Source of the DNA: Deltaproteobacteria bacterium CG11_big_fil_rev_8_21_14_0_20_45_16
Lineage (GTDB): Bacteria > Bdellovibrionota > UBA2394
Assembly (NCBI GenBank): GCA_002787535.1
Contig: PCXB01000059.1
Location: forward strand, 1-35,578
Direction: 5' to 3'
Length of the DNA: 35,578 bases
The translations under genes and the position numbers were made by a program. Every line of letters begins with the position of its first letter. Position 1 is the first letter of the stretch. The notes under the pieces were generated by a model that saw nothing but the letters and a program-made list of their open reading frames with translations, did no database searches and was not told where the DNA came from. Positions 1 to 35,578 of the stretch are shown piece by piece.

Positions 1-36
1 TATCCACATTCACTTTCTGAATTTCTTTCGACGTGA

Positions 37-1116
37 ACAATCCTTTTCGCTCCGCCACTGAAATCGTTTCCGAAATACGAAGGCTCCGCAAATTATGTTT
101 TCGTTTCAAGCTATCCAAACTCAAAGCTCGATATCTTTCGAATCGATATGACTCAACCCCACGCCTTGCACTGCAACGTGGAAGTCGGGAATCAACCTGG
201 TTTAATCCGACAAGCTGATTTCAACAATGATGGACTCAATGATTTGATTGTTTTTGACTACCAAAAACCCATCGCGACAATATTACTTCAGGTGAACCCG
301 GCTTCTGTCTCCACTTTCTGTCCATCCTTCCGCCAGTACGCTATGTCGACATCTTACTCGATTCACCAAGCTGCCGTTGGGGACATGAATCAGGATGGCT
401 TAGTCGAAATTGTGACGGCAAGTGATAGTCATGTCGTGGATATTTATGCAAATCTAGGATTTGATAATCAAGGAAGGTGGATTGGTTTTGGAAACAAGAT
501 TCAAATCGCATACACAACCTTTCCCCAATCCATTGAATTAAAGGATCTCGATGGCGATCAAGATGCAGATATTGTTTACACTGAAGCCTCTCTTACTGAA
601 AAACTCCAGGTCATCGAAAATAAAGGTTTTCATAAAAACACTCGTACTGGGATTTACGCGTGGGTTTATTCCGATCCTATTACATTGGCGAGTGATATTC
701 CCTTTTTGCAGGCCCAGATCGCCGATATGAATAATGACGGTATTGAGGATATCACTGTTTCCACAGCCTATTCGGACGCAGGTAGTCTATTGGGCAAAGA
801 CTATAATTTTAACTACATCATCCCCCAACCTGTTCAAGTGGGTGTACGACCTCTCGTCATGAAAATTTCTGATTTTAATCATGATTCATATCTTGATTTC
901 ATTACCCTAAACTCTGGAGATAATAGTGTAACCCTTTACTACAATCAGTCTAACGATCCCGGACATTTTGACGAATTCGACAGAATTGATTCACCAACCT
1001 ATGGCGACGTTGCAAAATTTATGGAACTTCGAGATCTAAACCATGACGGTTACGATGATGTGATCGTAGGAAGCTGGAGATCACAAAATATTAATATATT
1101 GATCTACCAACCTTGA
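37..1116 (+). CDS. FG-GAP/VCBS repeat protein, N-terminus missing or broken
   Basis: The protein is a string of FG-GAP/VCBS-type repeats, the calcium-binding blades of an integrin-like beta-propeller usually found on exported or surface proteins. At least six Dx(N/D)xDGxxD-type loops are visible, including DFNNDGLND, DMNQDGLVE, DLDGDQDAD, DMNNDGIED and DLNHDGYDD. The first ATG is at 148, but the same frame is open back to 37 and the translated residues there (YVFVSSYPNSKLDIFRID) look like one more blade. There is no ATG, GTG or TTG between 37 and 148, no ribosome binding site before 148, and an in-frame TGA at 34-36. No signal peptide is seen. The gene therefore probably begins before the window and is interrupted near 34 by a frameshift or nonsense change. 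Its 3' end overlaps the convergent glycosyltransferase gene by 13 bases. The family is clear; the substrate or partner is unknown. Confidence 0.75.
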   Translation, partial: TILFAPPLKSFPKYEGSANYVFVSSYPNSKLDIFRIDMTQPHALHCNVEVGNQPGLIRQADFNNDGLNDLIVFDYQKPIATILLQVNPASVSTFCPSFRQYAMSTSYSIHQAAVGDMNQDGLVEIVTASDSHVVDIYANLGFDNQGRWIGFGNKIQIAYTTFPQSIELKDLDGDQDADIVYTEASLTEKLQVIENKGFHKNTRTGIYAWVYSDPITLASDIPFLQAQIADMNNDGIEDITVSTAYSDAGSLLGKDYNFNYIIPQPVQVGVRPLVMKISDFNHDSYLDFITLNSGDNSVTLYYNQSNDPGHFDEFDRIDSPTYGDVAKFMELRDLNHDGYDDVIVGSWRSQNINILIYQP

Positions 1117-2198
1117 AGCCGGAGACCCTGCATCGCTAAAGCATAAGTACGAGCGAAAATAGATTTTTGAGGATTTTCTCCAGTTTTTCCTGATGATGCT
1201 TCGACCAGATTGTCTAAAAACTGCTCAGCGCTTTGAGCCCAAGAAAATCGCTCGGCATAAGATCGACATTCGGCTCGGTTTACTTGTAGAGCCAGTCGAA
1301 CAGCTTGAGATAAATCTTGGTTCAGTACACCAACACTCTTGCTTCTAATAACATCCTTCGGTCCGGCGACAGAAAAAGCGGCAACAGGTGTGCCGCACGC
1401 GAGAGCTTCGAGCAATACGAGACCGAAGGTATCCGTAAGACTTGGAAAAACAAAGAGATCGGCCTGAGCATAAAATTTGGCAAGCTCGGCGCCAACTTTG
1501 GCTCCATAAAACTTAGCTTCCGGATATTTTCTTTTAAGTTCATTGGCGAGAGGTCCCTCGCCAACGATGTGCTTGGTGCCATTAGTCGGTAGATTTAAAA
1601 ACGCCTCAATATTTTTCTCAACGGCCAGCCGACCTACATAAAGCAAATGAGGGCCGGGCCCTGAAAAAAATTTCTCGTGAGTTTCGGGTCGAAACAAGTC
1701 CGTATCCACGCCTCGAGACCATAGGTCCAGATTTTTAAAACCGTAAGACTGAAGTTCCCGCTTAAGACTCATTGTTGAAACCATCACACCCGACGATGCT
1801 GAATGAAATCGCCTCAAGAAAGCCCGACTCCATCGCATTGGCATTTGCCATCGCTCGTAAACATATTCCGGAAATTTTGTATGGTAAGCTGTTGTAAATG
1901 AAAGTTGATACCTCAAACAAAGTCGTCTCATGGCCCAACCGATTGGGCCCTCGGTAGCGATATGAATCGAATCGTATTCTTCCAGTATGGGTTCAATATT
2001 CGCTGCGAGATAAGATCCGACGCCCATTGCCAAACGAATTTCTGGGTAGGACGGACAAGCCCAGGATCTCATTTCTAGCGGCGAAATCAAATCGACCTGG
2101 TGTCCCTTCTTTTGGAGCTGAGTAATCAAATTCTGAATTGATCGTACAACTCCATTAATCTGAGGAAGCCACGCATCTGTAGCGATTAAAATTCTCAT
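1104..2198 (-). CDS. Glycosyltransferase family 4 (GT-B fold)
   Basis: This 364-residue cytoplasmic protein has the layout of a GT4 sugar-nucleotide-dependent glycosyltransferase. The N-terminal domain begins MRILIATDAWLPQINGVV, the pattern of MgtA/PimB-like mannosyltransferases. The C-terminal Rossmann domain carries LLYVGRLAVEKNIE and the nucleotide-sugar signature FPSLTDTFGLVLLEALACG, with the E-x7-E type acidic pair, followed by GTPVAA. RGVDTDLFRP is the usual hinge motif. It lies 139 bases downstream of the NAGGN operon in the same direction, so it may be transcribed with it, but that gap is larger than within the trio. Donor and acceptor cannot be told from sequence. GDP-mannose and a lipid acceptor would fit the closest family pattern I recognise; this is inference. 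Confidence 0.88.
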   Translation of the reverse strand: MRILIATDAWLPQINGVVRSIQNLITQLQKKGHQVDLISPLEMRSWACPSYPEIRLAMGVGSYLAANIEPILEEYDSIHIATEGPIGWAMRRLCLRYQLSFTTAYHTKFPEYVYERWQMPMRWSRAFLRRFHSASSGVMVSTMSLKRELQSYGFKNLDLWSRGVDTDLFRPETHEKFFSGPGPHLLYVGRLAVEKNIEAFLNLPTNGTKHIVGEGPLANELKRKYPEAKFYGAKVGAELAKFYAQADLFVFPSLTDTFGLVLLEALACGTPVAAFSVAGPKDVIRSKSVGVLNQDLSQAVRLALQVNRAECRSYAERFSWAQSAEQFLDNLVEASSGKTGENPQKSIFARTYALAMQGLRLQGW

Positions 2199-2336
2199 GG
2201 ATTTAGTATGAGAGTGCTGTGTTCAGGGTCTATTAAGCTTTAGATAAATAATTGAACCTTAACCCGAATATAATCAGTTTTTTATGTTTTAACGCAAGCT
2301 GCCGACATCGCAGGTGAAGCGCTCACATCTCAAAAC

Positions 2337-3464
2337 CTAAAGGCTGAATTTCTCGATCGGCTGTTCCGAAAATCCTCGCAAGGGGCCCAATGGCTTTTCA
2401 TCCCGCTTAAAGGTCGGATCACTTTGCATATATAACGCTAGGAGTTCGGCCAATCCAACCAAGGAATTCATATGAGTTCTTTCGTACCCATGAGAAGCAT
2501 CACAACCAAAACAAACTAAGGCCGCCCGAAGATCATTGCCCGCTTCCACCGCGGACGCAGCATCGCATCTATAGTATCGAAAAACATCTCGCGCAAAAGG
2601 AATTTCATTGTCCTTGCAAAGTTTGATCAATTTATGAGTGAGGTGAAAATCAAAGGGGCCCGTGGAGTCCATCATCGCAATTGTTACGCCGGCTTCCAAA
2701 GAATTTTGACCCGGAGCTGAGGTGGCATTATCAATACTCAAAATTTCAGCAACATCTTGATGCAAAATATGTGAGGCGCCTGAACCCACTTCCTCCGAAA
2801 TCGTAAACAAAAGATGACAATCCACAGGAAGAACGGCCTTCGAACTAAGAACGGCCCTCGCGGCAGCCAGCAAAAGAGCCACGCCGGCTTTGTTATCCAA
2901 ATGACGGGAGGCGATAAATCCATTCTCCAAAAATTCACTATTAGGATCAATGGCGACAAAGTCTCCAATGGCAATACCAACTTTTTGAATATCGGATTTT
3001 GATTCGGACGCCACGTCCACGCGAATTTCCAAGTTATCCCAGCTTACTGGCTGCGTATCGATGGCTTCGTTATAGACATGCCCCGAAGCCTTCAAAGGCA
3101 AAATTGTACCTCTGTGCCAAGTTTCATTATCCGAAAATATCGTTACACGCGCTCCTTCCGCAAATCGCGCTGACCATGTTCCTATCGGAGCTACATCTAA
3201 TCGTCCATTTTGCTTCAGTCCACGCACCATAGCCCCAAGTGTATCCACATGAGCTACAATCGCTCGATCCGGGCTGTGATTCTTTCCCTTAAGGTTGGCG
3301 CGAATCGCCCCTCGTCTTGTCAATTCAAACGGAACACCAAGTGATTCTAATTCGGAGCCAACAAAATGCACTATCGAATCTGTGTAACCGGATGGGCTTG
3401 GAATCTCGAGGAGCTTTTTCAGCGTATTTTTCAAATAGGTCCTATCAATCTTTAGCTTATTCAT
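2337..3464 (-). CDS. M42-family peptidase of the NAGGN osmolyte system
   Basis: This 375-residue protein is an M42-type dinuclear metallo-aminopeptidase, the third member of the trio that accompanies N-acetylglutaminylglutamine amide (NAGGN) biosynthesis. Metal-ligand motifs are present in order: AHVDTLGAMV (His, Asp), SRHLDNKAG (bridging Asp), TISEEVGSG (catalytic Glu and ligand Glu), LSIDNATSAPG (Asp) and CDASHGYERTH (His). The start ATG overlaps the stop of ngg by four bases (ATGA), which implies translational coupling. Its role in osmolyte turnover is inferred from conserved gene neighbourhood rather than from a known reaction. It could equally trim or degrade the dipeptide after osmotic downshift. 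Confidence 0.9.
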   Translation of the reverse strand: MNKLKIDRTYLKNTLKKLLEIPSPSGYTDSIVHFVGSELESLGVPFELTRRGAIRANLKGKNHSPDRAIVAHVDTLGAMVRGLKQNGRLDVAPIGTWSARFAEGARVTIFSDNETWHRGTILPLKASGHVYNEAIDTQPVSWDNLEIRVDVASESKSDIQKVGIAIGDFVAIDPNSEFLENGFIASRHLDNKAGVALLLAAARAVLSSKAVLPVDCHLLFTISEEVGSGASHILHQDVAEILSIDNATSAPGQNSLEAGVTIAMMDSTGPFDFHLTHKLIKLCKDNEIPFARDVFRYYRCDAASAVEAGNDLRAALVCFGCDASHGYERTHMNSLVGLAELLALYMQSDPTFKRDEKPLGPLRGFSEQPIEKFSL

Positions 3465-5242
3465 CGTGCTGCCTCATAGATTTTGGTTTGTGGAAATAGC
3501 AAGTCGATAAATTTATCGGCCGTCGGTTGAGGCTCATGATTGGCTAGACCAGGCCGCTCGTTGGCCTCGATAAAAACATATTCCGGCTTTTGAACATCAT
3601 CGATAATCAGATCGAGCCCAACGACTGGAATCTTAAGGGCCTTCGCCGCCGTCTCGGCTACCTCTTTCAAATGCGGATGAAGCTTATCCGTTACATCGAC
3701 AAGACTACCTCCTGTATGCAAATTGGGCGTCAATCTTACGATGACCTCCCTTCCATCTTCCAAAACAGTCGACAGCTTAAGCTTTTGATTTTTTAGACAT
3801 CGCTCCGTTTCGTAATCAACTGGAATTTTACTCTCACCAAAAGTAGCGGCATGAAGTCGCCTGTTCCGCTTCGCAATTAGGCTCTGAATCGTATCTTCAG
3901 CATTGCCCACAACACTTGGTGCTCGCCTTACGGATGCTGCCACCATTACAAAGTCAATTACGACAATTCGTAAGTCGATTCCTTTACAATACCTTTCAAG
4001 AATAACTGAATCACCGAAACCACCTGCCATACCGATCGCTTTGTGCAGTTGGGAGATACTACGAATATTTACCGCAACGCCATTTCCCTGCTCGCCGACT
4101 GCCGGCTTTACAACAATGCCGCGGTGTTTCTTTAAAAATTCTTCAGCAGACTTTTTGCTCGTCACGATCATCTGATCAGGAACTTTCAATCCGGCCGCCT
4201 TCAAAACTTTTAAAGTAGTTGGCTTATGGGAACATCGAAGAAGTGCAATCGCACTAGTCATCTCTGTTAGGGATTCTTGACAAGTAATGGTTCGCCCACC
4301 AAAGGAAAGGGAAAAAATAGCACTTTGTTTATCTAAGATTTCAACACCAATCCCTCGGCGCCTCGCCTCCCGAATAATAATTTCGGCATAAGGATTAAGT
4401 GAAGTTCCCGCTTCAGGCGCCATATAGAGAGGTTCATTGTAGGCGTTCTTATTTTTAACACAAAACACAGGAACACGTTCGAACTTTAACTTCTCATAAA
4501 GCTTAATGGCCCGCTGGTTGTTATGCATCACCGACAAATCAAGATAGCTTCGGCCCTTTGTCATATAATGTTCGATCAAATGCCTAACCATCAACTCGCC
4601 AATCCCAGGCCACTTGGCATGTGGATCTACGGCAAGACTCCACAGGCTGCAGCCTTTCTCTGGATCATTAAAAATTTCGAGATGATCAAGGCCCATAACT
4701 ACCGCCTGGCAACTTTTAGTCCCCCTTTCTTCAGCCATAAAATAGATAAGCTTAGATCCAATGAGATCCTTGGGATTAAATTTTTCCGAAATTCGAACCA
4801 TTCGTCGCTTCTCCAAAAGGAGATTAATTTTTTCAATATCTGCTTTACACTCGGCCCGGCGAATTGAAATATGCTTCATACTCGATCTAGCTGGCCGATA
4901 GTTCTCAAACCAAATTCTAAATGTATGCGAAGGATCCAGAAACAATTCTTGAGGCGCCAGAGATGTCAGAACATGAGGATCGCGTAAATAAAGAGCGATA
5001 TTTCTGGCGCCAACCCTTTCGTCACAAAGCCTATCTTTCAGACCCTCCAAGGATTCAAAAGTATGACCAAAGAGCATTTGGCCCCAGCCACAATCGATGG
5101 AAGCACTCGTTAAGGTTTGATCCCAAAAAGCCTTTTGAGGTCTCTTCCACGAACTTTGCGAGGTTGTCTTCATGACACGCTCGACTCGGGTTAGCTTTAA
5201 AACCTCCGAATTTTGTCTCGAAGTTTTATTTTTTGTTTTCAT
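3461..5242 (-). CDS. ngg: N-acetylglutaminylglutamine synthetase (GNAT plus ATP-grasp)
   Basis: This 593-residue two-domain enzyme makes the N-acetylated glutamine dipeptide, the precursor of the osmoprotectant NAGGN. Residues of roughly 120-270 form a GNAT acetyltransferase domain (LWSLAVDPHAKWPGIGELMV as the acetyl-CoA loop, HNNQRAIKLYEKLKFERV at its end). Residues of roughly 290-585 form an ATP-grasp ligase domain with VVKPAVGEQGNGV as the glycine-rich loop, ILERYCKGIDLRIVVID and the metal-binding FIEANERPGLANHEPQ. Domain order and length match the GNAT/ATP-grasp member of the NAGGN trio. It overlaps asnO upstream and the M42 peptidase downstream by four bases each, so the three are translated as a unit. 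Osmotic induction is expected from the family, but no specific operator was recognised. Confidence 0.93.
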   Translation of the reverse strand: MKTKNKTSRQNSEVLKLTRVERVMKTTSQSSWKRPQKAFWDQTLTSASIDCGWGQMLFGHTFESLEGLKDRLCDERVGARNIALYLRDPHVLTSLAPQELFLDPSHTFRIWFENYRPARSSMKHISIRRAECKADIEKINLLLEKRRMVRISEKFNPKDLIGSKLIYFMAEERGTKSCQAVVMGLDHLEIFNDPEKGCSLWSLAVDPHAKWPGIGELMVRHLIEHYMTKGRSYLDLSVMHNNQRAIKLYEKLKFERVPVFCVKNKNAYNEPLYMAPEAGTSLNPYAEIIIREARRRGIGVEILDKQSAIFSLSFGGRTITCQESLTEMTSAIALLRCSHKPTTLKVLKAAGLKVPDQMIVTSKKSAEEFLKKHRGIVVKPAVGEQGNGVAVNIRSISQLHKAIGMAGGFGDSVILERYCKGIDLRIVVIDFVMVAASVRRAPSVVGNAEDTIQSLIAKRNRRLHAATFGESKIPVDYETERCLKNQKLKLSTVLEDGREVIVRLTPNLHTGGSLVDVTDKLHPHLKEVAETAAKALKIPVVGLDLIIDDVQKPEYVFIEANERPGLANHEPQPTADKFIDLLFPQTKIYEAAR

Positions 5243-7011
5243 AGTTTATGCACCTGAAACCATTCTTCCAAAAGAGCCATCTGCCAAAGCTTAGAACCTC
5301 TAAGCGGTGTAATATGCTCATCCGGATTTTTTAAGATCCCATTAATATAGTCATGGTTGAAGAGAGCTCGGTTTGTTGCCGCCTTGCTTGTGAGAACGTC
5401 CTTTACACGCTCCAAATAAGAGCCTTTCAAAAATTTAAGTGCCGGCACAGGAAAATAACCTTTAGGACGATCAATCACCGAATCGGGAATAAACTGCCGA
5501 GCGACTTCTTTGAGAATATACTTTCCGCCATTGCCAACTTTCCACTTCACAGGAACTTGAGCCGCAAGCTCCACAAGCTCATGATCCAAGAAAGGAACAC
5601 GCGCCTCCAAGCCCCAGGCCATCGTCATATTATCGACTCGCTTCACCGGGTCATCGACAAGCATGACGGTCGTGTCCAAACGTAAGGCCTTGTTGATGGC
5701 AAGATCTGCTCCCTTTTGAACGAAGTGTTCCCGAATAAACTCCTGACTATAATCCTCTCCTATATAAGGACTCGTTATAGCCTTTTTGTACTCAGGAAAA
5801 TCTCGATCCAGAAAGACTCGAGAATAATCATCCACAAGATTCTTCGTCTCAAGAAGAGGTGGATACCAATGATAACCGGCAAACACTTCATCCGCTCCCT
5901 GCCCTGATTGAACCACTTTTATATGCTTCTTAACTTCGCGTGAAAGAAGATAAAAGCCTATAACATCATGGCTAACCATCGGCTCACTCATTGCCTCAAT
6001 ACACTTTTGTAAATTTTCAATCACTTCTTTTGAATTAATGAAAATTCGATGATGATCCGTCTTGAAGTGCTTAGCAATAACATCCGAGTATTCGAACTCG
6101 TCTCCCTTTTCTCCGCCTTCGCTTTCAAAACCAATGGAGAATGTATGCAAATTCCTTTGCCCCATGGCGTCTAACAAGCCAACGATTAAACTGGAATCAA
6201 GACCGCCCGATAGCAAGACTCCTACGGCAACATCGGCCATCATTCGTCTCTTCATAGACTCTTTCAAGGCCATCGCGATTTCAATTTTCCAATCTTCAAA
6301 CTTTCTAGACGCGACTTTTGATACGGTTTCAAAATTTAATTGCCAATATGAGTTAATTTTTATTTCACCGGCAGGCTCGATAATCATTCGGGAAGCCGGC
6401 GGTAATTTTCGAACAGATTTAAGAATAGTCCAAGGCGCCGGAACAACAGAGTGAAAACTCATATAAAAATTTAAAGCTTCTGAGTCTATCTCCGTGCTGA
6501 TCCCTCCCGATTTCACCAGGGCCGGAAGGCTTGATGCAATTCTCAGCTTGCCATCCACTTCCGCGTAATAGAGTGGCTTGATGCCCAATCGATCACGCGC
6601 CATAAAAATACGCCCCGAGTCTCTCTCCCAAATGATAAAAGCAAACATCCCGTTGAAGTGCTTAACACAATCGTCACCCCAGGCATGATAGGCCTTCAGA
6701 ATTACTTCAGTGTCCCCACTTGAAAAAAATGAATAACTCTTAGCCTCAAGTTCCTTTCGAAGCTCTTTATAATTATAGATACAGCCGTTGAAAGAAATTC
6801 CAAGACCAAGTTCGGGATCGAGCATCGGTTGAGAAGCCTTTTCTGTCAAATCGATGACTTTTAGTCTTCGATGACCGACAGCTAAGCGGCCCTGTCGAAA
6901 AGCTCCCGAAGCGTCTGGTCCTCGCGGACTGAGCTCATGGAGCATTTTTTCAACCGATCCTAAGTGGGCGTCCGATCCATCAAGTGCAATTTCGGCACAG
7001 ATTCCACACAT
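5239..7011 (-). CDS. asnO: N-acetylglutaminylglutamine amidotransferase (asparagine synthase-like)
   Basis: This is a class II glutamine amidotransferase fused to an asparagine-synthase-type ATP pyrophosphatase domain, expected to amidate the C-terminus of N-acetylglutaminylglutamine. The frame is open to a GTG at 7023, but I chose ATG 7011 because Ntn-type amidotransferases need the nucleophilic Cys exposed directly after the removed Met (MCGICAE). The N-terminal domain shows RGPDASG, GHRRL and SFNGCIYNYKELR; the synthetase domain shows LLSGGLDSSLIVGL (PP-loop, SGGxDS) and VVQSGQGADEVFAGYHWYP. At 590 residues it matches the NAGGN amidotransferase rather than a generic AsnB by context: it is followed at once by ngg. 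It is the first gene of the operon, with the promoter presumably in 7012-7139. Confidence 0.93.
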   Translation of the reverse strand: MCGICAEIALDGSDAHLGSVEKMLHELSPRGPDASGAFRQGRLAVGHRRLKVIDLTEKASQPMLDPELGLGISFNGCIYNYKELRKELEAKSYSFFSSGDTEVILKAYHAWGDDCVKHFNGMFAFIIWERDSGRIFMARDRLGIKPLYYAEVDGKLRIASSLPALVKSGGISTEIDSEALNFYMSFHSVVPAPWTILKSVRKLPPASRMIIEPAGEIKINSYWQLNFETVSKVASRKFEDWKIEIAMALKESMKRRMMADVAVGVLLSGGLDSSLIVGLLDAMGQRNLHTFSIGFESEGGEKGDEFEYSDVIAKHFKTDHHRIFINSKEVIENLQKCIEAMSEPMVSHDVIGFYLLSREVKKHIKVVQSGQGADEVFAGYHWYPPLLETKNLVDDYSRVFLDRDFPEYKKAITSPYIGEDYSQEFIREHFVQKGADLAINKALRLDTTVMLVDDPVKRVDNMTMAWGLEARVPFLDHELVELAAQVPVKWKVGNGGKYILKEVARQFIPDSVIDRPKGYFPVPALKFLKGSYLERVKDVLTSKAATNRALFNHDYINGILKNPDEHITPLRGSKLWQMALLEEWFQVHKL

Positions 7012-7139
7012 GGATGAGGCCACTATACTGGCTCAAGTCAGATTGCCCAAGAAAGGAATCCTCTTTATTTCCTTAGCTTGATCCTTCCGTCAAAATATTA
7101 CTCATTCATCCAAGAAATAGCTAATCTGAAGCCTAACCG

Positions 7140-7568
7140 ATGAACCAGACATCCCCCAATAAATATTCCGGCCTGACGGAATTTGAAGTCAGGCAAAAAC
7201 AATTCGTCGGCGGCTATAACGAATTGCCCGCATCAAGTTTTAGAAATTTTTTGAAAGTTCTCGTCGAAATTGTTTGCGAACCTATGGTGTATTTACTTCT
7301 TGGCTGTGCCATTATTTATCTTTTTCTGGGAAATTCGACAGAATCGATAAGCTTGGTCGGGTTTCTCATACTGATTCTCGTCATAACGATTTCTCAAGAA
7401 TTTAAGGCAGAAAATGCTCTTAAAGCCCTGAAGGATCTAACAAGTCCACGAGCACTTGTTATCCGAGGTGGTAAAAGGAAAAGAGTTGCGGGACGCGAGC
7501 TGGTAACGAACGATATCGTCATCATCAATGAAGGCGATCGAATTCCAGCGGCCGTTATGCGGCCATGA
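7140..7568 (+). pseudogene. Remnant of a P-type cation-transporting ATPase (N-terminal part only)
   Basis: The 142 residues match the beginning of a P2-type (Ca2+-like) ATPase: a cation-ATPase N-terminal domain (GLTEFEVRQKQFVGGYNELP), two membrane segments around residues 45-95, and the start of the actuator domain (ALKALKDLTSPRALVIRGG, NDIVIINEGDRIPA). A full protein would be about 850-900 residues. Here the frame ends just after GDRIPA, where the family normally continues toward the TGES loop. No DKTGT phosphorylation motif or later membrane segments are found in any frame of the following 280 bases. This is therefore a truncated, non-functional remnant. It is divergent from asnO. Confidence 0.8.
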
Positions 7569-7848
7569 CAGGCCGTTCGATGGAACAGATCGGAAGCGGC
7601 GTCTATTGGGCAAAAATTCCCGCGAGCAGCGCAGGAGGAGATTACGATATTTACAGGGAATGCGTCGTCCGAGCGGCCTCTATAAACGACAATTTCGAAG
7701 TTACGTCAAAAACTCTTTTATCAAAAGAGCTCTGTGAAACAAGCCTACTTTCGCTCGGAAACCGAGAACCCATGAATTAGATAAATCTCAAAGCCAACTC
7801 ACTCCGTCTGCTTCATTTTTATCCCGCCTTAAGATAGAGATAATTGCA
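7569..7848. other. Stretch without a recognisable gene after the ATPase remnant
   Basis: Short open frames exist here (for example a 71-codon frame at 7565-7780), but none has a ribosome binding site or resembles a protein family I know. They may be decayed ATPase sequence scrambled by deletions. The last 70 bases must hold the promoter and leader of the Na/Pi cotransporter gene. Confidence 0.4.
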
Positions 7849-9501
7849 ATGCTTGCCATCGACACTTGGAAGTTTATTGCCGGGCTCGGCCTGTTTCTCT
7901 TTGCGATCACTCTGGTCGAAGAGTCTTTAAAGTATCTTGCTGGAAGATCGTTTAAGAAGCTACTCCGCAAACATACCAACACACACGCGAAAGCCATTTT
8001 AGTTGGAACCGTCTCCACGGCCGTATTGCAAAGCAGCTCTGCCGTTACCTTGATGCTATTGGCTCTGGTCGGAAGCGGCATGATTGGATTGTCGAACGCG
8101 CTCGGAATTGTCTTTGGGGCTAATCTTGGAACTACATTTACCGGATGGATTGTCTCAAGTCTCGGATTTGAATTTCACATCGGCGATGCCGTGCTCCCCC
8201 TCATCGCGGTTGGCTCACTCGCATATGTCTTACTTAATCGACGAAAGAATATTGCAGAACTTGGCAAGCTAATCATCGCCTTCGGACTTTTATTCTATGG
8301 ACTGAACATGATGAAAGAGAGTCTTTCCGATTTCCAGAGTGGATTTAATTTATCCGACTTTCAATCTAACGGAATTTACTCATTTGCTCTTGCAGGCTTC
8401 CTTTTTACGTCAATTATCCAATCAAGCTCAGCGAGTATGGTCCTTGCCTTGACAGCCCTGAATGCGAATATAATTCCTTTACATACTGCAGCAGCTTTTG
8501 TGGTCGGAGCAGATCTGGGAACAACCATTACTGTTATTTTAGGTGCCGTTCGAGGGACAGCCGAAAAAAAACAAGTCGCGGCTTCACATTTTATTTTTAA
8601 TCTTGTTACGACTAGTTTAGCTCTCGCGTTTCTACCTTGGCTTTTGAGCTTTGCACAATATGTTGTTGGAGAAACTCGACCTCTCTATGCCTTAGTCTTC
8701 TTTCAAAGCAGCTTTAATGCGCTTGGAATTTTACTTTTCTGGCCATTTCTTGGACGATTTGCACGCTTCTTAGAGAAGCTATTCATAGCCAAAAGGGATG
8801 AAAGCTTCTTGCTAGATATTGACCCCCGCCAGCCCGAGGCCGGGCTAGAGTCCCTTCTATCATCTGCAAAAGAGATCGTCGCCAGGGCTCGTGAACTAAA
8901 TCACTTTGCTGTTTTGGGAAAAGTAGAAAAATCGAAACTTCAGGCCCTGTGGAACAATGAAGATTCTTATTCGGAACGCTATGTGCAACTTAAAGCTAAT
9001 GAGGCCATGTTAATTGACTATAGCTCGAAACTTCAAGCCGAGACGCTGCACCCAGAGCAAGCCCTAAATTTGCGGCAAATACTTTCGGGACTCAGGAGCT
9101 CCATTATTTCCGTCAAGTGCATTAAGGACATCCGTCACAATTTGAATGAGTTCAAAAATTCTTCGAACGATGAGGTTCACGGAATATTTGAGGAGATGGC
9201 CTCAAGATTTCTAAAGCTCTATGAAAGCTTCGATAGCCTGCTCGCCCCGCGCGAGCTTCCCTTGGCTTTTGAAAATCTTGCCCAAAGTCTAAATGAAATT
9301 GAAAGAGACTATTCGAATTTTATTAGTAGAATTAACGATCTTATTCGCAATGGAAGCCTTCCCCTCAAGCACATCCCGAATATTTTTAATGCCAATAGAG
9401 AGTTTTATAACTCGCATCGCGCCATGGTTTTTGCGATTTCAGATATTTGGCTAGCTCCCGATGAATCTGAAAAACTTGCTCAGCTACCAATTCCCCACTA
9501 G
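7849..9501 (+). CDS. Na+/phosphate cotransporter family protein with PhoU-like tail
   Basis: This 550-residue inner-membrane protein belongs to the NptA/PNaS family. Residues 1-320 hold two inverted membrane repeats, each with the family signature QSSSA (LQSSSAVT near residue 61 and IQSSSASM near residue 191), and each followed by a glycine-rich helix (GANLGTTFTG and GADLGTTITV). Residues of roughly 330-545 form a helical soluble domain of PhoU type, common in bacterial members. The substrate is expected to be inorganic phosphate driven by Na+, though family members have also been linked to other anions. Its last 18 bases overlap the convergent gene at 9484. It stands alone as a transcription unit. 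Confidence 0.9.
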   Translation: MLAIDTWKFIAGLGLFLFAITLVEESLKYLAGRSFKKLLRKHTNTHAKAILVGTVSTAVLQSSSAVTLMLLALVGSGMIGLSNALGIVFGANLGTTFTGWIVSSLGFEFHIGDAVLPLIAVGSLAYVLLNRRKNIAELGKLIIAFGLLFYGLNMMKESLSDFQSGFNLSDFQSNGIYSFALAGFLFTSIIQSSSASMVLALTALNANIIPLHTAAAFVVGADLGTTITVILGAVRGTAEKKQVAASHFIFNLVTTSLALAFLPWLLSFAQYVVGETRPLYALVFFQSSFNALGILLFWPFLGRFARFLEKLFIAKRDESFLLDIDPRQPEAGLESLLSSAKEIVARARELNHFAVLGKVEKSKLQALWNNEDSYSERYVQLKANEAMLIDYSSKLQAETLHPEQALNLRQILSGLRSSIISVKCIKDIRHNLNEFKNSSNDEVHGIFEEMASRFLKLYESFDSLLAPRELPLAFENLAQSLNEIERDYSNFISRINDLIRNGSLPLKHIPNIFNANREFYNSHRAMVFAISDIWLAPDESEKLAQLPIPH

Positions 9502-10194
9502 ACGAAGCTTCTCCAAAGTTTCGTCTACGCCATCCAAAAGATCCCTAACTTCTATTACATACGCAAACCATCTCTCTTCTTCGGCGGAAGTGTCGACAAT
9601 ATATATTTCATCTCGAGAATCCCACTTCATCCTTGAAAAATAAGGCCAAAACAGCCGATTGATTCTGTCCAGAGTATTAAGCCTACTTCGCTGTTCACGC
9701 GCGTTGGATGAAACTTTCCCCATAATTCTCACTATGCCCTTCCAGTCAATATTGAGCCTAAGAATTCGAATAAGATCTTTGTCGGGCAAAAAGTGAAAAT
9801 CATCCAAGGGTTCGAAAATCTGAGCAAGAGCATTAGAGTTTTCTTCCGCGACCAGCAATTCAATCCTCTCAAGCTGTGACTCCAAAACAAGTCGAACATA
9901 CAAATCGAATCTGCGGTTCTCATCCATTTCGTATTCCGGCGTCTTATACCTTCCAATGTCGGCAGCAAGAGCTCTTTTCTGCTGATCTGTAAGTAATCGA
10001 GCGATTGTCGGATGAATCCGAATTGAATCTTTAGGGGCTACGACCAGTCCCTTTCGAAATCCGCATGCACTCATAAGCGCTTTAAGATTCGATCCCCATA
10101 ATGTCGCTGCGAATAGAGAATCTTGAAAGCCCATCAACATGACCCAGATCAAAATGAATTGAAAAATGGAATTTCGATTATTATAAATTCTCAT
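9484..10194 (-). CDS. Exported hypothetical protein
   Basis: The 236-residue product starts with a signal peptide-like segment (charged MRIYNNRN, hydrophobic FQFILIWVMLMGF, then SLFAAT), so it is probably periplasmic or secreted. The rest is helical and charged, with no motif I recognise. The conserved-looking part is the acidic/aromatic C-terminus (DEIYIVDTSAEEERWFAYVI). It overlaps the Na/Pi gene tail to tail and is transcribed away from the kinase-like exported gene at 10381, with which it may share a regulatory region. No function is proposed. Confidence 0.6.
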   Translation of the reverse strand: MRIYNNRNSIFQFILIWVMLMGFQDSLFAATLWGSNLKALMSACGFRKGLVVAPKDSIRIHPTIARLLTDQQKRALAADIGRYKTPEYEMDENRRFDLYVRLVLESQLERIELLVAEENSNALAQIFEPLDDFHFLPDKDLIRILRLNIDWKGIVRIMGKVSSNAREQRSRLNTLDRINRLFWPYFSRMKWDSRDEIYIVDTSAEEERWFAYVIEVRDLLDGVDETLEKLRLVGNW

Positions 10195-10351
10195 AATGTT
10201 TTAGGCGGGGAAATCACTCAAATCAGGGTACTCTCTAGCATAAAACCCTCTCGGGCAGAGGATTTTTCAGGCTGCTTTAAAGCTGATTGTCCTTGGAATT
10301 TGAGGCCTTATAAGCAGAAGCCTTCTCTGGCAAATCGCAAGCCTTTTCGAA

Positions 10352-10367
10352 AGCCCAAAAATGGGCT
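10352..10367 (+). promoter_or_regulatory. Small hairpin in the leader of the kinase-like gene
   Basis: A 6-bp perfect stem (AGCCCA/TGGGCT) with an AAAA loop lies 13 bases before ATG 10381. It lacks a following T-run, so it is not a convincing terminator. It could affect translation start; this is weak inference. Confidence 0.3.
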
Positions 10368-10380
10368 ATTGTGCCCAACT

Positions 10381-11034
10381 ATGGGAGTGAGGGGATTCTG
10401 TTTTTTTATGTTAATAACGTGCCTTTCTTGGAATGCGATGGCGACCAGTTGTCAAGTTTCGATGGGCAATCTTGCGACCTCCTCCTCCAATCCATTGATT
10501 CAATTCATTGGCCGAGGCGAAGAAGCAAGAGTGTTTCGAGTTCAGATATCCGAACATAGAGCTATCGTCATTAAATGGCTAAAGCGACTTCGCCCCAACT
10601 GGACTCAACGAGATCGAAATGTACGAATTCAGCGCAAGATGATCATGCAATCGGCTTTTGCGGCTGCAGGCATCCCGCACAAACGCATCTTATACATCCC
10701 CTATATTGGCGCAGGATTTCAGACCTTCGCTCGGGGCATTACTTTAAGTCGGCTGGCAGATCTTCGAGACGACCAAGTTAAGCAAAATGCATCCGTTGAA
10801 AAGTTAAAACCATTCAATGAACTCATCGAGGCGGGAAAACAATTACTTGCTCGAGCCGTCGACGCCGCAGGCCCCGCCCTGCAAGAAGCTTATTCCTCAG
10901 GACTTATACCGAGCACTAAAAACACCGAAAATCTCTCCGCCTACCAGTTGCCCGACATATCATTTACGAATGTCATCTTTCAAATTCGAGCCGGAAGAAT
11001 TAGTACAACTGATATATACTTGATCGACTGGTAG
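10381..11034 (+). CDS. Exported protein with kinase-like (APH/RIO-like) motifs
   Basis: An upstream GTG/ATG-open frame exists, but ATG 10381 gives a clean signal peptide (MGVRGFCFFMLITCLSWNAMA), so the product is about 217 residues and exported. After it, FIGRGEEARVFRV resembles a kinase glycine-rich loop (Gly44, Gly46, Ala49, Val51), AIVIKWLKRL supplies a VIK lysine (Lys65), LPDISFTNVIF has the DxxxxN spacing of a catalytic loop (Asp192, Asn197), and the protein ends in LIDW, the metal-binding Asp of aminoglycoside-phosphotransferase-like kinases (Asp216). The HxD histidine is replaced by Leu-Pro and the C-lobe after the IDW motif is absent. It may be a minimal or pseudo-kinase. Family membership is inference from motif order only. 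Confidence 0.55.
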   Translation: MGVRGFCFFMLITCLSWNAMATSCQVSMGNLATSSSNPLIQFIGRGEEARVFRVQISEHRAIVIKWLKRLRPNWTQRDRNVRIQRKMIMQSAFAAAGIPHKRILYIPYIGAGFQTFARGITLSRLADLRDDQVKQNASVEKLKPFNELIEAGKQLLARAVDAAGPALQEAYSSGLIPSTKNTENLSAYQLPDISFTNVIFQIRAGRISTTDIYLIDW

Positions 11035-11298
11035 TGCCTTTTACCGATTCGAAAAAACGTATCCTGATAAACATCTGGTCTATACTCCAACCTGATCTCT
11101 CTCGAGTTGAATCTTTGAGTTGAGAATAGCAAGGCTCAAATATTCGCGACATCTATTCGGAGAAAGTAGTACAAAAGACCGAAAGAGCGAGTGTTTGCAG
11201 GGTGTTTAGTAAATCAGAATTATATTTTCGAGTTTTGAACAAGCTCTGACAAATTTCTCCGTTTACTTATTAGTGAACATTGAAGTAGTTGCCTGAAT
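11035..11298. other. Intergenic stretch, nothing recognised
   Basis: No open frame with a ribosome binding site, RNA gene or clear hairpin is seen between the kinase-like gene and the small ORF at 11299. It presumably contains promoter sequence for downstream genes. Confidence 0.4.
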
Positions 11299-11646
11299 AT
11301 GGGTTTTGGGTTTTCTGTGGGTGCAGGATTTTTTTCTGCGAGCATCGCTTTATTTTTTTTATCTTGGTTTAATTTGTTTGCGCTGGCTCCGAATGCTTCT
11401 GAAAATACTACGCTAGCGGATCACGGGTTCGGAGGATCTAAAACCTGTGTTGTTAATACTCCGTCAAATAATGCTAGACGAAATGGCCCGCCGAAATTCA
11501 ATAGTGGCGCTCATCTAGAAACGCCGGATAGATCCGCTAAGGGCTGGAGCATTAGAGGCCAAGTTGTTACTTGGGCTATGATCCAGGCATTACTTTTGAT
11601 TTGCTTGCAGTGGACGCTATCGACGGCGGCCTTCATGCCGATCTAA
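11299..11646 (+). CDS. Small hypothetical protein, doubtful
   Basis: The 115-codon frame starts with a glycine/phenylalanine-rich hydrophobic segment that could be a signal anchor and ends with a second hydrophobic helix. The middle (residues 35-85) is rich in Asn, Ser and Gly. No family is recognised and there is no good ribosome binding site before the ATG. It lies 49 bases before the protease gene, on the same strand. It may be a genuine small membrane protein or a chance ORF. Confidence 0.3.
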   Translation: MGFGFSVGAGFFSASIALFFLSWFNLFALAPNASENTTLADHGFGGSKTCVVNTPSNNARRNGPPKFNSGAHLETPDRSAKGWSIRGQVVTWAMIQALLLICLQWTLSTAAFMPI

Positions 11647-11695
11647 TTATTCAAGCATTTTCAGCTCGAGGACTTTAAAAATTGGGAGAATTAAT

Positions 11696-11998
11696 ATGAA
11701 GCAAAAGCAAATTCAAATACTGGCCACTTGTCTCATTATTTTGTGTTCGACGGAGACACTTCTCTGTCAGGACTGGACGCAGCCTTCCAACGATGAACTT
11801 ACGAGAGGATTTGTCTCTTCCTATTTAATTGTTAAGGAGCGAGTAGAATCCAAAGGAAAATTACAAAAGCTTTTACCTCAACGCTTACCACTCACAGAAG
11901 TGAGACCTTTGTATTCGTTTCCATTTAGAGACGCTAACCTGGCTCAAAAGATTGGGCTCGATCGATACACTATCTTGTGCACGTTCCAGATGTCGTAA
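11696..11998 (+). pseudogene. N-terminal part of the subtilisin-like protease (signal peptide and propeptide), separated by a frameshift
   Basis: The frame starts after a good ribosome binding site (GGGAGA) and encodes a signal peptide (MKQKQIQILATCLIILCST) and the beginning of a propeptide-like region. It runs out of frame near 11969, where the translation changes from GLDRY to a short nonsense tail. The next frame continues naturally as YLVHVPDVVIVTALDLL. Dropping one AC of the ACAC at 11967-11970 restores GLDRYYLVHVPD, so a 2-base tandem duplication explains the break. It belongs with the entry at 11977-13032; together they would give one protein of about 444 residues. Confidence 0.75.
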
Positions 11999-13032
11999 TC
12001 GTTACCGCCCTCGATCTTCTGTCCCAACAAAACGACATTATTGAGAGTGTCGAAATCGACCGCCCTGGAAAGCTTTTTCAATCCGTTAATGAATCACTTT
12101 TCAACGATCCAAACTACAGGCAGCAATACGGCCTCAATAATATCGGGCAAAATGTTCGAAACAACGGCTATGGCTTGCCGGACGCCGACGTTGATGGTTA
12201 TGAGGCGCTCAGGCTGTCTCGTGGTAGCAACTCTGTTACCATCGCGATTCTTGATACGGAAGTAGACGAACATATAGATCTTCAGGGGAGAATTTTGGAA
12301 GGATGGGATTCATTTTCGGATACTATAGAGTGGAGTGACGAGTGCCATCTTGTCGGACACGGAACAGGGGTAGCTGGGGTGGCTGCTGCAGCCGAAAACA
12401 ATAGAGTGGGAATTGTTGGGGTCAATTGGAAGGTGAAACTTCTTCCGATCCGCATAGCGGGTCTCTGCGAGATTACTCAGCTATCTGCAGGGAGGGGCAT
12501 TATTATGGCTGCAGATCGGGAGGCCGATATTTTACAAATGAGCTTTGGTTGGTATGAGCCCGTCGTTGAAGGCTTCTTAAGAGATGCTTCTCTTTATGCT
12601 TACTACTCTGGGGCACTACTAGTGGCGTCGTCCGGCAACGACCCCAATCAGAATGTGGCAATTCCCGCTGCTTACCCCGAAGTCATGGCCATTTCAGGAA
12701 CTGACAACCTTGATCAGCTCGCCGACTTCAGCACTTTTGGCCCCGAGATTTCTTTGGCGGCGCCTGGGGTTGATATTGTGACTTTGACCTCCACTCAAGG
12801 AGATCCACAAAGACGGACCACCGTATTTCGCTCCGGGACCTCCTTTTCTTCTCCCTATGTGTCGGGAGCCGCTGCCCATATCATGGGACTTCGACCCGAG
12901 CTTTCAGCGGATCAAGTTCGGAGTATTCTTGAAAAAAGCTCTGATGACCTTGGAAGCGTCGGATTCGACAATCAATATGGAAATGGAAGACTGAATATCT
13001 TTAAGGCTTTGCTTTGGGTCTTAAATCCATAG
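11977..13032 (+). CDS. Subtilisin-like serine protease (S8), catalytic part of a frameshifted gene
   Basis: This frame carries the complete S8 catalytic domain. Counting from its first GTG, the triad is Asp93 (AILDTEVDEHID, with DTE where DTG/DSG is usual), His128 (VGHGTGVAGV) and Ser289 (RSGTSFSSPYVSGAAA); ASSGND holds the oxyanion-hole Asn. The GTG at 11977 is only the first possible start after the frameshift at about 11969. The true signal peptide and propeptide lie in the preceding frame (11696), so as sequenced the protease would lack its export signal. If the shift is a sequencing error, the product is an ordinary secreted or periplasmic protease. It ends with a VRSILEKSSDDLG-type C-terminus with no extra domain. 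Confidence 0.85.
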   Translation: MHVPDVVIVTALDLLSQQNDIIESVEIDRPGKLFQSVNESLFNDPNYRQQYGLNNIGQNVRNNGYGLPDADVDGYEALRLSRGSNSVTIAILDTEVDEHIDLQGRILEGWDSFSDTIEWSDECHLVGHGTGVAGVAAAAENNRVGIVGVNWKVKLLPIRIAGLCEITQLSAGRGIIMAADREADILQMSFGWYEPVVEGFLRDASLYAYYSGALLVASSGNDPNQNVAIPAAYPEVMAISGTDNLDQLADFSTFGPEISLAAPGVDIVTLTSTQGDPQRRTTVFRSGTSFSSPYVSGAAAHIMGLRPELSADQVRSILEKSSDDLGSVGFDNQYGNGRLNIFKALLWVLNP

Positions 13033-13104
13033 ATGGGTCGCTAGATGAGTCGCTTCATTTAATTTCAGCCGATCGACTGGTGGCCAAATTCTACCTTCTT
13101 TGCG

Positions 13105-13452
13105 TTAAATTTTAATTCCAAATTTTCCGAGAATCCAGATCCAACCGACGTAAGCGCCGAAGGTCGAAATACAAGAAAGTGTGAGAGAAAGTGGATAACT
13201 AATACCATTCTTTAGTGCTGCGCTGAGCACTACAAAGAAAAGTAAAGACGGAATCACCGCCCACACGATCCCAGTGCTTAAATTTTGAACTTGCTCAGCA
13301 TTTCTTTGCTCAAAGTAGACCCACGACAAGGTCAGAATCGACACAAGTGGTAGCGAAATCAAAAGACTCGACCAAAAGCTCGATTGCTTAGCGAGCTCAG
13401 ACGCCCCCGCGATTACCAAAGCCGAAATAACGGTCTTCAATACAAACATCAT
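13105..13452 (-). CDS. DUF3147-like small integral membrane protein
   Basis: The 115-residue protein consists of four hydrophobic segments (residues of about 3-20, 25-45, 62-80 and 88-110) and matches the pattern I know for DUF3147: SLLISLPLVSILTLSWVYFE in the second helix and WAVIPSLLFFVVL in the third. It would sit in the inner membrane. Function is unknown. It lies downstream of the csoR-hupE-DUF6488 cluster in the same direction, but a strong hairpin at 13496-13524 separates them. Confidence 0.7.
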   Translation of the reverse strand: MMFVLKTVISALVIAGASELAKQSSFWSSLLISLPLVSILTLSWVYFEQRNAEQVQNLSTGIVWAVIPSLLFFVVLSAALKNGISYPLSLTLSCISTFGAYVGWIWILGKFGIKI

Positions 13453-13495
13453 AAAAATAATTCGGCCCCTTTTTCAACCCGCATCGAATTCGTAT

Positions 13496-13524
13496 AATAG
13501 TCTTTCAGTTTCTGAAAGACTATT
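13496..13524 (-). terminator. Perfect 13-bp stem hairpin at the end of the csoR-hupE-DUF6488 operon
   Basis: The arms AATAGTCTTTCAG and CTGAAAGACTATT are perfectly complementary with a 3-base loop. The stop codon of the DUF6488 gene (13520-13522) lies in the stem. The T-run after the stem is weak on either strand, so it may act as an intrinsic terminator or as an mRNA 3'-end stabiliser. Confidence 0.55.
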
Positions 13525-13855
13525 TTCCCGTATGATTTGCCGCAAGGGCATCCCCAAAAATAGTCATAAAGATATATAGCATTCGTTTTGTTTCATCTTT
13601 CTCTTTAGGATTCTTAAAACTCACGACCCACTCTTGTCCCTGCGACTTTACTTCAAGCGGATCCACCTTTGACCATGAAGCATCCATTCGTTTAGCCGTC
13701 ACGAGCTGGCCCACAAGCACTTTTCCTCTTTGGCCAAGTTGCTTTTCCGTAAGAGGAACGGACGAGTAAGACTGGTGCCCACCCGCATGTGCCAACACAT
13801 TTTCCATATAGAGGCCACCTATTATATAGGCTAAGACAAAAGCCAATCCTCTCAT
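13520..13855 (-). CDS. DUF6488-like small exported protein
   Basis: The 111-residue protein has a signal peptide (MRGLAFVLAYIIGGLYMENVLA) followed directly by AHAGGHQ, a His-containing mature N-terminus. The C-terminal part reads like DUF6488: a Q-x-L-V helix, DASWSKVDP, EWVVSFKNP and a final strand ending LYIFMTIFGDALAANHTGK. It begins one base after the hupE/ureJ-like gene and shares the csoR transcript, which ties it to metal handling in the periplasm. The biochemical role is unknown. Confidence 0.7.
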   Translation of the reverse strand: MRGLAFVLAYIIGGLYMENVLAHAGGHQSYSSVPLTEKQLGQRGKVLVGQLVTAKRMDASWSKVDPLEVKSQGQEWVVSFKNPKEKDETKRMLYIFMTIFGDALAANHTGK

Positions 13856-14718
13856 TATCTTTCTCCTTCTTCTTCAGTTTGAACACCCGGAACGGCATCA
13901 AACAGATTTTCATGTTTCGGTAAATTTGATTTAAATTCTTCCTGCATCCTTTCATGATGATGGGAGTGATTATCTTCTGCAAAACCAAAATCATCCGGAC
14001 TTTGAGTGTGAAGGTAGCCATGGAGTTGCATCAGTAGCAATATAAATCCCCCCAAAATCAATCCGTCATTGGCGACCCTGCTAAAATGCTTAAAGGAAAC
14101 GGTTTTTCTCCAAGTCGAAAGTACCAAGAGCATAAATGCCAGCGCCACTATCTGGCCAATCTCAACTCCAACGTTAAAAGAAACGATTCGCATCAACATA
14201 TGAAGAGAGTTATCACCCAAGGGCAGTTGCTGAAGTCGAGTAGAAAGGCCAAAGCCATGTATGAGTCCAAAGGCAAACACCATTCCGAGTAAACTCGGAG
14301 CTTTCACCCCAAGATAATTCTTAAACCCATTGTTATTATCAAATCCTTTGTAACAAACACTGATCGCAATCACCGCATCAATCAAAAAATAATTTGCAGT
14401 GACCCCCATAAAAGTCGCGAAAATCAACGTAATACTGTGCCCAATCGTAAAAACAGTGATGAACTTAATGATATCTCGGAAGGTCGTTAGAAAGAAAATC
14501 ACTCCAAAAAGAAACAGCAAATGATCATATCCCGTAAGCATGTGGGTTGCTCCGAGCCACACATACTTTAGATAGCCCCCACTCAACATCGCCGTCTTAT
14601 CCGCATCAGATATCCCATGAGCCCAAATTGAATTACTCATGCCAAATAAAACGACAACACTAATGATGGCATAGATTACAAACCATATTCTATTATTCTG
14701 ATTCAGTTTAATGATCAT
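13855..14718 (-). CDS. HupE/UreJ-family membrane protein
   Basis: The 287-residue protein has about seven membrane segments and the HupE/UreJ hallmark near the N-terminus of the mature protein (GATHMLTGYDHLLFLFGVIFF), followed by TIGHSITLIFA and FGLIHGFG. These His/Asp residues in helices are thought to bind a transition metal. Classical members are nickel permeases, but here the gene overlaps csoR by four bases and lies in a copper-efflux island, so copper is a reasonable alternative. A His-rich soluble tail (NHSHHHERMQEE, about residue 245) follows the last helix. The N-terminus has a signal-anchor-like helix ending SIWAHGISDADK. Confidence 0.82.
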   Translation of the reverse strand: MIIKLNQNNRIWFVIYAIISVVVLFGMSNSIWAHGISDADKTAMLSGGYLKYVWLGATHMLTGYDHLLFLFGVIFFLTTFRDIIKFITVFTIGHSITLIFATFMGVTANYFLIDAVIAISVCYKGFDNNNGFKNYLGVKAPSLLGMVFAFGLIHGFGLSTRLQQLPLGDNSLHMLMRIVSFNVGVEIGQIVALAFMLLVLSTWRKTVSFKHFSRVANDGLILGGFILLLMQLHGYLHTQSPDDFGFAEDNHSHHHERMQEEFKSNLPKHENLFDAVPGVQTEEEGER

Positions 14719-14990
14719 AAAAACTTATAGATCTCCTTGAATTCTGCGAGTTGTTTTCTACGTGATCGACTATCTGGCTCTATAGCAACATGCTCTAGAC
14801 AGTGCTCAATATGGTCATGGATGAAAATCTTTTTTGCTTTATTGAGAGCTTCGACAACGGCGTGAAACTGTTGGGCAACTTCTAAACACCCCTCATCCTG
14901 CTCAATCATCTGCACTACCTTATTCAGATGCCCCTGCGCTCGGTGCAGACGATTGATGATATCTGGATGAGATTGATGAATCGCTCCCAT
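14715..14990 (-). CDS. csoR: CsoR-type metal-sensing repressor
   Basis: The all-helical 91-residue protein is of the DUF156 family (CsoR/RcnR/FrmR), with INRLHRAQGHLNKVVQMIE as the family signature. With ATG 14990 as start, Cys35, His60 and Cys64 fall in the C-H-C arrangement of copper-sensing CsoR, and residue 64 is Cys rather than the His of nickel/cobalt RcnR. An ATG at 14996 is also possible, but GGAGG lies only 2 bases from it, against 8 from 14990. The palindrome at 14992-15018 covers this ribosome binding site, which suggests autorepression relieved by Cu(I). It heads an overlapping csoR-hupE-DUF6488 unit and ends in a 4-base overlap with the hupE-like gene. The symbol is given by sensor type, not by proven function. 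Confidence 0.85.
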   Translation of the reverse strand: MGAIHQSHPDIINRLHRAQGHLNKVVQMIEQDEGCLEVAQQFHAVVEALNKAKKIFIHDHIEHCLEHVAIEPDSRSRRKQLAEFKEIYKFL

Positions 14991-14991
14991 G

Positions 14992-15018
14992 GCCATATCC
15001 TCCCCCGGAGGATATGGC
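14992..15018. promoter_or_regulatory. Palindromic operator candidate over the csoR ribosome binding site
   Basis: The arms GCCATATCCTCC (14992-15003) and GGAGGATATGGC (15007-15018) are perfectly complementary with spacer CCC. A C/G-tract flanked by AT-containing inverted repeats is the general style of CsoR/RcnR operators. On the minus strand the right half of the palindrome supplies the GGAGG Shine-Dalgarno sequence of csoR, so binding or RNA folding here would block expression directly. Confidence 0.65.
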
Positions 15019-15062
15019 TCTGTCCAGAAAATCTTAGAAAGCCTGCCCTCTTAAACACCGAT

Positions 15063-18000
15063 CTACCCGAACTTTTCCAAATCTCGAGCCTTCCAAATTG
15101 CAAAGATTGCCGGATAGACAAGAAGTTCCATCAAAAACGAAGAGAAAATCCCCCCCACCATCGGAGCCGCCATTCTCTTCATGACATCAGCGCCAATCAT
15201 CGAACTGCCGGCCCACATAATGGGAAGCAAGGCCATAAAAGTTGTTGCGACCGTCATCACCTTAGGTCGAACTCTGGCCACCGCTCCTTCATGAATAGCT
15301 TCTCTTAAATCTTTAAACGAAGTCATTCGGCCTTCCTTTTTAAAGCGTTCATAGGCGAGGTCCAGATAAAGGAGCATAAAAATTCCCATCTCCGCATCAA
15401 TCCCCAGCAGTGCAATAAGGCCCACCCACACTGCAATACTCGTATTGTAATCAAGAATATAAAGAAACCAGATCGCTCCTATTGCCGAAAAGGGAATCGC
15501 CAGAAAAACAATTCCAGTTTTAATAAATGAGCGCGTATTCATTAAAATTAAAATAAAAATTATGAGAAGTGTGATGGGAACCACTACGCCCAGTTTTTCC
15601 TTAACTCGCACAATGCTGGCATACTGACCGGACCATTCCAAACTGACCCCAGGGGGTAATTCTATATTCTGTGCTACTGTTTCTTTCGCATTTTCAACAT
15701 AGGTGCCGATGTCCACCTCATCGAGATCAATAAAAACATAGCCCGCAAGAAGACCGTTTTCGTTTCGAATCATTCCCGGGCCTGTTCGCATTTGAATTCG
15801 AGCGATATCACCCACTGGAACTTGAGCTCCTTTTGGAGTTTGTAAAAGTATGCGGTTAAGATCGGGAATGGAGTTTCTAAAATCTCTCGCATAACGCACT
15901 TGAATTCCATAACGCTCTCGACCGTCAATAGCGGTGCTCACTACTTTCCCACCAAGAGCGGACGTTAAAACCTCTTGAGCTTGCTTAATCGTAAATCCAT
16001 AGCGAGCTAAGGCCTCTCGATTAAATTCAAAATCTAGAAAGAATCCTCCCGCTACTCTCTCAGAAAATACTCCTCGCGTTCCGTGCACCTTAAGAAGGCT
16101 CGCTTCAAGCTGCTGACCGAGTTGTTCGATAACCTTCAAGTCATTACCTAAAATTTTTATCCCAACTGGAGTTCGCATTCCGGTTGTAAGCATATCGATT
16201 CGACCCTTGATCGGAAGCGTCCAAGCGTTCACCAGGCCAGGAAATTGCATTTTTGAATTCATTTCTCGAATCAGCTCTTCCCAAGAAAGTTGCGCCGGCC
16301 ATATCCATTTAAAAGGACCCTCCATAAAATCGGGCAGAAATGAATACCATCTCTCCTTCGTTCTCCACTCACTCGGGTCTTTCAAAACAACCACTGTTTC
16401 CATCATCGAAAAAGGGGCAGGATCTGTAGCCGTTTCAGCCCGGCCCGCCTTACCATGAACACTTAGCACCTCTGGAAAACTTTTTAAGATGGCATCTTGC
16501 TTTTGAAGAAGTGCTGCAGCTTCTCCGACAGACATTCCGGGGACCGTTGTGGGCATATACAAAATGGTTCCCTCATTGAGAGGTGGCATAAACTCACTAC
16601 CCAACTTAAAAAATATGGGAATCGTAACCAGAACCATCACTGTTGCAATGGCAATCACACTCTTTCTCCATGTGACGACAAAGTCTACAGCCGGCCCGTA
16701 GATTCTAAAAAGCTTTCGACTGATGGGATGCTCGTTTTCCCCTCGAATGCTTCCAATAAAAATGGTGTTGTAGATTTTTTTTAGAAAGCCTGAAGCTTGC
16801 TTAAAAGGCTTCATCTGATTGAGCGCAACAATCAGCGCTGGAGTGAGTGTCACCGCAAGTAAAGCCGCAATAAGCATGGATAAATTTTTGGTATAAGCAA
16901 GAGGCTTAAATAGTTTTCCCTCTTGAGCTTCAAGAGCAAAGATAGGTACGAAAGAAACCGCTATCACTAAAAGAGAGTAAAAGCTCGCAGGCGCTACCTC
17001 TCGAATGGCCGCACTGACGAGTGTCATTTTTTCTTTGGCATCAACTTCATGCCCGATATGCTCTAGCTTCTTCCTGACATTTTCAACAACGATGATGGCA
17101 GCATCAACTAAAGCTCCTATGGCAATCGCAATTCCACCCAAAGACATAATGTTCGCGGACACCCCAAAGAGATACATGGGTATAAAACTCAAGATCACCG
17201 CCGTCGGCAACGTGATGATCGGAACAATCGCACTTGGGAAGTGGAGTAAAAACAATAAAATAATAAGAGCAACAACAAGCATCTCGTGTGTTAAAGTTTT
17301 CTTTAGAGTCTCAATTGCTTTGCTAATTAAATCAGAACGGTCATAGGTTGCGACAAGCTCCACTCCCTTTGGAAGTGAACCTTTGAGCGATTCAATTTTC
17401 TCCTTCACGCGCTCAATGACTGCTGCCGCGTTTTCTTCGTGCCTCATAACCACAATGCCGCCCACAACATCACCTTCACCATTGAAATCAGCAACGCCTC
17501 GTCTCATCTCAGGTGCCAAGACAACTCGTGCTAAATTCTTGACGTAAACCGGAACGCCTTTCGAAGTTTTGACGACAATATTTTCAATATCTTCAATATT
17601 TTTGGCGTAGCCACGAACCCGAATCATATATTCGATTCCAGAAAGTTCGATCACTCTCGCTCCGCGCTCTTGATTTCCTTCTTCCACGGCTTTCAAAACA
17701 TCTTGTAAGCTTACGCCATAAGAAATAAGCGCATTTGGATTTACCTGAATTTGATACTGCTTTTCGAAGCCTCCAAAGCTAGCGACTTCAGAAACACCTC
17801 GAACCGATTGAATCTGAAATTTTAAAAACCAGTCTTGATAAGCTCGTAAATCCCCGAGTGAATAATTTCCGGTTTTATCGACAAGAGCATATTGATAGAC
17901 CCAACCCACGCCTGTGGCATCCGGGCCCAGCTCAATTTCAACCCCTTCAGGAAGCTGCGGCGTAATCGTTGAGAGATATTCAAGCACTCGGCTTCGAGCC

Positions 18001-18311
18001 CAGTACAAATCCGTGTCATCTTCAAAGATGGCATAAACATAAGAGCGCCCATAATCAGAAAGCCCCCGAATCGTCTTAAGCTTCGGTACCCCTAAAAGTC
18101 TGGTAACAATGGGATAGGTGACCTGATCTTCAATAATGTCAGGGCTTTGATTCCATTTTGAAAAAACAATGACTTGAGTATCTGTAAGATCTGGAATGGC
18201 ATCGACAGAAATTCGTTTCATCGAATAGATGCCAATTAAAACAAGGGCAAAGACAACTCCTAAAACGAGAAATCTTTGACGTATTGAAAAGTCTATAATT
18301 CGATCTAGCAC
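15063..18311 (-). CDS. cusA: CusA/CzcA-family heavy-metal RND efflux pump
   Basis: This 1082-residue inner-membrane proton antiporter drives metal ions through the tripartite pump. It has twelve membrane segments with two large periplasmic loops, and the RND motifs LVDAAIIVVENVRKKLE (helix 4) and MAAPMVGGIFSSFLMELLVY near the C-terminus. The methionines that carry Cu(I)/Ag(I) in CusA appear conserved: VPGMSVGEAA, APFSMMETVV and GRIDMLTTGMRTPVGIKI, so copper/silver is favoured over Zn/Co/Cd. The GTG start follows the adaptor stop directly. It is the last gene of a TolC-adaptor-pump operon driven by an ECF-type promoter at 20804-20832. The symbol reflects family resemblance. Confidence 0.92.
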   Translation of the reverse strand: MLDRIIDFSIRQRFLVLGVVFALVLIGIYSMKRISVDAIPDLTDTQVIVFSKWNQSPDIIEDQVTYPIVTRLLGVPKLKTIRGLSDYGRSYVYAIFEDDTDLYWARSRVLEYLSTITPQLPEGVEIELGPDATGVGWVYQYALVDKTGNYSLGDLRAYQDWFLKFQIQSVRGVSEVASFGGFEKQYQIQVNPNALISYGVSLQDVLKAVEEGNQERGARVIELSGIEYMIRVRGYAKNIEDIENIVVKTSKGVPVYVKNLARVVLAPEMRRGVADFNGEGDVVGGIVVMRHEENAAAVIERVKEKIESLKGSLPKGVELVATYDRSDLISKAIETLKKTLTHEMLVVALIILLFLLHFPSAIVPIITLPTAVILSFIPMYLFGVSANIMSLGGIAIAIGALVDAAIIVVENVRKKLEHIGHEVDAKEKMTLVSAAIREVAPASFYSLLVIAVSFVPIFALEAQEGKLFKPLAYTKNLSMLIAALLAVTLTPALIVALNQMKPFKQASGFLKKIYNTIFIGSIRGENEHPISRKLFRIYGPAVDFVVTWRKSVIAIATVMVLVTIPIFFKLGSEFMPPLNEGTILYMPTTVPGMSVGEAAALLQKQDAILKSFPEVLSVHGKAGRAETATDPAPFSMMETVVVLKDPSEWRTKERWYSFLPDFMEGPFKWIWPAQLSWEELIREMNSKMQFPGLVNAWTLPIKGRIDMLTTGMRTPVGIKILGNDLKVIEQLGQQLEASLLKVHGTRGVFSERVAGGFFLDFEFNREALARYGFTIKQAQEVLTSALGGKVVSTAIDGRERYGIQVRYARDFRNSIPDLNRILLQTPKGAQVPVGDIARIQMRTGPGMIRNENGLLAGYVFIDLDEVDIGTYVENAKETVAQNIELPPGVSLEWSGQYASIVRVKEKLGVVVPITLLIIFILILMNTRSFIKTGIVFLAIPFSAIGAIWFLYILDYNTSIAVWVGLIALLGIDAEMGIFMLLYLDLAYERFKKEGRMTSFKDLREAIHEGAVARVRPKVMTVATTFMALLPIMWAGSSMIGADVMKRMAAPMVGGIFSSFLMELLVYPAIFAIWKARDLEKFG

Positions 18312-19529
18312 CTACTCGCCCACCTTTTTCATGCAGTGATTCATTTGTTCATGCCACTCTTCACCTGGAGGACATTGTGGAGCTTGTTTTTTAGAATTTT
18401 CGGATGAGGTGAGCACCGCTTTCAATCTGGATTCGGAATCAATCAAAAAGTTTCCGCTTGTGACCACTTTTTCACCGTCTTCAAGGCCAGCTCCAATCGC
18501 CGCAAGCTCTCCCGCATAAAACTTTAGTTCCACTTTGCGTGGTTCTAAATGACCATTTCCATGATCGACAAAAACATAAACCTGCTTGCCTGTATCGAAA
18601 ATAGCTTCATTCGAAACGCTCAAATGCAGCCCTTGATCCGAAAGAATCGTCACGTTGACAAAAGATTCGGGTCGAAGCTTAATCCCTTCGGTATTGAGCC
18701 GAATTCTTACTTTTGCCGTTCTTGTTTCGGGATTAATCACCTCATCTACCGAAAAAATTTCTCCTTCGAGAGTTTTTCCTTCAAGAGCTGCACCGGTCAC
18801 TCTTGCCTTGTGCCCCTCTCGAACATTATGCAAATCCATTTCATACACATCCGCATAAATCCACACCTGACTCTCACCACCAGGAAGCAACAACTCATCA
18901 GTCAGTCGAGTATCGGCAGAAATAGATTTGAGTTGTGATTCAGACAAACCCATAATTCGAAGACGAGTTCTTGCGGAGTCAATCATGCGCTGGGTATTGT
19001 TTCTTACGTCTGCAATTGATGATTTTCTGGTGAGTTGCCGTTGCCGAAGTGCTTCACGGTATTCTCCAAGAACAGTATAAAGCTCTGGATCAAAAGCAAC
19101 TCGCCCCGCCGCAGAAATTGTTTTAGAAAGCTCTCTTTCTTTTACTGACTCAGACTTGACACCAATGAGTTGGCGTCTATTTAAACTAAGCTTTACCATC
19201 CCATGCCCTGACGGTCTCTGGGTCAAATCACTTGAAACTTCTTCAGCCTTGGTCATGTCCGCTTCAGAATCTTTACCATAGTGAGAGTCAGCTCCCTGCT
19301 GATCCTCCATCGGCACCAGATCCATTCCGCAAATGGGACATGCTCCTTCGCGATCTGAAGTAATATGAGGATGCATCGGACAATAAAACTGCGCTTCTTT
19401 TTGTTTCATTTGTGAGTTCGATGTCGAATCATTGGAGCTACAGGACTGTAGGAAAAAGATAGTACCTAGACTAAAAATAATCATCAGTAGCGACAAGCCT
19501 GTTCGGTTTAAATTAAATAATTTTCTCAT
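18312..19529 (-). CDS. cusB: CusB-like periplasmic adaptor with heavy-metal-binding finger
   Basis: The 405-residue membrane-fusion protein links the RND pump to the outer-membrane channel. It starts with a lipoprotein signal (lipobox LQSC, Cys30) and has a heavy-metal-binding domain at residues 48-74 (FYCPMHPHITSD...CPICGMDLVPM) seen in CusB/CzcB relatives. The barrel-sandwich and beta-barrel parts follow (VSNEAIFDTGKQVYVFVD, GLEDGEKVVTSGNFLIDSES), then a C-terminal Cys/His/Met tail (APQCPPGEEWHEQMNHCMKK) that may bind metal too. A good ribosome binding site (AGGGGA) precedes ATG 19529. It overlaps the TolC gene by four bases and abuts cusA. Confidence 0.9.
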   Translation of the reverse strand: MRKLFNLNRTGLSLLMIIFSLGTIFFLQSCSSNDSTSNSQMKQKEAQFYCPMHPHITSDREGACPICGMDLVPMEDQQGADSHYGKDSEADMTKAEEVSSDLTQRPSGHGMVKLSLNRRQLIGVKSESVKERELSKTISAAGRVAFDPELYTVLGEYREALRQRQLTRKSSIADVRNNTQRMIDSARTRLRIMGLSESQLKSISADTRLTDELLLPGGESQVWIYADVYEMDLHNVREGHKARVTGAALEGKTLEGEIFSVDEVINPETRTAKVRIRLNTEGIKLRPESFVNVTILSDQGLHLSVSNEAIFDTGKQVYVFVDHGNGHLEPRKVELKFYAGELAAIGAGLEDGEKVVTSGNFLIDSESRLKAVLTSSENSKKQAPQCPPGEEWHEQMNHCMKKVGE

Positions 19530-20776
19530 AAATTCCCCTGAAGACTTTCAACATCGATGACTTCTCTGCCAATAATCAGCTCGTATTGTGTAAGAAGCCT
19601 TACGTAGTCAATCAAAACAGCATATGACTTAATCTGAACACCTAGCAAAAAACGCTCCCGTTCAAGTAAATCTAAAAAGCTGGCTTTAGACGCTTTATAA
19701 GATGAAGAGGTGGCGCTGTAACTCGTTTGAGCCTGTGGAATCAGTGCGTTTTCATAGATTTCTAAAAGTTCACTTTGAGTTTTTAGATTTTCGACCAAAG
19801 TATACCGCTCTCGATCGATTTTATTTTTTGTCGCCAGAAGTTCGGCTTGCTTTTGATTTTGCTCGTACTGGGCAGCCTGAGCTTTTCCTGTAGGGCCCCA
19901 AAACCAAAGTGGCACGCTGGCTTCTAACATAAGAATATATGAATCTTCTGGCAGCCCAGAAAACTGTCTTTGATATCGAACTTGAAAATCCGGCATAAAC
20001 TCTAAACGGGCTTCATATTTTTTGTCGTCCGCTTCAAGATAAACCTCCCGAGCAATTTGCAGATCAAAGGAACCCTCTAAGGACTGTTCAAATTCTGGAA
20101 GAGGTGGTGACTTCAAATCTAAATCAGATAGTTCAAGAGAAACATTTTGAGAGATATTAAGAAGTTCTTTAAGTCGACTCAAAGCAGTCGTTTTCTTTTG
20201 TTGAAGCAAACGAATTTCAGCCTCTAGACTTGTCTGCTCCACATGCGCCCGCATCGAATCAGTTTGTGAGGCATCTCCAGAGGTATATTTTCTTTCGGCA
20301 ACACGAGCGACTTCGCGAATCGCATTACGATTGGCTTCGGTAAACTGAATCATTTGGCCTAAACTATAGACTTCGTAATAGGTATAAATCAGCTCGCCTC
20401 TTTGTTTGAGAGCCATAGCAGAGTATTTAATATCTGCGCCACGAGCCCTATGTTTTTGAGCTGAGCCTCTTGCAAGGTACGAAGATGGAAATTCTACTTT
20501 TTGACTAACACCCCAGTATTTCGTATTATTTCCTCGATCAAGTTCTTGGTAACTGATCATCGGATCAGGAGGAGCATATTGGCTCTTCACAAGAGCTGCT
20601 TCTTTTTTAGCATTTTGCTTCATACCTCTGATTTGAGGGTTCTCTTTTTTTAATATCTGAATAGCCTCAACCAAACTCAATGTTCTCTCTTCAGCAACGA
20701 CCAAAATGCTCCAAATGCTGAAGAAAATCAGGCTCGCAAAGACGCTAAAACTTCGAAATCTCATCATTTTTCGCAT
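19526..20776 (-). CDS. cusC: TolC-family outer-membrane channel of the metal efflux pump
   Basis: The product of about 416 residues is an outer-membrane efflux protein: signal peptide (FASLIFFSIWSILVVAEE) then long helical repeats, beginning SLVEAIQILKKENPQIRGMK, with the usual beta-barrel segments. An ATG at 20797 is open, but it sits at the predicted transcription start. GGGAGG at 20788-20793 points to ATG 20776 (MRKMMRFRSF). It is the first gene of the efflux operon, four bases overlapping with the adaptor. The ECF-type promoter at 20804-20832 lies just upstream. The symbol is by position in a cusCBA-like operon; CzcC is the alternative name. Confidence 0.87.
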   Translation of the reverse strand: MRKMMRFRSFSVFASLIFFSIWSILVVAEERTLSLVEAIQILKKENPQIRGMKQNAKKEAALVKSQYAPPDPMISYQELDRGNNTKYWGVSQKVEFPSSYLARGSAQKHRARGADIKYSAMALKQRGELIYTYYEVYSLGQMIQFTEANRNAIREVARVAERKYTSGDASQTDSMRAHVEQTSLEAEIRLLQQKKTTALSRLKELLNISQNVSLELSDLDLKSPPLPEFEQSLEGSFDLQIAREVYLEADDKKYEARLEFMPDFQVRYQRQFSGLPEDSYILMLEASVPLWFWGPTGKAQAAQYEQNQKQAELLATKNKIDRERYTLVENLKTQSELLEIYENALIPQAQTSYSATSSSYKASKASFLDLLERERFLLGVQIKSYAVLIDYVRLLTQYELIIGREVIDVESLQGNL

Positions 20777-20803
20777 TTCTAGGCAGACCTCCCTCATATA
20801 GAA

Positions 20804-20832
20804 TAATACGATAAGGCATGGGCTTCGTGACA
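20804..20832 (-). promoter_or_regulatory. ECF-sigma promoter for the efflux operon
   Basis: Read on the minus strand, TGTCAC (20832-20827), 15 bases, then TCGTATTA (20811-20804). This matches two plus-strand copies at 20838 and 22130 in both boxes and in exact spacing. Transcription would start close to 20797, just before the ribosome binding site of the TolC gene. Confidence 0.8.
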
Positions 20833-20837
20833 GTCTT

Positions 20838-20866
20838 TGTCACATTTTTTTTGCCAGGTCGTATTG
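20838..20866 (+). promoter_or_regulatory. ECF-sigma autoregulatory promoter
   Basis: TGTCAC (20838-20843), 15 bases, then TCGTATTG (20859-20866), placed just before the ECF sigma gene. Its -35 box is back to back with that of the divergent efflux promoter, forming the inverted repeat GTGACA-N5-TGTCAC at 20827-20843. Transcription would start a few bases before ATG 20879, giving a very short leader. Confidence 0.8.
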
Positions 20867-20878
20867 AAAGGTAGACTC

Positions 20879-21436
20879 ATGCACGAGCTGAGTGATGAAA
20901 AACTAATGGAGGCCTATAAACAGGGCGACTCAAAGGCATTTGAAATGCTTTTTGACCGATATGAAAAGCGTCTTAAAGCCTATTTTCAAAAGCGTTTGAG
21001 CCCTAAACAGTTTCCTGAAGCGGAGGATTTTTTTCAAATGACCTGGCTCAAGCTTCATAACAATCGAAAAAGCTTTGATAGTTCAAAGAAGTTTGCCCCA
21101 TGGCTATATACAATTGCGCTGAATGTTCTTCGAGATCATCTTAGATCCGGGCGTTCAAAGGCTCTTGATATGCCATTTGATGAAAATTTAGCGACCACAA
21201 ACGGCTTTGAAACGGCTGAAACAACAATGATTGGCCGGCAACAGTTTGAAAAGATAACGGAAGGCTTGTCCATTCTCACAGAATCTCAAAAAGAAATTGT
21301 ACTTTTAAGTGATTGGGAAGGATTTGGCTCCAAAGAAATAAGCCAAATGCTGGGTCTTAAAGATGCAACCGTTCGTCAGCAGCTCAGTCGTGCTCGCAAA
21401 AGCTTACAGCTTCATTTAAAGGAACTTGTAAAATGA
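20879..21436 (+). CDS. ECF-type RNA polymerase sigma factor
   Basis: The 185-residue sigma-70 family protein has only regions 2 and 4. Region 2 covers residues of about 8-80 (KLMEAYKQGDSKAFEMLFD, EAEDFFQMTWLKLH, FAPWLYTIALNVLRDHLR) and region 4 covers about 125-180 (LTESQKEIVLLSDWEGFGSK, EISQMLGLKDATVRQQLSRA). A TTG at 20837 also opens the frame but lies inside the promoter; ATG 20879 gives the normal ECF N-terminus. The downstream membrane gene overlaps by four bases (ATGA) and is probably its anti-sigma factor. The matching promoter upstream indicates positive autoregulation, and the same signature before the pump and the oxidase cluster defines the likely regulon. Confidence 0.93.
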   Translation: MHELSDEKLMEAYKQGDSKAFEMLFDRYEKRLKAYFQKRLSPKQFPEAEDFFQMTWLKLHNNRKSFDSSKKFAPWLYTIALNVLRDHLRSGRSKALDMPFDENLATTNGFETAETTMIGRQQFEKITEGLSILTESQKEIVLLSDWEGFGSKEISQMLGLKDATVRQQLSRARKSLQLHLKELVK

Positions 21437-22140
21437 AGGGAGGCACTTCCGATATCAAAAGCTCAATTCTTGAAGCTCTTCAGGAAGAAAAGCAAAGTCC
21501 TGTAAAACGAGCTCGTAAAATCCTTAATTTATTGGCAGCGATTAGCATTCCTGTTGTTGGCATTTTATGGTTTTCGTTCCGAGGAGAATTTAATCTCTTT
21601 TGGCTTGTCTCACTTATCGTCTGGCTTGGCATTGCCGCAAGCGCTGCATTTTTTTTCTGGAAGCCCCAACCTCGTATTATTGTTCCCGGTTTTTGGACGA
21701 GCTGGATGTACGGAAAGCTCCTCATTCTATTTTTACTAATTAGCGCTATTCAGCTCTTGGTTTGTCCGCACTTAGCCATGATTTCTCCCTCACCTCATTT
21801 TTCAATCAATGTTTTTGAACCCATGCAAGAAATGTTTATGTCTTGGGGAGGCATGGCTTCTTGTATGTTTTTTTGTGGGCTGAGTTTTTCAGCAATTGCG
21901 ACCGCCATTTCTCTTTTTATAATGCGACGCGCTGCGACTGGAGCCCGTTCGGCAGCCATTTTTAGAATTTCTAGCATAGCCGTCCTTGCTCAATTTCCTA
22001 TTATCATTCTTCAGATTTCTGACGCGCATTTGCGCAGTCACTTTGCGCTATGGCTCTTGGGAAGTTTTTTAGGGGTGCTATCTCTCTCAGCGCTTTTTTC
22101 AATTCTCTTTAAGAAAATATCATACGCCTTGTCACATTGA
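21433..22140 (+). CDS. NrsF-like (DUF1109-like) six-TM anti-sigma factor
   Basis: The 235-residue protein has a short cytoplasmic N-terminus (SSILEALQEEKQSPVKRARK) and six hydrophobic segments ending with LLGSFLGVLSLSALFSILFK, the layout of the NrsF/DUF1109 anti-sigma factors. It is coupled to the ECF gene by a 4-base overlap, the usual sigma/anti-sigma arrangement. A cluster of possible Cu(I) ligands lies at residues 131-148: Met131, Met134, Met136, Met141, Cys144, Met145 and Cys148. Cys111, His113 and His122 are nearby. In known NrsF proteins two cysteines are needed for signal sensing. I infer that copper or thiol oxidation releases the sigma factor. Sequence similarity to DUF1109 is by pattern, not by search. 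Confidence 0.75.
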   Translation: MKGGTSDIKSSILEALQEEKQSPVKRARKILNLLAAISIPVVGILWFSFRGEFNLFWLVSLIVWLGIAASAAFFFWKPQPRIIVPGFWTSWMYGKLLILFLLISAIQLLVCPHLAMISPSPHFSINVFEPMQEMFMSWGGMASCMFFCGLSFSAIATAISLFIMRRAATGARSAAIFRISSIAVLAQFPIIILQISDAHLRSHFALWLLGSFLGVLSLSALFSILFKKISYALSH

Positions 22141-22158
22141 AGCTCGTGATTCGTATTG
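22130..22158 (+). promoter_or_regulatory. ECF-sigma promoter for the small protein/haem-binding/oxidase cluster
   Basis: TGTCAC (22130-22135), 15 bases, then TCGTATTG (22151-22158), the same as the sigma gene promoter in both boxes and spacing. It begins inside the last codons of the anti-sigma gene and lies 39 bases before the start at 22197. Confidence 0.8.
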
Positions 22159-22196
22159 CTAGGTAGATACGAAATGAAAACAGGAGGAAAATTACA

Positions 22197-22445
22197 GTGA
22201 AAATTGTTTTATCGACATTGGCTATCTTGTCAGGACTTTCAATGACGCCCCTATCTGCAAATGAGGATCTGAGGGACTCGGAAACAAAAATACTTGTCAC
22301 CAAAGCAGAACTTCAAGGTATGGTAGAAAATATGCACGAAGAATTTATGGCAAAAAAAGAAAAACAACTGAAAGAAGAACAACTGGCACGAAGAAAAGAA
22401 ATGCTTAGTAGATTCTCTCTTCGACGTGGCGGTGATTTTCGCTAA
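22197..22445 (+). CDS. Small exported protein in the copper regulon
   Basis: The 82-residue product starts at GTG 22197 after AGGAGG at 22182-22187. Residues 1-21 are a signal peptide (TLAILSGLSMTPLSANE). The rest is a highly charged helix rich in Met, Lys, Glu and Arg (ENMHEEFMAKKEKQLKEEQL, then ARRKEML), ending RRGGDFR. No family is recognised. It is the first gene after the third ECF promoter and is followed 14 bases later by the haem-binding-domain gene. It might be a small periplasmic metal-binding or stress protein; this is inference from position only. Confidence 0.7.
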   Translation: MKIVLSTLAILSGLSMTPLSANEDLRDSETKILVTKAELQGMVENMHEEFMAKKEKQLKEEQLARRKEMLSRFSLRRGGDFR

Positions 22446-22459
22446 CATAAGGAGTCACC

Positions 22460-22966
22460 ATGAGAAGCTTATCCATTGCCACACTTAACTTGTTTCTCGC
22501 TTCAAGCCTCTATGCGCATGGAGGCGAAGATCACTCAAAAGCTACTCCAGAAAAGCAGTTAGAATCTAAGCCCGAGAAAATTGAAAAAATTGACAAAATA
22601 AAATTAGAGGCAATCGATCGGTCCTACAGAAAAACGCTGCAACCTATCTTTGAATCAAAGTGCTATGACTGTCACAGTAACAAAACGGACTACCCTTGGT
22701 ACCATTCGATTCCCGGCATTAAACAAATGATAAACTCTCATATCGAAGAGGGGAAAGAACATATCATTCTGTCTGAGGGGTTCCCTTTTCAAGGGCATGG
22801 CAGCTCGTCAGAAGACCTTGAAGAACTCAAGGAAGTTGTTGAAGAAGAAACAATGCCCATCTGGCAATACAAGCTCATCCATTGGAACTCGGGTTTAACG
22901 GAGAAGGAAAAAGAAATCGTACTTGAATGGGTCAAAGAATCTTCAAGTATCTTGGAAATTGATTAG
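22460..22966 (+). CDS. Periplasmic haem-binding-domain protein
   Basis: The 168-residue protein has a signal peptide (MRSLSIATLNLFLASSLYA) then HGGEDHSK, and a domain like Haem_bd (PF14376): LQPIFESKCYDCHSNKTDYP carries the single CxxCH haem-attachment motif, followed by WYHSIPGIKQMINSHIEEGK and a C-terminal MPIWQYKLIHWNSGLTEKEK helix pair. AAGGAG lies six bases before the ATG. It sits between the small exported protein and the multicopper oxidase and is expected in the same transcript. It may pass electrons or sense redox state in the periplasm; no reaction is established here. Confidence 0.85.
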   Translation: MRSLSIATLNLFLASSLYAHGGEDHSKATPEKQLESKPEKIEKIDKIKLEAIDRSYRKTLQPIFESKCYDCHSNKTDYPWYHSIPGIKQMINSHIEEGKEHIILSEGFPFQGHGSSSEDLEELKEVVEEETMPIWQYKLIHWNSGLTEKEKEIVLEWVKESSSILEID

Positions 22967-23127
22967 TTTCCTTAAGATTGATGTGAATAAGATAGAAAAA
23001 GCCGTTCAACTCATAAAATCATATCTTTCGCCTTGCTGCCAAGTTCATGAAATTTAAGGGCTTTTTGGCTCTCCTGCCAAGTAGTCTTACTTCCGCCACG
23101 AGAGCATTCGTGCTACAAGCGTCGAAC

Positions 23128-25248
23128 ATGAAAAGCCACTTGATTGCTTTATTGTCCCCCTTCTTTGTTGCACTTTTTTGTCTTCCTATTCTTACGCAAG
23201 CTGCTGAACGACGATATGAACTGACGATTGAAGAAGTCACTTGGAATATTACAGGTAAAGACGTGGACCACGCTCTCGCTATCAACGGAAGCATTCCTGC
23301 GCCAATTCTAAAATTTCAATTGGGTGATGATGCCGTCATCGAAGTCACAAACAAAACAACGGAACCTACCTCTGTCCATTGGCATGGAGTTCTTGTGCCT
23401 TGGAATATGGATGGTCCGATGTTCTCTAATAATCAACCAATTCAGCCGGGAGAAAGTTTTACTTTTCGATTTCCAATCAAACACACTGGAACTTATTGGT
23501 ATCACTCGCATACCGAGCTTCAAGAACAGCGGGGGCTTTATGGAGCAATCGTTATTGAGGATCATCACGAACGCATGAAGATTGACCATGATCTCGTTGT
23601 TGTCATGAGCGATTGGACGGACGAACGCCCGATGGATGTTTTAGCCAACTTGAAAAAAGATGGACACTACTACGCCTTCAAAAAGAAATTCTTCCCTTCC
23701 TGGGTGGGCGCTATTCGACACGGAGCCGTTTGGAATTATATCAAAGGACAATGGACTCGAATGGGAGCGATGGACTTAAGCGATGTGGGTTATGATGCCT
23801 TTTTAATTAATGGAAAGAAAATTTCTTCGTCCGTAGCAAACCTAAGGAAAGGTGACCGAGTACGACTTCGCTTGATCAATGCAGGAGCTTCTTCCTATTT
23901 TTATGTGAATATTGGCAACTTGCGACCCTTTCAGGTGATCTCAAAAGATGGCGTCGACGTAATGCCAGTGGAAGTGACGGAGTTATTAATGGGAATGGGA
24001 GAAACCTATGATTTAGTATTCGAAGTTCCCAACGACTTGGGCTTCGAGTTGCGCGCGACGGCACAGGATGTCACTGGCCATGCTTCGCTTATTTTGGGCG
24101 ATCAAGAAAATGCTGAAAGCGTTCCAAGTAAGATGAAACCAAACCCCTATATGATGGGAATGGACCACTCGGCGCACACCGACATGCCGACGCATCCCCC
24201 AGAACATCAAATGCCGATGGACGATCAAATGCCTACGGAGGCAGTCGAAGAAATAGCCTCTATGCCTATGACCAAGCGGCTCCATTACTCGATGCTTCGG
24301 TCTGTTAATCCTACTGCATTTGAAGAAAATCTTCCTCAACATGATATACGCCTTGAACTTTCGGGAGATATGGATCGATACCTATGGACGATCAACGGAA
24401 AAACTTTTTCTGAAGATAAATATATCATTATACGAGAAGGTGAAGTTGTTCGCTTCACACTCGTGAATCAAACAATGATGCATCACCCGATGCATTTACA
24501 CGGCCACTTCTTTCGGGTGCTTAATGAGCAGGGAGATTATTCTCCATTGTTTCACACCATCGATGTTGCCCCCATGAAAACGGAAACGATTGAGCTCTTG
24601 GCAAATGAGCCTGGAATTTGGTTTTTTCATTGTCACAATCTCTATCATATGAAAATGGGGATGGCTCGATGGGTTAAATATGAAAACTTTGAACGACCAG
24701 AAGAGCTCGTCAGGGTGGAAAAAGAACAGGCCAAACAGTTCACAAAAGACTCCGACTTATTTTTTAGTGGTAAGGTGGATCTGTACTCAAATCATGCGGA
24801 ATTAGACTTACGACTCAATGGTGGCCGCTATGAGGCGGATCTTACCTTTGAGATCGACGAATATGCGGCAGATACTTTGGAGGCTGATCTCGCTTTTAAA
24901 TACTACGTTGATCGCTACTTTGCTCCACTTGCCGGAGTAGAATATAGGGATGACGACATTGCTGGAATACTCGGGGCCACCTATCTAGCGCCGGGTGAAA
25001 TACAAATGACGGGTTATATGACGACGGAAGGTCAAGCCGTCATTAAGCTCAGTAAACAGTTTGATATTGTTGACCGCTTACTCTTAGAAGTTGGGGGTGA
25101 AGGGCGTTTCTTTACTGGAGAGCCTGAGTGGGAAGCGGAAGCCGAATTGAAGTATCGGATTCGACAAAATTTAGATTTCGGAGTCTTTTACAAATGGGAT
25201 GAAGAAAAAGACCATAGGGTCGGCTTAGGATTTTCTTTGTCCTTTTAA
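23128..25248 (+). CDS. Multicopper oxidase (CopA-like) with CopB-like C-terminal domain
   Basis: ATG 23128 gives a good signal peptide (MKSHLIALLSPFFVALFC, then LPILTQAAERRY); the frame is open to ATG 23047, which lacks a ribosome binding site. Cupredoxin copper motifs are complete: HWHG, TYWYHSHTE, HHPMHLHGHFFRVL and FFHCHNLYHMKMGMARW (type 1 Cys with axial Met). A Met/His-rich linker sits in the middle (MMGMDHSAHTDM, MPMDDQMP). Residues after about 555 form strand-rich, alternating sequence ending GLGFSLSF with terminal Phe, like the CopB outer-membrane copper-resistance protein. That makes a CopA-CopB-like fusion of about 706 residues, longer than usual CopA. It would oxidise Cu(I) in the periplasm. 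It ends 13 bases from the convergent dmeF-like gene. Confidence 0.9.
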   Translation: MKSHLIALLSPFFVALFCLPILTQAAERRYELTIEEVTWNITGKDVDHALAINGSIPAPILKFQLGDDAVIEVTNKTTEPTSVHWHGVLVPWNMDGPMFSNNQPIQPGESFTFRFPIKHTGTYWYHSHTELQEQRGLYGAIVIEDHHERMKIDHDLVVVMSDWTDERPMDVLANLKKDGHYYAFKKKFFPSWVGAIRHGAVWNYIKGQWTRMGAMDLSDVGYDAFLINGKKISSSVANLRKGDRVRLRLINAGASSYFYVNIGNLRPFQVISKDGVDVMPVEVTELLMGMGETYDLVFEVPNDLGFELRATAQDVTGHASLILGDQENAESVPSKMKPNPYMMGMDHSAHTDMPTHPPEHQMPMDDQMPTEAVEEIASMPMTKRLHYSMLRSVNPTAFEENLPQHDIRLELSGDMDRYLWTINGKTFSEDKYIIIREGEVVRFTLVNQTMMHHPMHLHGHFFRVLNEQGDYSPLFHTIDVAPMKTETIELLANEPGIWFFHCHNLYHMKMGMARWVKYENFERPEELVRVEKEQAKQFTKDSDLFFSGKVDLYSNHAELDLRLNGGRYEADLTFEIDEYAADTLEADLAFKYYVDRYFAPLAGVEYRDDDIAGILGATYLAPGEIQMTGYMTTEGQAVIKLSKQFDIVDRLLLEVGGEGRFFTGEPEWEAEAELKYRIRQNLDFGVFYKWDEEKDHRVGLGFSLSF

Positions 25249-25261
25249 AGGATTTATAAGA

Positions 25262-26212
25262 TTAACCAACATGTTTACAAATTCGTTCCTCGACAACCAC
25301 ATGCTCGAATCCAAATCGCCGAACTAAAAGTTCTCGAAAGACTTCTGTACCTCGCTGTTCTGAACTTGTCACAACAAGCTCACACGCATAGGCCTTTGGC
25401 GCAACTCTCCACACGTGAAGATCTGAAACTTCGACACCTTTTTCCTCTACGTGCTCGCGAATTTTATCTCGGTCTATTGATGAAGGGTGTCCATCGAGAA
25501 GCTCCCAAACTGTATCCCGGCATAGATTGTAAGCCCATTTCAAAATGATAATAGACCCGACAATGCCCATAACGGGATCCAGCCAAGCGGCTCCATACAG
25601 ACTTCCAAAAATAAGAGCGACTATCGCAAACACGGAAGTGAGGGCGTCAGCGATAACATGTATATAAGCACTTCTAAGATTGTGATCATGAACATGTTTT
25701 TTTGAATGATCGTGATCATGCCCATGATGCCCCTCTTCATCATGATGGTGATGATGACCACCTACCGATAGAATAAACGCGCTCGCAATATTTACCAAAA
25801 GCCCAATCGAAGCAATGATAATCGCTTCTCTATACGCAATTTCGAGTGGCTCAAAAAGTCTCATCACAGAATGATAGCCCATCAAAACAGCGATCACTCC
25901 CAGAAGAATAGCGCTGGAATACCCGCCGAGAGGCACCATCTTTCCAGCCCCAAAACTAAACTTATTGTTAAATGATTTAGAGCGACCCAACCGATATGCA
26001 AGAAAACTGATAAACAATGCCCCCGCATGGCTTGCCATATGCCACCCATCAGCAAGCAAAGCCATCGACGAGGTAAGATGCCCAGCAACGATTTCTAAAA
26101 ACATCGTTAAAAATGTCAAAACAACTACAAAAAGAGTTCTCTTTTCGTTCTTTCGAATCTGCTCGTCTTTGAGAAGATAGTCGTGTTCGTGCTTATGATT
26201 GGAATGACTCAT
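25262..26212 (-). CDS. dmeF: CDF-family cation exporter, DmeF-like
   Basis: This 316-residue inner-membrane protein is a cation diffusion facilitator exporting divalent metal, with six membrane segments. The metal site helices show LLADGWHMASHAGALF and AYIHVIADALTSVFAI. A His-rich loop of about residues 153-177 (GGHHHHHDEEGHHGHDHDH) lies between helices 4 and 5, and a C-terminal cytoplasmic domain follows (VEVSDLHVWRVAPKAYACEL). The GGYSSAILLGVIAVL stretch is typical of DmeF (Co2+/Ni2+). The gene follows the other CDF gene by 22 bases, so both are probably co-transcribed. Substrate assignment is by family resemblance; zinc is possible. Confidence 0.88.
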   Translation of the reverse strand: MSHSNHKHEHDYLLKDEQIRKNEKRTLFVVVLTFLTMFLEIVAGHLTSSMALLADGWHMASHAGALFISFLAYRLGRSKSFNNKFSFGAGKMVPLGGYSSAILLGVIAVLMGYHSVMRLFEPLEIAYREAIIIASIGLLVNIASAFILSVGGHHHHHDEEGHHGHDHDHSKKHVHDHNLRSAYIHVIADALTSVFAIVALIFGSLYGAAWLDPVMGIVGSIIILKWAYNLCRDTVWELLDGHPSSIDRDKIREHVEEKGVEVSDLHVWRVAPKAYACELVVTSSEQRGTEVFRELLVRRFGFEHVVVEERICKHVG

Positions 26213-26234
26213 GGGCTATATCTACAAAAACATA

Positions 26235-26858
26235 CTAGGGATTTAAAGCCCTACTTGCCTTTAACTGTACTAGGCCTTCTCGAAGTATTTTCGCAGAGAA
26301 GAACACAATTAAACCTGCAATCAGGAACCCCGCAACAATATCTGGCCATTTTGACCCATATAAATAAACCAACCCACCAGCCACCAATGTAAAAAAATTG
26401 TTAAAGATATCATTTCGCGTGCAAATCCAAACGGCCTTCATATTGATATCTTTCTCTCGATGAGAAAGAAGTATCCAACCTGAAACAAGATTTGCAATCA
26501 AAGCGAGTGAACCCACTGTTAGCATGGTCACTGACACAGGTTGAACTTCCCTAAACAGTTTACTCGAGACTTCAATCAGGACGCCAACCCCCAACACAAG
26601 CTCAAAACTAGAATTAAAAATTGCAACTTTGGATTTAATCGCAAGGCCTTTTCCTAAAGCAAGCAAACTGAGAAAATAAACGAATGCATCTCCACCCATA
26701 TCAACAGCATCTGCCATCAAAGCCGATGAATTCGCTAATATTCCAGCGATCCCTTCCCCAAAAAAGAACAGCATGTTTATTCCGAGAACAACATAAATTG
26801 CCATTTTTTGTGCAGCATCTTTAGGCGGGTTCGGAACATTACAGCAGCTCTCACTCAT
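26235..26858 (-). CDS. CDF-like cation transporter lacking the cytoplasmic domain
   Basis: The product of about 207 residues has six membrane segments with the CDF metal site: SALMADAVDMGGDAFVYF in helix 2 and CTRNDIFNNFFTLVAGGLVY in helix 5. It ends after helix 6 (LREGLVQLKASRALNP), without the C-terminal ferredoxin-like domain of larger CDF proteins. The N-terminus SESCCNVPNPP carries a Cys-Cys pair that may bind soft metal ions. An upstream TTG (26894) is also open; ATG 26858 is the more natural start. It is the first gene of a two-gene CDF unit with the dmeF-like gene. The substrate is not determined. Confidence 0.8.
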   Translation of the reverse strand: MSESCCNVPNPPKDAAQKMAIYVVLGINMLFFFGEGIAGILANSSALMADAVDMGGDAFVYFLSLLALGKGLAIKSKVAIFNSSFELVLGVGVLIEVSSKLFREVQPVSVTMLTVGSLALIANLVSGWILLSHREKDINMKAVWICTRNDIFNNFFTLVAGGLVYLYGSKWPDIVAGFLIAGLIVFFSAKILREGLVQLKASRALNP

Positions 26859-26925
26859 TTGAAGAAGATTATATGCAGCGAAATTTTTCTTCAATCTTCA
26901 ATAAAGCATCATGGTTTTTACGCCT

Positions 26926-28275
26926 TTATTTTATTATGACGTCGATTCGGCGATTAATAGCTCGACCCGCGCTCGACTTGTTCGAAGCCAAGGGTTTTTC
27001 GGATCCGTAACCGACCGTCTCTACTCGTTCGGGTGATATAACACTGTTGGAAAGAAAATACTCTTTCACCGCTTCCGCCCTCTTTGTGGAAAGCGCCTTA
27101 TTTAAATCTGCACTGCCTGTTGAATCGGTATGCCCTTCAACAACAACGGATGGTTCTTTAAAACTAGAAATAGCGGTCTGCACCTTTTTTAGAAGCCCAA
27201 ATGATTGGCTGGGAATATCACTTTCATTGACGGGAAAATTTATCTTTTTAAGACTTATAATTAGACTATTACCTTGACGAAAAACTTTCGCCTCCTCCTC
27301 ATCAAAAAGTTCTCGAACACTTTCAATGTTTTTGCTTTGCAGATCTCTCTGTTCAAGCTTTGAGTAGTCTTTTGTTCTACTTTCCAACTTCGAGATTCTC
27401 TCATTGGATCCAGCGACTATACCTTGAAGTCGCGCGGACTCTTCCTTCGAGGATTGCAAAACCGCTTCGGAATTCAGACTTCGGTCCTCCGGGGAAAGCG
27501 CCTTGGAGGCCTTGGTCTCTCTGGTGAGTCTTAATAACCGAGTTGAAGCAGCCGAGGCTTCTTTACCAAGCTGAGATATGTTTTTCATGGACGGTGGATT
27601 CACGTTTTGAGCAATATAATCACCAGCCCTTTTAATAACAGCCTCGGTTTCTTTTAGAGTTTTCGGAACAAGATCTTCAGCGCCCTCGGCTTTTGCTATT
27701 CCTAAAGTGTTTTTGGCTTCGCCAAGGTGCTTAGCTTGAAGGGTTTTGACTGTGAGATCTTGGTAATCTTGAGTAAGAGGCGTAATTTGATCCAAAGCGT
27801 CCGCTCGAGAGTTGCGCGTATCGAGATCTTTAACAAGAGCTAAGTACTTCTCTTCAAGGGCATTCAGATCTTTATTCGTTGTTTCCGCCGCACCAGAAGT
27901 AAGGGCAATTTGTCTGGCCTCAATCAATGGATTCATTCGGTCTTTGTTCGACTTTGAAAAGGCCATGGCCGAATCCAAATTTGTTCGCGCATCGCTCAAT
28001 TTTTCATTGAACTCATCTTCTGGTTGACCCTCAGCCTTCATGGCTTCAGCCTGTGAAAAATATTTCTTTGCCTGCTGAAATTTATCCGGAGCGATAAGAT
28101 TTACTTGATCCCTTTCAGCAATATTGAAATCCTCGCGGAGTGCGTCAAAAGTCGCGGGTCTTTCTTCCGGACTGCCGATTGTATTGAGCATGGCTTGCTG
28201 CTTTCCGGCAGCACATCCTATCAGCGAAATTCCCGACCACAGAATGAGAAATGTATTTAGATTGAATATTTTCAT
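26926..28275 (-). CDS. OmpA-family lipoprotein with long helical N-terminal part
   Basis: The protein of about 449 residues begins at ATG 28275 (AAGGAAAG before it). It has a lipoprotein signal (SLIGCAAG, lipobox Cys20). Residues of about 30-310 are helical and charged with repeated Ala/Lys/Glu patterns (AKKYFSQAEAMKAEG, TSRTRLL-like stretches), a probable coiled-coil or periplasmic spacer with DUF4398-like character. Residues of about 330-449 form an OmpA C-terminal peptidoglycan-binding domain (VVEGHTDSTGSADLNKALS, KRAEAVKEYFL, GYGSEKPLASN, GRAINRRIDVII). It would tether the outer membrane to peptidoglycan. It is followed by the CDF genes and preceded by a coiled-coil protein gene. Confidence 0.88.
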   Translation of the reverse strand: MKIFNLNTFLILWSGISLIGCAAGKQQAMLNTIGSPEERPATFDALREDFNIAERDQVNLIAPDKFQQAKKYFSQAEAMKAEGQPEDEFNEKLSDARTNLDSAMAFSKSNKDRMNPLIEARQIALTSGAAETTNKDLNALEEKYLALVKDLDTRNSRADALDQITPLTQDYQDLTVKTLQAKHLGEAKNTLGIAKAEGAEDLVPKTLKETEAVIKRAGDYIAQNVNPPSMKNISQLGKEASAASTRLLRLTRETKASKALSPEDRSLNSEAVLQSSKEESARLQGIVAGSNERISKLESRTKDYSKLEQRDLQSKNIESVRELFDEEEAKVFRQGNSLIISLKKINFPVNESDIPSQSFGLLKKVQTAISSFKEPSVVVEGHTDSTGSADLNKALSTKRAEAVKEYFLSNSVISPERVETVGYGSEKPLASNKSSAGRAINRRIDVIIK

Positions 28276-28400
28276 ATATTGCTTTCCTTCGTTTCGTTTC
28301 AATTGCTACCGCAATGTGTCTTGTCTTGGGCACGTGCATCCTGAAAGGCGACGCTTCGATTCCACTCGCGCGTCGCCATTCTGAATCTTTTAAATGTTGG

Positions 28401-28739
28401 TTAGCTAAAGAGACCTTTAAAATTTATTGATAATTCTTCGAAACTCTTTTGAAATTCTTCCCTATCTGTCTTCCAATTTGCCTGGGTAGAATTTTTGAGT
28501 TCATCGAGATTGCTTTTTATCGTCTTATATTTAGCGTCAAGCTTCACAAGATTTTCATCGGCCTTTTTCTTTAGATCACCCGCCAAACGAGAACTATCGT
28601 CTCGCATCGAAGTCATCTTTGTTTGAATTTTATTAAGTTTTTCACGGATTTCACCTATAAACGTATCTCTATCTCCGGGCGAATTCGAAACATGTGAATC
28701 CTGGGATTCCGTATTTTTTATATTTGTGATTTGGGTCAC
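28401..28739 (-). CDS. Small helical coiled-coil protein, unknown
   Basis: The 112-residue protein is hydrophilic and almost wholly helical from residue 25 on, with heptad-like spacing (IREKLNKIQTKMTSMRDD, LKKKADENLVKLDAKYKTIK, EEFQKSFEELSINFKGLF). There is no signal peptide and no Cys. It resembles small cytosolic stress-type coiled-coil proteins (for example the sll1863 type), but the match is only in character. A ribosome binding site (AGGAGA) is present just before ATG 28739. It lies upstream of the OmpA-type gene in the same direction, 126 bases away, so the two may share a transcript. Confidence 0.65.
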   Translation of the reverse strand: MTQITNIKNTESQDSHVSNSPGDRDTFIGEIREKLNKIQTKMTSMRDDSSRLAGDLKKKADENLVKLDAKYKTIKSNLDELKNSTQANWKTDREEFQKSFEELSINFKGLFS

Positions 28740-29159
28740 TGTATTCTCCTGTTGAACGCATGTTCATTTCAATCAGTTGATTGCTTGCTAATCGCATCCC
28801 CAGCTGCTGCGTTCATTCACAGCTTAGAATTTTCATTTTTTAAAATTAATATCAAGTAAGGGCGGAGTGTTCGAAGAGAGGCTTTACCATCAGTCTCAAG
28901 GGGAAACTTCTCGATTACCTAAAATGATCCTAGAGCGAATCTTTCATAATAGATATGAACTTATACCAGTTTCTTTGACGATACGCCTTCTAACCTAGGC
29001 TTAGGGCGGGGATATCCATCGGGAGCGTGTGATGTTCGGTGAGAGTTTGCGCTTGAGACTTCGATGGACAAAGCCAAGAATAGGCCTATGGTTGCCACCG
29101 ATACTGAAAAGCCCGTCTTACTAGGCTAAAACCTGTGGATGGATAAGGAGCAGCAAAAG
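28740..29159. other. Long divergent intergenic region, possibly structured leader
   Basis: These 420 bases separate the coiled-coil gene (minus) from the response regulator (plus). No gene is seen. An inverted repeat TCCATCG (29015-29021)/CGATGGA (29062-29068) could enclose a folded RNA leader, and short complementary pieces (AGCC/GGCT near 29110-29125) follow before the response-regulator start. No known riboswitch was recognised with confidence. Confidence 0.4.
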
Positions 29160-29693
29160 ATGAGTAAACAAAGAGCAACTCCAAATAATAGTCCAATTCA
29201 ACAACTCGTAAATACAGTCTTGCGAAAGTGTCCTTTCAATCAGCCTGTGACGAAAGTAAAAACAAAGAAGCCGACCGTTGTGGTTATCGACGATGAAGAG
29301 TCGATACGTGACATCTATCAAGTATTATTAGAACGAGAGGGCTATAGAGTCTTAACCGCTAGCGATGGGCAAGCGGGATTAGAGATTCTCAAAAGTGAAG
29401 AGCACTCCCCTTCATTGGTACTGGTCGATTGCTCAATGCCTCATATAAATGGTGAAACATTCTTATTAAAAATGAAAGTCGATCTCCCTCAGATTTTTTT
29501 GGAATCTAAGGTTGTTGGCTTTACCTGCTTTCCATCCAGTTCGATATTTTTTAAGCGAATTGAAGCATTGGCATTTGATTGTCGGGAAAAACCTTGTGAT
29601 ATATCCGGGATCTTAAGGCTCGTCGCCGACTATTTGGGATTACCGCCAAATCCTTATAGTGCTTATTCGTCTCGATTTGCAGATGAACATTGA
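29160..29693 (+). CDS. Response regulator receiver-domain protein
   Basis: ATG 29160 is preceded by AAGGAG at a good distance; an ATG at 29139 is also open but has none. The product of about 177 residues has an N-terminal extension of about 35 residues and then one receiver domain: VVVIDDEESIRDIYQ (acidic pocket), LVLVDCSMPHINGE (phosphoacceptor Asp), VVGFTCFP (switch Thr) and DCREKPCDI (Lys). There is no output domain, so it is a stand-alone receiver that acts by protein contact or in a phosphorelay. The gene is followed 20 bases later by a histidine kinase, its probable partner. Confidence 0.9.
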   Translation: MSKQRATPNNSPIQQLVNTVLRKCPFNQPVTKVKTKKPTVVVIDDEESIRDIYQVLLEREGYRVLTASDGQAGLEILKSEEHSPSLVLVDCSMPHINGETFLLKMKVDLPQIFLESKVVGFTCFPSSSIFFKRIEALAFDCREKPCDISGILRLVADYLGLPPNPYSAYSSRFADEH

Positions 29694-29713
29694 AAGAATG
29701 AGGGTATTGGATC

Positions 29714-30804
29714 GTGTTGCAAGACTTTCTTGAAGACAATAGAGATGCAATTCTTAGGCTCTGCGATAAGAAATCAACTCATCTTGCTGGACTCTTGGGA
29801 ACTTCTGAGCAGCTCAAGGCCGGACTTCCGCTTTTTTACGAACAACTCATTATGATTCTTAAAGAAAGAATAGAAACAAATTCATCGGATGATATGCTTT
29901 CAGCAGCTGCCATGCACGGGAAGGAGTTCCTTAGACTCGGCTATTCTCTTTCCCATGTCGTCCATGCCTATGGAGCTATGTGTCAAGCGATCACAGAAAT
30001 CGCCACCCAAACGCGGGCTCACATCTCTCCGCGAGAATTCAATGTTTTGAATGCTTGTCTTGATGTTGCGATATCAACAGCCGTCTCGGAATTTCAATTT
30101 CGAAGTAATGAAGCAAATGAAGAGAGAGAAATTCAACATTTAGGATTTCTAGCTCACGAGCTTCGGAATGCTCTATCGAGTGCAACCGTCGCTCATGAAA
30201 TGATTAAGTTGGGAATTGTCGGAACGGGAGGAAGCACCTCGGCCGTTCTGGAACTAAATTTTGCGCGAATGCGAAATTTAATTGACCGATCCCTGTCTGA
30301 AGTTCGAATGAGAGCTGACGCGGAAGTGTTTGTTGAAAAATTTCGCTTATCGCAATTAATTGATCAAATTGTTGTAACAGAAAAAAGAGACGCGATGAAA
30401 AGAAATCAATCTATTTCGCTTAATTTGGACTGGAGAATTGAGGTCGAAAGTGATCGTCAATTTATAATGTCTGCGATTGCGAATTTGGTTCAGAATGCCT
30501 TGAAATACACTATACAAGGCGGAAGCATCTGCCTCCGAACTAAAGAAACGGCCGATCGCGTGCTAATTGAAATTGAAGATCAATGTGGTGGACTTGATCC
30601 CAAAAAGATGGCTTCGCTATTCGAACCCTATGTTCAGGAACATTCAAATCGGAGCGGGCTCGGACTCGACTGGCCATCGTTAAGCAAGCCGTCCATCTAT
30701 GTCAGGGAAGCGTCCATGTAAAAAGTAAGCCGACCATAGGCTGCACCTTTGCTATAGATATCCCACAAAATTTGTTCCAGGACCAAAATCAACGCCCGCA
30801 GTGA
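29714..30804 (+). pseudogene. Histidine kinase with RsbRD-like N-terminus, frameshifted near the end
   Basis: Starting at GTG 29714 (GAGGGT before it), residues of about 1-130 resemble the RsbT co-antagonist RsbRD N-terminal domain (globin-like helices, LGYSLSHVVHAYGAMCQAI). A kinase core follows: FLAHELRNALSSA (H-box), LVQNALKYT (N-box), EIEDQCGGLDPKK (G1) and RSGLGL (G2). The uninterrupted frame stops at 30721 with an unrelated tail. One base further on, the next frame reads LAIVKQAVHLCQGSVHVKSK and TIGCTFAIDIPQ, exactly how HATPase domains end, stopping at 30802-30804. Loss of one G near 30667-30669 (GGACTCGACTGG for GGACTCGGACTGG) explains it. As sequenced, the kinase lacks its last ATP-lid strand and is probably impaired. 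Confidence 0.85.
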
Positions 30805-31299
30805 GCGGCCTGGACTCTGTTCGACCGGATTTTACGAAATAAAATAGTGACAATGACGTCTCCTTGTAAATTCCCTGCGTTATGCCGTAAAAAGCTAATC
30901 TATTAAATTCTTCGATTGTCGGCGGATTAGAAACCTCCCTCGAACACATCATAAGAATTCTGTCGGACGGAGATAATTTGAAGGTGCTGCTTTTTCTATA
31001 TTTGTTCAGTGGGCTAATTGCCTTGATAAGAAAGTCCGGCGGGATCAGCGCCACGGCAGACTGGTTAAGTAAATATATTCGAAGTGAAAAGGGGGTTTTT
31101 TATATTCTGTGGGCGCTTATTCCCGTCTCACTTTTTCTCTTGTCATCGGCGATTACCTATTTTATTGGCGCGGGGTGGGCAGCGGCGCCTTATAACTTCG
31201 GAGCGCTTGGAATCGCGGCGCTTCTTTTTCTTATTTTCGGATTAATTTAACGAGTTATGAATATAAAATTGGGACGATTCTGAATTCTATTACAAGAGT
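30805..31299. other. Poorly coding stretch between the kinase and the zinc-ribbon gene
   Basis: Apart from the antiporter remnant at 30978-31250 nothing is recognised. A minus-strand frame over 30752-31054 has no family resemblance and overlaps the true end of the kinase. Confidence 0.4.
30978..31250 (+). pseudogene. Remnant resembling a NhaC-type Na+/H+ antiporter
   Basis: The 90-codon frame opens with TTG and lacks a ribosome binding site. Its first half (LYLFSGLIALIRKSGGISAT, then ADWLSKYIRSEKG) reads like the inner part of a NhaC-family Na+/H+ antiporter, whose full length is around 450-500 residues. The second half is two hydrophobic segments that I do not recognise in that family. No further antiporter sequence occurs on either side. 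It is best read as a leftover of a deleted gene, possibly joined to other membrane-protein sequence. Confidence 0.5.
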
Positions 31300-32410
31300 T
31301 TATTCACTTTCCCTTAGATCCGAGGCTTGAAGGTTTTGGAGCCCGACCAAATTTCTAATTTGATTGAACTGAAACAAGGCTCCCGCTTTGAATATTTTAT
31401 AGCTTGCTAAGTTCACTAGGTTGCTCGTGAGGGAGTCTTCCCATGCTCTAAGGTTTACTTGATAAATTTCTTCATTCTCATGGCCTTTGGCAGCCTGACG
31501 AGCTTCTTGCAGTTTTGACCAGTTTTGGTTTTTTTGGTCCTGCCATAGTTTTTGGTCGCTATCATAAGATTTTTTCTTTCTGGACAAATTGTGCTCCAAG
31601 CTTGATTCAAGCTCGTCCATTTGATTCCGGGCGACTATTTCCCAGACATCAGCCGGCTGAGGATCCCATCGATTCAAAGCATTTATCCAATATACCTTGA
31701 CGTATTCATTACCAAATTCGCGAACTTGCTCGGCGAGATCACCCATATCATTTATCGTTCTGTATTTTGTCGTTCTTCTCCAACATTCCGAGATATTTTC
31801 ATGCGATTTAGGCTGAGTCGAAGAATAATTCCATACTTCTGATTGGAGTGTTTTCCAACGAAAGGTATTTTCGTTTTGTGCGAGTTCATCAGGCGTCATG
31901 GCGACCATCGTTTCTGTTTTAAACCAGCTTTGTCTTTCTTCCTGAGTTAATATTTTGAAACGAACGGTATTCCTGCCGTCGTTGAAAATATCAATAAAAT
32001 TTGAGGCTATTATGTGCAAAGAGTAGTTTTGTGCCTCGGCATTCATTTCGTTCAAGATGTCCTTGTAAAATGATTCGCCATCATAATGCCTTTCTTCGAC
32101 GACAAGCGGATTGATTTTACTCTGCTGTTCTGTGGGCTGCTTAGCGACTTGAAGGTAATAGTAGGTTGCCCCCGACATAATGAAAAATCCGATAACGCCA
32201 CTAACTATCGAGAGAAATGAATTTGAGTTGGAAGATTCTTGGGTATTCAGAGATTCAATTTTTCCGGACGAGTCCTGTGGCAAATGAAGATGGGATTCCT
32301 GTATGGATTCGATAGGATGAATCTTTGCAAAGATAACTCCACATCGTGGACATTCTGGGAGTTCTTGCTGCAAATCAAATGTAACACTTTGGACACTTCG
32401 ATAGCCCCAT
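31300..32410 (-). pseudogene. Zinc-ribbon/TM hypothetical protein with an N-terminal frameshift
   Basis: The uninterrupted frame runs from a TTG at 32373 and encodes ELPECPRCGVIFAKI, a single-TM segment (SIVSGVIGFFIMSGATYYYL, about residues 54-73) and a long charged extracytoplasmic part of about 280 residues with no known domain. Upstream, in another frame, ATG 32410 opens MGLSKCPKCY, the missing first CxxC of a zinc ribbon. Removing one base near 32380 would give KCPKCY-FDLQQELPECPRCG. I therefore take 32410 as the original start and a 1-base insertion as damage or error. The start lies only four bases from the tRNA-fMet-like att remnant at 32414, so the element's insertion probably removed its promoter and ribosome binding site. 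Confidence 0.65.
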
Positions 32411-32413
32411 TTC

Positions 32414-32438
32414 TTAGATTTGAACTAACGACCTTCGG
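32414..32438. repeat. Attachment-site copy: fragment of tRNA-fMet (25 bp)
   Basis: These 25 bases are identical to 35549-35573 inside the tRNA-fMet gene, covering the T-arm, variable loop and 3' strand of the anticodon stem. A direct repeat of a tRNA piece about 3.1 kb away, with an integrase gene next to the intact-looking copy, is the mark of a tRNA-targeting integrative element. Left of 32414 the sequence does not complete a tRNA 3' end. Confidence 0.8.
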
Positions 32439-32541
32439 TTTTGAGTCTGAGATTTCCGTTTCTGTAAGTCGTTGAATTAATTCAAAAACATTAATAGTTT
32501 CGGCGGCCTACACTGTTTTCGAACTGCGGATTTATAAGGGG

Positions 32542-32589
32542 TCTTTCGGGCGTTTTCGGACCCTGGTGGACCCTTTGTGGACCTTTTTC
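32542..32589. repeat. GTGGACC-rich repeat, left copy
   Basis: About 40 of 48 positions match 35447-35494 near the other end of the element. Each copy contains TTTCGGG, TTTTCGGA and two GTGGACC words spaced 11 bases apart. Placement about 105 bases inside the att copy suits arm-type integrase or excisionase binding sites. Confidence 0.6.
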
Positions 32590-32682
32590 AGTTCTATCAA
32601 CTCGGCAAATTTCAAAGATTTAACTGACCAATAAGACTGGTCAAATTCAGGGAGTTTTGACAAATTGACAATAGTTGGTAAT

Positions 32683-33012
32683 ATGACAAGTAAGAGGCCG
32701 AAACCATTAACACCTCAAAAGCTCAGGCAGAAGATCGCTAGGGCTCTAAAGAAATATGGTTATCGCCTGGGAAAGAAAGACGGCAAAGCGCATCTCAAGT
32801 CCCGCGACGTAATCGTCAACGATCTTGTGAATGTTGTTAAGAGTTTAGATGCAGAGGTTACGCCGGAGTGGGTCGATGGCTGGCAAAAGTATCGGTACAA
32901 TTTTGATACTGATATTTTTACCGTTGTAATGACTTTTGATGTACCCGGCTTTGTGGTGTTCATCACCGCTTGGCGAAAAACGAAAGAAGGAAGAGCTCCA
33001 CATGTCGACTAA
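32683..33012 (+). CDS. Putative toxin of a type II toxin-antitoxin pair
   Basis: The product of about 109 residues is small and basic (SKRPKPLTPQKLRQKIARAL), with a central VIVNDLVNVVKSLDAEVTPE and a C-terminal beta-rich part FTVVMTFDVPGFVVFITAWR ending KTKEGRAPHVD. The last part recalls the final strands of MqsR/RelE-fold mRNA interferases, but I do not recognise a named family. An upstream TTG (32665) is open; ATG 32683 is preferred. It overlaps the antitoxin gene by 11 bases, the toxin-first order seen in MqsRA and HigBA. It lies within the tRNA-fMet element. Toxic activity is inferred from the partner and the architecture. Confidence 0.6.
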   Translation: MTSKRPKPLTPQKLRQKIARALKKYGYRLGKKDGKAHLKSRDVIVNDLVNVVKSLDAEVTPEWVDGWQKYRYNFDTDIFTVVMTFDVPGFVVFITAWRKTKEGRAPHVD

Positions 33013-33535
33013 GAACAAAGATATTTGTACTTCCTGCGAGAAATTGGTGAATTTCAGAAAAACTAAAGTGGCTCGATATCAATATGATGAATCGGGTCTT
33101 GATAATGTTTTTTTGATGAACCTCCCCGCTTTGGAGTGCCCAGAGTGTGGATTTCAATCTGTGGTTATTCCTCAACCTGAAGCGCTTCATCGACTTCTTG
33201 CAGAAGCTATTATTAGCAAGCCTTTCAAATTGATCGGCAAAGAAATTAGATTTTTGCGAACTGAACTTGGATATTCAGGAGCTGATTTTTCTAGAAGCGG
33301 CGTTAACTTCAATCACGAACACTTAAACAAAGTTGAGAATGGCCATCTGCCGGTATCTGCCGAACTCGACAAAGAAGTTCGTCTTAAATATTTGAGCTTG
33401 AGAGGAACACCGAAGAGAACTTATAAAGCTCTTCAAGATGCTCTTTCTGAAGTTCTTCATCCAAAAGAAGTTGGATCAAAACCAGTTACTTTAAAATTTC
33501 AGTCGGATGAATGGAAAATGCCGACTGCTGCGTGA
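33002..33535 (+). CDS. MqsA-like antitoxin (zinc finger plus HTH)
   Basis: Starting at ATG 33002 (GGAAGAG before it), the 177-residue protein has an N-terminal zinc-binding part with CTSCEKL and LECPECGFQ (two CxxC pairs about 40 residues apart, YgiT/MqsA type). A helix-turn-helix follows (KEIRFLRTELGYSGADFSRS, then HLNKVENGHLPVS) as in Xre-like MqsA C-terminal domains. The tail of about 45 residues is extra. It should neutralise the upstream toxin and repress their shared promoter in 32590-32682. The gene pair lies in an integrative element, where such systems help maintenance or defence. Confidence 0.8.
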   Translation: MSTKNKDICTSCEKLVNFRKTKVARYQYDESGLDNVFLMNLPALECPECGFQSVVIPQPEALHRLLAEAIISKPFKLIGKEIRFLRTELGYSGADFSRSGVNFNHEHLNKVENGHLPVSAELDKEVRLKYLSLRGTPKRTYKALQDALSEVLHPKEVGSKPVTLKFQSDEWKMPTAA

Positions 33536-33548
33536 TCTAAGGAGTTAT

Positions 33549-33593
33549 ATGTATCAAGCGGTAATTGAAGTTCCACAAAAGGCGGCGCGTTGA
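33549..33593 (+). CDS. Mini-ORF of 14 codons, possible leader peptide
   Basis: AAGGAG seven bases before ATG 33549 makes this the best ribosome binding site in the element. The frame (MYQAVIEVPQKAAR) stops at 33593, one base before ATG 33595 of the next gene. It may couple or regulate translation of that gene, or be the relict start of a lost gene. Confidence 0.35.
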   Translation: MYQAVIEVPQKAAR

Positions 33594-33594
33594 T

Positions 33595-34209
33595 ATGGAA
33601 TCTGTCTGTACGATTGGATCATTTGCGGCAACCTTCTGGGGTTGGCCACTAGTCTCGCTAATAATTTTTTTCACTTTGATAAAACTATACCGAACAAATT
33701 TCTCCAACCTTTTTGATCGCATTAGAAGTGGAAGCGGATTTGGCATTACTGTTGAACTGGAAGGACGTAAAGAGGCTCAACTTTCTGTTGCCGGTGAAGA
33801 AGATACCGTTGGCCCTGAGGTCTCTGAAATTGAGAAATATATTAAAGACAATCCGAGTCTCGTTTTAAAAGAATATCTACAGCTTCGAAACACTGCCCAC
33901 TTTGAGCGCTGTTTCAATTTAATTTTTGGTACGCAGATTCGTCTTATCGAAGATTTGGAATCCAGAGGATCGGCAGGGGCTTCATACGTTGATCTATTTA
34001 AGTATTATTCAGTATTTTCTGAAGCTATCGGTGGAACAAAAACACAATATGCCGATTACATTGGATTCTTAATTAACTATTGTGCGTTTGTTGCCTACGA
34101 GCGTAAGTCAGATAGTGACATCACCGTAAGGATTACTCCGTACGGCGAAGATTTTCTTTCGTATCTTCGAATACAATACAAAGATAGCTATTTGAGTAAA
34201 GGTCTATAG
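33595..34209 (+). CDS. Single-TM hypothetical protein in the integrative element
   Basis: The product of about 204 residues starts with one membrane segment (FWGWPLVSLIIFFTLIKLY) followed by a cytosolic basic/serine-rich stretch and a soluble helical domain. The last 70 residues (FLINYCAFVAYERK, ITPYGEDFLSYLR) look like a winged-helix-type end as seen in many element-borne proteins, but no family is recognised. It lies between the toxin-antitoxin pair and the broken gene, on the same strand, where defence genes are common. No function is assigned. Confidence 0.55.
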   Translation: MESVCTIGSFAATFWGWPLVSLIIFFTLIKLYRTNFSNLFDRIRSGSGFGITVELEGRKEAQLSVAGEEDTVGPEVSEIEKYIKDNPSLVLKEYLQLRNTAHFERCFNLIFGTQIRLIEDLESRGSAGASYVDLFKYYSVFSEAIGGTKTQYADYIGFLINYCAFVAYERKSDSDITVRITPYGEDFLSYLRIQYKDSYLSKGL

Positions 34210-34244
34210 AGATTGGTGCCGTTAACTTTAGTACTGAGAGTAAA

Positions 34245-34730
34245 ATGACCGATCGAGGGAAGCCATTTCAAAGTTAGATAGAATATTGGAATGAAATACT
34301 CCCCAAGCTTGATCAAGACATCAATCAACGTCGAGTGCTTGAAGCCGAACAATATATTATCGCATCGCTGGGATTCTTTTCTTTTGTGACGGAGGATCTT
34401 CACAAAAAAGTGGCGAAGTATAAAGATGTTTCGCACTCGCTTTATCCTCTAATCATTGAAAGCCAAGATATTCTTCGAGGTTGCTTTGCGAGCCAATCAC
34501 ATTTGATATTGGCCACTTCAGCATTTAACTTACGGGCAATTTTTGAAATTCGGGCAAACATGAAATACATATTTAGCCACAGCCACCCCACTGAAATGGG
34601 CAATCGTCTAATTGATTTTATAGAGTATGAAAAATTGGTGGGAACAGATTCTTCGCCGTTAATGACTAGTCCAGACGCGGCAACCCTTGAATCTTTCGCG
34701 ACGACGCATTCCTTACAGTCCAACACTTGG
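34245..34730 (+). pseudogene. Broken gene with HEPN/DUF5677-like pattern
   Basis: From ATG 34245 the frame is interrupted after ten codons by TAG (34275-34277) and then stays open with coding-like sequence (IEYWNEILPKLDQDINQRRV). The longest frame counts from GTG 34335. The region FNLRAIFEIRANMKYIFSHS, then PTEMGNRLIDFIEYEKL, resembles DUF5677-type helical proteins of accessory elements. Near 34720-34740 the reading dissolves into a basic nonsense tail and recombinase sequence takes over in the +1 frame, so the 3' half of the gene is missing. A deletion joining this gene to the truncated recombinase is the simplest reading. The family call is tentative. Confidence 0.55.
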
Positions 34731-35406
34731 GTACACGAAGCTTCGCGAAATAAGAGAAGATGTTTCTTTTTGGGAACGAAAAGACGCAGAAGATTTCTTA
34801 TCTTTCATGAATGAAAAGTATCCAGCGGGTTCAACGAAACGATGGATCTATACTGTTTATCTTTTGGCCTTAAACTCTGGCCTACGAGCCGGAGAAATTT
34901 GGGGCTTGAAGTTCGAAGACATTAAACAGGACGGGGAAGTTCTACACATTCAACGTCAGTTTGATCGGGTACATCGAGACTTTCGAACGACTAAAGGAAA
35001 AACTTCGCGATTAGTCCCTTGTAACGAGAATCTTTTTCAAGAGCTGATGGCGCTGAAGCGAACCGATAACCAACCTGAAACTATTTTCTCAGATCGAGAT
35101 AATGGAAATCCGATAGATCATGATAATTTTCGGAAACGAAATTTTGAAATGGATCTAGCGGAATGGGGAGGAAAGAGAATTCGATTTCATGATCTTCGCC
35201 ATACAGCAGCGACTTTAATGATCGCCGATAATTTGGACATTAAAACCGTCCAAGAAATTTGCGGACACAAAGATCTCAAAACGACCTTGAACTACTGGCA
35301 CCTTTTGGGTGAGAAGATCAAACATGCCGCCCGAACGTTTTCTATAAAACATTCGACGACAGCACCAACCACTAAGCCGACTCTTCGACTTATCAAAAAC
35401 GGTTAA
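34687..35406 (+). CDS. Tyrosine recombinase/integrase lacking its N-terminal domain
   Basis: The 239-residue frame contains a complete phage-integrase catalytic domain: Arg67 (NSGLRAGEIWGL), Lys105 (TTKGKTSRLVP), His168 and Arg171 (FHDLRHTAATLM), His194 (CGHKDLKT) and the nucleophile Tyr203 (LNYWHL). Full integrases of this type have about 120-180 more residues with an arm-binding and a SAM-like core-binding domain; only the linker (VSFWERKDAEDFLSFMNEKY) is left here. No ribosome binding site precedes ATG 34687, and the first 20 codons overlap the broken gene in another frame. It sits beside the tRNA-fMet target, as expected for the element's integrase, but is probably inactive on its own. 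Confidence 0.82.
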   Translation: MNLSRRRIPYSPTLGYTKLREIREDVSFWERKDAEDFLSFMNEKYPAGSTKRWIYTVYLLALNSGLRAGEIWGLKFEDIKQDGEVLHIQRQFDRVHRDFRTTKGKTSRLVPCNENLFQELMALKRTDNQPETIFSDRDNGNPIDHDNFRKRNFEMDLAEWGGKRIRFHDLRHTAATLMIADNLDIKTVQEICGHKDLKTTLNYWHLLGEKIKHAARTFSIKHSTTAPTTKPTLRLIKNG

Positions 35407-35446
35407 TCACCAGACTCTTAATTCCTGGAGTTCAAATCTTTCGGAT

Positions 35447-35494
35447 GCTTTCGGGATTTTTCGGAACCTTGTGGACCTTTTGTGGACCCTTCTC
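35447..35494. repeat. GTGGACC-rich repeat, right copy
   Basis: This is the partner of 32542-32589 in the same orientation. It lies between the integrase gene and the tRNA, where arm-type recombination sites are usual. GTGGACC occurs twice, and TCGGA occurs on both sides. Confidence 0.6.
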
Positions 35495-35504
35495 GGATCT
35501 CCAA

Positions 35505-35532
35505 AAAAAGAAAACCGGCTCTAGGCCGGTTT
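35505..35532 (-). terminator. Intrinsic terminator of tRNA-fMet
   Basis: On the minus strand a perfect 8-bp stem (AAACCGGC/GCCGGTTT, 35512-35532, 5-base loop) is followed by a T-rich run (TTTTCTTTTTTT) and lies four bases after the CCA end of the tRNA. Confidence 0.8.
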
Positions 35533-35536
35533 AAAT

Positions 35537-35578
35537 TGGTTGCGGGGGTTAGATTTGAACTAACGACCTTCGGGTTAT
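35537..35578 (-). tRNA. Initiator tRNA-fMet, 3' half (cut by the window end)
   Basis: Read on the minus strand the last 42 bases give the end of the anticodon loop (ATAA), the anticodon-stem strand CCCGA, variable loop AGGTC, T-arm GTTAG-TTCAAAT-CTAAC, acceptor strand CCCCGCA, discriminator A and an encoded CCA. The run of C's in the anticodon stem and the CCCCGCAACCA end match initiator tRNA; the visible loop alone would also allow tRNA-Ile(GAU). The 5' half lies beyond the window. It is the target site of the integrative element. Confidence 0.82.

Follow-up and report, generated by a model that had tools for sequence, protein, structure and literature searches.

The locus described here places genes for an RND efflux pump, a multicopper oxidase and an ECF sigma factor side by side, and the question it raises is what reads the element that precedes each of these groups of genes, and in response to which signal. 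It lies in a stretch of DNA of 35,578 nucleotides, the whole of which was analysed and is called the window below. An earlier note on this DNA had proposed that three copies of one element are ECF-type promoters, one of them autoregulatory, that together define a copper regulon.

The window contains three copies of the element TGTCAC-N16-CGTATT and no more, at 20832-20805 on the minus strand and at 20838-20865 and 22130-22157 on the plus strand. It is the same element as the TGTCAC-N15-TCGTATT of the earlier note, and the identity of boxes and spacing that had been claimed for it holds, with 0 exact copies in 100 dinucleotide shuffles of the window. As had also been claimed, the copies stand immediately in front of gene starts: one before the efflux operon, one before the ECF gene and one before the cluster encoding a small protein, a haem-binding protein and an oxidase. 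In one of the three, G replaces the last A of TGTCACA. When the assembly (2,442,057 bp, 93.94% complete) was scanned with spacers of N15 to N17 allowed, the only exact TGTCAC/CGTATT matches were the three window copies, and a reversed-pattern control gave 0. The motif is thus not frequent genome-wide, its exact copies being confined to the window in a 2.44-Mb genome. Relaxing the -10 box to CGTA (N16/17) adds one match, at C29:3174, within a decayed duplicate of the locus. With two mismatches the scan returns noise (104 matches vs 92 for the control), and therefore only the full bipartite element is informative. The genome-wide search for metal-gene sites that had been suggested accordingly yields only the decayed duplicate in this genome; such sites are plentiful in relatives.

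The distance from the end of the -10 box to the start codon is 13 nt for the ECF gene (ATG at 20879), approximately 39 nt for the small protein (GTG at 22197), and approximately 7 nt for the first possible ATG of the outer-membrane component (20797), for which a start at 20776, with GGGAGG upstream, is more likely. In relatives the ECF start is typically 11-15 nt past the -10 box, 12 nt being the commonest distance. As the start lies 12-13 nt past the box in the window and in most relatives, the leader is predicted to be very short, and the ECF message should be a nearly leaderless transcript in many families.

The genes themselves are consistent with the proposed circuit. The ECF protein matches Sigma70_r2 (E 3.7e-13) and Sigma70_r4_2 (E 2.2e-14), with TIGR02937 above its cut-off and no sigma3 region; read from M20879, its 185 residues contain zero cysteines. 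The gene for the predicted anti-sigma overlaps it and is translationally coupled to it. For the pump the score is 967 bits with E. coli CusA and 433 bits with ZneA, and its segments YMPTTVPG, PFSMMET and RIDMLTTG align with the three CusA methionines, which we take to be M573, M623 and M672. Together with the CopA-like oxidase, this conserved Met triad upholds copper as the likely signal.

Some further features of the neighbourhood may be mentioned. The oxidase carries a C-terminal extension of around 190 residues ending in Phe, whose top Pfam match is a sub-threshold one to CopB (E 0.09); from its sequence, the protein is possibly a CopA-CopB fusion. On the same strand after cusA, at 13520-14996, are genes for a DUF6488 protein, a HupE/UreJ-like protein and a metal-sensitive repressor (PF02583, CsoR/FrmR type). 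This cytoplasmic repressor may belong to the cusA operon. Two CDF-family genes adjoin the locus.

The second locus, at 1149-3496 of C29 in the same genome bin, is a partial decayed duplicate in which broken cusA fragments abut a truncated ECF gene. Only the 3' two-thirds of this gene is present, the N-terminal part being missing, with 60% identity over residues 63-182. The anti-sigma gene is intact (its product 69% identical) and is followed by the motif, with CGTAGT as the -10 box, and by a homologue of the 82-aa protein. This anti-sigma, without an intact sigma of its own, could cross-regulate the window ECF.

The motif recurs in relatives, which supports the proposal, at the level of sequence, of ECF-type autoregulated promoters forming one regulon. 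In G002, from another genus of the same family, the orthologous ECF gene is preceded and the anti-sigma gene followed by an exact copy, and the divergent OEP gene has a one-mismatch copy (CGTCAC) in front of it, which is the same three-promoter layout as in the window; the promoter 3 site is occupied both here (exact) and in the C29 duplicate (CGTAGT). One-mismatch copies ahead of the ECF gene and the efflux operon are present in two genomes of other families, G332 and G323, and G003 has TGTAAC-N16-CGTA facing both directions. In G001 an exact N17 copy lies ahead of a small protein that precedes the ECF gene, with a one-mismatch N16 copy elsewhere. The f9 and f11 genomes have one divergent promoter pair, with the ECF gene one way and haem-binding protein, OEP, CusB and CusA the other. 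The third promoter of G002, with its motif at 1181 on the minus strand of that locus (L079), precedes the gene of a secreted, Cys-rich peptide (MNKLMMSVFALMLGSSALFADTCSCDKEKACSCKECKCKDCHAKKTDKK), and a short peptide like it is encoded in G001, with the small-protein gene on one side and the ECF gene on the other; neither of these metallothionein-like peptides gave a confident family match. In genus g35 (L140, L144) the overlapping divergent promoters are seemingly fused into a palindrome-like CGTCACAAATTTGAAATGTGTGACGTA, located between the ECF gene and the divergent target.

Counts support the binding rule that had been proposed. TGTCAC-N16/17-CGTA is found upstream of 31 of the 46 ECF genes that lie beside an anti-sigma homologue and of 1 of the 29 that do not (Fisher p = 1e-8), a value that overstates independence, as the counts come partly from related species, and in which the 29 partner-less ECFs include distant lineages of other phyla; the difference is nonetheless a large one. 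The sites number 50, where dinucleotide shuffles give an expectation of 0.005. Columns beyond the searched pattern are conserved as well, giving TGTCACAAA-N13/14-TCGTA(A/T)T, with a spacer that is mostly N16 in the window's own family and mostly N17 in more distant families. The strict motif was not found at the other 15 of the 46 anti-sigma-linked loci, some of which have variants (TGTAAC, CGTCAC), while in others none was seen; the comparison of orthologous ECF/partner promoters that had been suggested thus bears out the rule in most pairs and not in all. Across 369 genomes of the phylum, TGTCACA-N15/16-CGTAWT gives 244 matches against 38 for the reversed control, a control figure tallied by hand. 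Among the first 30 loci, some of whose matches look like chance, the genes behind the motif include ECF, efflux-operon OEP, Haem_bd, HMA, heavy-metal transport, CsoR-like and RND pump genes, a content that fits copper handling. When genome contigs were scanned with the window ECF itself, the matches were all distant ECFs of other phyla that lack the membrane partner.

Table 1 Features of the locus, in window positions. Functions are predicted.
Feature	Position	Strand	Target or basis
Promoter 1	20804..20832	-	cusCBA-like efflux operon; motif match, with counterparts before the divergent OEP gene in G002 and G332
Promoter 2	20838..20866	+	ECF sigma/anti-sigma operon (autoregulatory); site occupied in most relatives
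Promoter 3	22130..22158	+	Small protein/haem-binding/oxidase genes; overlaps 3' end of anti-sigma gene
CusA-type RND pump, E. coli CusA Met triad conserved	15063..18311	-	Alignment, scores
CusB-like periplasmic adaptor with heavy-metal-binding domain	18312..19529	-	Domain matches
Outer-membrane efflux protein (OEP), CusC-like position	19526..20797	-	Probable true start 20776
ECF sigma factor, sigma2 + sigma4, 185 aa, no C-terminal extension	20879..21436	+	Pfam Sigma70_r2, r4_2
Predicted anti-sigma, 6 hydrophobic segments, short N-terminal tail	21433..22140	+	Cys111/144/148 invariant in family
Small exported-looking charged protein, 82 aa	22197..22445	+	Homologues behind motif in C29 duplicate and G001
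Haem-binding domain protein (PF14376)	22460..22966	+	Homologues lead motif-driven operons in distant families
Multicopper oxidase, CopA-like	23047..25248	+	Exact start uncertain

The membrane partner had been taken for NrsF, and this part of the earlier interpretation has to be abandoned. The protein has no match among Pfam or NCBIfam models. A PF06532 search at E <= 10 left the window protein and the partners from G001 and G002 unmatched, while it did recover the C47 and C73 proteins of the same genome and that of Caulobacter. HHalign against NrsF gave a probability of 5.4% for the 6-TM set and 1.3% for the 4-TM set; the 6-TM and 4-TM sets matched each other at 98%. The PF06532 search and HHalign together rule out NrsF, and by these comparisons the partner is a previously undescribed membrane family of four or six helices. 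Its profile has significant matches in 68 of the 369 genomes, and most of those examined adjoin ECF genes. In a tree of 70 ECFs the partner-linked ones cluster (3 label changes vs 21.2 when shuffled), with the NrsF-linked ECFs grouping near or among them.

All 47 family sequences compared have the same three invariant cysteines, in the pattern CP[Q/H]F ... G..CxxxCG. Hydropathy indicates six hydrophobic segments in the window protein, the cysteines lying where segment 3 ends and where segment 4 begins; given a cytoplasmic N-terminus, the predicted topology would put all three at the periplasmic face. A single-sequence AlphaFold model has an N-terminal helix and six further helices, consistent with hydropathy, at a confidence (pLDDT 59.6) too low for cysteine geometry or a fold search. 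From the gene coupling, the topology and analogy with known systems, we infer that this membrane protein is the anti-sigma.

The proposed system shares features with several that are already known. Searches of the literature for copper ECFs in Bdellovibrio gave nothing relevant. In CnrYXH of Cupriavidus metallidurans a membrane anti-sigma holds an ECF that controls an RND metal pump, as is predicted for the window. CnrYXH has a separate sensor (CnrX), a single-TM anti-sigma (CnrY) and Ni/Co as its metals, whereas a multi-helix partner and copper are predicted here. CorE, the copper-dependent ECF of Myxococcus xanthus, regulates genes for the detoxification of copper, among them those of a multicopper oxidase and of a copper ATPase (PMC10141476, PMC3107203). 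The predicted window targets likewise include copper detoxification genes with a multicopper oxidase, but in CorE the copper sensor is a Cys-rich extension at the C-terminus of the sigma itself rather than an anti-sigma, and the window ECF has no such extension.

A close parallel is SigF-NrsF of Caulobacter (PMC3511200, PMC8224329), where an ECF gene is followed by that of a six-TM anti-sigma with a short N-terminal tail, the topology predicted by hydropathy for the window protein. SigF-NrsF also has conserved, probably periplasmic cysteines, a copper-responsive regulon and autoregulation, all of which are predicted in the window too. The hydropathy and the cysteine positions of the window protein fit such an arrangement, which would point to a similar way of working rather than to membership of the NrsF family. 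NrsF residues C131 and C181 are regarded as periplasmic and as influencing sigma-F release (PMC3511200). The window anti-sigma differs in being non-homologous to NrsF (DUF1109/PF06532) and in having three cysteines in CP[Q/H]F...CxxxCG against two in NrsF. The regulons differ as well: SigF targets DUF692/DUF2282 genes rather than CusCBA and an oxidase, and the SigF promoter is GTAACC-N16-CGAA (PMC3511200), against TGTCAC-N16-CGTATT here. The same genome contains genuine ECF-NrsF pairs on C47 and C73, with an ORF near each that looks YceI-like by eye. The C47 ECF gene has a GTAACC-N15-CGAA site upstream, and because this is SigF-like, the NrsF-type and window-type sigmas can be told apart by promoter.

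On the basis of these observations we consider it very probable that the window ECF uses the three elements as its promoters, that the anti-sigma holds it until copper sets it free, and that it then drives the pump, the oxidase and its own operon. The DNA itself shows the promoter rule, that this rule is conserved, and that it goes with this sigma/anti-sigma lineage and with copper genes; that the window ECF reads the three sites, and that the anti-sigma senses copper through its cysteines, are what these features suggest. Without a signal, the co-encoded anti-sigma would hold the sigma factor at the inner membrane. Excess periplasmic Cu(I) or Ag(I) would probably bind to or react with the three invariant cysteines, which are predicted to flank a loop that joins two helices on the periplasmic side, perhaps with nearby Met/His, and the resulting change of shape would free the sigma factor. 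The freed sigma would then transcribe its own operon, in positive feedback, together with the CusCBA-type pump, which would export copper from the periplasm, and the small protein/haem-binding/multicopper oxidase genes, whose products would bind and oxidise Cu(I). Copper as the specific signal is suggested by the kinds of genes present, and Ag, Zn or redox stress are other possible signals.

Other readings of the sites have been considered. The TGTCAC boxes could be operator half-sites of a DNA-binding copper regulator of the CusR/CopR type rather than -35 boxes. CusR-type boxes are inverted repeats of the GTGACA-N5-TGTCAC kind, and just such a perfect back-to-back repeat, noted earlier as a shared feature of the -35 boxes, is indeed present between the efflux and ECF genes. 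However, at the third copy only one box is present, the box-to-box distance in divergent pairs of relatives varies from 1 to 117 nt, CGTA is always conserved as well at a fixed 16/17 nt, and the motif follows an ECF lineage, all of which makes an operator very improbable. With its spacing not conserved, a functional -35 dyad is ruled out, and on this comparative evidence the repeat, though real, is incidental. We give equally little credence to the idea that the sites serve a different sigma, such as that of one of the genome's ECF-NrsF pairs or an ECF41-like one, their position being coincidental. What lends it interest is that ECF41 sigmas recognise TGTCACA-N16-CGTC, with a spacer of 16 +/- 1 (PMC3426412), so that the -35 sequence TGTCACA, the spacer and a CGT-type -10 are shared with the window. 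The -10 box of the window is nevertheless CGTA(T/A)T and not CGTC; in ECF41 a regulatory domain is fused to the C-terminus and COE genes are the targets, and the 185-aa window ECF lacks that extension, its neighbours being the membrane protein and copper genes, with no COE gene. Moreover, the motif adjoins the window ECF lineage across the phylum rather than NrsF-linked ECFs, and the C47 ECF has its SigF-like site instead.

A stronger alternative, if still an unlikely one, accepts the promoters and the ECF as described and differs in the signal, which would mainly be a soft metal other than copper, or else thiol/redox stress, the cysteines serving as a redox switch. The SigF-NrsF system, in which the cysteines are probably periplasmic, reacts to Cr and Cd in addition to Cu (PMC3511200, PMC8224329), and some relatives (for example L156) have the motif ahead of a different RND pump or other heavy-metal genes. 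Against this, the window pump is CusA-type by its Met triad and the oxidase belongs with those of copper resistance, and we favour copper as the signal.

More broadly, it seems reasonably likely that the window belongs to a phylum-wide ECF group whose 4-/6-helix anti-sigmas sense periplasmic copper through CP[Q/H]F...CxxxCG, with the promoter code given above. For an ECF lineage in around 20 families of one phylum, the analysis provides a promoter rule that can be tested and that predicts regulon members in uncultured genomes, and it names a new candidate family of metal-sensing anti-sigmas with three invariant cysteines. It also indicates that a -35 word called ECF41-specific is common to another ECF lineage as well. 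If the proposal is true, the ECF/Cys-triad anti-sigma system would be a main copper-efflux regulator of these bacteria.
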